Shown one piece after another: positions 1 through 64,000 of a stretch of DNA of 64,000 nt (positions within the stretch are counted from its first letter, which is position 1; each line of letters opens with the position of its first letter). The notes under the pieces were generated by a model. It saw only the letters and a list, made by a program, of their open reading frames with translations. It was not told the DNA's origin and did no database searches. The position numbers were made by a program, and so were the translations under genes. Source of the stretch: Candidatus Nomurabacteria bacterium (GTDB lineage: Bacteria; Patescibacteriota; Saccharimonadia; Saccharimonadales; Saccharimonadaceae). The stretch lies in NCBI GenBank assembly GCA_031262695.1, contig JAISHF010000001.1, forward strand, positions 1-64,000, given 5' to 3'.

Positions 1-42
1 TAACCACGACCCCAAGCGTTTTAGCGCTCGCAATCGTGGTTA
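1..42. terminator. Inverted repeat at the window edge
   Basis: A 9-bp perfect stem (TAACCACGA at 1-9, TCGTGGTTA at 34-42) encloses a shorter GCG-rich inverted repeat. It lies downstream of the gene at 155-901 when read on the minus strand and could end that transcript or belong to an element that continues outside the window. Between it and the gene (43-154) is a polypurine run with no ORF I can support. Confidence 0.35.
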
Positions 43-154
43 TAGTATAGCAAACTGCGGTATGAGAGTAAAGTGCACGGTATTTCTTAGGTGCGCGAAA
101 GGAAAAAGAAAAAAGAAAAAAGAAAAGGGAGAGGGTTTGAGGATGAAGGCGAAA

Positions 155-901
155 TTACCTCACCAAAAACGCCGCCACATACCCGCCGCCCGCGCCCGCG
201 GAATCCGCGTCCCAGATCGGCCGGCCGACGCAGTCCACGCCGCCGCAAGGACAAAGGTCGCGGCCGATGTCGTAAGGCTGCTGAATGTAATCAATCCAGC
301 CGTCGGCGCCTAACGTATCAGTAAAAAGATTGCGCTTGAGGTCGTGCAAATAAATCAGTGAGTGCGAATGATAGTTGACTGCCCTGCCCTCACCGGCCGC
401 CTGAAACTCCGCGCAAAAAACGCGAAAGGCTTGGTCGCGCTCATCGCCCCAGCGCGTATTGGCGCAAAGACTGCCCGGGATGTCGGAGTTGTTATTAGGC
501 GTCTTAGAGATGTCGGCTGCTTCGGCAATAAAGAATACTGAACCGAGGTCAGCCTCGGCGAAGCCGTGGTCAATACCTTTGGGGTCGCTTTCTTTGCCGT
601 AGTAGGCACTGTTAACGTAGTAGTATTTGTCAAGAACGCTGTCAATATGCTGACCGACAGTGTAGGGGCTGAGGTCTAAAGTGGTGAGCACAAACCCACG
701 CAAGGCGCCGTTTTGGTGGCGACAAACTTTGAGGCCATTAGCCTCAATCTGGGCAAGACGCTCAACCGCTTTGCTGATTATTGCCTCGGCCTCGCCATCT
801 TCATAAATGACAGGAGCGGACAGCACTAAATCAGCAATAAGGGTGCGAGGGTCTGCTTGGGTAAGATCTTTTACCTCACGGTTTTCAAGACTGAATTTCA
901 T
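155..901 (-). CDS. Hypothetical protein, 248 aa, strong own promoter
   Basis: I do not recognise this protein. It is soluble, with no signal peptide or membrane segment. The C-terminal half holds a Cys/Gly-rich patch (CPCGG, then VDC) near residues 215-225 and a Gly-rich end (AGAGGGY), and a NYHSHS motif lies near residue 178. The start is the ATG at 901, 6 nt after a strong AAGGAGGA ribosome site. It follows the reverse transcriptase gene on the same strand but has its own promoter, whose -35 box overlaps the last codons of that gene, and a 5' leader with an 8-bp stem. It could be the retroelement's partner or cargo by position, but I see no C-type-lectin signature of a diversified target, so that link is inference. 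Confidence 0.75.
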   Translation of the reverse strand: MKFSLENREVKDLTQADPRTLIADLVLSAPVIYEDGEAEAIISKAVERLAQIEANGLKVCRHQNGALRGFVLTTLDLSPYTVGQHIDSVLDKYYYVNSAYYGKESDPKGIDHGFAEADLGSVFFIAEAADISKTPNNNSDIPGSLCANTRWGDERDQAFRVFCAEFQAAGEGRAVNYHSHSLIYLHDLKRNLFTDTLGADGWIDYIQQPYDIGRDLCPCGGVDCVGRPIWDADSAGAGGGYVAAFLVR

Positions 902-920
902 AGGGAAATCCTCCTTTTTA

Positions 921-1017
921 ATGTGGAGTCTGCTATATTTTAAGGTGTTGGCTTGGCAGACTCTATGGAATTAGCACATTCTACTTACATTATATCATAC
1001 TAGTGCTTAAAAGTCAA
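921..1017 (-). promoter_or_regulatory. Promoter and hairpin leader of the 155-901 gene
   Basis: On the minus strand TTGACT (1017-1012), a 17-nt spacer and TATAAT (994-989) form a near-consensus promoter. Downstream the leader holds GAGTCTGC and GCAGACTC, an 8-bp inverted repeat with a loop of about 22 nt, just before the Shine-Dalgarno site. The first 15 nt (TTGACTTTTAAGCAC) are identical to the promoter of the deacetylase gene at 50.8 kb. Confidence 0.7.
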
Positions 1018-2032
1018 GGGTTTTGGTGATTTCTGAGGTGATTTGGGCTAAAACTTGGTGGTCTAGAGCGTCTTTAACCTCTGTTGGGAGCAAAAGTTGC
1101 TTATAACTTGCGAGGTTGCGAAAATTGACTTTTTGGCGGATTTTGGCGGTAGTGGTTCTATCAACTTTAAGGGTATTTTTGGTGATTAGGTGGCCGAGGA
1201 AGTGTAGCCCCTGCCCTGCCTTGATAATAATTGTATTTTTAGGATTAAGCGACATTTTGAGGCCTTGGGCGAGGAAGTCGGTAATTTGGGCTTGGGCTGC
1301 GTCGGCTTGGGGGCGAGTGGGGAGAAAAACGATGAAATCGTCGCCATAACGGAGGTAGGCGAGGGGTTTGATGACTTGGCGGATGAAACGGTCTAATTCG
1401 TTGAGGTAAATCAGTGAGAAAATCTGGCTAGTGAGGTTGCCGATGGGGATGCCACGAGGTGGGGCGACAGGGTCGGTGGCGGTAGTGGCGGTATTGGCGC
1501 AAAAACTAGCGATAACTTCGTGGCAAAGTTTGAGGTAGAAATCGCCGTCGGGGTGAGTTGGTAATTTTTGTTGGAGTAGATTTAGCAGCGTGGCGTGGTT
1601 AATGTACTCAAAAGCCTTTTTGATGTCGGCACGAAAAATGTAGGCGGTGGGGTATTTTTGGAGCAAGCTTTGCGTTTGTTTTAGGGCTTTGTTTAACCCC
1701 CTACCCTTGCGACCCGAAAAAACGGCGACGTCAAAAGTATGGTCATAAATGGCGGTGAGTTGGTCGTAAAGCAGGCGGTGAGCAATGCGGTCGGCTACGC
1801 TCGCGACGTGGAGGGTGCGGCGTGTTTTGTCGGCGATCGCTACTTGGCGATAGCCGCCGTGGTGATAGGTGTTATTTTGAATTTTTCCGGCGAGGTCGGC
1901 GAGGTTTTGTTCTAAATTATACTCGTAGGAAAGGACTTCGGGCGAGTTTTTGCCACAGCGAAAATTGCGCCAAGCCTCAGAGAGTGGTGCGAGTTGGGTG
2001 GGTTTCGGCGTATTCGTGCTGGTTTTGCGTGC
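1007..2032 (-). CDS. Reverse transcriptase, DGR-like, no normal start codon
   Basis: The frame encodes about 341 residues of a reverse transcriptase: an N-terminal region (LSEAW, SYEYNLEQNL, DRIAHRL), palm motif with FRADIKKAF, then GIPIGNLTSQIF and the catalytic YLRYGDDF. IGNxxSQ in place of the usual QGxxxSP is typical of diversity-generating retroelement enzymes. The frame is open from 2032, just after an ochre codon at 2033-2035, but has no ATG, GTG or TTG before the TTG at 1666, which would start inside the palm domain and remove conserved sequence. Either translation enters from the 38-codon ORF upstream, or a non-standard start is used, or the gene is newly broken. No Avd accessory gene or obvious template/variable repeat pair is visible. 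Motifs are intact, so I keep it as a CDS with an unresolved 5' end. Confidence 0.8.
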   Translation of the reverse strand, partial: ARKTSTNTPKPTQLAPLSEAWRNFRCGKNSPEVLSYEYNLEQNLADLAGKIQNNTYHHGGYRQVAIADKTRRTLHVASVADRIAHRLLYDQLTAIYDHTFDVAVFSGRKGRGLNKALKQTQSLLQKYPTAYIFRADIKKAFEYINHATLLNLLQQKLPTHPDGDFYLKLCHEVIASFCANTATTATDPVAPPRGIPIGNLTSQIFSLIYLNELDRFIRQVIKPLAYLRYGDDFIVFLPTRPQADAAQAQITDFLAQGLKMSLNPKNTIIIKAGQGLHFLGHLITKNTLKVDRTTTAKIRQKVNFRNLASYKQLLLPTEVKDALDHQVLAQITSEITKTLDF

Positions 2033-2149
2033 TTATTTGACGAGTTCAGTTTTGAGGCGTGCGGCGGCCTTTTTGTTGCGTTGGCGCTTGACGCTGTGCT
2101 TGTGGTTGTTGTTGCGATTCAATAATGCGACTTTGATTTTCTTTGGCAT
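2033..2149 (-). CDS. 38-aa basic ORF in frame with the reverse transcriptase
   Basis: This ORF begins at an ATG and ends at the ochre codon that precedes the reverse-transcriptase frame; both are in the same frame. The product is very basic (MPKKIKVALL... then NRNNNHKHSVKRQR, ending KTELVK). It may be the true N-terminus of the reverse transcriptase read through the stop, a separate basic peptide, or what a nonsense mutation left. Upstream lie AGGAAAGG, a perfect 9-bp hairpin, and 8 nt before the ATG. A promoter (TTGCAA, 17 nt, TAATAT) precedes it at about 2258-2230. Confidence 0.5.
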   Translation of the reverse strand: MPKKIKVALLNRNNNHKHSVKRQRNKKAAARLKTELVK

Positions 2150-2157
2150 ATTGTTTT

Positions 2158-2177
2158 CAGAAAACCAAGGTTTTCTG
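2158..2177 (-). promoter_or_regulatory. 9-bp hairpin between Shine-Dalgarno and start
   Basis: CAGAAAACC and GGTTTTCTG are separated by 2 nt and sit between AGGAAAGG and the ATG of the 38-codon ORF. Linear spacing from Shine-Dalgarno to ATG is about 28 nt; folding the hairpin would bring them to about 8 nt. It could therefore be required for initiation or be a regulated switch. Confidence 0.5.
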
Positions 2178-2280
2178 CCTTTCCTTTATTTACATCTATT
2201 CGGTCGGAATGAATCCGCCCTCATAGATAATATATTAGCAAAAAACTTGGTATTTTGCAAGAGGGTGGTAAAATATTGGT

Positions 2281-3015
2281 ATGACCGAGGGGATTATAGG
2301 TGAAAATTGGCGAGGATTTTTGGCGGCAGAAGTGCAAAAGCCGTATTTTCGGCGGCTGGCGGGTTTTTTGGATGAGGCTTATGCTACAAAATGTATATTC
2401 CCTGCTCGGGATTTGGTATTTAGCGCGTTTCGGCTGTCGCCCGAAAAGATTAGGGTGGTAATTCTGGGGCAAGACCCCTATCACGGCGAGGGGCAAGCGC
2501 ACGGCTTGGCATTTTCGGTGCAAGCGGGCGTGGCAGTACCGCCAAGTTTGCGGAATATTTATAAGGAGATTGCGGCGGAGTTTGGCGGGACGACAGCAGA
2601 TGAGGCGACAGCAACAAAGGAATTAGCGACAATAAGCAAGGTGGCACAAAAATGCGATACTGCGGTTAAGCGTGGTGGCAATTTGGAAAATTGGGCGGAA
2701 CAAGGGGTGTTTTTGCTGAATAGTGTTTTGACAGTGGAGGCTGGCAAGGCTGGGTCGCACCGAGGTTTAGGCTGGGAGGTTTTTGCGGAAAATGTGGTGC
2801 GGTATCTGGCAGAAAATCGCTCGGGGCTGGTGTTTTTACTCTGGGGCAATGCAGCGCGGGCGAAAAAGCCGCTAATTGACGGCGAAAAGCATTTGGTTCT
2901 GGAGGCGACACACCCTTCTCCGCTCTCGGCGTACCGTGGGTTTTTCGGTTGCGGGCACTTCAAGAAAGCTAACGAATATCTAGTTGAAAATGGGCAGACG
3001 CCGATAAATTGGTAG
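2281..3015 (+). CDS. ung: Uracil-DNA glycosylase (family 1)
   Basis: Removes uracil from DNA in base-excision repair. Family 1 motifs are present: the water-activating GQDPYHG near residue 63, FLLNSVLT near residue 145, LLWGNAA near 185, and the DNA-binding HPSPLSAYRGFFGCGHF near 213. The protein has a low-complexity insert of about 25 residues (TTADEATATKE...) between the GQDPYHG half and the LLNS motif, not seen in the usual 220-230-residue enzyme. The ATG lies 6 nt after a -10 box (TAAAAT) whose -35 is TTGGTA, so the mRNA is probably leaderless. The promoter is divergent from that of the reverse transcriptase unit. Confidence 0.96.
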   Translation: MTEGIIGENWRGFLAAEVQKPYFRRLAGFLDEAYATKCIFPARDLVFSAFRLSPEKIRVVILGQDPYHGEGQAHGLAFSVQAGVAVPPSLRNIYKEIAAEFGGTTADEATATKELATISKVAQKCDTAVKRGGNLENWAEQGVFLLNSVLTVEAGKAGSHRGLGWEVFAENVVRYLAENRSGLVFLLWGNAARAKKPLIDGEKHLVLEATHPSPLSAYRGFFGCGHFKKANEYLVENGQTPINW

Positions 3016-3055
3016 GGTAAAGCTCTACGGTTAAAAATGCCCTCGCGGAACATCT

Positions 3056-3079
3056 TGAAACCCGCCATTGGCGGGTTTC
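3056..3079. terminator. Hairpin between ung and the 16S unit
   Basis: GAAACCCGCC and GGCGGGTTTC form a 10-bp stem with a tiny loop between the converging ung and 16S transcripts. It lacks a long U tract on either side, so it may end both transcripts only weakly. Confidence 0.5.
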
Positions 3080-3103
3080 AATTCTGCGTTAGCAGCAAAT
3101 CAA

Positions 3104-3125
3104 CAATTTAGTTGTGCATATCATC
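3104..3125 (-). other. 3' half of the pre-16S processing stem
   Basis: This trailer sequence (CAATTTAG...ATCATC on the plus strand) is complementary over 22 nt, with one bulged base, to the leader at 4878-4900. Pairing brackets the 16S rRNA in a long stem of the kind cut by RNase III. Confidence 0.8.
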
Positions 3126-3239
3126 TAGCTTTACGCTTTGATGTTGATATATAAGCTTAATTATATCAACGCGTTTGACCTGTTGTCGCCTCTTGCTAAT
3201 CATTATTCAAAAAAGCACGAGACGCAACTCTATCTCCCT

Positions 3240-4708
<1,469 letters not shown>

Positions 4709-4877
4709 CGGCTTACGCCGAATTGCAAAAATCAGAGATTTTTGCAACTAGGGATTATTCTTACTCTACCGGTCTTATACACATGACCGTGCGGCAAAAA
4801 CCGCTGTTTTCAGAAATGCCCTATCAAAAGTTTTGTACTCAAAACAACACGTATAATAAATATACGCAAAAACTGAC

Positions 4878-4900
4878 GATGATATTGCACAACTAAATTG
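4878..4900 (-). other. 5' half of the pre-16S processing stem
   Basis: This leader segment pairs with 3104-3125 (22 of 23 positions), forming the stem that loops out the 16S rRNA. The match shows that 16S is processed alone, not from a 16S-23S precursor. Confidence 0.8.
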
Positions 4901-4965
4901 TCAATGTATATTCCGGCGAATAATAAAGCCCGCAGGCCTTACCCTCTCTCGCAAGAACTATATTT

Positions 4966-4994
4966 AGTTTATCGCATATCTTATGATATGTCAA
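4966..4994 (-). promoter_or_regulatory. 16S rRNA promoter with palindromic spacer
   Basis: TTGACA (4994-4989), 17 nt, then TAAACT (4971-4966). The spacer is itself a palindrome, CATATC-ATAA-GATATG (4990-4975), touching the -35 box, and could be an operator or a DNA-bending site. The transcript would begin near 4959, giving a leader of about 250 nt before mature 16S. Confidence 0.8.
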
Positions 4995-5020
4995 GGGTTT
5001 TTTAGGACTTTTTTGCAAAA

Positions 5021-5287
5021 TTAGTAAAGTTGAGAGTGCGAGCCGATTAAATCAAAGATAATAATGGTGTCGCCGTCGCAATAATAGAGGGCGCGGATGT
5101 CGCCTGTGATGTTGATGCTGTAATATTTTTGCATTTTGCCTTGGAGCTGGTGGTGGCGGAGTTGTGGGGAGTTTGGCTGAACGGCAAATAGTTTGAGCCG
5201 CTGCTCGGTGGCTTTTTGTATTTTAGCTGGTTGTTTAAGGAATTGTTTGCCAAAACGCTTTGTGCGGGTGATTACGAATTGGCCCAT
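5021..5287 (-). CDS. RelE-family toxin (mRNA interferase-like)
   Basis: An 88-residue basic protein of the RelE/ParE fold: an N-terminal helical hairpin (TRTKRFGKQFLKQPAKIQ), a central HHQLQGKMQKYYSI, then RALYYCDGDTIIIFDLIGSHSQLY, which gives the typical RALY and IGSH...LY ending. Such toxins cut ribosome-bound mRNA or act on gyrase; which one cannot be told here. The start overlaps the antitoxin gene by about 16 nt, as usual for coupled pairs, with the antitoxin first. Confidence 0.85.
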   Translation of the reverse strand: MGQFVITRTKRFGKQFLKQPAKIQKATEQRLKLFAVQPNSPQLRHHQLQGKMQKYYSINITGDIRALYYCDGDTIIIFDLIGSHSQLY

Positions 5288-5586
5288 GCTTGACCTTCCT
5301 CGCTCCGTATATGCTTGAACATCTCGTTTACATCTGTGAAACCAACTGGATAAACATCAGAATGGTCGCCACTCTCGTAGCGTTCAATAAAGTCTAGCGC
5401 GGCCTGCTCTACCTCGGGCTTTAAGCGAGGCTCGCGAAAGGTGACTTCGCCGTTTTTGATGGCTTCATTGACAGCACCCTCAATAACAGTGGTGGCCGAA
5501 AGGCCAAGGCGCTCGGCGAAATCATCTAGCCGTGCCTTAAACTGCTTAGTGGTGCGAAAATTCATTGAAATTGTAGTTGTACTCAT
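5272..5586 (-). CDS. RelB/DinJ-like antitoxin
   Basis: A 104-residue ribbon-helix-helix type protein: TTISMNFRTTKQFKARLD forms the beta strand and first helix, then LGLSATTVIEGAVNEAI the second helix; the acidic C-terminal part would bind the RelE toxin. I start it at ATG 5586 (MSTTTISM) and not at a TTG two codons earlier. The ATG is 6 nt from a -10 box (TATACT) with -35 TTGACA, so the message is leaderless. The promoter region contains TGTATATACA and GATATAC repeats, fit for autoregulatory binding by the pair. Confidence 0.85.
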   Translation of the reverse strand: MSTTTISMNFRTTKQFKARLDDFAERLGLSATTVIEGAVNEAIKNGEVTFREPRLKPEVEQAALDFIERYESGDHSDVYPVGFTDVNEMFKHIRSEEGQAWANS

Positions 5587-5622
5587 ATACAAAGTATATC
5601 AAATGTATATACAATGTCAATA
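5587..5622 (-). promoter_or_regulatory. Promoter/operator of the RelBE-like pair
   Basis: TTGACA, 16 nt, TATACT with overlapping inverted repeats TGTATATACA and GTATAT...ATATAC across the spacer and -10 box. Binding of the antitoxin there would block RNA polymerase. Confidence 0.6.
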
Positions 5623-5635
5623 CATTTGCGTAAGG

Positions 5636-6667
5636 CTATTTTTGACGGAGGAGGGCGAGGGCGTGGAGGCGGGCGCCAGAAGAAAGGACGGAACGGCGGT
5701 AAATGCGAGAGGCGGCTAGCATAATAAATGGCAAAACGGCGAGCGAAATACCGAGCGATAGGAGCGCCTGCCAGAGAGAAAGTTCGCCTTGGAAGTAGTG
5801 CGAAGTGGCGCCGATTGGCGACATTAGGGGGAGATAATCAACCAAAAAGCGGAGCGGGGCGACATTGGAAAGCGCAGGAATAACCACGACAAAATACGGA
5901 ATCATCATAATATACATCACGGGCTGGATGGCGACATTGACCTCTTCGGTGCGGCTGACGGTGGCGGCGAAAGCGGCGTAAAGCGTGGCATAACTGAGGT
6001 AGCCGACGAGGAAAAAGCCGAGGGCGAGCCAGATGCCAGCACCAAGATTGATGCTAGAGAAAATGTCGCCCATAACACTAAAACTTTGGGCGGCGATATA
6101 GCCAGCACCTAAAATAATGGCAATTTGGGTCAGACCGACCACGGCCATGCCGACGATTTTGCCAAACATTAACTCAAAACTGGACATACTAGAAAGCAAA
6201 ATCTCAACAATGCGGGAGGATTTCTCCTCGGCGACACCGAGGGCAATCATAGAACCGGTAATGGAAAGCGCGACAAAAAGCAAAATACCGACGGCAAAAC
6301 CAATCCAGTAGCGGGTGTCGGTGGCGGTGCTGTCGGGATGTTCGGCTTGGTAGGCGGCGAGGAGTTCTTGGTAGCGGGCGGCAATTTTTGTGTCTAGTTC
6401 GGTGGCATCTATATTGTATTCGGCGAGGGTTTCTTGCCTTGCCTGCTCTTGCAAGATGATTGATTGCTTGGCATATTCGGGAATCATAGCATTACCAGCG
6501 TCTTCGGCGGTGCTGCGAGAACCGAGAAAAGCGAGTAAAAAAATCCCCACGACAACGGCGAGCGTGCCGATAATATAGGTGCGGTTGCGCATTTTAGTGA
6601 TGATTTCGCGCTTGGCGACAAGGGCGATGTTGCGGAGTTTGCTGGATAATGTAAGTTTTTTAGACAT
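5636..6667 (-). CDS. ABC-2 type transporter permease (NatB-like)
   Basis: Membrane subunit of an exporter, paired with the ATPase immediately upstream. One transmembrane helix lies at residues 33-50 (TYIIGTLAVVVGIFLLAFLG), followed by an outward-facing segment of about 90 residues and then five more helices, including the AEEKSSRIVEILLSS motif that marks ABC-2/NatB permeases. I start it at ATG 6667 (MSKKLTLSSK); upstream sequence in this frame is the shadow of the ATPase tail. The ATG overlaps the ATPase stop by 8 nt. Substrate unknown; relatives export sodium, drugs or peptides. Confidence 0.88.
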   Translation of the reverse strand: MSKKLTLSSKLRNIALVAKREIITKMRNRTYIIGTLAVVVGIFLLAFLGSRSTAEDAGNAMIPEYAKQSIILQEQARQETLAEYNIDATELDTKIAARYQELLAAYQAEHPDSTATDTRYWIGFAVGILLFVALSITGSMIALGVAEEKSSRIVEILLSSMSSFELMFGKIVGMAVVGLTQIAIILGAGYIAAQSFSVMGDIFSSINLGAGIWLALGFFLVGYLSYATLYAAFAATVSRTEEVNVAIQPVMYIMMIPYFVVVIPALSNVAPLRFLVDYLPLMSPIGATSHYFQGELSLWQALLSLGISLAVLPFIMLAASRIYRRSVLSSGARLHALALLRQK

Positions 6668-7490
6668 TTTGGGCCTTTCCTGCTGTTTTTGTATGGTTTT
6701 TGGGATTTTCGGCCGATTTGGCTTGATCTTTGGACTGATTTTGGTCATTTTTAGCCTCGTCTTTGGCGATGAGGTCGCCAAAAATATGACTGAGCGGGGT
6801 TGGAATTTTGATGGTTGCAGGGGCATGGGCGGTCTTGCGAAGTTGCTCAGGCGAGCCAGTGGCGACAATTTGACCGTGGCTGATGACGGCAACTTGATTA
6901 GAGATTTGATCAACTAAATCTAACTGGTGCGATGAGAATAATACAGGAAGACCTGCTGCGGCTTGCTCGCGAATGACATCCGACATAGTCTGGACGGCAA
7001 GCGGGTCAAGGCCAGAAAATGGCTCGTCTAAAATCAGAGCCTTGGGCTTGGCGATGAGGGCTACGGCGAGCTGGACGCGTTGCTGGTTGCCAGTGGAGAG
7101 AGTTTCAAGGTTTTTGTCGGCGTATTCCATAATATTGAGGCGCTCAATCCATTCAGAAGCCTGTTTTTTGGCGGCAGGGTTGCTTAGACCGCGGATTTCG
7201 GCGAAAAAGACGAGTTGCTCAAAGACTTTCATTTTGGCGTAAAGCCCACGCTCAGACGGCATATAGCCGATTTGACGGCGGTCATTTTGGGTGGCTGGAC
7301 GGTCGTCAATTAGGACTTCGCCACTATCAGGCAGCAAAACGCCCATAATAATCCGCATCAGCGTGGTTTTGCCTGCGCCATTAGCGCCGACAAAGCCAAA
7401 AATCTCGCCCTTTTGCAGGGCTAAATTGACATCTTTGAGCGCCTGTTTGTTGCCAAAAAACTTGTTGACTCCCCGAACCTCAATCTTCAT
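6660..7490 (-). CDS. ABC transporter ATP-binding protein (NatA-like)
   Basis: ATPase partner of the permease at 5636-6667. Walker A is GANGAGKTT (residues 35-43), the signature is LSTGNQQRVQLAVAL near 130, Walker B is ALILDEPFSGLDP near 152, and the switch histidine is in FSSHQLD near 188. The C-terminal 50 residues are a Lys/Asn/Gln-rich low-complexity tail (KDEAKNDQNQSKDQ...) that extends over the permease start. The ATG lies about 6 nt after a TATAAT box, suggesting a leaderless message. The promoter is back to back with that of rplY. Confidence 0.92.
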   Translation of the reverse strand: MKIEVRGVNKFFGNKQALKDVNLALQKGEIFGFVGANGAGKTTLMRIIMGVLLPDSGEVLIDDRPATQNDRRQIGYMPSERGLYAKMKVFEQLVFFAEIRGLSNPAAKKQASEWIERLNIMEYADKNLETLSTGNQQRVQLAVALIAKPKALILDEPFSGLDPLAVQTMSDVIREQAAAGLPVLFSSHQLDLVDQISNQVAVISHGQIVATGSPEQLRKTAHAPATIKIPTPLSHIFGDLIAKDEAKNDQNQSKDQAKSAENPKNHTKTAGKAQNV

Positions 7491-7569
7491 ATATATATTA
7501 TATCACATATTGCAAATGGGGGTGGGATCTGGTATAATGAGGGGGTTAAAACAATTTTAAGGAGAATAA

Positions 7570-8244
7570 ATGAAAGAAACAACAGAACTTTCGTTGAAGG
7601 GCCGCGAAATTGCCGGGAAAAAAGTTGCCGGTCTTCGTTCGCAGGGCTTGGTCGTGGGTGTGGTTTATGGCAAGGGCTTCCCTGCCACTAAGGTGCAGTC
7701 GGAATATTTGCCGACGGAGCGGGCTTTGGAGGCGGTGGGCTATCACTCGCCGATTGCGCTAGAAATTGACGGTAAAAAGCAACTGGCGATGGTGAAAAAT
7801 GTAGAAATTGACGCAGTGACGCAAAAGATTATGAATGTGGAGTTCCACGCGATTTCGGCGGATGATGTGGTGGTGGCCGAGACGCCGATTGTGGTTACGG
7901 GCTTTGAGCAGAGCGAGGCGAACAAGATTCACTTGACACTCTTGCAGGTGCTGGAAAATATTGAAATTAAAGCGAAGCCAAGCGATTTGCCAGAAAACTT
8001 GGAAGTTGATGGTTCGCAAATGGCTGATATTACGAGCGAATTGACGGTTGGCGATATTAACTTGCCAAAGGGTGTGAAGTTTGCTGACGCCGAGATTGAG
8101 ATGGCGCAAGTGGTCGCGACGGTTTATGACGCGGCAGCAGATGCGGCAGCGCAAGAGGCGGCTGACAAGGCAGCGGATGCGGCGGCGGCAAATGCTAGCG
8201 CGGTTCCTGCGGCTGAAACGCCTGCTGAAACGCCAAAAGAATAA
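7570..8244 (+). CDS. rplY: Large ribosomal subunit protein bL25 (CTC/TL5 type)
   Basis: Binds 5S rRNA in the 50S subunit. The N-terminal L25 domain (about residues 5-92: GLRSQGLVVGVVYG, then PIALEIDG) is followed by the TL5-type C-terminal beta domain (DLPENLEVDG, DINLPKGVKF). An Ala-rich tail with AADAAAQEAADKAADAA repeats follows from residue 188 and ends AETPAETPKE; this acidic tail is common in long CTC proteins. Promoter TTGCAA, 17 nt, TATAAT, then AAGGAGA before the ATG, so this gene keeps a normal leader. No 5S rRNA gene is in the window. Confidence 0.95.
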   Translation: MKETTELSLKGREIAGKKVAGLRSQGLVVGVVYGKGFPATKVQSEYLPTERALEAVGYHSPIALEIDGKKQLAMVKNVEIDAVTQKIMNVEFHAISADDVVVAETPIVVTGFEQSEANKIHLTLLQVLENIEIKAKPSDLPENLEVDGSQMADITSELTVGDINLPKGVKFADAEIEMAQVVATVYDAAADAAAQEAADKAADAAAANASAVPAAETPAETPKE

Positions 8245-8245
8245 A

Positions 8246-9967
8246 CTAGCGAGAATTGGCGATAAGGCGTTTGAGGAAAGCCTTTCGTGCTTTTTGGAGA
8301 TTTTTGTTGTCGCCTTGCCAAGCGACGATGGCGGGGTCTTGGAGGGCGCGGGCGAAAGAAAAAGTGATTGGCCAGAGGAATGGGGCGTGGCTCCAGACGG
8401 CTTTTAAGTTCGCCGTGGCTTGCTCGGGGGTTTGACCGCCAGACAAAAAGACGACGCCAGCGATTTCACGCGGGACGACTTTTTTCAATAAGTCGGCGGT
8501 TGCCTTGCCGACTTGCTCGGGGGTGCTTGGCTTTTTGTGTTTTTTGCCGGCAAGGATCATATTGGTTTTGAGGATTGTCGCCGATAAATCAACTTTATAC
8601 TCTTGGAGATAGGCAAAAAGTTTAATGAGAATTTTTTCAGTGATTTCGGTGCATTGCTCAATAGAATAGTTGCCGTCGTGGACCAATTCTGGCTCAACGA
8701 TTGGCACAATGTCGGCACTTTGGCAGTCTAAGGCGTATTGTGCTAATGTTTTACAGTTTTCGTCAATCGCTTTGGCGCTTGGTGTGCCGTCGCCGACAAA
8801 AAAGGCGGCACGCCACTTGGCGAAACGGAGGCCGCGGGAACGGTAGTCGGCAAGGCGAGCGGGCAAGCCGTCTAGACCCTGGGTTAGTTTTTCGGCCTGC
8901 TTGGCTGGGTCGGCGGAGTTTTTATATAAATCAACGAGGCCTTGATCTACTTTGACGCCTGCGACAATTCCCTGTCGGTTGAGAAAATCGGTGAAGTTCT
9001 GGCCGTTGTCGGCGAGTTGGGCGGTGGTTTCGTCAAACATAATCACGGCACCGACATATTGGGTGAGTTCAGGGGTGCCAATAAAAATATTGCGGTAGTC
9101 GCGGCGATGCTCGGCGTCGTCAGGGATATTCATGGTAGCAAACTTTTTGGCAATACTGCCGCCCGATTCGTCGGCGGCAAGAATACCACGGCTCAAAATC
9201 CGCTGAGCAGTCTGGGCGAGTTCAGGGCCAATAACCGAGACTTGACGGCGAAGGTCGGGCAGTAGGTCGCGCAATTCGGCGAGACGTGGCGTATGGGTGA
9301 GAGTGGAGTTTTCAATCATGGCTTTAGTGAGTGCGACACAATCAACCGTGCCGTAGCCTAAAAGCCACGCGCCAAAAAGCGCCGAGTTTGCAAGTGTAGT
9401 GAGGTTTTTTCGCGTTTCAACGCCAGCCTTAGCAAACTCTAAATTGGTGCCGTAAATTAAGTCATGAATTGAAATTTCTAATCTGTTAAGTGCAAGTTTT
9501 TGGGCAAAGTCGGACGACTGCCAAAGCGTCGCTGTGGTGGGAGTTTTTCCACCATAACCGCAAAAAATCACGTTGTTTTGTTCGGCATATTTGGCGATTT
9601 TTTGTAGGTCGGAATTGCTTAGTAAATCGGCATTGTCAACATAAATTACGTCGGGTTTTTCGGCTGGTTGCTGCCAAAAAACTTGTTCTTGGCTGCCCGC
9701 CAGCACGACTGAATTTTCGCCATTATTCAAAATGTAACGGTGTGCCAAAAAGTTATCGTCAAGATAATCAACTTGGTGGCCAAGGCGGTGTAGGACTTCG
9801 GCGGCGATACTGCTGCCCGATTTCACGGCGGTGCGGCGTAAAAGTGGGCGTTCTGTGCCGTCAAAAGCGAGATCTAAATGCGGAATATTGTTCTCGTCGC
9901 GTAAAAAATCACCAGTGATTTGCAAGTAGATGTCTTTGACGCTCTGCCCCACCACAAGGATGCGCAT
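8246..9967 (-). CDS. fba: PfkB-like domain fused to class I fructose-bisphosphate aldolase
   Basis: The C-terminal 340 residues are class I aldolase: RGILAADESGGSIAKKF, IVEPELVHDG, the Schiff-base lysine in ILKTNMI, VVFLSGGQTPEQATANL and FSFARALQDPAIVAWQG. The N-terminal 230 residues look like a ribokinase/PfkB fold: ILVVGQSVKDIYLQI, a KSGSSIAAEVLHRLGHQVDYL stretch where kinases have GGKGAN, and a C-terminal helix NSALFGAWLLGYG. At the place of the catalytic GAGD box it reads ANSA, so the kinase Asp is missing and this half is probably a pseudokinase or sensor. The fusion has twice the length of ordinary aldolase. It is the second gene of an operon: its ATG overlaps the stop of the methyltransferase gene (TAATG). 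The aldolase call is firm; the kinase-like origin of the N-terminus is inference from pattern. Confidence 0.88.
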   Translation of the reverse strand: MRILVVGQSVKDIYLQITGDFLRDENNIPHLDLAFDGTERPLLRRTAVKSGSSIAAEVLHRLGHQVDYLDDNFLAHRYILNNGENSVVLAGSQEQVFWQQPAEKPDVIYVDNADLLSNSDLQKIAKYAEQNNVIFCGYGGKTPTTATLWQSSDFAQKLALNRLEISIHDLIYGTNLEFAKAGVETRKNLTTLANSALFGAWLLGYGTVDCVALTKAMIENSTLTHTPRLAELRDLLPDLRRQVSVIGPELAQTAQRILSRGILAADESGGSIAKKFATMNIPDDAEHRRDYRNIFIGTPELTQYVGAVIMFDETTAQLADNGQNFTDFLNRQGIVAGVKVDQGLVDLYKNSADPAKQAEKLTQGLDGLPARLADYRSRGLRFAKWRAAFFVGDGTPSAKAIDENCKTLAQYALDCQSADIVPIVEPELVHDGNYSIEQCTEITEKILIKLFAYLQEYKVDLSATILKTNMILAGKKHKKPSTPEQVGKATADLLKKVVPREIAGVVFLSGGQTPEQATANLKAVWSHAPFLWPITFSFARALQDPAIVAWQGDNKNLQKARKAFLKRLIANSR

Positions 9968-10707
9968 TATTTGACCTTCCTGACTTGGTAATAAATAGAC
10001 GGCCCAAAGCGCAATGGTGCCAACAGGTATTGTAGTGGGCTTTCTAACTTGGCGAGTAATTTGTGGCCGAAGAGTTTTTTAAGGCGGGGGCTGCGGAAGT
10101 TGCTGACGCTGAGGACTCTTTCAATTTTGAGGCCGTTTTTAGCGAAAAGTTGCTCAATGTATTTAGGGTGATAGTTGTAAAAATTGCCCTTATTTAATTC
10201 TTTCAGTTTGGACGGCTCGTGGGAAAATGGGTTGATGTCGCTTTTTTTAGCCCAATATTTGAAGATTTTGGCGAGGGTCTTTTTGTTGGCCAGTTCAATT
10301 ACTAGCGTGCCATTTGGTGCTAAAACACGGGCAAGTTGCTTGATAACTGCGGGGAGATCGTCAAAATGGTGAGTGGCACGGACCATTAGCATGGCGTCGG
10401 CCTCACCATCCTTGAATGGCAAATCGTAAATGTCGCCCTGCACCGTTGTAATTTTGTCGCCAAATTCTTTTTTAGCGTCGGCGAGGAGAGTTTTGGAATA
10501 GTCAAAAATGATGGTTTTTTTATAATTCTTCGGCAAGTATTCGTTTGCGAGCCGGCCGTAGCCACCAGCAATGTCAATAAAAACTTTGGCCTGCTTAGGT
10601 AAAAGGCGCTGAATCGCCTTGCGATCGCTTAAATCCTCGTATTCGCGGCCGCTCCAAAACTTCCCTTTGTAGTCATAGCCGTTGTAGTCTGCAAGTATTT
10701 CTCCCAT
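9967..10707 (-). CDS. Class I SAM-dependent methyltransferase
   Basis: A 246-residue Rossmann methyltransferase: SAM-binding motif I is VFIDIAGGYGRLA, motif II TIIFDYSK, motif III GDIYDLPF, then MVRATHHFDD and the post-motif ELANKK. The class resembles UbiE/MenG-like enzymes, but no quinone pathway is nearby, so the substrate is open. I start it at ATG 10707 (MGEILADYNGYDY), 7 nt after TATAAT with TTGCAA 17 nt upstream; the message is probably leaderless. A TTG twelve codons earlier would lie inside the promoter. It is cotranscribed with the aldolase fusion. Confidence 0.88.
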   Translation of the reverse strand: MGEILADYNGYDYKGKFWSGREYEDLSDRKAIQRLLPKQAKVFIDIAGGYGRLANEYLPKNYKKTIIFDYSKTLLADAKKEFGDKITTVQGDIYDLPFKDGEADAMLMVRATHHFDDLPAVIKQLARVLAPNGTLVIELANKKTLAKIFKYWAKKSDINPFSHEPSKLKELNKGNFYNYHPKYIEQLFAKNGLKIERVLSVSNFRSPRLKKLFGHKLLAKLESPLQYLLAPLRFGPSIYYQVRKVK

Positions 10708-10765
10708 ATATAATATTATATCGTGATTTTTGGCATATTGCAATGTATTTATGGTAAAATAAATT

Positions 10766-11368
10766 ATGATAAAAAATCATGTAAAGCGAGGGCTGCAAAA
10801 GATTTTGGGGGTGCGGACTTGGATGCTGGTGGTGATTTGGGTGGCGGTCTTCCCTGTTATGCTGGTGGCCTTACGAGTGGATAATTTGCGAATGGAACGG
10901 CTGCGATCGGCCGTAATGACGGCGGACGACGAGGGCGATAAGGCGAAAATTGACACCGCGTTGAACAAATTGCTAGATTTTTCGAGTAGCCACATGAACG
11001 CAAACACAGGGGTGTTTTATTTGCAGAGTTCCTATGCCAGAGCGGTAGAGGCGGCAGCAACAGAGAGCAGCGAAAAAAATATCCACAAGGAAACCTCAGA
11101 ATATTGCGGGCGACTCTTTAACCATAAGTGGTCAATGGCGTTTGTAAATTGCTGGAAGGAGCGATTGGCGACTTATCCGGCAGGCTTGGTGGCAGACTTC
11201 CCTGACCCGGCATTGTTTAAGTATGAGTTTATCTCACCGGTCTTCTCGTTAACGGTCGCCGGCGTGATTGTGGCGATTTGGTGTTTGCTCTCTGTTGTTA
11301 TCTGTTTGCGATTATTATATTATGTGATTTTGCGGATTTCTCTGTTAATTATTAAGAAAAGGTCTTGA
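10766..11368 (+). CDS. Hypothetical membrane protein with two end helices
   Basis: A 200-residue protein with one transmembrane helix near residues 18-35 (TWMLVVIWVAVFPVMLVAL) and one or two at the C-terminus (residues 155-195, LTVAGVIVAIWCLLSVVICL), enclosing a hydrophilic region of about 115 residues likely outside the membrane. That region has two Cys (ETSEYCGRLF and FVNCWKERL) that could pair. I do not recognise a family; the layout is that of small pilin-like or anchor proteins. The ATG follows TAAAAT by 5 nt, again leaderless. Confidence 0.75.
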   Translation: MIKNHVKRGLQKILGVRTWMLVVIWVAVFPVMLVALRVDNLRMERLRSAVMTADDEGDKAKIDTALNKLLDFSSSHMNANTGVFYLQSSYARAVEAAATESSEKNIHKETSEYCGRLFNHKWSMAFVNCWKERLATYPAGLVADFPDPALFKYEFISPVFSLTVAGVIVAIWCLLSVVICLRLLYYVILRISLLIIKKRS

Positions 11369-11420
11369 CACCCCTTGCGACCAGTGTATAATAGAGGTAT
11401 AAGCTAAATAAAGGAGGAAT

Positions 11421-11627
11421 ATGGCTTATTCGCAAACAAACTCAAAGGGAGTTACATACTACCTGCACAAGTCAGAGGTGACTTTGCGTGGTGGCAAGCC
11501 ACAGACGATCTACTTCTTCACCAAGGTGCCGAAGAACGCCAAGGGTGAACCAACCGATCTGCCAGAGGACCGCGTGGTCAAAGAAAACCCACGCAACGGG
11601 TTCTTGACGCTTTCTAAGAAGGCGTAA
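11421..11627 (+). CDS. Small conserved hypothetical protein, 68 aa
   Basis: A short soluble protein (MAYSQTNSKGVTYYLHKSEV, then GGKPQTIYFFTKV, DLPEDRVV, ENPRNGFLTL). The GKPQTIYFF...DLP...ENPRNG pattern recurs, in my recollection, in small unannotated proteins of CPR bacteria; no function is known to me. It has one of the best promoters in the window (TTGACA, 16 nt, TATAAT), a strong AAGGAGGA site and its own terminator, so it is a monocistronic and probably highly expressed gene. Confidence 0.85.
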   Translation: MAYSQTNSKGVTYYLHKSEVTLRGGKPQTIYFFTKVPKNAKGEPTDLPEDRVVKENPRNGFLTLSKKA

Positions 11628-11639
11628 GACTAACTAATG

Positions 11640-11672
11640 AAAAATACCCGAGATTTATTCTTGGGTATTTTT
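11640..11672. terminator. Bidirectional terminator between the 68-aa gene and tRNA-Leu
   Basis: AAAAATACCC and GGGTATTTTT form a stem with U tracts on both strands. It serves the 68-residue gene from one side and, with the repeat at 11672-11720, the tRNA-Leu gene from the other. Confidence 0.85.
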
Positions 11673-11720
11673 CTTAACTAATTTCTTTTGCCAAACTTTT
11701 CTTTTAAGAAAAGTTTGATG
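11672..11720 (-). repeat. Copy of a dispersed stable-RNA 3' module
   Basis: On the minus strand this reads CAAACTTTTCTT, a short loop, AAGAAAAGTTTGGC, then AAAAGAAATTAGTTAAG, and runs into the terminator. Nearly the same sequence follows tRNA-Val at 44103-44149, and the second half follows rpmB at 30338-30360. Confidence 0.8.
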
Positions 11721-11726
11721 ATTTTT

Positions 11727-11811
11727 TGGTGCCCGAGACTGGACTTGAACCAGCACACCTTGCGGCATACGCACCTGAAGCGTACGTGTATACCAATTTC
11801 ACCACTCGGGC
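11727..11811 (-). tRNA. tRNA-Leu (anticodon CAG)
   Basis: An 85-nt class II tRNA with encoded CCA. The acceptor pair is GCCCGAG/CTCGGGC, the anticodon loop is TTCAGGT (CAG reads CUG), a long variable arm follows and the T loop is TTCAAGT. It stands alone and is followed by the repeat module and terminator. Confidence 0.97.
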
Positions 11812-11924
11812 ATACCCCTATTATACCACAAAAATTACTTGGGTGTGGGAAAAAGTGTTGACTTTGCGCAGATTTTTTGCTATATTATAGACAAATGATA
11901 GCAAATGTAAGCAAAGGAGTATAA

Positions 11925-12173
11925 ATGGCAACAACTATTTTGGCAACAAGGATGCCGCAAGCAACCAGATTGGAGTTTGAGGCGAAGACGCGGCGGCTTG
12001 GCATCTCACCACAGGCGGCAGTCAATGCTTTTATCGCACGGTTTAACGAGGAGGACGGCTTCCCTTTTGCGTTAAAAAACAAGCCCTACACCGATTTCAA
12101 GACGGAAGACGAGGTGATGAACTGGTCGGAAGATATGACAAATGAATTATGGAGCGACGATGAAGCAATTTGA
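11925..12173 (+). CDS. RelB/DinJ-family antitoxin
   Basis: An 82-residue protein starting MATTILATRMPQATRLEFEA with the ribbon-helix-helix pattern LGISPQAAVNAFIARF of DinJ. The C-terminal half (DFKTEDEVMNWSEDMTNEL) is acidic and would wrap the toxin. Promoter TTGACT, 17 nt, TATATT; AAGGAG before the ATG. TTGCTAT and ATAGCAA flank the start point as an inverted repeat and are a likely operator. Its toxin partner is a MazF-type protein, not the RelE/YafQ type that DinJ usually joins. Confidence 0.88.
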   Translation: MATTILATRMPQATRLEFEAKTRRLGISPQAAVNAFIARFNEEDGFPFALKNKPYTDFKTEDEVMNWSEDMTNELWSDDEAI

Positions 12174-12483
12174 AATCTGGGCAACGGCGGGCGGGACTTA
12201 TTCGTCCAAACCGCGACCATCAGTGATTGTGCAGGCGGTAGCGTTTGATGACTTGGAATCTGTGACGGTCGTGCCGATTACGACAACCGATTTGGATGCT
12301 GACTTTCGTGTGGCGCTAGCCCCATCAGAGGCGAACGGCTTGCAAAAGCCAAGCTTTGCAATGGTTGATAAGATTACGACAATCCGCAAAACTGGTTTGC
12401 AGCAGAAAATCGGCGAGTTATCAGAGGAAGAGGCTGGGCATATCTCGCAAGCGATTGCGGATTTCTTGCAAATAAAAGAATAG
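12160..12483 (+). CDS. mazF: MazF/PemK-family toxin (endoribonuclease)
   Basis: A 107-residue MazF-fold protein: FEIWATAGG, then the RPSVIVQ strand with the catalytic-loop arginine, VTVVPITTTDLDADF, and SFAMVDKITTI, matching the VDQI..I signature of MazF. Such toxins cut mRNA at short motifs. I start it at ATG 12160 (MKQFEIW), which lies inside the antitoxin end with GGAG 7 nt before it; this gives a 14-nt overlap and tight coupling. The ORF could be extended six codons but without a ribosome site. Confidence 0.9.
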   Translation: MKQFEIWATAGGTYSSKPRPSVIVQAVAFDDLESVTVVPITTTDLDADFRVALAPSEANGLQKPSFAMVDKITTIRKTGLQQKIGELSEEEAGHISQAIADFLQIKE

Positions 12484-12502
12484 CCGCGTTAACGGCTATT
12501 CT
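12477..12502. terminator. Bidirectional terminator between mazF and nusA
   Basis: AGAATAGCCG and CGGCTATTCT (10-bp stem, loop CGTTAA) lie between converging genes. Confidence 0.75.
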
Positions 12503-12516
12503 TCGGCTAGGGCTAA

Positions 12517-13656
12517 CTATTCGGCGATATCTTCAATAGCGGAGATGAGGGAGTCTTCGGCGCCGCGGCTGGTCTTTTTGACGGCTTTTGGCTTTTGGTC
12601 AAGTTCAATGTCTAGCTCATAGCCCGTTAGGCGTGAAGCTAAGCGGACATTTTGACCTTGTTTGCCGATGGCGATTGGCTGTTGATCTTCGGCGACGTAG
12701 ACTTTGGCGCGGCGATTTTCGTTGTCTAATTCTACGCGCATAATCTCGGCTGGGCTGAGTGCCTCGCGGATAAACTCTGGCATATTGTCGCTCCAAATGA
12801 CAACATCAATCTTTTCGCGGTCGCCGATCTCACTTTGCACGGCTTGAACGCGGACACCGCGGCCACCAACGAGAGTGCCAACTGGATCAACGCCTGCGCT
12901 GCCTGCGGCGACGGCAATTTTGGTGCGACGACCGGCCTCGCGGGCAATCGCTTTAATCTCAACTAGACCGTTCTCTAGCTCTGGGACTTCTTGGCGGAAT
13001 AGATATTCAACAAATTCGGCGGCGGCACGGCTGACAATGAGGTCGGCGCCACGTTCGCCGCGCTCCACGCCCTTCAAATAGACTTTGATACGGGAGCCGA
13101 CACGATAGCGTTCGCCCGGGATCTGCTCACGCTCAGGCATAATTGCCGTAGCACGACCAAGGTCAACGCGGACAGCACGGTCAACGCGCGAAACGGTAGC
13201 TTGAATGACTTCGCCGATTTTGTCCTCAAAGAGGGCAAGCATTTTCTCGCGCTCCAGTTCGCGGAGTTTGGCGACCAAAACTTGCTTGGCAGTTTGGCTG
13301 GCGACACGACCGAGCTCGCCAACTTTATGGGCTTCCTCAATGATGTCGCCGAGTTCGGCGGACTTTTTGGTTTTTTTAGCGTCAGCGAGGGTGATTTCGG
13401 TGTCTGGGTTAAAGGGGTGGCCCTCTTCGTCGCCCTCGTCGTTCGCGACGACAGTGCGCATAATGAAGGCGGTCGCTTCGCCAGAATTGAGGTCTAGCTC
13501 GGCACGGACGTTCATCTCGCGCTCGCCGTAATCACGACGCCAAGCGGCGGCAATCGCCTGCTCAATGACCGAGATGACCTCGGCTTCTTCTAAGTTCTTC
13601 TCCTCGGCGATAATTCGCGCTAGGGCGCCCATTTGTTTAAGGTCTAATACTTCCAT
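12517..13656 (-). CDS. nusA: Transcription elongation/termination factor NusA
   Basis: Binds RNA polymerase and nascent RNA and tunes pausing and termination. Order: N-terminal polymerase-binding domain (residues 1-140, EEAEVISVIEQAIAAAWRR), S1 domain (about 145-215, GEVIQATVSRVDRAVRVDLG), and two KH domains (about 220-360, GVDPVGTLVGGRGVRVQAV and PIAIGKQGQNVRLASRLTG). At 379 residues it lacks the C-terminal acidic repeats of E. coli NusA. Promoter TTGACA, 17 nt, TATAAT overlaps the end of gyrA; the leader has a GC hairpin (CCTGCCG/CGGCGGG) and an AAGGA site. It is not joined to infB or rimP here. Confidence 0.96.
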   Translation of the reverse strand: MEVLDLKQMGALARIIAEEKNLEEAEVISVIEQAIAAAWRRDYGEREMNVRAELDLNSGEATAFIMRTVVANDEGDEEGHPFNPDTEITLADAKKTKKSAELGDIIEEAHKVGELGRVASQTAKQVLVAKLRELEREKMLALFEDKIGEVIQATVSRVDRAVRVDLGRATAIMPEREQIPGERYRVGSRIKVYLKGVERGERGADLIVSRAAAEFVEYLFRQEVPELENGLVEIKAIAREAGRRTKIAVAAGSAGVDPVGTLVGGRGVRVQAVQSEIGDREKIDVVIWSDNMPEFIREALSPAEIMRVELDNENRRAKVYVAEDQQPIAIGKQGQNVRLASRLTGYELDIELDQKPKAVKKTSRGAEDSLISAIEDIAE

Positions 13657-13749
13657 TTTGTTCCTTTCTTATCAAAAATATTTCCCGCCGCACGGCAGGA
13701 TAATAAAGTATATCTTTATTATACTCTGCCGTGTTTGATATGTCAAGAT

Positions 13750-16296
13750 TTATTTTGCGTCAGGGGTTGCGTCTTCATCGTCTTTGGTCATTAGGGCGAC
13801 ACTTGCCACAAAATCGCCGTCGTTCAACTTCATAATGCGGACGCCTTGGGTGGCGCGACCGAGGTTCGGAATATCTTTGACGGCGACGCGAATTGCCTGC
13901 CCCTTGGTGGAAATTAGCAAGATTTCTTCAACCTCTGGTGCAACGACTTGTACGTCTACTAGCGGACCGGTTTTAGCGGTGACTACTGCAGCCTTGATGC
14001 CGCTGCCGCCTCGTTTGTGGGCGTCAAAACTGGCGGAATCGGTCAATTTGCCGTAGCCGTTGCGAGAAATCACAAGCAAGTTCTCTTTGCCATCGCAGAT
14101 GATGTCCATACCGACGATTTCGTCTTGTGGGCGGAGGCGAACGCCACGGACACCCATCGCCACGCGACCCATTGGGCGGACATCTTTTTCACTAAACCGC
14201 ACGGCTTGGCCGGCTGAGGTACTGATAATCACATCGCTCGTGCCATTAGTCTCTTTGACCCATTTGAGTTCGTCGCCGTTATCTAGCTTGATGGCGGCAA
14301 GGCCGTTAGAACGAATGCTCTCATATTCCTTGAAGGCGGTCTTTTTGATGGTGCCTTTTTTGGTGGCCATAAAGAGGAAGCCGGCGCCGTTGTCGTTGCT
14401 TTGCTTGATGACGGCGGTGATTTTTTCGTCTGGGCGGAGGCTGAGCAGGTTGACCACGGCCGTGCCTTTGGCTTGCAGGCTAGCGGACGGAACCTCAAAG
14501 GCTTTGAGGCGGAAAATGCGACCGGAGTTGGTGAAGAAAAGTAGGAATTCGTGGCTGTTGATTGGGATGACGCTGTCAATTACGTCTTCGTCTTTGGTAG
14601 TGATGCCGCGCTTACCCTTGCCGCCGCGGTTTTGCTTTTGGTAGTCGGTGGCGAGAGTGCGCTTGATGTAGCCCTCAACGGTCATTAAAATGACGCTCTC
14701 CTCCTCTGGGACGAGGTCTTCTTCGCTGAATTTACCGAGTTCGTGGTTGAAGATTTTGCTGCGACGCTTGTCGCCGTATTTTTCACGCATGGCAAGCAAC
14801 TCTTCGCGGACAATGGCGAGGATTTGTTTTTCGTCGGCCAAGACTTCTTCTAGGTGGGCAATCAGTTTGCGGAGTTCGGCGAGTTCGTCCTCAATCGCTT
14901 GACGTTCTAAGCCGGTCAAGCGGCGAAGTTGCATTGCTAAAATTGCTAGAGCTTGGATTTCAGACAGGCCAAACTTGCCCATAAGGGCGTTTTTGGCGTC
15001 TTCGGTGGTTTTACTGGCGCGAATCGTAGCAATAACCTCGTCAATGTGGTCCAGGGCAATCTTTAAGCCCTCTAAAATATGCGAACGCTCGCGGGCTTTT
15101 TTGAGGTCAAATTCGCAACGGCGGCGGATGACTTTTTGGCGGTGCTTGACGAATTCGCTAAGAATATCTTTAAGACCCAAAATGCGAGGCTGGATGCCGT
15201 CTACGAGGGCAAGCATATTGTAGTGGAAGCTGGTTTGGAGTTCGGTGAGACTATAAAGTTGGTTTAAGACCTTCTTTGGGAAGGCATCTTTTTTGAGCTC
15301 TACGACAAAGCGGACCTTGCCGCGGGCTGACTCGTCGCGGACGCCAGCGACGCTTGGGAGTTTTTTGTTCTTGGCGAGGTCGGCGATTTTTTCTTGGAGT
15401 TTTTCTTTGCTGACACCGTAAGGCATTTCGTTGAAAACAATCAGGAATTTGCCTTTTTTGTCTTCAATAATTTCGGCTGGGGCCTGCATAATAACCGAAC
15501 CTTTGCCGGTTTCGTAGGCTGCACGCATTGGCGCACCACCATAAACATTAGCACCAGTTGGGAAATCGGGGCCTTTGACATGCTTCATCAAATCTTTTGT
15601 CGTGGCTTCTGGGTTGTCAATCAACTCAACCGTGGCATCAACGACCTCAGTAAGATTATGTGGCGGAATATTGGTCGCCATACCGACAGCGATACCCATT
15701 TGGCCGTTTAGAAGCAAGTTTGGCACGGCGGCCGGCAAAACCACCGGCTCCATCTCGTTGCCCTCGTAGTTCGGGCGGAAGTCAACCGTTTCTTTTTCAA
15801 TGTCAGAAAGCAATTCTGCACCCACCTTATCCATACGCGCCTCGGTATAACGATAGGCGGCTGGCTCGTCGCCGTCCATAGAGCCGAAGTTGCCCTGCCC
15901 CTCTACGAGGGTGTAGCGCATTGACCACGGCTGAGCAAGGCGAACCATGGCGTCATAAATAGAACTATCACCGTGTGGGTGGTATTTGGCCATCACTTCA
16001 CCGACAATGTTGGCGGATTTGACAGTTTTGGATGGAGCCTTCCAGCCACGTTTTTCCATAGCATATAAAATACGGCGGTGAACTGGCTTCAAGCCGTCGC
16101 GGACATCTGGCAAGGCGCGGTCAATAATCACGCTCATAGAGTAGCGGAGGAAGGAATCCTCCATCACATCTTCAACCTTTTTCAATTCAATGCCATCAAC
16201 CGTGGTATTGAATGCCTGCCGATTGCCCTCGCCCTCGGCGATAATCTCCTCGGCGATTTGCTCACTCTCGCTGTTGCTTAATTCATCTTTGTTCAT
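13750..16296 (-). CDS. gyrA: DNA gyrase subunit A
   Basis: Type II topoisomerase subunit that cuts and rejoins DNA while adding negative supercoils with GyrB. The winged-helix domain carries the catalytic tyrosine in AAYRYTEAR near residue 150. The quinolone-pocket segment reads [15 protein letters not shown], with Ser and Asp at the usual positions. The C-terminal beta-pinwheel begins with a GyrA box, [10 protein letters not shown], near residue 565, which marks gyrase rather than Topo IV. Length (848) is normal. It is the last gene of the gyrB - phosphatase/MazF - gyrA operon; its ATG overlaps the stop of the upstream gene as ATGA, with GGAG before it. Confidence 0.98.
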
Positions 16297-17378
16297 TTTT
16301 GCTCCTTTCTAGTATTATTTTGCGAACTTTTCGGGTTACTCTTGACTTTCGGGTGATGATTCGGTATAATAGAATTAGTTTTACCTACCGCCTCTGGCGT
16401 GCATGGTGATGACGCCCTAAGGTCCGCCTTGGGGCTGATAATATGCAACAGCTCTCCAACCGCCTGTTTGGTTGCGTTATATTCAGACTCGCCTATCTTG
16501 CCGATCGGCCGAACTAGGCGCTCGGCACCGAGTGCTTTAATCTGGGTTAAGCTAAGGATAGACTGCTCGGCATTGCCGACAGGGTTAATCTCAAGATAAT
16601 AATTGCCCGTTTTGGCTTGCGAAGTGAGTGGAATGCCTAGGAAAAACTTTTGCCCGAACTTGCGAAAGACGAGGACGGGGCGTTGGAATCTTTCGCCCTT
16701 GCCGTTCATTTCAATGCCAATATTCTCACCGATTTCACACCACCAAATTTCGCGCTCGGAGAAAATTGGAGCTGATTTTTCGGTGGCAATATGAACCTTT
16801 TCAGGTGTCCAGAGATTGATGCCGCGGGCTTTGAAATCGTAAATGCGGACTTCGGCGTTCTTGATAGTCTCACCGAACAATATGTCGCCAGCCCACTCCC
16901 TATTGCGAAAATATGCGTCAACCGCCCAACTCATGCCGGCGTGAGCAACCAACAGTATATTTTGGTGCCCGAATTTTTCTTTAATTTCGTCCATGGCTCT
17001 ATATACTCGAGAAAATAGTTCTTTGACAGGCTCAATTTTGCTGTTTTTTGGATTTGCCCAATTAAAATTAAATGAGTCGCGAAGCTCCTGCTTATCTAAG
17101 CCATGCTGGTTTTCGCGTTCGCGGAGATCGTCTGTCACGACTATCGGGAGATTGTGGTATTGGTTGATAATTTCGGCGGTTTCGTATGCGCGAGATAGGG
17201 GTGATGAAATTATTACATCAAAATTGATACTCTTTAATTCTTCTGCGGTGGCTTGTGTCTGCTCCCTACCTTTTGCGCTCAACGGAGAGTCTGCGTCATT
17301 TTTATCGTAAGTACCAAAAGGGTCAGCGTGTCGTCGTGCGTTCGCTTCGCTTTCGCCATGACGGACAAAATAGATCAT
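16293..17378 (-). CDS. Histidine phosphatase fused to a MazF/PemK-like domain
   Basis: Residues 1-195 are a phosphoglycerate-mutase-type histidine phosphatase: [12 protein letters not shown] with the phospho-acceptor His, [11 protein letters not shown] with the second Arg, an ERENQHG acid segment and LLVAHAGMS with the second His. Residues about 205-315 match the PemK/MazF family ([51 protein letters not shown]). A basic tail ([21 protein letters not shown]) follows. I start it at ATG 17378, 1 nt after the gyrB stop. It ends by ATGA overlap with gyrA, so it is fully coupled to both gyrase genes. MazF and the gyrase poison CcdB share a fold, which makes the location striking; whether the domain is a toxin, a regulator or an RNase is inference. 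Confidence 0.85.
16342..16377 (+). promoter_or_regulatory. Antisense promoter inside the phosphatase/MazF gene
   Basis: On the plus strand TTGACT (16342-16347), 17 nt, TATAAT (16365-16370). No plus-strand gene follows. The RNA would start near 16377 and run antisense to the MazF-like domain, beginning with a hairpin GCCCTAAGG/CCTTGGGGC. Near-consensus boxes at ideal spacing are unlikely by chance in coding sequence, but expression is not shown. Confidence 0.5.
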
Positions 17379-17379
17379 A

Positions 17380-19855
<2,476 letters not shown>

Positions 19856-19987
19856 CTATTTCCTCTCTTTACCTCCTGTTTTATAATTAGTTTAGCTGCG
19901 CATTATTAGCCTTATTCGCGCAACTGATTTTTTTATAGCACTCTACGGAGTTTTTTACCAGGCAAAACGCACAAGCTTAAAACAGGG

Positions 19988-20022
19988 GTAGCAGAAAACC
20001 ACCCGCCAGAGGCGGCTGGGCG
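19988..20022 (-). terminator. Terminator of the VirD4-like gene
   Basis: On the minus strand CAGCCGCC, TCT, GGCGGGTGG then TTTTC lies just after the stop codon at 20039. The rest of 19856-20038 holds the promoter region of the 145-residue gene and no other gene. Confidence 0.6.
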
Positions 20023-20038
20023 ATTTTTCAATAAAACA

Positions 20039-22753
20039 TTAGCGAATTTTGAATATCTGCTCGCTATCTTGGGCGCCTTGAGGTGTGGCGGGCGCACTGC
20101 CTTGCTTCTGCAGCGAGACGGGCGCATCAGAAACGCTCTGTGGCGCATTTTGAGGCCCTTCTGAGCCACTTAGACTGCGTTTCTTGGTATTCCAGGCTTC
20201 TAAGAACGAAGGCCGCGAGGAGGCACCCTGAGGGCCTTCAGGAGCGCCCATAGCTGGCATACTATCCGCTGAGTTGCTCTGTTGCGGGTTTTGGGTGGCG
20301 TTTTGCATTCCCTGCATCACCTTAGCCATATCTTTGACGCCAAGTCGTGCCGAAATCTCGGCTAAGACTTCGGCGCGCGGGCGACCATAGCGAGCCGCCG
20401 AATATTCCGCCACCGCTTTTTGTAGCTCGGCATTACTCTCGGGGGTGCTTTTCCATGTCCAAGTCAACGAAAATGGCGAGCTCGGCACCGAATTAATCAG
20501 AACTGTTGCTACCCCGTTGAAATTTGGCAGTTTGGTCAGGTCCTCGGCGCTAAAAACGGGGGCGAACTTCTTGACCAACACCTCTGCATCCGTAATACCG
20601 ATACGCGCCGAAATCACCGTGCCAACATTGCCGAGGATTGCCTCACGGATCTTATCTGTTAACTGCGACATAAATTGGTTCGCAAGAATCAAATTCAACT
20701 GATACTTGCGAGCCTCTGAGAGAATACTCTCAAAACTGTCAGTCGCAAAGTTCTGGAACTCATCTACATACAGGCAGAATGGCTCGCGCTTATCCTCTGG
20801 CGTGTCGGCACGGCTCATTGCGGCCGCTTGAAACTTCATCACAAAAACCATACCGAGCAACTTCGCCGCCTGCTCACCGAGCAAGCCCTTTGATAGATTG
20901 ACAAGGAGGATTTTTTTATTGTCCATAATCTCGCGAATACTAAAACCGCTCTTGACCTGCCCTAGGATATTACGGATTGCGTCGTTTTCAAACGGCGCCC
21001 ATTTGGATACCACCCAAGAGGTAACTTCGCCGGCATCGTTAGATTTTTGCGCCGCTGGCCACTCTTTAGTCCAGAAGTCAATCGCCCGCTGGTTTTTGAC
21101 ATATTGTAATTTGCTCGCCGCATAATTTGGGTCCACTAACACCTTAGGGATATCCATAAAAGTCGCCCCGTTCGGGTCGCTCATCAAGAGGACGGCGGCG
21201 TTGCGGACGATATTTTCCATCCGCGGGCCAACAATGCCGGTATGGCCGGGGTCGTAAAGGCTGTATAACATATTTATCATTTCGCCAATCACGAAATCCA
21301 TCTGGTCCTCGTTTTGCATCTCAAAAATATTTAGGCCAATCGGCGAATTGCGGTCGTTCGGGTTAAAATAAATTACATCATCAATACGATTTTCAGGAAT
21401 CAAACCAAGTAGGCTCTCAGCGAGGTCGCCATGCGGGTCAATCAGAGCAAAGCCACGACCAGCCATCAAATCTTGGTAGGCGAGATTTTTAAGCATAACT
21501 GATTTACCAGTACCTGTCTGCCCAATAATATAAGTGTGGCGGAGACGATCTTTGTCGCTCAGGCGAATAATCTTCTCTTGATCGCGGAACTCGTTAATGC
21601 CGAGCACTAGCCCGCCCTCCACTTCTTCAGCAGGGCCGTCCACCTGCTTGACCGCCAATCGCTTGACGTTGCTTGTCGGGATGTCTTTTTGATTTGGGAA
21701 GTGAAAAATGCTCGCCGCCTCAAGGCTATTCAAAATGTTTTTATTCTTATCAACCGGAAAAACGCGGAGCATATAGTCGGTCTCCAGCCTCTCAACATCT
21801 TTCGCCATGGTAATTTTGAAGCCATTCATCAGAGCGTCATCAAGAAGCGAAAAAGCCGCTGACACACCCCCAACGAGGGCGGTGCTTTTGTCGCGATTCT
21901 CGCTAGAGGCGATAATGCGAATTAGGGTCTCAAAGCCGCTGGCCTTAATCTTGCCTGTAATTGCATCAATTTCAGCCTGCTCTTGCGGCGTGAGTGTTGT
22001 TTCGGTCTTCTCGGTATTCCACTCGGGCGGCTTCCAGAGACTGCGCGTCAGGTCGCCAAGCCAACCAACAGAGGTAGTAGTGGTTTTTTTGCCGCCCTTA
22101 ATATCGCTGATGCGCTTTTTGGCTTGCTCAACCCATTGGCTACCAGCAGGGCGAAGCAAAAATTGCACCGCCACGCCGTCGCCCTTTTTGGCGCCGCCAA
22201 GGGCGTTCAAGAGGGCGCGCATAATATCCTGTTTAGTCTCTTGGTAAGAGGCAATCGGGTAGTAGCCTTCTTTACGAAGATCAAGCTCACCACCAACTAC
22301 GCCGACCGAACCGTTCGGCTGAAAAATATTTTTGACTTTGGCTTCTTCAAGTTTGGCTGTCGGGTACGAGGTGGCGACGGCTTGGCGAACAATCTCAGCC
22401 ATCTCGGCTGGCATTGAGACGTAATATTCAATCATGCCGTCAGTGGCAATAATCTCAAAACTGATATGCTCCTGCCCCCAGAGCTGGCGGCGGAAGTTTT
22501 TCTCGTAGTTAGAAGCAATAATCGCATAAAGACTCTGGGCTTGGGCGATAGTCTCCTCGGTAATATCGCGCTCGTCGCGGCTACCCTCTTTGATATCCTC
22601 GGCGCTAGGTGGCAGATGGATAAGAAAGGTTCGCATCTGTAAGCCACGCTCGCGCTCGTGTTCAATGCGGCGAGCTTTAAGCTGTTGCGCCACAAGCAAC
22701 GCAATCATGCCCAAGATGATGACGAGAACAATAATACCCACCAAAGCACCCAT
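20039..22753 (-). CDS. VirD4/TraG-like type IV secretion ATPase
   Basis: A 904-residue membrane-anchored P-loop ATPase. Residues 4-24 form a transmembrane helix (IIVLVIILGMIALLVAQQL). A region of about 350 residues precedes the motor domain with Walker A GQTGTGKSVML (about 425), DPHGDLAESLL, Walker B FCLYVDEFQNF (about 655) and the ANQFMSQL sensor segment, the order of conjugative coupling proteins and related VirB4/HerA ATPases. The C-terminal 120 residues are Gln/Ser/Pro-rich and disordered. Proteins of this kind are common in Saccharibacteria and are thought to move DNA or protein across the envelope; the substrate is not shown here. Its ATG overlaps the stop of the 90-residue gene upstream (TAATG). 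Confidence 0.85.
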   Translation of the reverse strand: MGALVGIIVLVIILGMIALLVAQQLKARRIEHERERGLQMRTFLIHLPPSAEDIKEGSRDERDITEETIAQAQSLYAIIASNYEKNFRRQLWGQEHISFEIIATDGMIEYYVSMPAEMAEIVRQAVATSYPTAKLEEAKVKNIFQPNGSVGVVGGELDLRKEGYYPIASYQETKQDIMRALLNALGGAKKGDGVAVQFLLRPAGSQWVEQAKKRISDIKGGKKTTTTSVGWLGDLTRSLWKPPEWNTEKTETTLTPQEQAEIDAITGKIKASGFETLIRIIASSENRDKSTALVGGVSAAFSLLDDALMNGFKITMAKDVERLETDYMLRVFPVDKNKNILNSLEAASIFHFPNQKDIPTSNVKRLAVKQVDGPAEEVEGGLVLGINEFRDQEKIIRLSDKDRLRHTYIIGQTGTGKSVMLKNLAYQDLMAGRGFALIDPHGDLAESLLGLIPENRIDDVIYFNPNDRNSPIGLNIFEMQNEDQMDFVIGEMINMLYSLYDPGHTGIVGPRMENIVRNAAVLLMSDPNGATFMDIPKVLVDPNYAASKLQYVKNQRAIDFWTKEWPAAQKSNDAGEVTSWVVSKWAPFENDAIRNILGQVKSGFSIREIMDNKKILLVNLSKGLLGEQAAKLLGMVFVMKFQAAAMSRADTPEDKREPFCLYVDEFQNFATDSFESILSEARKYQLNLILANQFMSQLTDKIREAILGNVGTVISARIGITDAEVLVKKFAPVFSAEDLTKLPNFNGVATVLINSVPSSPFSLTWTWKSTPESNAELQKAVAEYSAARYGRPRAEVLAEISARLGVKDMAKVMQGMQNATQNPQQSNSADSMPAMGAPEGPQGASSRPSFLEAWNTKKRSLSGSEGPQNAPQSVSDAPVSLQKQGSAPATPQGAQDSEQIFKIR

Positions 22754-23019
22754 TAGGCGGCCTCTCTGGGGTCGGCTGGCGGCTGCACTAGGACGGCTTG
22801 CGGCGTGGTGACTTGCGACATGATGGCTTGCGGCGCAACTGCTCGTACTGCTGGGGCTGCGCTAATCGCCGCCTGCCCCCTGCCTCGGATGCGGTCTTGA
22901 AGCGCCTTAATTGCTTCTTCGCGGCTACGTGGGTCACCCTTGGAATGCTCCAAAACTTGGTCAAGCGTCTCTTTAACGCTATTTGATATACCGCTTTGTC
23001 TTACCTCGCCTAATGCCAT
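22753..23019 (-). CDS. Small hypothetical protein cotranscribed with the VirD4-like gene
   Basis: Eighty-eight residues: a charged N-terminal half likely helical (VKETLDQVLEHSKGDPRSREEAIKAL cut by GDP) and an Ala/Pro/Val-rich C-terminus. No known family. I start it at the second ATG (23019), 6 nt after TATAAT, in keeping with the leaderless pattern; an ATG two codons earlier directly abuts the -10 box. The overlap with the ATPase gene suggests a shared task, for example as a cytoplasmic adaptor, which is inference. Confidence 0.72.
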   Translation of the reverse strand: MALGEVRQSGISNSVKETLDQVLEHSKGDPRSREEAIKALQDRIRGRGQAAISAAPAVRAVAPQAIMSQVTTPQAVLVQPPADPREAA

Positions 23020-23036
23020 AAGCATATTATATCACA

Positions 23037-23399
23037 CTATTTTTTATACACAATAAAAAAGCACCCTATCAGAAATAGAGCGCTTATCCCCCCTGCCCAT
23101 GGCAAGCTAAACCCCGTGATGCTCATCGCGAGCACTGAGAAGCCGCCAAATAGTGAAATCCCATACTGCTTTTGTACGGGCAGTATTGGTTGAGAGAATT
23201 TGCGTTGTAATATTAGCAACACCAAACTTAACAGAGTGTAGATGAGTGAACACACCATCACGAAGAGGAAGATTAGTGAGACTAAGACGCCAACGTTCCC
23301 TGCCGAATTCGGCTGGGATAAGGAGAATATTGCAGCAAGCGAGAGAGAACTAACTGCAAAAAGTGCAATGGCTATTTTATCGGTTTTGCGTGTATTCAT
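23037..23399 (-). CDS. Hypothetical four-helix membrane protein
   Basis: A 120-residue protein made of four hydrophobic helices (IAIALFAVSSLSLAAIFSL, VLVSLIFLFVMVCSLIYTLL, LFGGFSVLAMSITGFSL, GISALFLIGCFFIVYK) with short loops. No family motif recognised. The ATG follows TACAAT by 6 nt, so it is leaderless. Confidence 0.72.
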   Translation of the reverse strand: MNTRKTDKIAIALFAVSSLSLAAIFSLSQPNSAGNVGVLVSLIFLFVMVCSLIYTLLSLVLLILQRKFSQPILPVQKQYGISLFGGFSVLAMSITGFSLPWAGGISALFLIGCFFIVYKK

Positions 23400-23465
23400 A
23401 AGTCTATTGTATCATAACCATCTTAAAAATAATGCATGGAGTAGAGTGGCTAACTGGCCTAAATG

Positions 23466-23793
23466 AAAAAAATTTGCCACAGCCGCTCTACTATGCTTGG
23501 TCGCCGACCCTAGTGGGGCGGCAAAAAACGAGGGTTTAAATTGCTGGTTTAATACTAAGGTGCTCAATTTTACCCTGTTCAGGCCTCTTACGAAGCTCTG
23601 GGTAGGTTCTAAGGTCTAAAATGGTAATTTATGGCCAGTAGAAGCTACCAATTCGCTTCTTAATGCCTTGCTGCTTCACATTTTCGTGTGAGCCTTCACC
23701 TGTTTCGGCCGTCTGGGGTGGCATAGAGGTGGATTTGAGGTGCTTTGCTTTTAGTTTTTGCTCCTTAGAGCGGTTTTTGCTTTTGTCTATGAC
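23466..23793 (-). ncRNA. Unassigned transcript of about 330 nt with promoter and terminator
   Basis: Promoter TTGACT (23828-23823), 17 nt, TATATT (23805-23800). The RNA ends in a hairpin TTTGCC.../GGCAAA followed by seven U at 23472-23466. Inside are CACA-cgaaaa-TGTG, AGAAGC/GCTTCT and a larger ATTTTA.../GGTAAAAT stem. No ORF with a normal start and ribosome site fits; one frame is open for 55 codons without a start (…KNRSKEQKLK…, ending SFYWP), stops at TAA, and then continues protein-like for 29 codons (DLRTYPELRKRPEQGKIEHL). It is either a structured RNA or a decayed small gene. Confidence 0.5.
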
Positions 23794-23986
23794 TATTCCA
23801 ATATATCATAAGCGTGTTTGAAAGTCAATAGTTTTTATAAAAATTGTGTACAGTTTTTTGATAAAATTTTTATACAAGATTGGGGCAAAGAATCTCTAAA
23901 AGCCTGTGGAAAACTTTTGTATAAAATATTTAATTTTCTTTACAAAAAGTCTTGACATAAGCATTTTGACACGCTATAATAGGGGT

Positions 23987-24155
23987 AGTTATTGAACAAT
24001 TTTAGTGTTCAATAACCCAAAACAAAAAGTTATCGTGTCTCGCGGGAGCGGAAAGCATAATCGCTCCCACAGACAAAAATAACTCCCACCAAACAGAAAA
24101 TAAAAACTTATGACAAAGAAAATTCCCCCTTCTCTCTCGCGGGGGAATTTTCGCA
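23987..24155 (+). ncRNA. Unassigned structured RNA of about 170 nt
   Basis: A consensus promoter (TTGACA 23952-23957, 17 nt, TATAAT 23975-23980) starts an RNA with two clear structures. The first is GTTATTGAAC/GTTCAATAAC at its 5' end. The second is a nested stem: GTTAT/ATAAC, TGTCT/AGACA and GGGAGCG/CGCTCCC. It ends at the hairpin shared with tmRNA. No ORF with a ribosome site. It does not fold end to end as 6S RNA does and lacks the SRP GGAA/AGCAGCC elements. Confidence 0.65.
24119..24154. terminator. Shared terminator of tmRNA and the 170-nt RNA
   Basis: AAAATTCCCCC and GGGGGAATTTT form an 11-bp stem with U-rich flanks on both strands, between converging RNA genes. Confidence 0.85.
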
Positions 24156-24161
24156 TTATCT

Positions 24162-24542
24162 TGGTGGAGCTACGGGATACTGCCTCCCGGTCCGACTGAT
24201 AATACCTTGGTGCACTACAAACTTAGGCTGTTTTTAGAGTGGCGATCTGTCTAAACAGACAAACCCAGATGGCCACGCCAGAATTGTCTTCTTGACTTAA
24301 CCCGTCAGGCGCGAGGTAAGCCCGTATTCCCGTGTATAACACCTTGCTCTCTACGGAAACTCAAGAGGTTGGCGGCGCCGCAATTAGGCGAGCGCTGGGG
24401 AGAGGACAGGCATACTAAACAAGTTAGCAAAAGCCGTCTTCACCTTAGAAAATGCGTTTGCATTTAGAAGTTGGCCCATAACGAGGGCGAGCCGGTTTGC
24501 ACATCCAAGATGTTAATCAATCGTCAAAGCTTTGTTAGCCCC
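24162..24542 (-). ncRNA. ssrA: Transfer-messenger RNA (tmRNA)
   Basis: Rescues stalled ribosomes and tags the broken product. The 5' GGGGCTA pairs with 3' TAGCTCC before ACCA, with the G3-U70 wobble needed for alanylation. The tag frame runs from GCA at 24461 to TAA at 24384-24386: 25 codons, starting ANAFSKVKTA and ending LSPALA. The PALA end fits protease tags, but the length is well above the usual 10 or so. Pseudoknot-like GC stems follow. The T arm is odd: stem CGGGA/TCCCG with loop GGCAGTA in place of TTCRANN. Promoter TTGCAT (24583-24578), 17 nt, TATAAT (24560-24555). Confidence 0.93.
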
Positions 24543-24641
24543 AACTCTATTTACATTATATCACGCTCACCCCTAAAATGCAAGTGCTCTTGCTGTTTTC
24601 TGGTGTTTGCAAGCGATTTTGGAACGATTTTTTTATAAAGT

Positions 24642-24706
24642 TTTTGACCTCAATAGCCAACAGAGGTCAAAACTAAGCATAACCGTTGACACTTATGCTT
24701 AGTTTT
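24642..24706 (-). repeat. Two-hairpin repeat upstream of comM and tmRNA
   Basis: A perfect 14-bp inverted repeat (AAAACTAAGCATAA 24669-24682, TTATGCTTAGTTTT 24693-24706) adjoins TTTTGACCTC/GAGGTCAAAA (24642-24672). The same arrangement recurs at 57383-57437. It lies between the divergent comM and tmRNA transcripts, so it may be an operator or a remnant of a repeat family. Confidence 0.7.
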
Positions 24707-24773
24707 GGAGAAGTTTGTGTTTAAGATAAGTTATGGCGAGAAATATTTTATTGACAAAGCGGTTAGGAGGCGC

Positions 24774-26438
24774 ATGGTGAGCAAGATTTTGTCGGCAATC
24801 CCCTTGGGCTTCGGTGGTGAAGCGGTATGGGTGGAGTGCGATGCGAATCGTGGGCTGCCGGGGTTGAGCGTGGTTGGGTTGCCAAATACTACTGTTAATG
24901 AGGCGCGCGACAGAGTGCGGAGTGCAATTGTCAATTCTAAACTGGACTTCCCTGCCCGTAAGATTACGATCAATTTGGCACCGGCCGAGCTTAAAAAGGA
25001 TGGGAGTGGGCTAGATCTGCCGATTGCACTGGCGATTCTGGCTGTTTCTGGGCAGTTTAAGCTAAAAGAGGCATCCGAATACCTTTTTGTGGGCGAATTG
25101 TCCTTAAATGGCGAAATTTGCGCCATTCCGGGGGTGATAAATGTAGTAGAGATAGCAAAAGAGCTAGGCGTGAAGGCGGTTTTTGTGCCAGAGAAAAACC
25201 TGCCGCAGGCGCGGCTGGTTAAAGGAGTAGCCGTGCGCAGCGCTAAGACGCTCAAAGAGCTAGTTTCGGTTTTTGGCGAGCCAGAAGCAAGGGGTGGGGC
25301 CGACGATAAGGTCGCCAGTTTAGCAGTCGGCGATGAGAGTGCTGACGCCGTTGCAAAGTTAGCAACACAATCTGAAGCAGCCACGCCAACAGGGCCAGAA
25401 CAAGCAGAAGCGCTACTCAATGCTCCAGTAATCCAACAAAATAGTTCTAGGCCGCGCCCCGAACACGCACGGCATGAAGTGCTTTTTGATGACATCCGAG
25501 GGCAGGCGGCTGCCAAGCGGGCACTTACAATTGCAGTCGCTGGGCGACACAACATTCTACTTTCAGGACCGCCTGGCACCGGAAAAACAATGCTGGCGCG
25601 GGCGGCACACAGCCTCTTACCACCCCTATTAGACGACGAACTGGTGGCAGTTGCAAAATTGCACGGACTAACTTCGGCGACAGGCGTAATCAGCAAGGCG
25701 AGACCATTTCGCTCACCGCACCATAGTGCAAGTTTAGCGGCGCTGGTCGGCGGAGGTGTGAAAGCGAGCCCAGGTGAGATTAGCCTTGCTCACTATGGGG
25801 TGCTGTTCTTAGACGAACTGCCCGAGTTCCCGCGCAACCTGGTAGAAGCATTGAGGCAGCCACTAGAAGATCACACCGTGACAGTAACGCGTGTCAATTA
25901 CAAACTTGCCTACCCTGCTGACTTTATGCTAATCGCGACAGAAAACCCTTGCCCTTGCGGCTATTTGGGCGACCCAGACCACGAATGCGCCTGCTCACAA
26001 ACCCAAATTGCTTGTTATCGCAAGCGGATTTCTGGGCCGATTTTAGACCGTATAGATATGGTTGTCCCCGTAGAGCGAGTGCCTATTCGGGAGATTGTAG
26101 CAAAAGCTTCAGAAAAAAACGAGCATCAACTGGCCTATGAGCAAATTGCACGGGCGCGGGAATTCCGCCGGCAACGACAGCTGGCGGATAGCGATGGCGG
26201 CGAGAGTAGCAGAAAAAAAGCCGATCTAGCAGAGGCTGGCGCAAGTGAGGCGGCACTCAACCTACTAACACAGGCAGCAGATAAGCTAGGATTATCTATG
26301 CGGAGTTATGCTAAGGTGTTAAAAGTGGCACGGACGATTGCTGACTTGGCACAGTCGGAGACGATAGAAGTGGCTCATGTCGCAGAGGCATTACAGTATA
26401 GAGGGCGGAAAGATAGTGTTAATGCAAAGGCTGAATAA
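24774..26438 (+). CDS. comM: ComM/YifB-family AAA ATPase (Mg-chelatase-like)
   Basis: Hexameric helicase-type ATPase that in other bacteria drives branch migration during natural transformation. The N-terminal ChlI-like domain begins ILSAIPLGFGGEAVWVECD and contains GLPGLSVVGLPNTTVNEARDR. The AAA domain has Walker A SGPPGTGKTML (about residue 265), Walker B VLFLDELPEFPRN, and a Cys-rich CPCGYLGDPDHECAC segment; a Mg-chelatase C-terminal domain closes it. Between the two halves is an acidic/Ala-rich insert of about 50 residues. Start at ATG 24774 with TTAGGAGG before it; a TTG 23 codons upstream has no ribosome site. Natural uptake of DNA is a sensible role in an organism that cannot make nucleotides, but that is inference. 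Confidence 0.95.
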   Translation: MVSKILSAIPLGFGGEAVWVECDANRGLPGLSVVGLPNTTVNEARDRVRSAIVNSKLDFPARKITINLAPAELKKDGSGLDLPIALAILAVSGQFKLKEASEYLFVGELSLNGEICAIPGVINVVEIAKELGVKAVFVPEKNLPQARLVKGVAVRSAKTLKELVSVFGEPEARGGADDKVASLAVGDESADAVAKLATQSEAATPTGPEQAEALLNAPVIQQNSSRPRPEHARHEVLFDDIRGQAAAKRALTIAVAGRHNILLSGPPGTGKTMLARAAHSLLPPLLDDELVAVAKLHGLTSATGVISKARPFRSPHHSASLAALVGGGVKASPGEISLAHYGVLFLDELPEFPRNLVEALRQPLEDHTVTVTRVNYKLAYPADFMLIATENPCPCGYLGDPDHECACSQTQIACYRKRISGPILDRIDMVVPVERVPIREIVAKASEKNEHQLAYEQIARAREFRRQRQLADSDGGESSRKKADLAEAGASEAALNLLTQAADKLGLSMRSYAKVLKVARTIADLAQSETIEVAHVAEALQYRGRKDSVNAKAE

Positions 26439-26513
26439 AAAATGCCAAAAAGACATAAAAACTCTTGAAAAATCGGGAAAAACCGCTATAATGATAGTAA
26501 TGAAAGGCACAAA

Positions 26514-27023
26514 ATAGGCGAACGAGTTAGAATTAACGGGGATATTCGCTATGCCGAAGTGCGGGTGCTGGGCGAAAATGGCGAACAGTTAGGCGTGATG
26601 AATAGCGCTCGGGCGCGCGATATGGCGCGTGATGCCGGCGTGGATTTGGTGGAGATTTCGCCAAATGCCAATCCACCAGTAGTAAAGATTATCAGTTGGG
26701 GTAAGTATCAGTACCAGAAGTCTAAGGAGCAGAATCGGGCGCGCAAAAATGCCAAGACGAGCGAGTTGCGACAAATTCGTTTAGGGCTACGGATCGGCGA
26801 TAATGACTTGAATATTAAACTGAAAAAGGTGCGTGAACTACTGGCGGACGGCGACCGAGTGAAGGTGACCGTAGTATTCCGCGGGCGCGAGATGGCCCAT
26901 AAAGAGATCGGCCATGCAATGATTGAGCGGATTAGTGCAGCGCTCGCCGATGTGGCGACACCAGATTCGGCGCCACAAATGGCTGGCAAGCAACTTTCTA
27001 TTGGCTACCGAGCTAAACGGTAG
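26514..27023 (+). CDS. infC: Translation initiation factor IF-3, probable AUA start
   Basis: IF-3 checks the initiation codon on the 30S subunit. The protein carries the N-domain ([23 protein letters not shown]), the linker ([18 protein letters not shown]) and the C-domain ([35 protein letters not shown]). The N-domain needs sequence upstream of the GTG at 26559. In frame there is no ATG, GTG or TTG there, but AAAGG at 26503-26507 is followed 6 nt later by ATA (26514), giving [18 protein letters not shown]-3 genes are known to use rare starts for autoregulation, so AUA is plausible; AUU at 26532 is a second choice. Promoter TTGAAA, 16 nt, TATAAT. Full length would be 169 residues. Confidence 0.9.
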
Positions 27024-27028
27024 CAGAC

Positions 27029-27143
27029 CGCATACACGCCACATTTCGGGCAGAAACCGCAAGGGCGCTCAGGCGCGCCCTCTTGGCAAAGCAAAGCTTT
27101 GCCAATTCACCCCAGCACTGCCCTCAATATGGCGTATTTGCAG
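27029..27143. repeat. Cloverleaf palindromic element, intergenic copy (A)
   Basis: Outer inverted repeats (…ATACACGCCACATT..GGGCA and TGCCC..AATATGGCGTAT…) enclose two hairpins, GGGCGC/GCGCGCCC and TTGGCAAAGC/GCTTTGCCAA. The sequence aligns over about 100 bp with the element inside valS at 53943-54056 (shared CGGGCA, CCCTCTTGGC, GCCAATTCAC and TGCCCTC blocks). Here it sits between infC and rpmI. Confidence 0.75.
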
Positions 27144-27208
27144 TCTTGACACAGAAAACTCTTGCAATATGGAGATTTTCTGCTATAATGATGAGAGAAG
27201 GATTAATT

Positions 27209-27403
27209 ATGCCAAAAATGAAGACACATAAAGGAACTGCGAAACGCATTAAAATTACCGCAACGGGTAAATTGGTGCGGGAGCGTGCGTTCGGCAACCA
27301 CATTTTGTCAAAAAAGAGCAAGTCGCGCAAGCGCGTGATTGCCACCCCTGCCGAGATTAACGGCCACATCAAGCGCAATATCAAGAAAGCGTTAAACATT
27401 TAA
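27209..27403 (+). CDS. rpmI: Large ribosomal subunit protein bL35
   Basis: Sixty-four residues, basic, with the usual [15 protein letters not shown] start, [17 protein letters not shown] and KSKSRKR core. Start at ATG 27209 with AGAAGGA before it; promoter TTGCAA, 16 nt, TATAAT. It forms the classical infC-rpmI-rplT order, but here rpmI has its own promoter and is separated from infC by the palindromic element, which may break the usual L20 control of the operon. Confidence 0.97.
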
Positions 27404-27411
27404 GGAGAATT

Positions 27412-27753
27412 ATGCGAGCACAACGAAGCGTCCCAGCAAGGAATAAACACAAGAAGATTTTGAAATTAGCCAAAGGTATGCAACATTACCGCACTCGCAG
27501 TTTTCGCTTGGCGAAACAAGGTGTGATTAAGGCGTTGCGCTATGCCTACCGCGACCGCCGCAACAAAAAGCGCGATTTGCGAGCAATTTGGATTACTCGT
27601 ATCAACAATGCCGCCCGCGAGAATGGCTTGACTTATGCCAAACTGATTGCTGGATTAGAGGCGAAAAAGATCGCCCTAGACCGCAAAGTCTTGGCGGAAC
27701 TAGCAGTTTCTGAGCCAGCTGCATTCAAGGCAGTGATTGAAGCCGTAAAATAA
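27412..27753 (+). CDS. rplT: Large ribosomal subunit protein bL20
   Basis: A 113-residue 23S rRNA-binding assembly protein with the long basic N-terminal helix ([22 protein letters not shown]) and the globular [39 protein letters not shown]. Starts 9 nt after rpmI with AAGGAGA. The operon ends in a strong terminator at 27773-27798. Confidence 0.98.
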
Positions 27754-27772
27754 CCCCCTGCTAAGCAACAAG

Positions 27773-27798
27773 AAAGACCTCCCACAAGGAGGTCTTTT
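27773..27798 (+). terminator. Terminator of rpmI-rplT
   Basis: AAAGACCTCC, loop CACAA, GGAGGTCTTTT. Confidence 0.9.
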
Positions 27799-27833
27799 GG
27801 AATGGTGGGGAGGTTGCTGCGGCCCGTTTTATT

Positions 27834-27859
27834 AAAAAATCCCCTGCTGGGGATTTTTT
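27834..27859 (-). terminator. Terminator of RNase P RNA
   Basis: AAAAAATCCCC, TGCT, GGGGATTTTTT: symmetrical stem with U tract on the minus strand. Confidence 0.85.
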
Positions 27860-27884
27860 AATTCGGCGTTAGCCGTTATGATGC

Positions 27885-28221
27885 CTGAGTTCGTCTGTAA
27901 GCCGGATTTTGTCGTGGGCTATCATCTATCTAGGCCGCCGATTGCTCGGTGGCTCCAGCGGTGAACGAGCCAAACGCGGGCCGCGCTTTGTATGACTCTC
28001 CTTGCAGCAGGCAGGGTTTACCCCTGAATTATGTCGCCATAACTCACCGTGCGCTCTTACCGCACTCTTTTCACCCTTACCATAAATCAAAAATTCATGG
28101 CGGTTTAAGTTTCTGTGGCACTTTCCCTATTCTTGCGAACGGTCGCCGTTAGCGACTACCATACCCTTTGCTGTCCGGACTTTCCTCTTGGCGAGCCAAG
28201 CGATAGTCTAACGAACTCCCC
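27885..28221 (-). ncRNA. rnpB: RNase P RNA (bacterial type A)
   Basis: Catalytic RNA that matures tRNA 5' ends. P1 is GAGTTCGT (near the 5' end) with ACGAACTC (near the 3' end). The universal GAGGAAAGTCCGGAC core (CR-I) and the 3' P4 partner region (GCCCACGACAAAATCCGGCTTACAGAC) are visible on the minus strand. Length about 337 nt. A TATAAT box at about 28231 precedes it; the -35 region lies in the 27-bp inverted repeat. Confidence 0.96.
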
Positions 28222-28235
28222 TACATTATACTATA

Positions 28236-28308
28236 AGTTGGTAAAAATACCTAATCTTGCTAGTCGAACCCCCCCCTTAAACTAGCAAGATTAGGTATTT
28301 TTACCAAC
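28236..28308. repeat. Perfect 27-bp inverted repeat with a C8 loop
   Basis: TTGGTAAAAATACC...CTAGT at 28236-28262 is exactly mirrored by ACTAG...GGTATTTTTACCAA at 28282-28308. The loop has eight C. It lies between the stop of the RNase H fusion gene and the rnpB promoter, so it can end the first transcript and may overlap the -35 region of rnpB. Confidence 0.85.
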
Positions 28309-28311
28309 CAA

Positions 28312-29163
28312 CTAGAGCCAGTGCTGGTCAAGGATGCGGTTGACTTCACTGTCGGCGACAAAGTTATCGCCGCGGGAGATATGCTCAAAGGAATAGGATT
28401 TGAGGCGAGCGAGTAGGGCTTCAATCTCATCCACTAAGTCCCAGAGGTCGCGATTTTTAACTTGGTAGACGCCGTTCATCTGCGAAACTACCATTAGCGA
28501 ATCGGATTTAAAACTCACCGATTTGGCACCGAGCTCTAAGGCGCGCGTAAGCGATAGTTTAAGCGCCATATATTCGGCTTGGCGGCTGTTGGTATTGCCG
28601 AGATATTCGCCGCCGCGGTCAAGTTCTTTGCCTTTTTCGTCTAAAATATACCAGCCAGCCGCTGAGGGGCCGGGATTGCCACGAGAGCCACCGTCTAAAA
28701 AGACGGTAAAGCGCGACTCTTGGTACTGACGACGGGCAGTGCCACTAATGCGTGGATGATATTCTTGCTCCCAGAGGTTGCGAACGACGGCACGCCCCTG
28801 CTCTGATAAATGCATATTGACCGCCTCGGCAAGCGAAACGAATTTGTAGGAATCATAGCGGCCGCTGGCACGGATTTTGTCTTGGTCGGCGACTTTGAGT
28901 TTATAGATTAAAAATAAGTCGTAACTGTCAGGATTGCCGTGGAGGCCGGTAGCGGTCATGGCGTCAAGCAATTGCACGCTATTCGCCTCGCCGACTTCGC
29001 GACCAAGGCGGAGGGCGACTTCTTCGGGTTGCTCGCCGGGGGTGATTTTGCTAAATGGCGGCTCCCAAGTGGCTGCGGCGAGTTCCCTGCCCATGGCACA
29101 GCGCATCAGCAAAATCTTGCCTCGTTTTTGCATCCACGCTACGACCCGAACTCGTTGTTTCAT
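28312..29163 (-). CDS. rnhA: Nudix-like domain fused to RNase HI
   Basis: RNase HI removes RNA from RNA:DNA hybrids. The C-terminal 140 residues hold the active-site acids in order: FTVFLDGGSRGNPGPSAAG (Asp), RQAEYMALKLSL (Glu), VSFKSDSLMVVSQ (Asp) and GDNFVADSEVNR (Asp). The N-terminal 130 residues resemble a Nudix fold (RVVAWMQKRGKILLMRC, then GEQPEEVALRLGREVGEAN), but the box lacks the canonical REUxEExG acids and is probably inactive or altered. The ATG is preceded by AGGAGG. The Nudix assignment is weaker than the RNase H one. Confidence 0.88.
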   Translation of the reverse strand: MKQRVRVVAWMQKRGKILLMRCAMGRELAAATWEPPFSKITPGEQPEEVALRLGREVGEANSVQLLDAMTATGLHGNPDSYDLFLIYKLKVADQDKIRASGRYDSYKFVSLAEAVNMHLSEQGRAVVRNLWEQEYHPRISGTARRQYQESRFTVFLDGGSRGNPGPSAAGWYILDEKGKELDRGGEYLGNTNSRQAEYMALKLSLTRALELGAKSVSFKSDSLMVVSQMNGVYQVKNRDLWDLVDEIEALLARLKSYSFEHISRGDNFVADSEVNRILDQHWL

Positions 29164-29186
29164 CCACCTCCTATGATATAATGTTA

Positions 29187-29306
29187 GCCAATCAGTTCCA
29201 ACTCCTTTGTATAGACAAAGGTGGGTAAGCGCGTGAAGAATATGCTTCCATAGACCTCTTGCGTTCCCTTAGTTGTTATATGAAGGAAATTTTCACCGAT
29301 TGGCTA
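29187..29306. ncRNA. Structured RNA of about 120 nt, strand uncertain
   Basis: TTAGCCAATC and GATTGGCTA close a segment of about 120 nt with an internal hairpin CCTTTG/CAAAGG. Both strands have a TATAAT-like box just outside (plus: 29174-29180; minus: near 29313). It is not 5S rRNA (no GAACTCAGAAGTG core) nor an SRP RNA by motif. It may be a free RNA or a structured leader of the RNase H fusion gene. Confidence 0.4.
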
Positions 29307-29319
29307 TATATATTATATA

Positions 29320-29949
29320 TCATCCAATAACAAATTGGAAGAGCCCAAGCGCCCAACCGACAATCGCACCGATAACAGTAGAAAGCAAGGCGCCAGCAAG
29401 AAAAACGAGGACGATAATAAAAATTAAGCCGAAACTTTCTAGTTTTTCCATGGCATGGCGGATGCCATCAGGGGCGAGGGCGTAAAGCACGCGCGAGCCG
29501 TCTAGGGGCGGAATTGGCAAGAGGTTGAAGGCAAAAAAGCCGAGGTTAACCGAGACCCAATAAGTCCAGAAGGTAATGGCAACAGCGGGAGCGTGAAAAA
29601 CATTGGCGGCGAGATACCAGAAAATATAGCCGATAAAGGCCAGAATAAAATTAGTTAGAGGGCCGGCAATGGCAACGAGAGCGAAGCCCCATTCATCGTA
29701 TTTGAGTTGGCGAGTGTTGATAGGCACAGGCTTGGCACCACCAAAAATCGGGCCGCCTGAGATAAGTAGTAAAAGTGGCAAGATGACACTGAGCCACGGG
29801 TCTATATGGGCCTTGGGGTTGAAAGTGAGCCGACCGAGGTCTTTGGCGGTAGTGTCGCCAAGTTTGTAGGCGACAAAGCCGTGCGCCAATTCGTGCAGGG
29901 TCATTGAGACCAAAATCACGACTAAAACGATAATAATACTTGCTAACAC
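29320..29949 (-). CDS. Site-2 protease family membrane metalloprotease (M50)
   Basis: Intramembrane zinc protease, 209 residues. The zinc motif HELAHGF is at residues 19-25 in the first helix and the third ligand is in NLLPIPPLDGSR near residue 148; four to five more helices fill the rest. There is no PDZ domain, so it is the short form and not RseP. Starts at GTG 29949, 6 nt after TAAAAT (leaderless). Likely role is processing a membrane-bound regulator; the target is unknown. Confidence 0.92.
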   Translation of the reverse strand: MLASIIIVLVVILVSMTLHELAHGFVAYKLGDTTAKDLGRLTFNPKAHIDPWLSVILPLLLLISGGPIFGGAKPVPINTRQLKYDEWGFALVAIAGPLTNFILAFIGYIFWYLAANVFHAPAVAITFWTYWVSVNLGFFAFNLLPIPPLDGSRVLYALAPDGIRHAMEKLESFGLIFIIVLVFLAGALLSTVIGAIVGWALGLFQFVIG

Positions 29950-30118
29950 CCTTATATTTTACCACAAATGGGGTGTTTTTTGGTAAAATATGTGCTTGGA
30001 TAGCGTATGCTCTGAGCAAAAAATGTATTCTAGCGATATTTTTCGGTTTTTTTTGCTGTAAGCCCTTGCAATTTATGGTGATTTTTGCTATAATTAGTTG
30101 AAATAGTATTGGAGTTAT

Positions 30119-30337
30119 ATGGCAATTTGTATGATTACAGGTAAAGGCAAGCAGCACGGTAATAACGTGAGTTTTTCGCAGCACCGCACGCGCAAGACTT
30201 GGAACCCAAACATCCAGACTAAAACCGTGATGGTTGATGGGCAAAAGGTCCGCTTGAAGGTGTCGGCCAAAGGTATCCGCACCCTGCGCAAAAAAGGAGC
30301 GCTAAATCAGTTTTCTTTAGAAAAGAAAACTGCCTAA
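30119..30337 (+). CDS. rpmB: Large ribosomal subunit protein bL28
   Basis: Seventy-two residues: MAICMITGKGKQHGNNVSF, HRTRKTWNPNIQ, then KVRLKVSAKGIRTLRKKG. The first Cys is present but not the zinc set. Promoter TTGCAA, 17 nt, TATAAT; TTGGAG before the ATG. Monocistronic, with the dispersed terminator module downstream. Confidence 0.96.
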   Translation: MAICMITGKGKQHGNNVSFSQHRTRKTWNPNIQTKTVMVDGQKVRLKVSAKGIRTLRKKGALNQFSLEKKTA

Positions 30338-30385
30338 GAAACTTAGTTAAGAAAAACTGGCAAAAGTAAATGTTGCCAGTTTTTC
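30338..30385 (+). terminator. Terminator module of rpmB (dispersed repeat)
   Basis: ACTTAGTTAAGAAAAA followed by a hairpin CTGGCAA/TTGCCAG and U tract. The block is the same, but for one base in the loop, as that after tRNA-Val at 44135-44181. Confidence 0.85.
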
Positions 30386-30431
30386 GCATTTTAAGGATGG
30401 GGGCCGCCACGGTGATTAAGCCGCTAGCCCT

Positions 30432-31067
30432 CTATTGCGCGGCTAGCTTATAGATGGTAAGGGCGGCCGGCATGGTCATACCAGGCTTAATTTTGAGGGT
30501 CTTCTCTGCTATGACTTCAGCTTTGAGGGTGTTCGCAAAGTCGTCAAAACTATCTTGTGGGACTTCGTAATTATAACCAGTCTCGGCATAGTGGATTGGC
30601 ACGACGATTTTTGGGGTAATTTGTGCGACAATCTTTGCAGCATCGGCGGCATCTAGGGTGTAGCCATTGCCACCAACGGGAATAACCAGAATATCTACCA
30701 TACCGAGTACTTCAAGTTGGCTGTCGTTAAGTGTACCCTGGATATTGCCAATAATCGCCACGCGTTGATCGCCAACTTTGACCGAAAAAACAGTGCTAGC
30801 GAGTTCGCTTTTAACATCATCTAGCTGGCGAGGGGCTGCAACACCCTGCACCATAATATTAGAAACTTCATACTCCCCTGCGCCGCAAAGCGAAACGCGG
30901 AAGGCTGGGTCGTTAGTTAAGAAGCGTTCTTCGGTGGCGAATTCGGCGGCGTCTTTGACGACAAGACTCTTTTTGCCAAACGAGGAGCGATTAGCATCAA
31001 AAACGAGCGCGGCGTCTTTGGTGGCGAGTTCAAGGGCGTTGCCGCCATAATAAGTAATTTCAAACAT
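30432..31067 (-). CDS. Metallo-beta-lactamase-fold protein, degenerate
   Basis: A 211-residue relative of the UPF0173/beta-lactamase-fold hydrolases (FEITYYGGNALELATKDAALVFDA, VAIIGNIQGTLNDSQLEVLGMVDILVIPVGGNGYTLDAADAAKIVAQITPKIVVPIHYAET). The HxHxDH zinc motif is absent; only PIHYAE keeps one late His. It is probably not a zinc hydrolase and may bind a ligand. Its start overlaps the upstream regulator gene by 8 nt, so the two are coupled. Confidence 0.8.
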   Translation of the reverse strand: MFEITYYGGNALELATKDAALVFDANRSSFGKKSLVVKDAAEFATEERFLTNDPAFRVSLCGAGEYEVSNIMVQGVAAPRQLDDVKSELASTVFSVKVGDQRVAIIGNIQGTLNDSQLEVLGMVDILVIPVGGNGYTLDAADAAKIVAQITPKIVVPIHYAETGYNYEVPQDSFDDFANTLKAEVIAEKTLKIKPGMTMPAALTIYKLAAQ

Positions 31068-31794
31068 TTAGTTTCCTTTCTCTTTTCTCGGTTGAGGCGA
31101 TAATTCCTGCTGGGTCGTAGGCGACACGGTAGTCGGCGGCGAAGATTTCGTCTAAGAAATCGTCGCGGACACTGCGGCGGAAGAAGTAGTCGGCCTTGGG
31201 CACGATAGCATAGCGGATTGGCTTGCAGAGGGCGCGCTCTAGATACTCCGCCCAAGCACCAAGTTTTTTGCCAGGGGTTTCGGTGCCAATCATCAGCAAC
31301 TCTACGCCGTTATCGCCGGGCAGGCGGTCAATTAGCACGACGGCTTGCAAGTCGCTAGCGACGGGAGCTGTCAGGCGCTGCCAACGTTCATCGTTAGTCT
31401 CGCGGCGCTCTTGACCGACTTTGGTGGCGAACAAACTGATAAATGGGCGGTAAAAAGCAAAAGATTTATCTACGGTGTAGTAAGTTTTTTTGTCGTAGAC
31501 TTCTTTTTTAATGGCGCCAAGCGACTCCAAGTTTTGTAATTCCCTACGCACAGAATTGACTTGCTCGCCAATCACCCGAGTAATCTCGCGGGTGAAAAAT
31601 TGGCGGTCGGCACTCTCAAAAAAGAGCCGTAGCAATTTGGCACGGGTGCGGGAGCCAAAAATCTTTTCTAGCATAGTGGTAGAATCAGGCTCTTTGACTT
31701 TTGTGGCCTTTGGCTCTTTTGCTGCTTTGGGCTGTGCGGGCGCGGCGACCTCGCTTGGCGCAGTGTGTTTTACCTCAACTTTATTATCTTCCAT
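31060..31794 (-). CDS. Winged-helix regulator with nucleotidyltransferase-like domain
   Basis: After a Lys/Pro/Ala-rich tail of 40 residues comes a winged helix (MLEKIFGSRTRAKLLRLFF, FTREITRVIGEQVNSVRRELQNLESLGAIKKE), typical of ArsR-like DNA-binding proteins. The remaining 120 residues (LQAVVLIDRLPGDNGVELLMIGTE, AWAEYLERALCKPIRYAIVPK) resemble a worn nucleotidyltransferase fold seen in such regulators. The ATG lies 6 nt after TATAAT: leaderless. It probably controls its own operon with the degenerate hydrolase. Confidence 0.78.
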   Translation of the reverse strand: MEDNKVEVKHTAPSEVAAPAQPKAAKEPKATKVKEPDSTTMLEKIFGSRTRAKLLRLFFESADRQFFTREITRVIGEQVNSVRRELQNLESLGAIKKEVYDKKTYYTVDKSFAFYRPFISLFATKVGQERRETNDERWQRLTAPVASDLQAVVLIDRLPGDNGVELLMIGTETPGKKLGAWAEYLERALCKPIRYAIVPKADYFFRRSVRDDFLDEIFAADYRVAYDPAGIIASTEKRERKLNV

Positions 31795-31855
31795 ACAGGT
31801 ATTATACGCCTAACGGCGAGTTTATTCAAGCCCCTTTTTTAATTTCTTTATACAA

Positions 31856-32611
31856 CTAGCGTAATTTATTTTTGCTGGCACAAATAAAGTTTACAATTTC
31901 TGTACGAGACAGCCAGATAATGGACGGATTGCGTTTGAACCAAGTGAGTTGCCGCTTGGCGAGGTGCCAGTCATCTAGGACGGCGGCGGCGATTGCCTGC
32001 TCTCGGGTAAGCTCGCCGTTAATCATCCGCCAAACAATCGGGTAAATATTGGAGCGCATAGACTGCAAATCAAAACTATATTGCTTAGCGAGACGCTCGG
32101 TTTCTTGAACAATTTTATTATCAAACATCTGCTCAGCACGCAAAGCGATTCGCTCGCGGAGTTCTGCCTTATCAGTTTTAATACCGACTGTATAAAATTT
32201 GTGTTCAAGGCTCTGACGGTCGGACTGGGTGGTTTTGGCCTGTTCACTAAAAGTATAATTATATATTAAAGCATCCACATAAAGCCCCGTGCCGCCAACA
32301 ATGATTGGCAGGTGTCCGCGCGCGAGAATCTCGGCAATCTTTTGCTCGGCATAGGCCTTGAAGTCAGCCGCCGTAAAGCGCTCGTCGGGGTTGACGAGGT
32401 CTATGCCCCAGTGTGGCACGCCAGCCTGCTCTTCTGGTATCGGCTTGGCGGTGCCGATGTCCATACTCTTATAGATAGCGCGGGAGTCGGCGGAGATGAT
32501 TTCGCCGCCAAGTTTTTGTGCCAGTCCAATCGCAACACCTGTCTTGCCGCTGGCGGTCGGGCCGACAATAACAAGGACCTTTTGCCAGTTAGTTGGTTTT
32601 ACTGCTGGCAT
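31856..32611 (-). CDS. miaA: tRNA dimethylallyltransferase
   Basis: Adds an isopentenyl group to A37 of tRNAs reading UNN. P-loop VIVGPTASGKTGVAIGLA (residues 14-30), ISADSRAIYKSMDIGTAKP with the catalytic Asp, VPHWGIDLVNPDE, and IVGGTGLYVDALI. At 251 residues it is shorter than the usual 300; the C-terminal tRNA-binding region is trimmed. Its start overlaps the GtrA-like gene by 23 nt. Confidence 0.94.
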   Translation of the reverse strand: MPAVKPTNWQKVLVIVGPTASGKTGVAIGLAQKLGGEIISADSRAIYKSMDIGTAKPIPEEQAGVPHWGIDLVNPDERFTAADFKAYAEQKIAEILARGHLPIIVGGTGLYVDALIYNYTFSEQAKTTQSDRQSLEHKFYTVGIKTDKAELRERIALRAEQMFDNKIVQETERLAKQYSFDLQSMRSNIYPIVWRMINGELTREQAIAAAVLDDWHLAKRQLTWFKRNPSIIWLSRTEIVNFICASKNKLR

Positions 32612-33077
32612 CAGATGGCTCTTTCTCTGCTGGGTCCTTATGTTGGCGAAAAATAAACTTGTTGTAGATAATATAGTTGATTGTTAGCGTAAAGAGGGTG
32701 GCAATCGCAAAAATACCCGTCCGTACGACAAATTCGTAAGACAAAAAACTGAGAATAAAATGCGCGAAACCGTAAAGCGGCGCCATAAAACTGGTGCTGG
32801 CAGCGGTCAGACCCCAAATGGCGAACGGGCGAACGCCCCACATCACCGTGGCAGTAGAAACGAGAAATTGCAGCATACTGGCGCGAGAGGTCTTGCGGTC
32901 GCCCCAAGTGTATTTTTTATGCAAAAAGAACGAAATAATCATCGCAAAAGTGGCGCTAACAATGCTCGCCACAACATTGCCAAGAAAATTGGCGAAAATC
33001 ATAAATAAAATATAGTCAAAAAGTGTATTGAATATGCCGACGAGAGCAAAGATGCCGATACGTTTGTGAGTTTTCAT
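32589..33077 (-). CDS. GtrA-like membrane protein
   Basis: A 162-residue protein with four transmembrane helices and the GtrA pattern (FALVGIFNTLFDYILF, FFLHKKYTW, then NYIIYNKFIF near the C-terminus). Members help move undecaprenyl-linked sugars in wall or teichoic acid modification. ATG 6 nt after TATAAT with TTGCAA 17 nt upstream: leaderless. Cotranscribed with miaA. Confidence 0.88.
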   Translation of the reverse strand: MKTHKRIGIFALVGIFNTLFDYILFMIFANFLGNVVASIVSATFAMIISFFLHKKYTWGDRKTSRASMLQFLVSTATVMWGVRPFAIWGLTAASTSFMAPLYGFAHFILSFLSYEFVVRTGIFAIATLFTLTINYIIYNKFIFRQHKDPAEKEPSDASSKTN

Positions 33078-33149
33078 AATAGTATTATACGACTGACACC
33101 GAAGATTTGCAATATTCTATTACGCCACGAAGTGTGCTATAATGGGTTT

Positions 33150-34514
33150 ATGTTAGATATAAATTATGTGCGCGAAAATGCCGAAAAGGTAAAAGAGTTC
33201 TCTCGGAATAAGGGCTATAAGGTTGATGTTGATAAGACTTTGGCACTGGACGAGGTGCGGCGAGAGTTGGAGAATCGGGTCAACGCCCTGCGCGAGGAGC
33301 GGAATACGCTGGCTACGGCTGCGAAAAATGCGCGGCCAAGTGAGGAGAATATCGCCCGTGGCAAAGAAATCAAGGCAGAACTTGCAGCACTAGAAACTGA
33401 GTTAACTGGGGTGGAAAATGAGTTCATTGCCCTGCTGAAACAAATCCCGAATGCGCCGACGGATGATGTGCCGATTGGCTTAACGGAAGATGAGAATGTG
33501 GTGGCTGAGGTAGTGGGTGAGCCGCGTGAGTTTGATTTTGCGCCAAAAAATCACTGGCAAATTGCCGAGGCGCGGGGCTGGATTGACAAAGAGCGCGCGA
33601 CAAAGGTGACGGGGGCGCGGTTTGCTTATATCAAGTCGGATTTGGTGCGGCTGGAATTTGCGATTATTAACTATGTAATTAGCAAGTTAACAGATAGGGA
33701 GTTTATTGCGGGGCTGATTAACGCGGACGGGCTAGGCAAAGTTGGTATGAAATCTGATAAGAGTAAGACGCCTGACGAAAGTAAGACGAGCGAAAAAAAT
33801 ATGCAAATCAGCGACAAGCCGTTTGTGCCAGTTTTGCCGCCGCTGATGATTAAGACTGAGATGTATGACGCAATGGACCGCCTGCAACCGAGCGACGACC
33901 GCTACAAGATTGAGGGCGAGGAGCTGTGGTTGCAAGGTTCGGCGGAACATGTGCTTGGCTCAATGTATGCGGGCGAGATTATTGACGAAAAGGATTGCCC
34001 GATTCGGATGCTGGGTTTTGCCTCCTCTTTTCGCAAAGAGGCTGGCTCGTATGGCAAAGATATGGAGGGCATCTTCCGTATGCACCAGTTTGACAAACTG
34101 GAAATGGAGAGTTTTTCCACGCCTGAAACTTCGTTGCAAGAGCATTATCTGTTTGTGGCGATTCAGCGGGCGCTATTGGAGGGGCTAGAACTTCCCTACC
34201 GTGTGATTCAGAAATGCACTTTTGACATCGGCAAGCCAAATGCACGCGGGATTGATATGGAAGTTTGGCTGCCGGGGCAAGGCAAATATCGCGAGACGCA
34301 TACCGCCGACTATATGACCGATTACCAAACGCGGCGGTTAAAAACGCGGATCCGCCGTGCCGACGGCACGATTGAACTCGCGCACACCAATGACGCAACC
34401 GCCTTTGCGCTCGGGCGAATTATGATTGCCCTAATTGAAAACGGCCAAACCGCCGACAATAAAGTCCGCTTGCCAAAGGCCTTGGCAGAGATTATGGGCG
34501 CGAGCGAGATTTAA
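33150..34514 (+). CDS. serS: Seryl-tRNA synthetase
   Basis: N-terminal coiled-coil arm (about residues 25-110, REERNTLATAAKNARPSEEN), then the class II core: motif 2 FRKEAGSYGKDMEGIFRMHQFDKLEM and motif 3 with TNDATAFALGRIMIALIENGQT. The ETHTADYMTDYQTRRL segment is the Ser-enzyme counterpart of ETSS..T.FQ.RRL. An extra Lys/Ser-rich loop (KSDKSKTPDESKTSEK) lies near residue 205. Start at ATG 33150, 6 nt after TATAAT (leaderless). Its stop overlaps the next start as TAATG. Confidence 0.96.
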   Translation: MLDINYVRENAEKVKEFSRNKGYKVDVDKTLALDEVRRELENRVNALREERNTLATAAKNARPSEENIARGKEIKAELAALETELTGVENEFIALLKQIPNAPTDDVPIGLTEDENVVAEVVGEPREFDFAPKNHWQIAEARGWIDKERATKVTGARFAYIKSDLVRLEFAIINYVISKLTDREFIAGLINADGLGKVGMKSDKSKTPDESKTSEKNMQISDKPFVPVLPPLMIKTEMYDAMDRLQPSDDRYKIEGEELWLQGSAEHVLGSMYAGEIIDEKDCPIRMLGFASSFRKEAGSYGKDMEGIFRMHQFDKLEMESFSTPETSLQEHYLFVAIQRALLEGLELPYRVIQKCTFDIGKPNARGIDMEVWLPGQGKYRETHTADYMTDYQTRRLKTRIRRADGTIELAHTNDATAFALGRIMIALIENGQTADNKVRLPKALAEIMGASEI

Positions 34515-34816
34515 TGAGCGTGGTCCATAAGAAAATAAGCAAAGAATATTTTGACTTAATTTTGGCTGGCAAAAAAACTTACGAGTTTCGCGTGGCAGAT
34601 TTTGAAATTCACGAGGGGGACACGCTAGTGCTTGATGAATATGAGTATGAAAGCGGCGACAATGATAAGAACGGGCGCCGGCCAACTGGTCGTAGTCTTT
34701 CTCGGAAAGTCGGCTCTGTTGGTAAGACTAAAGATTGGGGCTGGCTTGAACGTCCCGATATTAAGGCGGATGCCGAGAGGTACGGCTATCAAATTATATC
34801 CTTGTTAGAAGAATAG
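34514..34816 (+). CDS. ASCH/DUF3850-like small RNA-binding domain protein
   Basis: One hundred residues with the pattern of ASCH domains: HKKISKEYFDLILAGKKTYEFRVADFEIHEGDTLVLDEY, a basic loop with GRSLSRKVGS, and a C-terminal ISLL strand. ASCH domains are PUA-like and are thought to bind RNA or modified nucleotides. Coupled to serS by TAATG overlap. Confidence 0.85.
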   Translation: MSVVHKKISKEYFDLILAGKKTYEFRVADFEIHEGDTLVLDEYEYESGDNDKNGRRPTGRSLSRKVGSVGKTKDWGWLERPDIKADAERYGYQIISLLEE

Positions 34817-34877
34817 AAAGATTTTCTCGTCGGCCCACTCGGTCGGAGAGCTGAGCGGCTAAGAATGGGGCGCAGAT

Positions 34878-35147
34878 CTAACTTTTGACTAAGGCTTCTT
34901 GAAGCTCTTCTTTGGTAAAGCCCCAATTTTCTAACTTCTTCATCATTTTTTTGCCTTTTTCGTCAAAATATTCGTGGGAGATAATGATGAATGGGCGGTC
35001 ATTGGAATTCTGATTGCGCCGAGTCGGATGGGTGTATTTTTCTGGATGCTTGCCGCGACCTATGCCTATTCTCTTCTGGAAACCTAAACGCCTCAATAAT
35101 TTTATGCACTCCGCATTGTTTTGTGGATAATGAATTTTGGGGGACAC
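34878..35147 (-). CDS. HicA-like toxin
   Basis: Eighty-nine residues with the dsRBD-like HicA pattern: CIKLLRRLGFQKR, then the active-site His in GRGKHPEKYTHPTRR, FIIISHEYFDEKGKKMMKKLENWG. HicA toxins cut mRNA or tmRNA. Start is GTG 35147, 2 nt after the stop of the partner. Order is antitoxin first, the reverse of E. coli hicAB. Confidence 0.75.
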   Translation of the reverse strand: MSPKIHYPQNNAECIKLLRRLGFQKRIGIGRGKHPEKYTHPTRRNQNSNDRPFIIISHEYFDEKGKKMMKKLENWGFTKEELQEALVKS

Positions 35148-35149
35148 TT

Positions 35150-35509
35150 TTACGCTCCCGCAAACGCGCGCTCTAATTGCTGCCTGCGGACTGTAAAGCT
35201 TTTCGCCTCACCCGTGCGTGGGTCCGTTAGGTTTACTGTTGCAGGCGCCCCACTACGCCTTGCAAAATAACGTGGAATGTCAAAATAAACGTAGAAAGTA
35301 TCGTCTATATGCTTTGCTAACTCTCCAAGGGTCTTGCCTGTAGCCTCAAAATCTGGGAGGTCAGGTGAATCTACCCAATAAATACCGTTTTTCTTGTCTT
35401 GATGTAGGTTGAGCGTAAACGAACGCGGAATGGTGCTGAAGTCTATTTTTGGCGCACGACCAAGTATGCCGTAGTAAAAGTTTTGACAAAGGTCTATAAG
35501 CGCTTCCAT
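35150..35509 (-). CDS. HicB-like antitoxin
   Basis: A 119-residue protein with the HicB beta domain: FTLNLHQDKKNGIYWVDSPDLPDFEATGKTLGELAKHIDDTFYVYFD. The C-terminal part (FTVRRQQLERAFAGA) is short and basic; no clear HTH or RHH. Promoter TTGACA, 17 nt, TAAAAT with the ATG 9 nt further on. Confidence 0.75.
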   Translation of the reverse strand: MEALIDLCQNFYYGILGRAPKIDFSTIPRSFTLNLHQDKKNGIYWVDSPDLPDFEATGKTLGELAKHIDDTFYVYFDIPRYFARRSGAPATVNLTDPRTGEAKSFTVRRQQLERAFAGA

Positions 35510-35568
35510 AACACTTATATTTTACCTGTTGGGGACTTTTTTGTCAATAGGTGACAGCGCTGGCTGGT

Positions 35569-37284
35569 TTATTTGGCGAGGAGGCTGGGCTGCCAAGATG
35601 GGTCGGGAGTGACGGCGAGGAGGTCGGCGACGGTGGCGGCAACATTGGCGAGGCCGGCGTCGGGGCTGGTGGTGAGTTTGGGGGCTGGCTGACTAGTTGT
35701 TTTATCTGTTGGCTGGCTGATTGCCCGCCCTGCTGGTTGGTAGTTCCAGATGGTAAACGGCACGCGACTGAGGGTGTGGGCGGTCATTGGGGTGCCATCG
35801 GGGTAGTTGAGTTCTTCGGCTTTGCCGTGGTCGGCAGTAACGACTAAAGTTGCGTCGGCCTGTTTGCAGGCCGCCATTAGACGGCCGATTGCGAGGTCAA
35901 CCGCTTCCATGGCGATAATCGTTGGTTCTAACTCGCCCGAGTGACCGACCATATCGCCGTTAGGATAGTTGATACGCAAAAAGTCAAAATCGTTGCTCAG
36001 ATTTTGGATGAGCGTGTCGGTGGTTTCGGCGGACTTCATCCATGGGCGGGCGGTAAATGGCGTTTCGGTTGCGGGAACATCTACGACGGTTTCGCCAAAA
36101 TATGGAGCCGATTTGAGGCCGTCCCAATAAAAAGTCATATGGCCAAACTTCCAACTTTCGGATATGGCAAAGGATTTTTTGCCGGCTTTTTGTAGGATTT
36201 CAGCCAAAACATTGCTATATTTGGGTTTTTGCATCAAAAAATGGCTCGGAATATTGCGGTCGGGGTCGTATTGCATTAGACCGACAAACAGCACATCTGG
36301 GCGGTCGGCAATGTCAAATCGGTCATACCAGCCCTTAGGGCTGTCAAAAACTTCGGCGATTTCAATCGCGCGGTCGGCACGGAAGTCAAAATAAATTATG
36401 GCGTCGCCGTCTTTGATGCGGCTATTCCCTACCTCGGCGGGAGTTTCGCCGACCAAAAAAGCGGGCATAAATTGGTCTTGCTGCTCGGGGTTTATTTTTT
36501 GGAAATGCTCTATCGCGGCACGCGCGGTCGGAAAAACTGGGAAGTCGCCGCCACGTACCCAAAGGTTATAGCCCTTCTCCACCCAACCGACATTAGAATA
36601 ATAGCGGTCGCAAATAATCACTTCGCGACCGCCACCGTCAGCAACGGCGTAGTCAAAGCCTTTTTGGTTGTAATCGGCAAAAACTTCGGCTAGTTCGTCC
36701 AAGTATTCAAGTGAACTTTGCGGTGGCACATCTTTGCCGTCGGTCAGCAAATGGAGGCGGACGCGCTTGATGTTATCTTTGGCGGCTTGCGCAAGAATTG
36801 CATAAAAGTGTTTAGTATCAGAGTGCACCCGACCGGCGCCAAAAATGCCCGAGATATGCAGCGTGCCAGCCTTCTGTGTGGCACCGCTAGCAGCAACCGC
36901 AGCAGAACCGCCCATTAATGGCTCGGGAGCCACCTTAGGCCTAGCGCAACGTGCCAACATCTCTTGCCAAGCGGGGGCGTCAGGGAGTTGCGAGGGCTTA
37001 TCAAGGAGGCCGAGCCACTCGTCCACGCGCCGCGCGTCTTGCGGCAAAATCTGCCCTGTGCCGAGTGCGAGATGCCCGACCTCGCTGTTGCCCTGCTCGC
37101 CGTCGTCCATACCGACGAATTTACCACTGGCACCGAGCGTTGTCGTCGCGCCCTCGCGCCAAAGTTTTTGCAAGTTCGGCAAATGTGCCATTTTAACCGC
37201 ATTGCCCTGCTCTTGCTCGCGCAAGCCGACACCGTCCATCACTACTAAAACTACTTTATTATTCGCCACCGCTTGCCCACTCAT
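35569..37284 (-). CDS. gpmI: 2,3-bisphosphoglycerate-independent phosphoglycerate mutase
   Basis: Glycolytic enzyme converting 3- to 2-phosphoglycerate with two Mn ions. VVLVVMDGVGLRE holds the first metal Asp; GEQGNSEVGHLALGTG holds the phospho-Ser; RADRAIEIAE, YPNGDMVGHSG and VVTADHGKAEE provide further ligands. Between KW.EMLARCA and TLHISG, near residue 112-138, is an Ala/Gly-rich extra loop (PEPLMGGSAAVAASGATQ) coded by a partly palindromic stretch (36880-36955). The ATG overlaps the stop of the foldase gene (ATGA). A Thr/Pro/Gln-rich segment precedes the C-terminus. Confidence 0.96.
   Translation of the reverse strand: MSGQAVANNKVVLVVMDGVGLREQEQGNAVKMAHLPNLQKLWREGATTTLGASGKFVGMDDGEQGNSEVGHLALGTGQILPQDARRVDEWLGLLDKPSQLPDAPAWQEMLARCARPKVAPEPLMGGSAAVAASGATQKAGTLHISGIFGAGRVHSDTKHFYAILAQAAKDNIKRVRLHLLTDGKDVPPQSSLEYLDELAEVFADYNQKGFDYAVADGGGREVIICDRYYSNVGWVEKGYNLWVRGGDFPVFPTARAAIEHFQKINPEQQDQFMPAFLVGETPAEVGNSRIKDGDAIIYFDFRADRAIEIAEVFDSPKGWYDRFDIADRPDVLFVGLMQYDPDRNIPSHFLMQKPKYSNVLAEILQKAGKKSFAISESWKFGHMTFYWDGLKSAPYFGETVVDVPATETPFTARPWMKSAETTDTLIQNLSNDFDFLRINYPNGDMVGHSGELEPTIIAMEAVDLAIGRLMAACKQADATLVVTADHGKAEELNYPDGTPMTAHTLSRVPFTIWNYQPAGRAISQPTDKTTSQPAPKLTTSPDAGLANVAATVADLLAVTPDPSWQPSLLAK
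36880..36955. repeat. Possible palindromic insertion in gpmI (D)
   Basis: GGCAC and GTGCC, GCTAG and CTAGC, and inner GGCTC/GAGCC give nested stems across 76 bp exactly where the mutase has an extra loop. Sequence identity to the element in valS is not clear, so family membership is uncertain. Confidence 0.35.
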
Positions 37285-38306
37285 AATTTAATGTATGTTC
37301 TAACCTTTCCGTTTTCTTTTAGCCTAGCAACTTGGTTTTCTAGTTCAGTAAACGGCACAAAAAACGAGAGATAGGCGACTTTGCCGTCGCGGGTTTTTTC
37401 GGTGGTTTTGACGATATAATAGCCGTCACCCGAACGGCTGACAAATGGCGCACTGACTTGGTTGACCTCTTGGGCGTTCGCCACCGTGGCGCGACCGCCG
37501 TCTAGGCTCATCATATCTACGGCGCCGCCCGATTGCTCCACGACTACGGCGCTATCGTCGCCAAGAGTTTGGGCGATCTCTTCAAAGTTGCTGCCGTCGT
37601 CTTGGAGGCGTGCACGGAGGTCGTCAACGGCTTGGCGAGCGGGAGCGTCTATTTGTTCGGCGACTTTTTGGCGATAAAGCGGCAACTCCACAAAGGCACG
37701 CGTGTATTCGGCAAGACTCAACTTATAACTATCGCGAATTACGCGCTCAAAATTGGCGTCACTGACGGTAGTTTCGCCAATTTGGCGACGCTCGGCAAGG
37801 GCAACGCTAATTTCATCGCGGCTGACTTTGATATTTAACTCGCGGGCGAGTTTGAGCGCATAAGAATCCAAAATGGCGTTGTCCATGGCGGTACGGCGAT
37901 AATGCTCGCGGCGGCGGTCGCCGTCTTCATCTTTGGGAATCGCGCCTTCTTGGCGTTCCACCACATTGACGCTCGCCAGATATTGCGCTAAATAATCGGA
38001 ATAACGGACATTTTGGCCGTCAATATTGGCGACCGGCAGCGGCGCAACTTGCGAAAGCAAAAAAGCAGCATTGTTTTCAAGCCGTGCAACATACAAACTA
38101 TACCAGCCGAGCGTGACCGCGCCCGCCACCAGCAATGCCACAATAATAATTGTGTTCACGATAACCTTGTGCTTTTCGTATTGCACTTGATACTTGAATT
38201 TTTTAGCACTCTTTAGCAGCACCTCGCGCGACTCGTCTAGCGTGGCATTAGTAACGACGCCCTCCGCCAACTGCTTTTTCTTACCCCACGGGAACTTTAA
38301 CTTCAT
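37281..38306 (-). CDS. Membrane-anchored PpiC/SurA-like foldase
   Basis: Residues 48-70 form a single membrane anchor (VNTIIIVALLVAGAVTLGWYS); the rest faces outward. A SurA-N-like helical region with AMDNAILDSYALKLARELNIKVSRDEI is followed by a parvulin-like PpiC segment (FEEIAQTLGDDSAVVVEQSGGAVDMM, QVSAPFVSRSGDGYYIVKTTEK). Such proteins help secreted proteins fold, similar to PrsA. ATG 6 nt after TATAAT: leaderless. Operon with gpmI. Confidence 0.82.
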   Translation of the reverse strand: MKLKFPWGKKKQLAEGVVTNATLDESREVLLKSAKKFKYQVQYEKHKVIVNTIIIVALLVAGAVTLGWYSLYVARLENNAAFLLSQVAPLPVANIDGQNVRYSDYLAQYLASVNVVERQEGAIPKDEDGDRRREHYRRTAMDNAILDSYALKLARELNIKVSRDEISVALAERRQIGETTVSDANFERVIRDSYKLSLAEYTRAFVELPLYRQKVAEQIDAPARQAVDDLRARLQDDGSNFEEIAQTLGDDSAVVVEQSGGAVDMMSLDGGRATVANAQEVNQVSAPFVSRSGDGYYIVKTTEKTRDGKVAYLSFFVPFTELENQVARLKENGKVRTYIKL

Positions 38307-38355
38307 ATATATATTATATCACAAATTGGTATAAAATTACTGCGTATTTTTCTTC

Positions 38356-38395
38356 CATTCGTCGTCGCTTCGCAAAATCAAATAAATTTGATTTT
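38356..38395 (-). terminator. Terminator of the tRNA operon
   Basis: AAAATCAAAT, TTA, TTTGATTTT on the minus strand, downstream of tRNA-Ile. Confidence 0.55.
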
Positions 38396-38409
38396 TCTTG
38401 CTCCTAGAA

Positions 38410-38486
38410 TGGTGGGCGATCCAGGACTTGAACCTGGGACCTCCTCCTTATCAGAGAGGCGCTCTAACCAGCTGAGCTAACCGCCC
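38410..38486 (-). tRNA. tRNA-Ile (anticodon GAT)
   Basis: Acceptor GGGCGGT/ATCGCCC with encoded CCA; anticodon loop CTGATAA; T loop TTCAAGT. Third of a three-tRNA operon. Confidence 0.97.
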
Positions 38487-38548
38487 AAATTGTAAATGTG
38501 GCTTTTGGCGGGTTGGGGCTGTCTTGCCTAAGCCGTAAACTTGATTTT

Positions 38549-38624
38549 TGGAGCCGTCTGCCAGGATTGAACTGGCGACCTGCGCGTTACGAATGCGCCG
38601 CTCTACCAACTGAGCTAAGACGGC
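38549..38624 (-). tRNA. tRNA-Thr (anticodon CGT)
   Basis: Acceptor GCCGTCT/AGACGGC, discriminator T, encoded CCA; anticodon loop TTCGTAA; T loop TTCAATC. Second of the operon. Confidence 0.97.
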
Positions 38625-38676
38625 CGACATCAGACAAGCCCGCTCGAACGTCGGTCTTACTCCGATTCAAGTAATT

Positions 38677-38753
38677 TGGCGGGCCCGACCGGATTTGAAC
38701 CGGCGATCTCCTCCGTGACAGGGAGGCGTACTAGACCGCTATACCACGAGCCC
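38677..38753 (-). tRNA. tRNA-Asp (anticodon GTC)
   Basis: Acceptor GGGCTCG/CGGGCCC with encoded CCA; anticodon loop CTGTCAC; T loop TTCAAAT. First of the operon; promoter TTGATT, 16 nt, TATAAT just upstream. Confidence 0.97.
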
Positions 38754-38777
38754 GTATATCTATTATACATAAAAAAT

Positions 38778-39758
38778 CTAAATAATCAAGTATATCATAT
38801 ATAAAGTAAAGATTATCAGCATGGCGAGGCCTTCGGAGCGTTGGATTTTGCGGTCGGAGGTAGAAAAGAGGGCGAGCAAAAAGACGGCGATAAGCATCAT
38901 GCCGAGGTCAACATAGCTGAAACTGGCGACCGAAAAGCCGCCAAAGATTAGAGTTGGCAGAGCGATAACAAAGCCGATATTGAAGATATTGGCGCCGATG
39001 ATACTGCCGATAGCGAGAGTTCCCTCCCCTCTTTTGGCGGCGACGGCGGCGACAAGAAGCTCGGGCAGGCTGGTGCCAATGCCGATAATCGTGATGGCGA
39101 TGACCCGTTCGCTCATACCTAGCCCCTCGGCAACAGCGGTAGCGCCAGCGACAGTGAGTTGAGCGCCGATAATCAGGCCGATTAGACCGCCGATGACGGC
39201 AAAAATCGCCTGTTTTTTGGTGAAACGGGCGTCGGCAATGGCGTCAATGTTGTCTACATCTTGAATTGCGCGGCGGTGCAGAATAATCATCCGTAAATAA
39301 TAAATGAAAATGCCAAAAATCAAGAGCATCATAATGGCGTCAATACGCGAAAAAGCATTAGCGGCGGCGGAATCAAGGATTTGGTCTAGGAAAGTCGCAA
39401 CAAAGGCACAAGTGGTCAGGATGAGGAGTGGGAGTTCACGCTTAGAAACGGCGCTTTGGACACGAATTGGGCGAATCACGGCGGCAAGGCCAAGAATTAG
39501 CAAAATCCGCAAGACGCCTGAGCCGACAATGTTGCCCATGGCGATGTCGGTGCTGCCACTGCCGCTGATACGCGAAGTGAGGGCGATAAAAAACTCAGGG
39601 GCGCTGGTGCCGAAGGCGACAATCGTCAGCCCGATAACGGTGGCACTAACACGGAGGTGCTTAGCAATACTGGATGCACCGTCCACGAAGATGTCGGTCA
39701 TTTTGGCAAGCAGCGCGAGGCCGCCGATGGTGAGCAGGAGCGAAATAAAAATCGCCAC
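38778..39758 (-). CDS. Na+/Ca2+ exchanger-type cation antiporter (CaxA/YrbG family)
   Basis: About ten transmembrane helices. The two inverted alpha repeats that form the ion site are clear: GLTIVAFGTSAPEFFIALTS near residue 55 and ITIIGIGTSLPELLVAAVAA near residue 230, each followed by GNIVGSG or GSIIGANIFN. Hydrophilic loop VDNIDAIADAR in the middle. I start it at GTG 39758 (AIFISLLLTIGG) behind AGGAGAGGG; a GTG 12 codons upstream is possible. Lies 51 nt downstream of thrS, probably cotranscribed. Confidence 0.9.
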   Translation of the reverse strand: MAIFISLLLTIGGLALLAKMTDIFVDGASSIAKHLRVSATVIGLTIVAFGTSAPEFFIALTSRISGSGSTDIAMGNIVGSGVLRILLILGLAAVIRPIRVQSAVSKRELPLLILTTCAFVATFLDQILDSAAANAFSRIDAIMMLLIFGIFIYYLRMIILHRRAIQDVDNIDAIADARFTKKQAIFAVIGGLIGLIIGAQLTVAGATAVAEGLGMSERVIAITIIGIGTSLPELLVAAVAAKRGEGTLAIGSIIGANIFNIGFVIALPTLIFGGFSVASFSYVDLGMMLIAVFLLALFSTSDRKIQRSEGLAMLIIFTLYMIYLII

Positions 39759-39809
39759 TATGCCCTCTCCTGACGAGATAAAGTAGCAGTCCACCCTGAT
39801 TTTGGCATT

Positions 39810-41567
39810 TTATTTAATTCCTTTCAGGAAATCAGCCAGTTTATCAAGTTTTATTGTTTGCTCGGTGTCATAGGTGCGAACGACAACTTGCCCTGCCTCG
39901 GCGTCGCGCGAGCCGACGACGATAATCGCAGGGATTTTAAGCTCTACGGCGCGTTTGATTTTTTTAGAGAGGTTGTCTTTGGCAGAATCGGTGCTAAAAC
40001 GGAGGTCATTGTGGCGGAGGGGTTGTTCCAAAGTTAGCCCACGTAAAATCTCGGCGATTTGGTTGACATAATCAGCGGCGGCCTCGTTAACGGTAATTAC
40101 GCGAACTTGCTCGGGCGCACACCAGAACGGGAAACGACCCGCAGTATGCTCAATAAAGACGGACAAAAAGCGTTCAATAGAGCCGAGGGTGGCGTGGTGG
40201 ATCATTACTGGTTGCTCTTTTTTGCCTTCTTCGTTGGTAAATTCTAGTTCAAAACGGGCGGGCTGGACAAAGTCTAACTGAACAGTGGCGACTTGGTGCT
40301 CGCGGCCGATGGCGTCCTCGGCCATAAAGTCAATTTTTGGCCCATAAAAGGCGGCTTCGCCAGCGGCCTCAAAATAATCCAGCTTGTTTTCAATGGCGGC
40401 ATCTTTGATTTGGGCTTGCGACATTTCCCAGAGGGCTGGGTCGCCGAGATAAGCGTCGGAATCGTCGCGATAAGAGAGGCGAGCACGGAGTTTACCCATA
40501 CCGACGGTAGAATAAAGCTCGGTAATAATGCCGATAAGTTTGGCGATTTCGGCTTTGATTTGGCTCTGGCGGCAAAAAATGTGGGAATCGTCTTGGGTAA
40601 GCGAGCGGACGCGGGATAGCCCGCCGAGTTCGCCGGTTTTTTCGTCGCGGTAATCGGTGGTGCATTCCATATAGCGGACGGGTAATTCGCGGTAGGAGCG
40701 AGGACGGCTGGCGTAGATTTGGGCGTGATGTGGGCAGTTCATTGGCTTCATGGCGAATTCTTCGCCGTTAACTTGGCTGCGTACCATAAATAACTCGTCG
40801 CCGAATTTGGCGAAGTGACCGGACTTTTTGTAGAGGTCTAACTTGGTGATATGCGGGGTCCAGACTTTGTCAAAGCCCTCGGCGGCGCGCAAACTCAAAG
40901 AGTAGTTGCCGAGCGTTTCACGCAAGACAGCGCCACGTGGAGTAAAAAGTGGCAAGCCTGCCCCGACGAGTGGGCTAAAAGTGAATAAGTCTAATTCGCG
41001 ACCGAGTTTGCGGTGGTCGCGCTTGTCGGCCTCGTTAAGCATTGCTTGGTAGTCAGCGAGTTTCTCGGCGGTCGCAAAAGCGAGGCCAGTGATGCGAGTC
41101 ATTTGTTCGCGCGATTCGTCGGCTCGCCAGTAGGCGCCGCCGATTTTAGTGAGTGCAAAACTGCCGAGCGGAATCTCGCCAGTGCGTTTGATATGTGGGC
41201 CCTTGCAAAGGTCAATAAAGTCGCCAATTTGATAAAAACTGACTTCTTCCTCGCCTGCGGCCGCAAGGTCGCGGATTAGTTCGGCCTTGAACGGCTGCCC
41301 CGCGTCATCAACCCAAACCAAAGCCTCAGCAATCGGCTTAGTAAAATGCTTGACCTCTAAATCTTGCTGGATGATTTTTTCCATCTCTACCTGCAATTGT
41401 GGCAAATCGTCTATCTTAAAATCTAGACCGTCAAAATGGACATCATAATAAAAACCAGTGTCGGTAGCAGGCCCAGTGCCAAACTGCACCTTGGCGCCGT
41501 AGGTCGTTTGCAAAGCCAAGGCTAAAATATGTGCCAAAGTGTGGCGGCGGGCTTGCAAATCTTCCAT
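39810..41567 (-). CDS. thrS: Threonyl-tRNA synthetase without TGS domain
   Basis: Begins directly at the editing domain (RRHTLAHILALALQ with HxxxH, GPATDTGFYYDVHF), then the class II core: MKPMNCPHHAQIY with zinc Cys and His, motif 2 YRDEKTGELGGLSRVRSLTQDDSHIF, motif 3 AILG-type HHATLGSIERFLSVFIEH, and the anticodon domain to the end. The N-terminal TGS domain of about 60 residues present in E. coli ThrRS is missing. Start ATG 41567 with AAAGGA before it; TATAAT upstream. Confidence 0.96.
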   Translation of the reverse strand: MEDLQARRHTLAHILALALQTTYGAKVQFGTGPATDTGFYYDVHFDGLDFKIDDLPQLQVEMEKIIQQDLEVKHFTKPIAEALVWVDDAGQPFKAELIRDLAAAGEEEVSFYQIGDFIDLCKGPHIKRTGEIPLGSFALTKIGGAYWRADESREQMTRITGLAFATAEKLADYQAMLNEADKRDHRKLGRELDLFTFSPLVGAGLPLFTPRGAVLRETLGNYSLSLRAAEGFDKVWTPHITKLDLYKKSGHFAKFGDELFMVRSQVNGEEFAMKPMNCPHHAQIYASRPRSYRELPVRYMECTTDYRDEKTGELGGLSRVRSLTQDDSHIFCRQSQIKAEIAKLIGIITELYSTVGMGKLRARLSYRDDSDAYLGDPALWEMSQAQIKDAAIENKLDYFEAAGEAAFYGPKIDFMAEDAIGREHQVATVQLDFVQPARFELEFTNEEGKKEQPVMIHHATLGSIERFLSVFIEHTAGRFPFWCAPEQVRVITVNEAAADYVNQIAEILRGLTLEQPLRHNDLRFSTDSAKDNLSKKIKRAVELKIPAIIVVGSRDAEAGQVVVRTYDTEQTIKLDKLADFLKGIK

Positions 41568-41617
41568 ACGATCCTTTCTTGTTATATATAATATATTATA
41601 TTATAGAGGGCGTTTCG

Positions 41618-43189
41618 TCAAGCGACGATGATGCCGTCAAGATAATCTTCACGCGAGGATTTTTGGAAGATGTTTTTTGGGGTGTTTAGTTTGACATTGG
41701 GGTTGAGGAGGTTTTTGGGGTCAAAAATGTCTTTGACGGCTTGTTGCAGGTCTTGTTCTTCGTCGGTGCGTTGGATGAGGTGAGCCTTGGTGCGCCCCTC
41801 TGGTGCGCCGCCAGTAATATCGCCGCCAACTTCGTCAATAATTTTGGCATATTTGTCCATAAAGAACTGCATACGTTGCCTGCCCTGTACCGAGCCTAGT
41901 TCAAAACGTGGGCGCAAGTTGATAATGCCTGTTGCGAGTGAGCCAAAAAGTTGCAAGTCAAGGCCAGTAGATTCGGCGAGTTCGGCGATTTTGTCGGCGA
42001 GTTCGGGGAGCATATTTGGCGCAACAAAAACATCATCCATCATTGCGGTGCGTTCGCCGCGAGTAGTGTCGTTGAGGTAGATGCCGAGCATCTCACGCGT
42101 GGCGAGGAATTGGCCGTAGTTGTTTTCGCTACTAATATGTGGCCGGCCGCCGATAATTTGGGCCATTTGAGTGGTTTTATGGCGGCGTTTCATCGTGGAA
42201 TGGTCGTCAAAAGCGAAAATCGCAAGATATTTGGCGCCAGTTGGCACATCTAAGAGTTCGTTGCCCTTGCCAAGCAAGGCAGCGTGAGCGACAAGGTCTT
42301 TATCATAGAAATCGGCAAAAACGACTCCTAATTTATCGGCTTCGTGACTCCAGCGGGCGAGTTCGGCAGCGTCTTCGGCATAACCAATCAGCATGGTTGG
42401 CATTTCTTCAAAATAATCGGCGTGCAAAATCAGTTCAGTGACAATGCCCAGAGTGCCTTGGCTACCAGCAATTAGGCGCAAGAAGTTAGTGTGGTTGCCC
42501 ATACGAATGCGGTCAAGTGCGTAGCCGGCGTTGCGATAGCGGTTTTGGTCTAAAATATCGGCGTTCTGGCGGTGGAGCTCAGGGATTTTTTGATAAATTT
42601 CGTGTTCAAGGCCGTTAGTTTTTTTAAGGCGTTTTTTAAGCTCGCGGTCGCTGAAACGGTCAAAGCGCATCAGCGAGCCGTCGGCCAGCACAGCCTCGGC
42701 ACTAACGATATAGCGTAAAATACCGCCATATTTACGAGAAAGCACACTAGTGTAATTATTGGCGAGCATACCGCCAATGGTCTGGTCGCCAGCGGCAACG
42801 GGAATAGTTAGACCCTGCACAGCAAGGGCGTTATTGAGTTCGCGAAGCGAAATACCCGCTTGCACGCGAACAAGGCGTTGCGCAGGATCAAGTTCCATAA
42901 TTTTATTCATCTCGCTCCGCATATCTAGAATAATGCCGTTGCCGATGGCAGCGCCAGTTTTGTCGGTGCCGCTACCGCGAGGGGTAATGCCCATTTTTAC
43001 ACCCTTGCTCTGGACCTGATTGGCAAAACCAACAACCCGCTGGATATCGCGAGTAGAGCTTGGCACAACGACGATGGTCGGCTTGATTTTGAGCGCGGAG
43101 TAGTCGGTGTCATAAGCGTCGCGGACGCGCGGCGCAACATAAGCGATGCCGTCCAAGCGCCGGTTGAGATAATTCGCTAAGCCTTGCAT
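41618..43189 (-). CDS. FAD-binding oxidoreductase (GlcD/D-lactate dehydrogenase type)
   Basis: A 523-residue flavoprotein: the FAD_binding_4 domain has PTIVVVPSSTRDIQRVVGFAN, MGITPRGSGTDKTGAAIGNGIILD and PVAAGDQTIGGMLANN; the C-terminal FAD-oxidase domain ends VKDIFDPKNLLNPNVKL, the usual close of D-lactate or glycolate dehydrogenases. No 4Fe-4S domain. Substrate likely a 2-hydroxy acid. An upstream ATG, 6 nt after TACAAT, opens an 8-codon frame that overlaps this start, and AGGGTGG inside it serves as ribosome site. Confidence 0.9.
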   Translation of the reverse strand: MQGLANYLNRRLDGIAYVAPRVRDAYDTDYSALKIKPTIVVVPSSTRDIQRVVGFANQVQSKGVKMGITPRGSGTDKTGAAIGNGIILDMRSEMNKIMELDPAQRLVRVQAGISLRELNNALAVQGLTIPVAAGDQTIGGMLANNYTSVLSRKYGGILRYIVSAEAVLADGSLMRFDRFSDRELKKRLKKTNGLEHEIYQKIPELHRQNADILDQNRYRNAGYALDRIRMGNHTNFLRLIAGSQGTLGIVTELILHADYFEEMPTMLIGYAEDAAELARWSHEADKLGVVFADFYDKDLVAHAALLGKGNELLDVPTGAKYLAIFAFDDHSTMKRRHKTTQMAQIIGGRPHISSENNYGQFLATREMLGIYLNDTTRGERTAMMDDVFVAPNMLPELADKIAELAESTGLDLQLFGSLATGIINLRPRFELGSVQGRQRMQFFMDKYAKIIDEVGGDITGGAPEGRTKAHLIQRTDEEQDLQQAVKDIFDPKNLLNPNVKLNTPKNIFQKSSREDYLDGIIVA

Positions 43190-43233
43190 ACCACCCTGTT
43201 CATAGTTTTATTGTATCACGCTTGTGGTTTTAG

Positions 43234-43968
43234 TCAAGAGATTTTGGTGCCGATAATTTCGCCTGCGGCGACTTTGGCGATATTGCCGTCTTTGAGGAGG
43301 TCAAAAACGACAATCGGCATTTGGTGGTCGCCGGCCATACCGAGGGCGGCTTTGTCCATAACGCGGATTTTGGGGTCGTTGATGGCTTGCTCGTAGGAAA
43401 TCTTTGCTATTTTTTGAGCGGCTGGGTCGGTTTTCGGGTCGGCAGTATAGACGCCGTCCACTTTGGTGGCCTTGGCGACAAAATCACATTTTAATTCTAG
43501 TGCAAGGTTGACGGCGCCAGTATCGGTAGTAACAAGTGGGCGACCAGTGCCGCCAGCCAAAATGACGACGCGGCCCTTTTTGAAATGACTCTCGGCACGG
43601 CGAAAAGTGAAGTCGTCAGCAACCTGCTGGACGCTGACATTAGAGAGGACGGCCGTCGGTACGCCCTCAGCGCGGAAAATGTCGCCAAGCAGCGTAGCAT
43701 TGATAATGGTCGCCAGCATACCAGTATTGTCAGCGGTAGTTTGGCCGATTTCGTTCTTGGCTATCGCGTCGTCAAAAAAGGCGCCACGAACAAAATTGCC
43801 GCCGCCGACCATAATGGCGATTTCGGTCGGGCCGCTATTTAGGGCGTTCGCTAAGGTTTGGCGGATCTCGCCCGCCAGCCACTTAGCACGACCGACATCA
43901 AAGCCCTGCCCCTTGCCGTCTTGCTCAGACCCCAACTGTTCGCCCGAGATTTTTAGTAGTATTCTCAT
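43234..43968 (-). CDS. pyrH: Uridylate kinase
   Basis: Phosphorylates UMP to UDP; amino acid kinase fold. ILLKISGEQL, IMVGGGNFVRG, the DNTGMLATIINA segment, VILAGGTGRPLVTTDTGAV, and the uridine-binding KATKVDGVYTADPKT, then VMDKAAL. Length 244, normal. ATG after GGAGG. It gives the organism UTP from salvaged UMP. Confidence 0.97.
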   Translation of the reverse strand: MRILLKISGEQLGSEQDGKGQGFDVGRAKWLAGEIRQTLANALNSGPTEIAIMVGGGNFVRGAFFDDAIAKNEIGQTTADNTGMLATIINATLLGDIFRAEGVPTAVLSNVSVQQVADDFTFRRAESHFKKGRVVILAGGTGRPLVTTDTGAVNLALELKCDFVAKATKVDGVYTADPKTDPAAQKIAKISYEQAINDPKIRVMDKAALGMAGDHQMPIVVFDLLKDGNIAKVAAGEIIGTKIS

Positions 43969-44019
43969 TTTGCCTCCATTTTCTTTATTCTAACATATTT
44001 TGTGATATAATACAGGTAT

Positions 44020-44096
44020 GGGTCGCTAGCTCAGTTGGCTAGAGCGCCTCGTTTACACCGAGGAGGTCGGGGGTTCGAGCCCCTCGCGACCCACCA
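44020..44096 (+). tRNA. tRNA-Val (anticodon TAC)
   Basis: Acceptor GGGTCGC/GCGACCC with encoded CCA; anticodon loop TTTACAC; T loop TTCGAGC. A TATAAT box lies just upstream. Confidence 0.97.
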
Positions 44097-44102
44097 AGAC
44101 TT

Positions 44103-44181
44103 CAAACTTTTCTTTCAAGAAAAGTTTGGCAAAAGAACTTAGTTAAGAAAAACTGGCAAAAGTAAACGTTGCCAGTTTTTC
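44103..44181 (+). repeat. Dispersed stable-RNA 3' module with terminator
   Basis: Hairpin CAAACTTTTCTT/AAGAAAAGTTTG, then GCAAAAGAACTTAGTTAAG, then terminator hairpin AACTGGCAA/TTGCCAGTT with U tract. Copies: after tRNA-Leu (11672-11720, other strand) and after rpmB (30338-30385). Confidence 0.85.
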
Positions 44182-44215
44182 ATGTTTTTATCGCCACTTT
44201 GTAATGCCAAGAAAA

Positions 44216-44836
44216 CTACTGATTATTATCAGCTATCTCTTTCAAATCTTGCAAGACTTGCATACGGCCGACTTTATTAAAGTTTAGCGACAGGTATCTA
44301 TCTCCTACTGTAATAAAATTTCCGTTACTCGCTAACCAATTTGGAGTCGGCAATGGCCGGGTAAGTTCACCCAGCGCCTTAATCTTAAAGGCGTTATCGC
44401 TAGCCATAATATTATCTATCAACTGCTGAAAATCTGCTTTCTTGGTAGAGATTGCAGTATCATCTACACCGGGTACGTCTTTTTCAACAATGACAGAGTG
44501 CTCGTCACCTGCCACGACAGCTATACGCTGGTCTAAAGCTAGTTTATGGACTGCCTCATCATAATCTAAATCGTAGACTTCCAGCCCAGTCAGTTTGTCG
44601 GAATCGTTGAATACATCTTTAATAATCGTATCGGCGGCGTCTCCGCTAGTTACTGTAAAGGCCGCGTAGATAGGCTTGTTGGTTTCAAAAGAGAGGTATG
44701 GAGGAAATATATAATATGGCGTCCTGCTATGCTGCTCCATCCGCTTCGCGTCGTCCATGCTTTTGCCTATCTTGCACAAGTGGGCGTTGTTAGTGCCGAC
44801 TGCAACTTTGTAAATATAGATATTTTCTTTTGCCAT
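44216..44836 (-). CDS. GIY-YIG-like (T5orf172 type) protein behind a poly-G promoter
   Basis: A 206-residue protein starting MAKENIYIYKVAVG with CKIGKSMDDAKRMEQH, the start and Arg-helix pattern of T5orf172/GIY-YIG domains. The rest (AADTIIKDVFNDSDKL, ALGELTRPLP) is not recognised. It shares the IYIY...KIG..D.R layout with the protein at 60307-61032, and both genes have a G tract between -35 and -10. Start at ATG 44836 with AAAGGAG; the reading frame is open further upstream but into the promoter. Nuclease activity is not certain. Confidence 0.75.
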   Translation of the reverse strand: MAKENIYIYKVAVGTNNAHLCKIGKSMDDAKRMEQHSRTPYYIFPPYLSFETNKPIYAAFTVTSGDAADTIIKDVFNDSDKLTGLEVYDLDYDEAVHKLALDQRIAVVAGDEHSVIVEKDVPGVDDTAISTKKADFQQLIDNIMASDNAFKIKALGELTRPLPTPNWLASNGNFITVGDRYLSLNFNKVGRMQVLQDLKEIADNNQ

Positions 44837-44865
44837 ATTTTCTCCTTTATAATTTATATACCCAT

Positions 44866-44899
44866 ATAATACCCCCCCCCCCCGAACTTTTGTCAAGCT
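44866..44899 (-). promoter_or_regulatory. Promoter with a G12 tract in the spacer
   Basis: TTGACA, AAAGTTC, twelve G, then TATTAT: spacer of 19 nt. Loss of two G would give the ideal 17. Slippage in such a tract is a known way to switch promoters, as in Neisseria porA. Confidence 0.75.
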
Positions 44900-44994
44900 T
44901 GGGGCTCAACGAACTACATGCCCCTAATAAAATCCAAAAATCTTATGAATTGGGTGATTTGGGGGTTTTGGGCGGCTGGTGGTATAATGGGGGT

Positions 44995-45513
44995 ATGAAA
45001 CAGGACGAAAAGCATAATTCTAAGGGTGCGGAGTGGGTGGTGCTGTGGGTGGTGATGTTGGCGTTGGTGGCGGCGATTGTGGGGGTGATTTGGGTGGCTG
45101 GCGAGCGGGCTGAGCAAAAAAGACGGGAACAAGAGCAGGCCGAGAGTGGTGCGGGCGAGGTGGCGACGCCTGATTATAGCATGCTGACGGCAATGAATAG
45201 TCAGGCGTTGCTTGGGATGCTGCTGGTTGGTGACTCGGGGTTCTTATATGTCGGGCGGCCGACTTGTCCACATTGTCAAGTGTTTGCGCCGATTTTGACA
45301 GAGGTGGTGGCGGAGAATGGCTTAGAGGTGTATTATCTAAATACGGACGCGGTGCGAAGTGAGGCTGATTATGATACGGCGCTGGACGCGGTTGGGGTGA
45401 GTGGTGTGCCAAGTTTTATGTATATTCGGGACGGTCAGGTGGCGGCGAAGCTTACTGACACGACAAATAAAGAAAAACTATTAGAGTTTATTCGCGAGAA
45501 CTCCCAAAGCTAG
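44995..45513 (+). CDS. Membrane-anchored thioredoxin-like protein
   Basis: Residues 13-33 form a signal anchor (EWVVLWVVMLALVAAIVGVIW), then a charged linker and a thioredoxin domain with the redox pair in RPTCPHCQVFAP near residue 88 and the cis-Pro in VSGVPSFMYI. Likely a periplasm-side disulfide handler, or one acting at the cell surface. Start at ATG 44995, 6 nt after TATAAT: leaderless. Confidence 0.88.
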   Translation: MKQDEKHNSKGAEWVVLWVVMLALVAAIVGVIWVAGERAEQKRREQEQAESGAGEVATPDYSMLTAMNSQALLGMLLVGDSGFLYVGRPTCPHCQVFAPILTEVVAENGLEVYYLNTDAVRSEADYDTALDAVGVSGVPSFMYIRDGQVAAKLTDTTNKEKLLEFIRENSQS

Positions 45514-45584
45514 GAGGTTGGCGGTTAGCGATGGAGCGAAGCCGCTTGGCGATTGGGGCGTTTGAAATGTAGAATTGTGAGCCT

Positions 45585-46487
45585 CTATTCGGTGCGGAGG
45601 GCTTGGATTGGGTCAAGTTTGGCGGCTTTGCGGCTTGGGAGCCAGCCTGAAATCACGGCGACCAACATCAGGCTAGCAATGAGAATTAAGGCTTGGACTG
45701 GGCTGACGATTAGTAGGCGGATGGAAGGATCTTCAATCCCGAGAAAACTGTTGATGACTGGGTTCAAGAGAGTGATGAGGCACGCAATAATGACACCAAT
45801 TAGGCCGCCGAGGAAGCCGATCCAAGCTGCCTCATAGCGGAACATTCTGAGGACATCTTTGCGTTTCATACCGAGAGCCTTCATCAGGCCGATTTCGCGC
45901 GTGCGTTCTAGCACGGAAATATACTGCGTGTTGATGATACCGAAGACAGAGGCAAGAATTGCCAAAGCCCCAAAGCCCATCAGGCCGTATTGGGCGATAT
46001 TAACCACTTGGTAGAGGCTCTCGCGGTCCTCCTTTTCGGAGTAAAGGCCACCGATATTTTTCGTTGCGTCGCTTGGTTGGCTCAGCGCCTCCATTACGCG
46101 GTCAACATCGGCCTCAGTTTTGGCGCGGACGGTCACGGAAAAATAGCAGCCGGGGAACTCTTCAAGCTCGTAGTCGGCGTTGGTTATCACCGAGCCGACA
46201 CCGTCAAGGGTCTCAAGCTTGCTGATGTCGCCGGCACAGAGGTTGCCCTCTTGCTGCATATTGCCTTCGTCGTCGTAAACGGTGGCGGCATAAACACTAA
46301 TATCGCGAAAATCAACCCCCATATCGCCCATATGCTTGTTGATAAAGGCACGGCCGCCATTCCCTGCTGCAAGCGCAAGCGTAATAGTGGTAGCGCCGAC
46401 AGCTATAGCAAGGGCGGTTAGGATAGTGCGAACCTTGGATTGGCGAAGATTGCGATAAGAGCGTTTGATTAAATCTTGGCGTTTCAT
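45585..46487 (-). CDS. FtsX-like ABC permease (MacB type)
   Basis: Three-hundred residues: one N-terminal helix (KVRTILTALAIAVGATTITLAL), an outside domain of about 130 residues with two Cys (EGNLCAGDI and EFPGCYF), then three helices with the FtsX signature VLERTREIGLMKALGMKRKDVL. Works with the ATPase upstream as a mechanotransmission or lipoprotein-handling complex. Start overlaps the ATPase stop (ATGA). Confidence 0.9.
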   Translation of the reverse strand: MKRQDLIKRSYRNLRQSKVRTILTALAIAVGATTITLALAAGNGGRAFINKHMGDMGVDFRDISVYAATVYDDEGNMQQEGNLCAGDISKLETLDGVGSVITNADYELEEFPGCYFSVTVRAKTEADVDRVMEALSQPSDATKNIGGLYSEKEDRESLYQVVNIAQYGLMGFGALAILASVFGIINTQYISVLERTREIGLMKALGMKRKDVLRMFRYEAAWIGFLGGLIGVIIACLITLLNPVINSFLGIEDPSIRLLIVSPVQALILIASLMLVAVISGWLPSRKAAKLDPIQALRTE

Positions 46488-47197
46488 TTTGTGCCTTTCT
46501 TGGTTTGGCTGGTTGGTTTAGTGTTGCCAGTTATTTTGACGAGCTTGCCGTCTTCAAGGAAAATCTGGATTTGGCATTTTTGGGCGAGAACTTCGTCGTG
46601 GGTGACGATAAATAGTGTGGTGCCGTGGTCTTGGTTATAAGAAAAAAGCAATTTTTCGACCTCGGCGCCAGTAGTGGTGTCAAGATTGCCGGTCGGCTCG
46701 TCGGCAAAAAGGATTTTGGGCTGCCGAACAATGGCACGGGCAACGGCAAGGCGTTGCTTTTGGCCGCCAGAAAGGTTTTTGGCGAGTTCGTGTTTTTTGC
46801 TCTCTAAACCGACGGCGTGGAGAGCCTTACTAATAGCCTCTTCTCTAGCGCGACCAGTCAAATTGGTGATTTCAAGTGGCAGGCTGACATTATGGGCGCA
46901 AGTTTCGTTGCCCTGCACAAAAAAACTCTGGAAGACAAAGCTCATCTCACGGGCGCGAAAATCGTCAATTTTGTTTTGGTTCCATTTGAGGATATTTTGG
47001 TCGTCAATAATAACTTCGCCGTGTTGCGGGCGGTCTAGCCCCGCGATAGCGTGCATCAAAGTAGATTTGCCAGAGCCACTACGGCCGACGATGGCGACGG
47101 TCGCACCGTCTGGGACACTAAAAGAAATGTCGTGGAGTGCAGTGAAGGCAGTCGTCTTGGCGCCGTAAGTTTTGGTGATGTGTTTTACCTCTATCAT
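46484..47197 (-). CDS. ABC transporter ATPase (LolD/MacB type)
   Basis: Walker [20 protein letters not shown]-loop FVFQSFFV, signature [16 protein letters not shown], Walker [14 protein letters not shown] and switch His FIVTHDE: complete. The typical MacB-class ATPase of 237 residues, with a short Lys/Thr-rich tail. Promoter TTGCAA, 17 nt, TATAAT and ATG 7 nt on: leaderless. Confidence 0.93.
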
Positions 47198-47270
47198 ATC
47201 TATGATTATATATCACTTGTAGCGATGTTGCAACGTTTGATGGCGAGAGCGTTTCGCTTGTGGTTTTGGG

Positions 47271-47792
47271 CTATTTGCGAGTGTAGAGAGCGGCCTCGTA
47301 TTTGAGGTCCTTGTGGTTGCCCTCTTTGACCGTTCCCTGTTCTAGGATTTCGTGAGTGAAGCCGCTTTTGTTGAATTCAGGGAAAAAGGCGTCAGCATCG
47401 GGGTCGGTGGCTTGGATTTCGTCTAAGTAGAGTCTGCTGGCATAAGGCAAAGTTTGAGCAAAAACGCCAGCGCCACCGATGACGACAATCTCGTCAGGGC
47501 TATCTTTGTAGTCATTAATGATTTGATTGAGGTCGGTTTTGACGAAAGTGTGGGATTTACCCCAGTCGGATTTGCGCTTGGCGGCGGCGTCAAAATCTTC
47601 TTCGTTTAAGACGAAAACGGTTGCACCCTTGGCGTAAAGGTCTAGCCCGTCAAAAGTTTTTTTGCCAACAAGAAGGGTTTTGCCACGCGTGCGGTCAAGA
47701 TAAAAGTCCAAATCTTCACGAAAACTCCAAATTACCCTGCCCTGTTTGCCAAGTTCGCGATCTTGCCCAATGGCGGCGACAATGCTAATCAT
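47271..47792 (-). CDS. folA: Dihydrofolate reductase
   Basis: Reduces dihydrofolate with NADPH. ISIVAAIGQDRELGKQG, IWSFREDLDFYLDRTRGKTLLVGKKTFDGL (catalytic acid in REDL), IVVIGGAGVFAQTLPYASRLYLDEI, and F.E..KSG near the C-terminus. The WHLP motif is changed to WSFR. 173 residues. No thymidylate synthase gene is next to it. Start has AAGAGGT before the ATG. Confidence 0.93.
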   Translation of the reverse strand: MISIVAAIGQDRELGKQGRVIWSFREDLDFYLDRTRGKTLLVGKKTFDGLDLYAKGATVFVLNEEDFDAAAKRKSDWGKSHTFVKTDLNQIINDYKDSPDEIVVIGGAGVFAQTLPYASRLYLDEIQATDPDADAFFPEFNKSGFTHEILEQGTVKEGNHKDLKYEAALYTRK

Positions 47793-47841
47793 TTTTACCT
47801 CTTAATTATGCTTTATATTGTATAATTTTGTAATCTTAATA

Positions 47842-47918
47842 TGGTACACCCGGCAAGACTCGAACTTGCGACCAACTGGTTCGAAGCCAGCTACTCTAAT
47901 CCACTGAGCTACGGGTGC
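47842..47918 (-). tRNA. tRNA-Arg (anticodon TCG)
   Basis: Acceptor GCACCCG/CGGGTGT with encoded CCA; anticodon loop CTTCGAA; T loop TTCGAGT. Confidence 0.96.
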
Positions 47919-47932
47919 ATAGGGGTATTATA

Positions 47933-48685
47933 TCATAAGTTAGTGGGTTTGGCTAGGTCGTTTTCTATGCTAGCCTTTACAAACTGCTCTATTAGTTCTT
48001 TTGCACCAGCATCATAGCCGGTCATTGACTCTGGATGCCACTTGACGCCAATGGCAAATTTATGGCTCGGCAGCTCTACTGCCTCAATTAGTCCGTCATC
48101 TGATTCGGCAGAGATCTTGAGGGTCTTGGGGATATTGGCGACGTCTGCCATCATCCAATGCCGCGAATTCACTTTGGCTCGCTCGGTACCGAAAATCTCA
48201 TAGAGTTTTGTGCTAGGCATTATTGTTATATCGTGAGCGTATAATTCCCGCCGCGAGCGGTCGTGAAGACGCTTTTCTGCTCGCGTTCCCTGTCGGACTT
48301 TGCCTCCTGCCGCCGTCACTAGCACATTAAACCCAGCACAAGAGCCGATAACTGGAATGTTATTCTCTAGGCAAAAACGAGCTACATCAACTTCGTAGCT
48401 GTGAAAAGTTAGCCCGCCCATTAAAACGATGCCTGGACAGAGCTGAATTTGCTTTAATAAGCCCCCCCCCAGAGCCTTATTACTGATGTGATAGTCTGCA
48501 TTTGAATCTTCTAGGTTCTTTTGCTCTTCGTCCCCGAACTCCGTAGGCAAAATGCCAATCGGGATGCCCCCTGCTCGCACAATTGCTCGCCGCCAATCGT
48601 CCACAATCCCAAACTGAGGTGCGCCATGGCGTGCCGCGATAAAATTCGGCTTAGCTACGATGCCGATAATGGGCTGATTGGGCAT
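47933..48685 (-). CDS. Class I glutamine amidotransferase-like hydrolase (peptidase C26), with G9 tract
   Basis: Related to gamma-glutamyl-GABA hydrolase: PIIGIVAKPNFI start, GIVLMGG, nucleophile Cys in PVIGSCAGFNV near residue 116, and the His-Glu pair in GVKWHPES near residue 215. Start at ATG 48685 with GGAG; TATAAT upstream. Codons 73-76 (LGGG) are written with nine consecutive G (48462-48470 on the plus strand as C). A one-base slip would truncate the protein, so the gene could be phase-variable. A leader of about 150 nt upstream (48686-48862) holds hairpins GAATTGC/GCAATTC and TGGCAC/GTGCCA and no gene. Confidence 0.85.
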   Translation of the reverse strand: MPNQPIIGIVAKPNFIAARHGAPQFGIVDDWRRAIVRAGGIPIGILPTEFGDEEQKNLEDSNADYHISNKALGGGLLKQIQLCPGIVLMGGLTFHSYEVDVARFCLENNIPVIGSCAGFNVLVTAAGGKVRQGTRAEKRLHDRSRRELYAHDITIMPSTKLYEIFGTERAKVNSRHWMMADVANIPKTLKISAESDDGLIEAVELPSHKFAIGVKWHPESMTGYDAGAKELIEQFVKASIENDLAKPTNL

Positions 48686-48862
48686 TTGGGCTCCTTTGCC
48701 ATAATTATACCACAAAAAGAAACGCCTCAATGCAATACAGCAAATCTGGCGTTCCAAAAAACTTTAGGTTTTTACAGTAACGTCGCTAACCGTGGGCCTC
48801 TGCGTCGGCAATGGCACACGTGCCAAGAATTGCGGGGCAATTCATATTTTTATTATATCAAA

Positions 48863-49276
48863 TTATTTCTTGAATTCAATAGTTTTCTGGGCTTTGGTGA
48901 TAACAAGAAGCCTTTTTAGTCTGTAATTACCCTTAAACTCCCTCTCGACCTTCGGCAAGTATCGCCGATAGGAGCCATTCATCCGTCGTAAGTCCAAAAT
49001 AACATTCTCGCACTGTTTGCTGGCAGCTTTTAGGCAGTGTTCAATTGTGTATTTGCCAGTTCCTCTTGGAGACTTCATCTCCCAAAATAGCCCGTCTATC
49101 TTAATATCTGGGGTTCTACTACCTTGGCTCTTAGAGGCGGGCACGGTTTCCACAACTTTATGACAATAATCTCTTAGAAAATATAAGGTGTCGAACTCGT
49201 GCTTTTCTGGCAGCTCGCCGCAAATAATCAACTTCGCGCCGCGGACGCCGTCTATGATGATTTTTCCTCTGTTCAT
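48863..49276 (-). CDS. CdiA C-terminal tRNase-like protein
   Basis: A 137-residue protein whose core ([20 protein letters not shown], then [11 protein letters not shown]) matches the tRNA-nuclease domain found at the C-terminus of CdiA contact-dependent toxins, a PD-(D/E)XK-type fold with D, E and K in DGLFWEMK. It stands alone: no secretion domain and no obvious immunity gene next to it. It may be a stray toxin module, a phage-type protein or an intracellular nuclease. Confidence 0.75.
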
Positions 49277-49303
49277 TTCCCTGTCTTATCCTAGTTCTTT
49301 CTG

Positions 49304-49380
49304 TGGTACACCCGACAGGATTCGAACCTACGACCTTTGGTACCGGAAACCAACGCTCTATCCAGCTGAGCTACGGGTGC
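49304..49380 (-). tRNA. tRNA-Arg (anticodon CCG)
   Basis: Acceptor GCACCCG/CGGGTGT with encoded CCA; anticodon loop TTCCGGT; T loop TTCGAAT. Confidence 0.96.
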
Positions 49381-49407
49381 ATGGGGGTATTCTAGCACAA
49401 AACCACT

Positions 49408-49529
49408 AAAAACGCAATTGGCTCGCTCAGGTGCGGCGTCGTTTACCTCTGTCGCCACAGAGGTAAACGACGCCTCGCTCTCGGCCTGCCGGCCTCCGAG
49501 ATGCCCTTCGCGAGCCGTTTTGCGTTTTT
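49408..49529. repeat. Cloverleaf palindromic element (C)
   Basis: AAAAACGCAA..GGCTCGC and GCGAGCC..TTTGCGTTTTT close an outer stem. Inside are a 17-bp perfect stem (GGCGTCGTTTACCTCTG and its mirror) and CTCGG/CCGAG. The architecture, outer stem plus two hairpins, is that of elements A and B, with different loops. It touches the stop of the deacetylase gene and may also end its transcript. Confidence 0.6.
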
Positions 49530-50784
49530 AACGGCGGCCGGTGTAGATTTTGCCGTTTTGGAGGGGCTGGCCGAGGAGTTCGGGAACGGTGACGAAGGTG
49601 TAGCCGGCTTTTTTGAGGGCGGGAATAAGGCGGTCAATAGCGGTGACGGTGGTGGCGTGGATGTCGTGGAACAGCACGATGCTGCCGTTTTTGACGCTGC
49701 GGACGGTGGCATTATAGACGGAATTGACATTGCGGCTTTCCCAGTCGCGAGTGTCAACCGACCAGAGAATTAGCGGAAAAGCGGCGGTATTCTGTAAGGT
49801 GCGAGAGGTAGAGCCGTAAGGTGGGCGGAGTAAGGTTGGGGCGACGCCGCCAGCGTTTTTGATAGCATTGGCGGTTTTTGTCAAGTCCGCGGTGATGCTG
49901 GCACTTGACATTTGGGCGAGATTGGCGTGGTTCCATGAGTGGCTGCCGACGGCGTGGCCTTCGGCAATTTGGCGGGCAACAATTTGGGGGTTGCGAGCAG
50001 CAAGCGAGCCGAGAACAAAGAAAGTCACCTTGACATTTTCACGTGCGAGAATGTCAAGTAGGCGTGGCGTGGTGGCGGCGCTAGGGCCGTCATCAAAAGT
50101 GAAGGCGACATATTTGGTGGTGCCGTCGTCGGTCGGGAGCGGCGCCCAAACTTGGCCGTTGCCAGAGGTACCTGTGGTGTTTTTGCTCGGGCCGTCGGAA
50201 TTGTTAGTGTTTTTACTGGTGTTGCTAGCGGTTGTGTTGCCTGGGTTTTGGCTTTCCTGCCCTGTTTCGCCGCTAGTGTCGGGAACGGCAATTTCGTCGC
50301 TATCGTTTGGATCGGTGCCGGCGATATATTCAACACCGACTTCGTAGCCTAGGTCTTGACTTTCGTTGGCGATTTGGCTGTTTCGCATCATAGAAATACC
50401 GAGCCAAGCACCAGCCATAAGCAAAATGCCGAAAGTCGTTATGGTAAAATGGTGGCGATGGATGCGGAAGCTAGCAAAACGGTGCACTGCCTGCTCTGCC
50501 CTGTGCTGATTGCCGTAAGATTGACCGCCAAAAATGCGGTCGGTTGGTGGGGTGGCATCATTAAAAATCGGCCCGTGCGAAGAGAATTCATCATCAAGAA
50601 TCTGGTTTTTGGCTGAGATTTCGTCGTCAAAAATCTGGGTGCGGGTCGGATGCGGCAAAAAATCATCTGACGGCGCGCGGCTGCCACATTCTAGCTCGTT
50701 TGGCGTGCCATCGGAGTTTGGTCGGCAAATCGCCCCTGTTTGGTGGCGATATTGCCTTAGGTTAAAACTTGACTTTTTACTCAT
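49528..50784 (-). CDS. Membrane-anchored polysaccharide deacetylase (NodB domain)
   Basis: Cytoplasmic N-terminus of about 115 residues, a membrane helix (FTITTFGILLMAGAWLGIS), a Ser/Thr/Asn-rich linker and a NodB domain: VAFTFDDGPSAATTP (catalytic and metal Asp), GHAVGSHSWNHANL (metal His pair), LRPPYGS, WSVDTRDWE and SIVLFHDIH. Likely deacetylates wall or host glycans at the surface. Promoter TTGACT, 17 nt, TATACT shares its first 15 nt with that of the 155-901 gene. No Shine-Dalgarno is visible. Confidence 0.93.
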   Translation of the reverse strand: MSKKSSFNLRQYRHQTGAICRPNSDGTPNELECGSRAPSDDFLPHPTRTQIFDDEISAKNQILDDEFSSHGPIFNDATPPTDRIFGGQSYGNQHRAEQAVHRFASFRIHRHHFTITTFGILLMAGAWLGISMMRNSQIANESQDLGYEVGVEYIAGTDPNDSDEIAVPDTSGETGQESQNPGNTTASNTSKNTNNSDGPSKNTTGTSGNGQVWAPLPTDDGTTKYVAFTFDDGPSAATTPRLLDILARENVKVTFFVLGSLAARNPQIVARQIAEGHAVGSHSWNHANLAQMSSASITADLTKTANAIKNAGGVAPTLLRPPYGSTSRTLQNTAAFPLILWSVDTRDWESRNVNSVYNATVRSVKNGSIVLFHDIHATTVTAIDRLIPALKKAGYTFVTVPELLGQPLQNGKIYTGRR

Positions 50785-50939
50785 TTTATGTTATTGTTTG
50801 TTTTGGTTTATTACCTACCTCAGTATATCACACTTGTGCTTAAAAGTCAATACTAAAATGGAAGGTCTTGCTTGTATTTTTGAGGAGAATATGGTAGAAT
50901 ATGGGAAGACGATTCCTAGAAAAATTCGGAGGTAACAAG

Positions 50940-51308
50940 ATGTTAGGAAATCAAGAGTACATTACTAGTGAAAACGGAAAATTACTTAGAGCCGTAGCGG
51001 AAGCAACGGTAGATAAGCACCCAGAGTGGTTGAGAGAACGTGTGAAAGAGGACAAGCAACAGGGCAAAAAGGCAGACAAAAAAGAGGTGCGCAACGACTT
51101 ACTTATCGGTGTATTAGTGCAACTTATGCGAGGCGAGAAAGACATAAAAGGCTGGCCGAACGGTGCGACACGAAAAGGCGGCTGCCGCGAAAGGATAAGC
51201 AAATTGACAGCACAAGAAATCCGGGAAGCGGTGCATTATTTATCAAAAAAAGAGGGCTACAAGCCAGCAATATGGGCAAATATTATCACGGCAAGTGAGT
51301 TTTCCTAA
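50940..51308 (+). CDS. Hypothetical protein, 122 aa
   Basis: A hydrophilic, Lys/Glu-rich protein (MLGNQEYITSENGKLLRAVAEATV, then KEVRNDLLIGVLVQLMRGEKDIKGWPNGATRKGG and a helical C-terminus). No family recognised. I start it at ATG 50940, 7 nt after CGGAGG; a possible earlier ATG at 50901 sits at the -10 box. It ends in a strong terminator. Confidence 0.7.
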   Translation: MLGNQEYITSENGKLLRAVAEATVDKHPEWLRERVKEDKQQGKKADKKEVRNDLLIGVLVQLMRGEKDIKGWPNGATRKGGCRERISKLTAQEIREAVHYLSKKEGYKPAIWANIITASEFS

Positions 51309-51337
51309 AAAGCGAGCAAAAAGCTCGTAAAGACACT

Positions 51338-51368
51338 AAAAAATCGGGTCATTGCGACCCGATTTTTT
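51338..51368 (+). terminator. Strong terminator after the 122-aa gene
   Basis: AAAAAATCGGGTC, loop ATTGC, GACCCGATTTTTT. Confidence 0.9.
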
Positions 51369-51386
51369 GCGCGTGATTTTTGGGCG

Positions 51387-51432
51387 GATTTGGGTGGATT
51401 TTGGTGGATTTTGGTGGATTTTGGTGGATTTT
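51387..51432 (+). repeat. Short tandem repeat GGTGGATTTT x4
   Basis: Four adjacent copies of GGTGGATTTT between two terminators; not coding in any frame I can support. Confidence 0.9.
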
Positions 51433-51447
51433 ATGAAATATTCTTGA

Positions 51448-51638
51448 TAAAAAATCAAGAGGCCGCAGAAAATTGCGACCTCTGTAAATTTTATCTACAC
51501 ACTCCAATACCCCCCTTGACAAAACAAAGGATTATGTCCATTGCAGTGGCCTCCGCTCGTGCAAGTACACGAGCAGGGTAGCCGCTGCATAAGGTACAAT
51601 GTCTCTCGTTAAATCGCTCCCCACCGAACTTTTCAACT
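51448..51638 (-). ncRNA. Unassigned structured RNA of about 190 nt
   Basis: Promoter TTGACA (51674-51669), 18 nt, TAATAT (51650-51645). The RNA carries a long rod: GCAG.GGC and GCC.CTGC around CTGCTCGTG/CACGAGCGG, extended by weaker pairs. Its end is GAGGTCGCA/TGCGGCCTC followed by U-rich sequence (51482-51447). Size and rod shape suggest a 6S-like RNA, but I do not see enough to name it. No ORF. Confidence 0.6.
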
Positions 51639-51803
51639 GATTTTATATTAGCACGAGCACGTTGGTGATGTCAAGGTTTTTTCGGGACTTTTTTGGGAAA
51701 ATTACGATTTGGGAGCGAAAAACACAAGCTTTTAAGGGGTGGGGCGGGCGATTTGACTTTTGCGAATTGTATTGCGGAATAGTTTTTTGGGAGCGGGGTA
51801 TGG

Positions 51804-51838
51804 ACGGGTGGGGCGGTGGGGCGGTGGGGCGGTGGGGT
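51804..51838 (+). repeat. G-rich tandem repeat, possible G-quadruplex
   Basis: GGGTGGGGCGGT repeats (GGGGCGGT three to four times), with more G runs to 51890. The stretch 51639-52100 has no gene. A GACGC/GCGTC hairpin with a run of eight T lies at 51901-51928 and may be a terminator. Confidence 0.6.
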
Positions 51839-52100
51839 GTAGTGGAATGTTGGGGCGGGGCGTATTGACGGCAGCGGGGCGGGGCGGGATTATTTTATTT
51901 GACGCGAAGCGTCGCGCGCGTTTTTTTTGGAGAGGTTTGGGAGAAAACAAAACCAATAACAGGGGTCGGTGGCTTGTTTGACTTATTTTTAGATTATTGT
52001 ATGATATGAAAAAATGCAATTTTAGTGTTCGGGTGGGTTAAATCTTTTGTCTGCTGAGGTTTGGTGGGTTGTATTGGGGGAGATGTGGTATAATAATGAT

Positions 52101-55100
52101 ATGAGATTTGAGAAAGTTTATGAACCACGAGAAACAGAGGCGGAGATTTATGCATTGTGGGAGGCGAGTGGGGTATTTAAGGCTGGCGGGCGACAGAGAA
52201 AGAGCGATGACGGACAAGAGGTGTTGACAGGAGAAAACGACGGCGAGCGAGAGATGCTGGCAGGGGAAAACGGCGGGCGAACAGTGGCAGTGGCGGTTGG
52301 CGAGAAGACAGAGGTGAAGGGCAAGAAAACGGCGGCGAAGGGCGAGCGGAAACCGCGGGAGATTTGGTCCACGGTGATGCCGCCGCCGAATGCGAACGGC
52401 AATTTGCATATCGGACACGGGTTTGAGATGAGTTTGAAGGACGTGCTGGCACGGCATTATCGCTTACAGGGGCGGGATGTGGCGTATATTCCGGGGGCGG
52501 ATCATGCGGGGTTTGAGACTTGGGTGGTTTATGAGCGAGCGTTGGAACGGATAGGAAAGACGCGGTTTGATTTTACGCGCGACGAGTTGTATGCGCAGGT
52601 TTGGGATTTTGTGCAGAAAAATCGTAGTAATATGGAGATTCAGATTCGGCAACTGGGGATTTCGTGCGATTGGTCGGCCTTGACATTTACACTGGACCCG
52701 AAGGTGGTTGCGACGGTCTATGAGACTTTTCGCCACCTCTGGGCGGATGGGCTGGTATATCGGGGGCATAAGATTGCGAATTTTTGCCCAAAGCATCAGA
52801 CGAGTTTTGCGGACATTGAGATTACGCACCGTGACGAACAGGGATGGATGTGGGATATTGCTTATCCGATTGTCGGGGGTGAGGCGAGCGATAAAGATGA
52901 AATTCCGCGTGAGATTATTGTCTCAACGACACGCCCAGAGACGCTGCTCGGTGATACGGCGGTGGCGGTAAATCCAAAAGATGAGCGGTATAGCAAGTAT
53001 ATTGGGCTAGAGGTGGAGGTGCCACTGACGGATGAAGGGGCGACGCAGGATTGGGCGGCGGCTGACGGCAAAGGTACAGCGAGCAACTGGGCGGACGGTA
53101 TGGACGGGGCGACGGATGCTGTTTTAACAGGGGCGAGGCGGCGGATTCCGATTATTGCGGACGATTATGTGGATGAGACTTTTGGCACAGGGGCGGTGAA
53201 GATTACGCCAGCGCACGACCCGAACGATTTTGAGGTGGGTTTGCGGCATCATCTGGATGAGATTTCGGTGATTGGAATTAACGGCAAGATGTTGCCGGCG
53301 GCAGGGGAGCGATATGCGAATTTGGACGCGCTGGATGCGCGGGAGCGGGTGGTCGCGGGCCTGGAGGAACAGGGGTATTTGCGGGGCAAACACGAGATTA
53401 CGCACACGGTGGGGCATTGCTATAAGTGCGATAGTGTGATTCAGCCGCTGTTGTCTAACCAGTGGTTTATCAAGGTGCGGCCGCTGGCGGAAAGGGCAGC
53501 GAAGGCGTTGGGGGGGTCGCTGGATGAGAAAGTGGCAGATGGCGACGAGAAGGCGGCGGACGGTGGCGAGAAGGTGGCTCGTGTTGCCGAAAATGGAGTT
53601 AGCGAGGGCGAAGATGGCCCTGTGACGCACGTAGAGGGGCCTAGCATAAGCGGAAAGGGCGAAATAGGGTTCTACCCCGCTAGTAAGCGAAATGAGCTCC
53701 TAGCGTATTATAGTGAGCTTAGGGACTGGAATATCAGTCGGCAGATACCGTGGGGAATTCCGATTCCAGCGTTTCAGAATGTCGCCGACGCTTCTGATTG
53801 GATTTTTGACGAGCGAGTAGAGGAGCAATTTATAGAGGTGGATGGGAAAAAGTACAAGCGGGATGAGGATACTTTTGATACTTGGTTTTCGTCTGGGCAG
53901 TGGCCGTATATTACGACGGATGCGCCGATTTACGGCTCTTTACTCGCCTCACGCCACTCCTCGGGCACAAACGCAGGGGCGCTTGCGCCCCCTCTTGGCG
54001 CCGCTGACGCGTCGCCAATTCACTTCCGCAGTGCCCTCGGAGTGGGTGAGGCGAGCGAAGGGCCAGCTTTATCACCTCTGGCGAAATATTACCCGAATAG
54101 TGTAATGGAATGTGGGACCGACCTCTTACGGCCGTGGGTGGCAAAAATGATTATGTTTGGGTTGTATGCGACGGGCGAGGTGCCATTTAAGGAAGTTTAT
54201 TTCCATGGGATGGTGCAGGATGAGCATGGCAAAAAGATGAGCAAGTCCAAGGGGAATGTGATTTCGCCGATGGAGGTGATTGCGGAATATGGGGCGGATG
54301 CGTTCCGTTTGGGGGTGATTGCGAACCGTTCGGCGGGGCAGGCACAAGCGTTTTCGCGTTCAGGGGTGATTTCGGGGAGGAACTTTTGCAATAAGTTGTG
54401 GAATATGTCACGTTTTGTGCAGGCGACGGTGGGCGAAGATTATGGCGAGGATTTGGTCGGGGCGGATGCGCATAATGGGCGTGATGACGTGGATGAGGCG
54501 GGCGAGCGGGAGGAGACTCCTGTGAGCGAGCTGAATTTGCGGACGCCGGCCGAGCATTGGGTGGTGGCGGAGTTGAATTCGGCACGCGAGAAGTTGGCGG
54601 AGTTGCTCGCTGGCTACCGTTTTTCGGAGGCGATTGAGTTGGTTTATGCGACGGTGTGGGGCAAGGTGGCGGACTGGTTTATAGAGGCGGAGAAGGCGAG
54701 TTTGCGGGCGGCGGAGCAGGCGGGTGATGGCGGAGCAGATGAGGTGGACGCGGAGGGGCGGGCAGGCACGGGTAAGAACGCCGCAGAGGCGGAACAGCGG
54801 CGGATTCGGGCGATTTTGGCGTATGTATTGGAGTTTTGTTTGAAATTGACGCATCCGCTGGCACCGTTTGTGACAGAAACGATTTGGCAGGCGCTCAGTT
54901 GGACGGACGATTTGCTGGCCGACGAAAAGTGGGGCGATTATGCCATATATGATATAAAACAGAGAGAAAATTTTGCACAAATTATGCAGTTGGTGGAAGA
55001 AATTCGCTTTGTGGAGGCAAATATTCCCGAACGCAAACAGAAAGATGTGTTGATTTTTGGCTCAGATGAGCTGGTTGCGGAAAATGCTGAGTTGATTCGG

Positions 55101-55427
55101 GGGCTGGCGAAATTGGAGAAGGTGCGAGGCTTGGCAGAGAAGGAGCAGGGTAAGTTGGCGGCGGGTGAAAGCATCGGCTTGCGATTGGCGAATAGCGGTC
55201 GTGAGGCGTGGCTAGAAATTGACGAAAAAACGATTGAAAAATATGCGCGGAACTTGCACGAGCGAGTAGCGGCAGTAAAGGGTGAAATTGAGCAATTAGA
55301 GAGGCGGCTCGGCAATGAGGCGTATGTGGCAAGAGCCCCAGAGGAGTTGGTGGCCGAAAGCCGCGCAAACTTGGCGGAAAAACAGGCGGTGCTGGCGAGG
55401 CTGCTAACCGAACTCGGCGAAAATTAA
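52101..55427 (+). CDS. valS: Valyl-tRNA synthetase with several insertions
   Basis: Class I enzyme: PPPNANGNLHIGHG (HIGH-type motif), the CP1 editing domain (STTRPETLLGDTAVAVNP), DTWFSSGQWPY, and KKMSKSKGN; a C-terminal coiled coil follows. At 1108 residues it is about 200 longer than usual. Extra segments lie after FKAGG (about 45 residues, charged), after ALGGS (DEKVADGDEKAADGGEK), before VVAELN and after AEQAGDGG. The one between WPYITTDAP and LAKYYPNSV is coded by palindromic element B. ATG 52101 lies 6 nt after TATAAT: leaderless. Confidence 0.96.
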   Translation: MRFEKVYEPRETEAEIYALWEASGVFKAGGRQRKSDDGQEVLTGENDGEREMLAGENGGRTVAVAVGEKTEVKGKKTAAKGERKPREIWSTVMPPPNANGNLHIGHGFEMSLKDVLARHYRLQGRDVAYIPGADHAGFETWVVYERALERIGKTRFDFTRDELYAQVWDFVQKNRSNMEIQIRQLGISCDWSALTFTLDPKVVATVYETFRHLWADGLVYRGHKIANFCPKHQTSFADIEITHRDEQGWMWDIAYPIVGGEASDKDEIPREIIVSTTRPETLLGDTAVAVNPKDERYSKYIGLEVEVPLTDEGATQDWAAADGKGTASNWADGMDGATDAVLTGARRRIPIIADDYVDETFGTGAVKITPAHDPNDFEVGLRHHLDEISVIGINGKMLPAAGERYANLDALDARERVVAGLEEQGYLRGKHEITHTVGHCYKCDSVIQPLLSNQWFIKVRPLAERAAKALGGSLDEKVADGDEKAADGGEKVARVAENGVSEGEDGPVTHVEGPSISGKGEIGFYPASKRNELLAYYSELRDWNISRQIPWGIPIPAFQNVADASDWIFDERVEEQFIEVDGKKYKRDEDTFDTWFSSGQWPYITTDAPIYGSLLASRHSSGTNAGALAPPLGAADASPIHFRSALGVGEASEGPALSPLAKYYPNSVMECGTDLLRPWVAKMIMFGLYATGEVPFKEVYFHGMVQDEHGKKMSKSKGNVISPMEVIAEYGADAFRLGVIANRSAGQAQAFSRSGVISGRNFCNKLWNMSRFVQATVGEDYGEDLVGADAHNGRDDVDEAGEREETPVSELNLRTPAEHWVVAELNSAREKLAELLAGYRFSEAIELVYATVWGKVADWFIEAEKASLRAAEQAGDGGADEVDAEGRAGTGKNAAEAEQRRIRAILAYVLEFCLKLTHPLAPFVTETIWQALSWTDDLLADEKWGDYAIYDIKQRENFAQIMQLVEEIRFVEANIPERKQKDVLIFGSDELVAENAELIRGLAKLEKVRGLAEKEQGKLAAGESIGLRLANSGREAWLEIDEKTIEKYARNLHERVAAVKGEIEQLERRLGNEAYVARAPEELVAESRANLAEKQAVLARLLTELGEN
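53943..54056. repeat. Cloverleaf palindromic element inside valS (B)
   Basis: 114 bp, exactly 38 codons, in frame. Terminal repeats CTCGCCTCACGCCACTCC and GGAGTGGGTGAGGCGAG are near-perfect mirrors; inside are GGGGCGC/GCGCCCC and TTGGCG/CGCCAA. It aligns with intergenic element A. The encoded peptide (SRHSSGTNAGALAPPLGAAD…) replaces a short loop of the catalytic domain. Confidence 0.8.
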
Positions 55428-55428
55428 C

Positions 55429-55473
55429 TAGTATAAACCCCTATTTTTGCATAGGACTAGGGGATTTATACTG
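55429..55473. terminator. Bidirectional terminator between valS and htpX
   Basis: AGTATAAACCCCTA and TAGGGGATTTATACT pair as a long stem between converging genes. Confidence 0.8.
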
Positions 55474-55474
55474 G

Positions 55475-56383
55475 TTAAAATTTAGCCTTGGCGGATTCTA
55501 GACGGGCGATACGTTTGACAATTGGGGGGTGAGTGGAGAAGAGGTTGGTGGCTGGGGCGTTGATGAAGAGGGCTTGGAGGGCGGCGTTGTGGCGGTAGGA
55601 CTTGCCAAAGGGGTTGGATTCGGCGGATTTTTTGGCGGCTTGGGTGGTAGTGGTATAGGCGCCGAGTTTTTTAAGGGCAGAAATCATAGCGTCGGGGTGG
55701 CGGGTGATGAGGGCAGAGGTGGAGTCGGCGAGGTATTCGCGATTGCGAGAGACGGCGAGCTGGACGATGGTGGCGATAAGAGGTGCAAGAATAGCGGTCG
55801 CGACCAAGATTAGGACGCCGATGGCATTATTGTTGTTTTTACTGCCCCGACCGCCGTAGAGGCCGATACGCCAGCCAATTTCTGACAAGATACCGATGGC
55901 AGAAACGAGGCCAAACACGATGGTAGAGAGGCGGATGTCGTAATTTTTGACGTGGGCGATTTCGTGAGCCATCACGGCTTGGAGTTCAGGATCGTTCATA
56001 AGGGTGAGCAAGCCCGTCGTCGCGGCAACCACGGCGTGCTGGGGGTCGCGACCAGCGGCGAAGGCGTTAGGGGAAGAATCTTGGATAATATAAACTTTGG
56101 GCATAGGCAGCCCCTCTTGGATAACGAGATTTTCTACAATATTATAAAAACGGGGGTCGTCTTTCTTCTGGATTTCTTTGGCGCCACTCATAGCGACGGC
56201 GAGATTGCCGCTCATAAAGTATTGAAAAATAGTGTAGATAAGCGTAAAAACCAGAACCCAGATGAGAATTGAGGTGTCGTTATAGAGGTAGGCGAAAAGC
56301 CCGCCGATAGCGGCGACAAAAAGCACAAAAACAGCCACCAAAATGACTGTTTTGCGCTTGTTGCCAGCGATTTCGCGGTACAT
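55475..56383 (-). CDS. htpX: HtpX-family membrane zinc protease
   Basis: Quality-control M48 protease, 302 residues. Two N-terminal helices, PKVYIIQDSSPNAFAAGRDP, the zinc motif VMAHEIAHVKNYD near residue 143, two more helices, and REYLADSTSA with the third ligand. ATG 3 nt after the lemA stop; the pair is a known gene neighbourhood. Confidence 0.96.
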   Translation of the reverse strand: MYREIAGNKRKTVILVAVFVLFVAAIGGLFAYLYNDTSILIWVLVFTLIYTIFQYFMSGNLAVAMSGAKEIQKKDDPRFYNIVENLVIQEGLPMPKVYIIQDSSPNAFAAGRDPQHAVVAATTGLLTLMNDPELQAVMAHEIAHVKNYDIRLSTIVFGLVSAIGILSEIGWRIGLYGGRGSKNNNNAIGVLILVATAILAPLIATIVQLAVSRNREYLADSTSALITRHPDAMISALKKLGAYTTTTQAAKKSAESNPFGKSYRHNAALQALFINAPATNLFSTHPPIVKRIARLESAKAKF

Positions 56384-56386
56384 TTG

Positions 56387-56944
56387 TTAGAATTTGACCT
56401 CTGGGGCGTTCTCGATTGCGGCGCGGTCTTTAACCTCAAAGTAGTCGCGAACGGCAAAACCGAGTTTGCGAGCAAAAACATTGGTCGGGAAGGTCTTGAT
56501 TTTGGTGTTGAGGTCTTTGGCGCCGTTGTTGTAGAAGCGGCGGGCGGCTTGGATTTTGTCCTCGGTGTCTTGGAGTTTTTGCTGCAAATCCATAAAATTG
56601 GTGTTAGCTTTGAGCTCTGGGTAAGATTCGGCAATCGCCATGAGGCGTCCTAGGCCACTTTCTAGCGCGTTTTCGGCTGCGGCCGTCTCTTTGACCGATT
56701 TGGCACTCATCACGCTCGTACGGGCCTTGGTGACGCTCTCAAAGGCATCTCGCTCGTGCTTAGCATAGCCTTTGACGCTTTCTACGACATTTGGAATCAG
56801 ATCAGCACGGTATTTAAGTTGAACTGTGATGTCGCTCCAAGCCTCGTTGACGCGCTCATTGAGGCGGACAAGGCCGTTATAAGTGGCCCAGAGGAACAGC
56901 GCCCCCAGAACAACGATACCGACTAAAATCCAAATTATGACCAT
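56387..56944 (-). CDS. lemA: LemA family protein
   Basis: One N-terminal helix (IIWILVGIVVLGALFLW), then long helices with NERVNEAWSDITVQLKYRADLIPNVVESVKGYAKHE, ESYPELKANTNFMDLQ and RRFYNNGAKDLNTKIKTFPTN, all LemA hallmarks. 185 residues, outside-facing helical bundle of unknown function. AAGGAG before the ATG. Operon with htpX. Confidence 0.96.
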   Translation of the reverse strand: MVIIWILVGIVVLGALFLWATYNGLVRLNERVNEAWSDITVQLKYRADLIPNVVESVKGYAKHERDAFESVTKARTSVMSAKSVKETAAAENALESGLGRLMAIAESYPELKANTNFMDLQQKLQDTEDKIQAARRFYNNGAKDLNTKIKTFPTNVFARKLGFAVRDYFEVKDRAAIENAPEVKF

Positions 56945-56963
56945 ATTTCTCCTTATTTATGCT

Positions 56964-57040
56964 TGGTGGGTCAGCTGGGACTTGAACCCAGGACACCCTG
57001 CTTAAGAGGCAGGTGCTCTAACCAGCTGAGCTACTAACCC
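56964..57040 (-). tRNA. tRNA-Lys (anticodon CTT)
   Basis: Acceptor GGGTTAG/CTGACCC with encoded CCA; anticodon loop CTCTTAA; T loop TTCAAGT. Confidence 0.96.
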
Positions 57041-57132
57041 ACACGCCAGTATTATATCACAAGTTGGGGCGGATGGGAATACTTGGCTCCGAAAAACTTG
57101 CATTTGAAAAATGGTTTTGGTATAATAACTTT

Positions 57133-57437
57133 ATCGAGGCGCACCTGCGCAAGTAGCGCACCTCAATATGGGACGATTAATCGCTAGTGATAGCGGTTAA
57201 TCTTTTACCGTTTTCGCCCTAAAAAGAGCGAGACAGTAATGCGTAGGAATAAAATCCTCAGCGATATACTCATCTTTCTCCTTTCTCGGCTCCTAGCAGC
57301 TTGCGCCTGCCGTTCCTAGAGCCACCACCTGCCCTACGAACACGATACCCCCACAAACACACCATACCATATTGTCAGATAAAACTAAGCATAAGTATCA
57401 ACGGTTATGTTTATTCTGACCCCAAGAGGGGATAGGG
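57133..57437 (+). ncRNA. Unassigned structured transcript
   Basis: Promoter TTGCAT (57098-57103), 17 nt, TATAAT (57121-57126). Then GAGGCGC/GCGCACCTC, a 12-bp stem GATTAATCGCTA/TAGCGGTTAATC, and GGCTC..GCAG/CTGC..GAGCC. The 3' part contains the two-hairpin repeat (57383-57437). No ORF with a start and ribosome site fits. It may be a free RNA or a long leader; the methyltransferase downstream has its own -10. Confidence 0.5.
57383..57437 (+). repeat. Two-hairpin repeat, second copy
   Basis: AAAACTAAGCATAAGT.TCAACGGTTATG followed by GACCCC/GGGG: the same as 24706-24642 read on the minus strand, with a few changes that weaken the first stem. Confidence 0.65.
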
Positions 57438-57512
57438 GTAGAAAAGTTTATGAAAAAATCGTAAAAAATAAGAGGGCGTACACCTTTGTGCGCCATATGG
57501 TATAATGTGGGT

Positions 57513-58133
57513 ATGGACGAATATGAGCAGATTATTTCAACCAATAAAGCTTTGTATGGTGCGCTAGGGGCCGATTATGCTGATGGCGAAGTAGATCTGC
57601 AAAAGGTTAAGGATAGCGGGCTATGGCAAGAGTTTCTAGACGGTCTAAACGGTAAAAGAGTTCTCGATCTAGGCGCAGGCGTCGGCGTGGCAGCAAAAGA
57701 ATTGGCAGACAGTGGTTACGATGTAATTGCGGCAGATATTGCGTCGTCTATGGTTGCAGAAATCAAAAAGAAGGCACCAAGAATTAAAGCTATAGAGATG
57801 AATGCTCTTGATGTTGATCGCTTGCCTGCGGAGTTTGATGGCATTATCGCGATCCATCTGATTCAGCACTTCAATAAAGCACAGCTGGAAGAACTATTCA
57901 AGAAGATTCACGGACAGCTTGCGGATGGTGGCGAGTTTTTGCTGGTTTTCACCAACACGTGCTACAAAAAGACTGGAAGGCAGCTAGAGTCGGATGATGG
58001 GACAGAGTATATTTGGTGGCACAAGTGGTTATTAGAAGATATTGCCCCACTACTTGCAGATGCCAAGTTCAAGATAGTAAAATTCCAAGTTCAGAAAACT
58101 AATTCTCCGTTTATATTTATCTGCAAGAAGTAG
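57513..58133 (+). CDS. Class I SAM-dependent methyltransferase
   Basis: A 206-residue Rossmann methyltransferase: RVLDLGAGVGVAAKELADSG (motif I), VIAADIASSMV, MNALDVDRLPAEFDGIIAIHLIQHF. The C-terminus (YIWWHKWLLEDIAPLLADAKF) resembles small-molecule methyltransferases. Start at ATG 57513, 6 nt after TATAAT: leaderless. Substrate unknown. Confidence 0.88.
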   Translation: MDEYEQIISTNKALYGALGADYADGEVDLQKVKDSGLWQEFLDGLNGKRVLDLGAGVGVAAKELADSGYDVIAADIASSMVAEIKKKAPRIKAIEMNALDVDRLPAEFDGIIAIHLIQHFNKAQLEELFKKIHGQLADGGEFLLVFTNTCYKKTGRQLESDDGTEYIWWHKWLLEDIAPLLADAKFKIVKFQVQKTNSPFIFICKK

Positions 58134-58135
58134 CG

Positions 58136-58235
58136 GAGGCACATGGGTGTTCGGGCTTCTTGGGCGGCCAGGATCCGCGAGACGGTAGTTTTTCCGCTAT
58201 GGACTGGCCCGCTGATAGTAATTAGCACGGGCTTT
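58136..58235 (-). pseudogene. Remnant of a P-loop kinase gene
   Basis: Directly after the phosphorylase stop, a frame starting GTG reads VLITISGPVHSGKTTVSRILAAQE... and fades within about 35 codons. GPxHSGKTT is a Walker A loop of a nucleotide or small-molecule kinase; no Walker B or other domain follows. It is a truncated 5' end of a gene once in operon with the phosphorylase. Confidence 0.6.
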
Positions 58236-58988
58236 CTACTTATAATTTGCTTTCATTTGCTGTATGATATTTAGTGCAATATTGAAGTAGTTATCGTCAT
58301 AGAGCTTTTGATATAGGCTGTAGTCGGTTTTTGGCACGTTGTCGTCAATATTGTCGAGGATTATCAAGAACTGAGCAAAGTTGACGCCTCTGTATTTGGC
58401 AACAGCGAGAAGGCTGGCGCATTCCATCTCGACGCAAAGGCCGCCTTTCTGCTTGTAGAGTTCGCGTTTACCGACCGTTTCGCGATAGATGGCATCAGTG
58501 GTCCAAGTTTTGCCCTTGAGGAATTTTATCTGGTTGCTGCTAAATTCACTTTCGAGCAGGGCGATACTGGCGTCACTTTGTGCTATTTCTTCGGAGCCTG
58601 GCAGATAGTGGTAGCTAGCACCTTCGTCGCGGAATGCAGCAGTCGGCAAGATGACAGATCCTGTTGGTATGTCCTTGGATAGCGCGCCTGCCGTGCCAAA
58701 GGCAACGATATTTTTGACGCCGCTCGCGATCATCTTCTCTACCTCCATTGCTGCTGCAGCACCGCCAGTGCCACCATCTGTAATAAATAGTCTCTCGCCA
58801 TCTATCACAACGATCTTTGGTGACCCTAGCGGCTCGCCGTAATCGTTGACGAGGTCTTCGTGTGGATGGGCGCTTAAAATTCTTGCAAAATGAGCATCGT
58901 CAAAAACAAAGATGGCGGATTCGACACCTTGAGCACCCTTAAAGGGCTTAGGATTAAAAATCGGCTTTGAGTTATCGAAACTGATCAT
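58236..58988 (-). CDS. Nucleoside phosphorylase family protein
   Basis: PNP/UDP family: FITDGGTGGAAAAMEVEKMIASGVKNIVAFGTAGAL (phosphate and base site), ILPTAAFRDEGASYHY, and VEMECASLLAVAKYRG with the ribose-binding Glu. 250 residues. Cleaves a nucleoside to base and ribose 1-phosphate in salvage. Start at ATG 58988, 6 nt after TATAAT: leaderless. Confidence 0.92.
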   Translation of the reverse strand: MISFDNSKPIFNPKPFKGAQGVESAIFVFDDAHFARILSAHPHEDLVNDYGEPLGSPKIVVIDGERLFITDGGTGGAAAAMEVEKMIASGVKNIVAFGTAGALSKDIPTGSVILPTAAFRDEGASYHYLPGSEEIAQSDASIALLESEFSSNQIKFLKGKTWTTDAIYRETVGKRELYKQKGGLCVEMECASLLAVAKYRGVNFAQFLIILDNIDDNVPKTDYSLYQKLYDDNYFNIALNIIQQMKANYK

Positions 58989-59110
58989 AAGATGATTATA
59001 CCACATCAGTGTAGTCGGCGGCAATGGTCCATTTGCCGTCTAGGCGGGAGGGAAGTTTTTTTTGGGTGGAAAAATGTTGACAATGCAAAAATATTTGCTA
59101 TAATGATACT

Positions 59111-59160
59111 AGAAAGCCCGGCACGCGTGTCACAGAGCACCACAGCGGGGTTTTTCTTTT
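59111..59160 (+). ncRNA. Possible 50-nt small RNA
   Basis: TTGACA (59077-59082), 16 nt, TATAAT (59099-59104), then almost at once a terminator (CCCG.../CGGG with U tract). The 30-nt 3' end, with CACAGAGCACCACAGCGGGG, recurs as the terminator of the HAD gene at 60261-60305. Confidence 0.5.
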
Positions 59161-59163
59161 TAC

Positions 59164-59580
59164 CTAATCATCTTGATGGTGCGGTGGAAAAACGGACATG
59201 TGAAACTTTTTATTATTTTTATCTCGCTTAATCTGAACAATAAACATACAGCCATCTTTTGCCTTGCCATAAAAACGGAATAGAGTGTCGCTACCTACCG
59301 CTTTTTCGACTGGTGTCTTGCGAGTGTTAGCAATTAGGTCTAACGCACAGATATAAAACCGCAAGCGGCGCTCGCGGTCCTTACGGCTTTTGGCATAAAT
59401 GTGGTCCCAAAAAGTCTTTAGGAACACTTTTTCTTTCTTGAAGTAGGCCGAGCGAATAAAAGCCTGACGACGACCAGCGTGCTTCGCGAATATTTCATAG
59501 TGGGCCTTGGCTTTACGTTCAATTTCAAGCGGTGCCGTCCCTTTGATTTTACTGTATTGTGATTGAAAATAATCTGGCAT
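59164..59580 (-). CDS. Hypothetical protein, possible BECR-fold nuclease
   Basis: A 138-residue basic protein. N-terminal half is helical (EIERKAKAHYEIFAKHAGRR). The C-terminal half, RRLRFYICALDLIANT, DTLFRFYGKAKDGCMFIVQIKRDKNNKKFHMSVFPP, is like phage-type Barnase/EndoU/Colicin/RelE-fold domains, but I am unsure. ATG 6 nt after TATAAT: leaderless. Confidence 0.7.
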   Translation of the reverse strand: MPDYFQSQYSKIKGTAPLEIERKAKAHYEIFAKHAGRRQAFIRSAYFKKEKVFLKTFWDHIYAKSRKDRERRLRFYICALDLIANTRKTPVEKAVGSDTLFRFYGKAKDGCMFIVQIKRDKNNKKFHMSVFPPHHQDD

Positions 59581-59678
59581 AGTTGCATTATAACAGATAG
59601 CAACAGAGATGACAAGAGGAGAGCATAAGTTTGTTGCTTAGCGTTTAGGCTTTTTGGGCGGCGTGGTATAATGAAAAT

Positions 59679-60251
59679 ATGAAAAAGGCGATTATCTTTG
59701 ATTGTTTTGGGGTGTTGGCGTTAGAGCAGTATGGGGCGTTGACGCGGGCTTTTCCGTGGACCGAGCAAAAAGTGCGAGCGGCATCGGCGGGTGTGGATTT
59801 AGGGGTGCTAAGTGGGGCGGAACGAAAAAAGCGGGCAATTGAGATTTTGGACGAGTTTGGGATGGACAGTAAGGCGGCAGCGGAATATTTTTTGGGCGTG
59901 CGCGATCTAAATAAAGCATTGCTCAAAGATATTCGTGGCCTGAAGGGGCAGTTCAAGCTGGCAATTTTAAGCAATACGGCAGATGATTTTTGGCAGCATT
60001 TTCGGCCAGAGGATGCCGAAGAATTAAAGAAAATGTTTGATGTGATAGTTTTGTCATATGAAATTAAAAAGGCCAAGCCAGATGCGGGGGCGTTTGAGGC
60101 TACTCTTGAAAAACTTGGTCTAGATGCGAACGAATGTATTTTCGTAGACGATAAAGCGAAAAATGTTGAAACAGCGGAAAATTTGGGCATGGCAGGGGTT
60201 GTCTATACTTGGGGTATGAATTTCTTGGGGGCGTTGAAACGCCTGCTTTAA
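59679..60251 (+). CDS. HAD-superfamily hydrolase (YihX-like)
   Basis: A 190-residue HAD phosphatase: motif I AIIFDCFGVLALE (second Asp replaced by Phe, as in YihX-like enzymes where this place varies), motif II LAILSNTADDF, Lys in YEIKKAKPDAGAF, motif IV CIFVDDKAKNVETAENLG. Likely a sugar-phosphate phosphatase; loss of the usual general acid makes this less sure. ATG 6 nt after TATAAT. Confidence 0.88.
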   Translation: MKKAIIFDCFGVLALEQYGALTRAFPWTEQKVRAASAGVDLGVLSGAERKKRAIEILDEFGMDSKAAAEYFLGVRDLNKALLKDIRGLKGQFKLAILSNTADDFWQHFRPEDAEELKKMFDVIVLSYEIKKAKPDAGAFEATLEKLGLDANECIFVDDKAKNVETAENLGMAGVVYTWGMNFLGALKRLL

Positions 60252-60260
60252 CGCTAAAAC

Positions 60261-60305
60261 TCGGCACATATATCACAGAGCACCACAGCGGGGTTTTTCT
60301 TTTTG
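60261..60305 (+). terminator. Terminator of the HAD gene, duplicated sequence
   Basis: Same 3' block as at 59118-59162 (ATCACAGAGCACCACAGCGG, then GGTTTTTCTTTTT). Confidence 0.7.
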
Positions 60306-60306
60306 C

Positions 60307-61032
60307 CTAGTTGCCCTTAGCGGTGCGTTCCTGAATGACCGCTATTAAGGTTTTCTTGTCTTCATTCTTCCAGTCTGTCTTCCCGTTGATGTTTTGGCCA
60401 TATATGAACGTAGCAGCTCTTGACGGAGAAGTGAATGTGGCAACACCATCCTTCTTGAATTGCTCGCGCAGCACCTTGATGTCTTTTGGCTGCATAGAAG
60501 TGACTGTCGGGCTGATGTCGCCAAATTTAGCTTTATAGACTTTGAACATCCCACTCTCTACTTTCATCTCGCCAGTAGCTTGCCCCTTTTTGAACCGAAA
60601 AGTATCAGGCAATGTGAGGCCGTCATACGCAACCTTTAATGTCAATTTGCCGGTACTCTTGTCTATTTCGGATTTCGCCACCTCTTCGTCAGCCACTTCT
60701 TCGCCCCCGAATAGCTTTGCGTTTCTAGATAAAAGGCGTGCCGCTTTCTGCGGACTAATTTTATAAAATTCTTTTCCTCCGTCGCCAATATAGCGGTAGC
60801 TACTAAATAGACTCTTAAAGAAATCATCTATAGTTTTGCTGCGGCTGCCATTAGATAAAAACACCTCGTCTGCTATATCGAACTGGTAAAGCTTGTATAG
60901 TTTTGGCTTGTCTGCTACGAAAGTTTTGTTTATATCTTTTACCCGGTCTGATTTTGTTGACGTGCCTATCTTTACAATTTTGCGCCTATCATTGGGGAAT
61001 TGATAAATGTATATATATTGTGTAGTATTCAT
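60307..61032 (-). CDS. GIY-YIG-like (T5orf172) and DUF4357 protein behind a poly-G promoter
   Basis: A 241-residue protein. N-terminus IYIYQFPNDRRKIVKIGTSTKSDRVKD is T5orf172/GIY-YIG-like, with GGKEFYKISPQKAARLL as the later part of that fold. The C-terminal FTSPSRAATFIYGQNINGKTDWKNEDKKTLI matches DUF4357, a domain often joined to GIY-YIG. The ATG lies 6 nt after TATCAT: leaderless. Related in layout to the gene at 44216-44836; both have G tracts in the promoter spacer. Confidence 0.8.
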   Translation of the reverse strand: MNTTQYIYIYQFPNDRRKIVKIGTSTKSDRVKDINKTFVADKPKLYKLYQFDIADEVFLSNGSRSKTIDDFFKSLFSSYRYIGDGGKEFYKISPQKAARLLSRNAKLFGGEEVADEEVAKSEIDKSTGKLTLKVAYDGLTLPDTFRFKKGQATGEMKVESGMFKVYKAKFGDISPTVTSMQPKDIKVLREQFKKDGVATFTSPSRAATFIYGQNINGKTDWKNEDKKTLIAVIQERTAKGN

Positions 61033-61035
61033 ATT

Positions 61036-61066
61036 CCTATGATACCCCCCCGAGCCAAAAAGTCAA
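61036..61066 (-). promoter_or_regulatory. Promoter with a G7 tract in the spacer
   Basis: TTGACT, TTTTGGCTC, seven G, TATCAT: spacer 16 nt, close to optimal. Compare the 19-nt spacer of the G12 promoter at 44.9 kb. Confidence 0.75.
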
Positions 61067-61102
61067 GAACTTTTGCGTTATTTTTGGCGGTTTTGGGGAA
61101 AA

Positions 61103-61336
61103 TTAACGATTTATTGGGCGGACGCTGGGGAGGTCTTGGAGTTCAAAACGATTGTGTTGGCCGTCATATTTGTCTAGGAACATTTTGAGCGGTCTGGCGT
61201 AAAGTGGGGCGTCGGCGTAGAGGGCGCGGTAAATGACTAATTTTTCGCCCGTTTCAGAATGGGTGGCGAGGTCCTCTACGAGGTAGAGGTCGCCTTTGTA
61301 GTGCTTGTAGATGCCGTGGATTTTGAGTTCGCTCAC
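61103..61336 (-). CDS. DUF1653 protein
   Basis: Seventy-seven residues: [51 protein letters not shown], the full DUF1653 pattern (HYKG..Y.V..LA.HSET.E..V.YR.LY). Function unknown. Its start overlaps the upstream gene by ATGA. Confidence 0.92.
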
Positions 61337-61842
61337 TCGGTGCCTCGGGTGGTAGAGAAGATACCTTCGCCGTAGCGGTTTTTGAGGACATTGACGATAG
61401 TATCAATGTTATTAGTGGCGGCTTTGTCTAGGTCGGCGCCGATGGCGTCGTCTTCGGTGGTGTGAAGGAAGCGTTCTATATCGTGCTTGATGTCGTCGTC
61501 AAGGGCAAATTGCAGGGTGTCAAGCAGATATTCTAGTTTGTCGCGGAGAACTTGAACGGGCTGGTGGGGCTTAACACGGAGGTAGCGGACGATTTCTAGC
61601 GCCACACGGCGGGCGGCACCACGCTCGCTGGCGTCACGCATCCGTTGGTCGCGGCGGCTGAAGAAGAAAATGACAATGAGCGAGGAAATAATACTAACGC
61701 AAAAACTGATACCCCAAGTTTCGGCGACGAAGATTACATCATTTGCGGTGTCGTTGTTAAGAGTAACAAACAGAGTAAAACCAGCGGCGAGCAGGGCAAA
61801 AACGCTCAGCCAAAGCAAAAAACGACGCGAATCTTTATCCAT
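61333..61842 (-). CDS. Hypothetical membrane protein with two helices
   Basis: A 169-residue protein. Two helices at the N-terminus ([19 protein letters not shown] and [19 protein letters not shown]), then a helical cytoplasmic domain ([45 protein letters not shown]). Family unknown. ATG 6 nt after TACAAT: leaderless. Confidence 0.75.
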
Positions 61843-61923
61843 AACTACATTGTATCACGAATTGGTGCGGAGGGAAGTGGCTACAATATGTAAAACGAGC
61901 GCAAAATATGATATATTTTAAGC

Positions 61924-62838
61924 ATGAACATGATTATGTTGCCAGTGATTGCCGCGTTTTGCTATGCGATTTCGGCGTTTATTGACAATTATTTGATTGA
62001 CACGCAGGTGAAAAAGTTGCATGTTAAGTGTATGACGCCGATTTATATCGTACTGGAACTGCTGGCGTGTGCGGTGATTTTGCTGGTTTCACGCGGGTCG
62101 GTGCTGGCGGTGACGGCGAGTGATGTGCTGATTTTCTTTGGGGCGGCGGCGTTAAATTCGGTGGCGAGTGTCCCGTATTATATGGCACTAAAAAAGAGCG
62201 AGACGACAGAGGTGTCGCTATTGTCGCAGACGGCGCCGATTATGTCGCTGGTGTTGGCGTGGGCGCTGCTCGGCGAAACGATTGGCGCGTCGCAACTGGT
62301 GGCGTTCTTTTTGATTATCGGCAGTGCGGTGTTTTTGATTTTGCGGTCGGGGAGCAAACATATGCGGATTAAGTTGGTGGCGGGTGGCTATATTTTGCTG
62401 ACTTGTGCGTTGTGGGTGTTTAGCGATATTGTATTTGTTTTGCAGGCGCGCGAGTCGGCGTTTATGACGAGCTTTTTCTGGCTACTCCTCGGTGGCGTGG
62501 CGGCAAATATGGTGCAAATGGCGGTGATGAAGAACTGGCGGCAGGATTTTAAGAAGTTTTTTGCCCGAAATCGGACGCGAAAGGTGGCGATCATTACAGT
62601 GAACGAGGTGATTTGGGGTATTGCTGAGGCATCTTGGCGGTTTGGCGTGGTGATGTTGCCGGTGGCGATTGTGTCAGTGGTCGGCAATGTATCGCAACTG
62701 ATTATTACTTTTGTGCTGGGGCTGATTTTATCGTCGGTGTTCCCAAGGTTTGGACGCGAAAAATTAACGAAAAAAGTGGTCGTAAATCATGCCCTCGCAA
62801 CTGTGGCGATTGGCGTGGCGCTGGTAATATTGGGGTAG
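61924..62838 (+). CDS. DMT/EamA-family transporter
   Basis: 304 residues with about ten transmembrane helices in two repeats. EamA features: SVASVPYYMALKKSETTEVSLLSQTAPIMSLVLAWALLGETIGASQ in the first half. Possible metabolite import or export; substrate unknown. ATG 6 nt after TATATT: leaderless. Confidence 0.88.
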   Translation: MNMIMLPVIAAFCYAISAFIDNYLIDTQVKKLHVKCMTPIYIVLELLACAVILLVSRGSVLAVTASDVLIFFGAAALNSVASVPYYMALKKSETTEVSLLSQTAPIMSLVLAWALLGETIGASQLVAFFLIIGSAVFLILRSGSKHMRIKLVAGGYILLTCALWVFSDIVFVLQARESAFMTSFFWLLLGGVAANMVQMAVMKNWRQDFKKFFARNRTRKVAIITVNEVIWGIAEASWRFGVVMLPVAIVSVVGNVSQLIITFVLGLILSSVFPRFGREKLTKKVVVNHALATVAIGVALVILG

Positions 62839-62948
62839 TGCGGTGCAGGCGGACTGGGGTGATAGCTGGTGATTTAGGTTCGTGCATTGGCAGTATAGAG
62901 ATATTGTGGCGAGAACAGACCAATCTGGGCGGAGGTGTTTACTATTGA

Positions 62949-63101
62949 CTATTGACCAATCAAGACTTGGCAGCCGTTTTCGCCAGAGCAAGCGTCAATG
63001 AATTCTTGCCAGACAGGGCGACCGACGGCAACTGACCAGATGACGGCGGTGATGAGCAAGAAAAAGCCTGCGAGAACGCTAATTTGGGCCCATTTTTTCA
63101 T
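62949..63101 (-). CDS. Small membrane protein, 50 aa
   Basis: MKKWAQISVLAGFFLLITAV starts a single helix, followed by VGRPVWQEFIDACSGENGCQVLIGQ with two Cys outside. ATG overlaps the stop of the upstream gene (ATGA) with AAAGGTG before it. Possibly a secreted or anchored small protein with one disulfide. Confidence 0.7.
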   Translation of the reverse strand: MKKWAQISVLAGFFLLITAVIWSVAVGRPVWQEFIDACSGENGCQVLIGQ

Positions 63102-63679
63102 TTTGCACCTTTCGTTTTGGTTGATGATTTTTTGGCTTTGCTTTTGGCTGGCCTGGCTAGCTCGGCCTCGGCTGGCTCGGCGACAGGTTTGACGGGGGTG
63201 GGTTCAGACTTGGCAGAGGTAGGCTTTGCGGCAGATTTGGCTGATTTTTTACGAGTTTTAGCCTTGTCAACTGTTTCAACCGTTAGACTGACACTGCCCT
63301 TGAACAATTTGAAAACGAGGCGGCAGAACTCCATAGCAAGTGGGAAGAAAATAAAGAGGACGCCAAGCCCTGCGAGGACGGCGGCAAAACTGACCTCGCC
63401 TTGGGCAAAGAGAGAAATCGCAACAACGGGAGTAGCAAGGGCGACACAGATAAGTGCCAGCCAAACCGAGAAAGCGACGCAAATTGCGGCGATCCAAAGG
63501 CTAAAAATGGCCGCAAGTAAAGTGACAATTAGCGCCACCGCGCCGACGGCGAGCCCAAAAACCAGCCCGACAGCACCCGCCCCCAAGCCCAACGCTACCG
63601 CTAACACCACCAAGAGGAGCGGCACGCCGAGCGGTATCGCCAGTGCCACCAAAACCCCCATAAGAAATTTGTTATTCAT
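63098..63679 (-). CDS. Hypothetical multi-helix membrane protein with basic tail
   Basis: 193 residues: hydrophobic, Gly/Ala/Val-rich segments that look like one unbroken membrane domain of 4 helices (residues 5-120), similar in character to DUF1700-like regions but not clearly one. The last 60 residues are Lys/Ala/Pro/Ser-rich (KTRKKSAKSAAKPTSAKSEP…) and likely bind nucleic acid or wall. I start it at ATG 63679, 6 nt after TATAAT. Confidence 0.72.
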   Translation of the reverse strand: MNNKFLMGVLVALAIPLGVPLLLVVLAVALGLGAGAVGLVFGLAVGAVALIVTLLAAIFSLWIAAICVAFSVWLALICVALATPVVAISLFAQGEVSFAAVLAGLGVLFIFFPLAMEFCRLVFKLFKGSVSLTVETVDKAKTRKKSAKSAAKPTSAKSEPTPVKPVAEPAEAELARPAKSKAKKSSTKTKGAK

Positions 63680-63717
63680 AATTAAATTATACACGATTTT
63701 GATAAAAATAGTATAAA

Positions 63718-64000
63718 TTATACGGGTTTTGGCGTCTCGCCAGCGAGAGCTCGTAGTTTGGCTGCATAATCGGCGTAGTCGGCTTTGTCGCCATCGCTCA
63801 TATCGTCACCTGGGGCGGCCAAAGTTTCTAGTTGTTTTTCGTAATATTCACGGAGCGACCAGTCTGGCTGCGGCTCGGTGGCCTGTGCGGGCAAGAACTC
63901 TTGGTGCCCGTCCTCGTCCTGCAAGATTACAACACGGAAGCCATGGTTGATGAACCCTAGCTCGTCGGCTTTTTGATTGTGAGAGAGCTCGTGTTCGTAA
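63718..64000 (-). CDS. C-terminal part of an unknown protein, cut by the window
   Basis: The frame is open to 64000 on the minus strand and the visible 93 residues begin YEHELSHNQKADELGFINHG and end ALAGETPKPV. HELSHN could be a metal motif of a gluzincin-type protease but only one such pattern is seen. An internal TTG at 63924 is not the real start. Confidence 0.6.
   Translation of the reverse strand, partial: YEHELSHNQKADELGFINHGFRVVILQDEDGHQEFLPAQATEPQPDWSLREYYEKQLETLAAPGDDMSDGDKADYADYAAKLRALAGETPKPV

Follow-up and report, generated by a model that had tools for sequence, protein, structure and literature searches.

The window, i.e. the whole 64,000-nucleotide stretch that was analyzed, belongs to contig C5 of the host genome (G000; 652 kb in five contigs, 97.5% complete, searched except for ~20 bases), and its valS gene, encoding valyl-tRNA synthetase (ValRS), carries a palindromic element within the coding sequence (Table 1). 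Two nested pairs of arms enclose two inner hairpins, H1 and H2: the outer arms (53934-53952/54046-54064) are 19 nt long and 84% complementary, the second arms (53954-53968/54031-54045) are 15 nt long and 87% complementary, and the arms of H2 lie at 53995-54004/54009-54018. The inverted repeat with two inner hairpins reported in a preliminary description was borne out by an arm search and by folding as DNA and as RNA, the RNA fold giving an outer stem and two inner hairpins. The 114 bp assigned to it at the time (53943-54056) cover most of the palindrome, but its true span is 131 bp, with arms ~8-9 bp longer on each side. As single-stranded DNA the element folds at -45.3 kcal/mol, compared with -27.8 +/- 3.0 kcal/mol for 200 shuffles (z = -5.9; 0/200 as low), and the predicted stem in the mRNA reaches -86 kcal/mol for 140 nt. 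With the covariance model R1, the valS core scores 77 bits in its own genome. The open reading frame remains open across the element, in agreement with the earlier statement that the insertion keeps the frame; this is consistent with translation of the insert, which would add ~35-40 residues to ValRS, and SSGTNAGALAPPLGAADASPIHF is an example of the peptide predicted in that case.

Table 1. Palindromic elements and associated features in the window and in the host genome
Feature	Position	Strand	Basis or remark
valS (valyl-tRNA synthetase), 1108 aa	52101..55427	+	Open reading frame uninterrupted across the insert; 1GAX aligned on both sides
Whole family-A palindromic element in valS, in frame; outer inverted repeat	53934..54064	+	Inverted repeats, DNA fold, absence from relatives' ValRS
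Three-way-junction core (GGGCAC ... GTGCCC), common to the genome's family-A copies	53963..54036	+	Alignment and covariance model R1
Inner hairpin H1 (GGGGCGCTTGCGCCCC) of the valS element	53976..53991	+	Folding
TC-(hairpin H2 TTGGC..GCCAA, 53995-54018)-TTCACTTCCGCA, segment also in other phyla and phages	53993..54030	+	Folds, pattern scans
Family-A copy between infC and rpmI	27026..27145	+	Folding and genome scan
Family-B element (three-way junction, loop GTCGCCAC) between the tRNA-Arg(ccg) gene and the end of a minus-strand polysaccharide-deacetylase-like gene	49408..49529	+	
Family-A cores, contig C1	2653, 16006, 22298, 79451	+	
Degenerate family-A copy without second hairpin	near C1:78985	+	
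Family-A core, contig C2	13808	+	
Family-A cores, contig C3	48361, 80692, 108855	+	Last is a truncated copy
Family-A core, contig C4	17981	+	
Family-A cores, contig C5	27081, 53993, 84887, 139952, 142141, 146158, 157552	+	
Genes holding in-frame sense family-A copies: rsmD, obg, a glycosyltransferase gene, truB, dnaX, a VirB6-like gene, valS, phosphoketolase (twice), one unnamed at C3:48k			Names other than valS read from translations

The interrupted segment of ValRS, measured from DTWFSSGQW to the G.D(L/I)L that follows YYP, varies widely among relatives. It is 38 aa long in four other genomes of the family, 49 aa in G003 and 78 aa in G001, both of the same genus, and 84 aa in the host with its family-A element; in G001 a family-B palindrome occupies the site. 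One other genus (L319) reaches 124 aa, its ValRS having at this site a long expansion that is rich in His and Ser and apparently non-palindromic. The possibility, raised previously, that all relatives share a divergent non-palindromic segment was examined in this comparison; the segment is missing from ValRS elsewhere in the family, which excludes an old protein insertion. In Thermus ValRS (1GAX) only seven residues separate the two aligned blocks, and the insert, as placed by the 1GAX alignment alone, is thus predicted to lengthen a short loop after WFSS and before the YYP block. A ValRS structure predicted from three input sequences had low confidence (mean pLDDT 34.7, pTM 0.25) and was not usable. 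In addition, valS of the host contains four more in-frame insertions, all non-palindromic (approximately residues 32-75, 311-345, 470-520 and 870-900), that are missing from same-genus ValRS.

Families, sites and strand orientation

The copy between infC and rpmI mentioned in the preliminary description was found in the same orientation as the valS element, and a search of the genome with profiles and patterns identified many further copies, bringing family A to a total of ~17. These elements are 110-150 bp long, and thirteen of them reach 46-77 bits with the covariance model of the core. Ten family-A copies interrupt conserved genes in sense without breaking the frame, one is antisense at the start of a prepilin-like open reading frame, and four are located between convergent genes. 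Every gene-internal copy found is open in the frame of its gene, and of the intergenic copies two are interrupted by stops in each of the three + frames. Shuffling the elements leaves 39% of frames open, before a one-third length condition. Some copies are degenerate or truncated, so that part of the set may be old.

The common layout of family A consists of an outer stem, an (A)AAC.GC(C)A junction strand, H1 ending in CCCC, TC, H2 (TTGGC..GCCAA), TTCACCCC.GCA and the closing strand of the outer stem, the letters of which vary among subfamilies yet pair within each. In a structure alignment padded by hand, 86% of cells pair and 14 cells are altered on both sides, and in this same hand-padded alignment the covariation score is 0.142, as compared to 0.040 for shuffles and 0.02-0.04 for slid controls. 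Same-genus copies exchange the H2 stem as whole pairs (TTGGC/GCCAA, TTGCC/GGCAA, TCGCC/GGCGA), and a third species has the H2 stem GTCTCC/GGAGAC within the same layout. Rfam 15 gave no match at gathering score for either window copy or for nine other motif loci (best sub-threshold E = 0.26); the low-threshold matches were rejected as being at chance level only.

In three genomes of the genus, a scan for long gapped inverted arms detected 29, 17 and 11 loci, and one or two per shuffled one-third sample at equal threshold. Family B, a second palindromic family with five copies in the host, carries CC(C/T)GTCG(C/T)CAC(A/G)GG and a second hairpin, and most of its gene-internal sense copies use one reading frame, PVATG..RL.LGLP(P/A)SE; a further family, D, is present in G001. 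Fifteen gene-internal elements of this sister species could be mapped to the host, and eight of these sites hold a palindrome there as well, namely those in obg, valS, dnaX, leuS and four others (the obg and leuS matches have low automatic scores, 9.4 and 11.7, and the host elements there are known from separate scans). At six of the eight, the two genomes have different families. Were the sites independent among ~600 genes, a round figure, the probability of at least eight coincidences would be ~2e-9; the sites are therefore either inherited with family turnover or extremely strong hot spots. Most shared sites are short and non-palindromic in G003, and the glycosyltransferase gene of that genome has a family-C element at the host site.

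In the host, every family-A copy is on the + strand, which is the G-rich strand of the contigs concerned. Across genomes, 24 of 25 family-A copies (skew of -0.001 at the remaining one) and all 15 family-B copies have the element on the strand that is locally G-rich, 39/40 overall, and the rule holds in contigs of both skew signs. G002 has four weaker copies, three of which are on the G-rich strand in 2-3 kb windows, and a B-like copy beside an A copy (g1_C2:9227), obtained with a looser pattern, is an exception. GC skew serves here as a proxy for the leading strand; since gene-internal copies occur in both gene orientations, being antisense in leuS, the prepilin-like gene and three G003 genes, the common factor appears to be the replication strand and not transcription. 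The Y1 (HUH/RAYT) transposase family PF01797 is absent from the four same-genus genomes G000-G003, with control genomes positive. The flanks of copies with shared arms show no obvious target duplication by eye, and the orthologous same-genus sites are too diverged at the insertion points for such a duplication to be defined.

The core in other phyla and in phage retroelements

Among 295 genomes of the family, R1 matched only in genomes of the same genus. The resulting view that the family is confined to the genus was rejected, as pattern scans located its core, GGGG..CCCC-TCTTG-(hairpin)-CAATTCACC, in Rhodobacteraceae, Clostridia and phages. The pattern CCTCTTGSC-N(2-24)-GSCAATTCACC has 0 matches in a sample of 392 other genomes of the order, which did not contain G001 and G002. 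A slightly longer pattern occurs at no fewer than 117 loci in public genomes, the matches listed being mostly from Rhodobacteraceae with others from Clostridia, Bacteroidales and a Bacillota species, and also in 52 viral contigs; about two chance matches are expected in the public genome collection by estimate. Nine genomes contain from 1 to 65 core copies each and no match to a reversed control pattern. The S bases, left free in the pattern, are complementary in 61/61 and 28/29 distinct cores, and H1, which lies outside the pattern except for CCC, is found at 111 of 120 bacterial loci, as against 43 in shuffled upstream sequence. On these sequence counts, chance is excluded as the origin of the recurrence of the core, which may reflect common descent. 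Among 55 intergenic bacterial motifs for which an upstream gene was called, 42 follow that gene in sense; phage motifs are mostly antisense to the genes around them. The family-B core had no match in the viral scan. A literature search, restricted to openly accessible journal papers, found no publication describing the core sequence, nor any describing such elements in this lineage.

A reverse transcriptase of the type found in diversity-generating retroelements (DGRs) is encoded near the motif in 24 of the 52 viral contigs. In at least five contigs direct repeats flank the motif, and the adjacent repeat is the variable repeat (VR); in the five checked, the motif lies 10-37 nt beyond it, and the mismatches between template repeat (TR) and VR fall on template adenines in 44/48 cases in four contigs and 15/16 in the fifth (59/64 in total). 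The viral core thereby occupies the position of the DGR hairpin/cruciform, which sits downstream of VR (Guo et al. 2011, PMC3240598). The published hairpins have a single 7-10 bp GC stem and a 4-nt GRNA loop (PMC3240598). The loops of H1 and H2 vary and follow no GRNA rule by eye, and the conserved double hairpin just past VR in these viral DGRs (L273, L256, L257, L291 and L281) is unlike the published type. The host itself has an intact DGR at C1:174218-178700 (L022, L023), with a target at C1:174218-176056, a reverse transcriptase at C1:176240-177427 and adenine-specific VR/TR differences. The motif was not found after this VR, and none of the host copies found lies beside a VR/TR pair. Homing of the elements by the host's own DGR was rejected on the ground that its VR lacks the motif. 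In the window, a reverse-transcriptase gene with an IGNLTSQ motif is located at 1022-2026 on the minus strand, with no template or variable repeat found nearby.

Origin of the elements and alternative explanations

The elements can be likened in architecture to the palindromic elements of Rickettsia (RPE), which are also short, multi-copy, in frame inside conserved genes and absent from orthologues. To our knowledge, no transposase is known for the Rickettsia elements. RPE and the Wolbachia palindromic elements are ~100-150 bp long, with several families per genome, and many are in frame in unrelated genes where the extra peptide is tolerated (PMC10969869). Unlike RPE, the present elements occur in an unrelated host lineage, form a three-way junction with conserved junction bases, are oriented according to GC skew and have a core common to other phyla and phages, and the same gene sites in related species hold different families. 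A likeness to MITEs such as ERIC, Correia, RUP and QMITE, which are short, dispersed, inverted-repeat and sometimes intragenic (PMC10969869), is also evident, as the host elements are short, dispersed, inverted-repeat and partly intragenic; however, no target duplication is evident by eye here and no published match to the core was found. The cruciform of DGRs (PMC3240598) is similar in the position taken by the core in phages, whereas the double hairpin seen here has conserved flanks, CTCTTG...CAATTCACC, and in the host it is a dispersed repeat without VR. The strand bias relative to replication, seen in 39/40 copies by the GC-skew proxy, is shared with a further group of elements. REP/RAYT elements and IS200/IS605 derivatives are short dispersed hairpins for which a strand bias is expected from single-strand DNA transposition. 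Unlike these, the four same-genus genomes have no Y1 transposase, and copies are also located inside genes.

It is probable that the valS insert belongs to a dispersed set of RPE-like selfish, non-coding palindromes that were copied around the 0.65-Mb genome and persist in genes only when in frame and in a permissive loop or linker. Supporting this reading are the multiple copies, the shared three-way-junction fold with paired changes, presence and absence at orthologous sites, the in-frame placement and the orientation fixed to GC skew. The preference for a mobile element over an old protein insertion, put forward at the outset, is thus upheld by the lack of a counterpart in relatives' ValRS, the genome-wide repeat, the structure-preserving changes, the strict strand orientation and the in-frame presence in many genes. 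Mobility itself is suggested by the copy number and by presence and absence at orthologous sites, although sites shared by two species could owe more to vertical descent than to recent mobility. The element may move as folded single-stranded DNA on the lagging-strand template, with the conserved junction and the CTCTTG-hairpin-CAATTCACC core serving for recognition by an enzyme that would act in trans; newer families may then replace older palindromes at the same sites, and copies would survive in genes only when in frame.

The phage data raise the alternative that the core is a cruciform required by DGRs beside their target, and that the dispersed copies owe their movement or maintenance to reverse-transcriptase-based homing. 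The motif just beyond VR in five viral DGRs, the nearby reverse transcriptases, the adenine-specific mismatches, the agreement in position with the published cruciform and the host's own DGR with its A-substituted VR all point in this direction, but the host VR is not followed by the motif, no host copy accompanies a VR/TR pair, the motif hairpins lack the GRNA loops of published ones, and the copies present by the dozen in Rhodobacteraceae and Clostridia are too numerous for all of them to be DGR targets, which leaves this explanation rather unlikely. Still less plausible is a signal at gene 3' ends, acting in RNA or DNA as a terminator or stability element and spread by transfer, with the presence in genes being accidental. 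The sense placement after bacterial genes and the four host copies between convergent genes are in line with such a role; against it are the mostly antisense phage motifs, the lack of an Rfam match and of a terminator T-run, and the harm that a terminator would do within valS, obg and dnaX.

Very little probability attaches to an ordinary hot spot of length variation, in which linkers grow by slippage and the palindromes are secondary. The His/Ser-rich segment of the L319 ValRS at the same site and the four non-palindromic expansions of the host ValRS would fit it, yet it is contradicted by the same core at 17 unrelated loci, the three-way junctions, the compensatory changes and the fixed strand. 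An intervening sequence that is excised from the mRNA, or that the ribosome skips, is hardly credible: the very stable mRNA stem would be in its favor, but all gene-internal copies are stop-free and in frame, which would be needless if they were removed, and the shuffled elements are open in only a minority of frames.

For RPE-like palindromes as the preferred explanation, the implications extend beyond this genome, since in-frame palindromic elements have until now been known mainly from Rickettsia and Wolbachia, and a second, unrelated minimal-genome lineage with the same behavior would indicate a recurring route from noncoding selfish DNA to protein. The genomes reveal insert-tolerant sites (valS, obg, dnaX, leuS) that persist while the families change, with an orientation that follows GC skew and hence replication. 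The shared core points to one DNA structure used both by these repeats and by the target hairpins of DGRs, and it provides a handle for tracing the mobilizing enzyme. A more far-reaching proposal, offered tentatively and judged doubtful, is that the double-hairpin module (GGGG-loop-CCCC TCTTG-(hairpin)-CAATTCACC) is a recognition structure common to phage DGRs and undescribed cross-phylum mobile palindromes, whose folded single strands would be copied by a process linked to reverse transcriptase or to the replication fork, and that families in this genus successively overwrite fixed in-frame sites in core genes, continually supplying new peptide segments.

As a separate observation on phages, the microvirus L299 (PQ007103.1, 1460-1484) contains, in unannotated sequence following the replication gene, a close CTCTTG-hairpin-CAATTCACC match.
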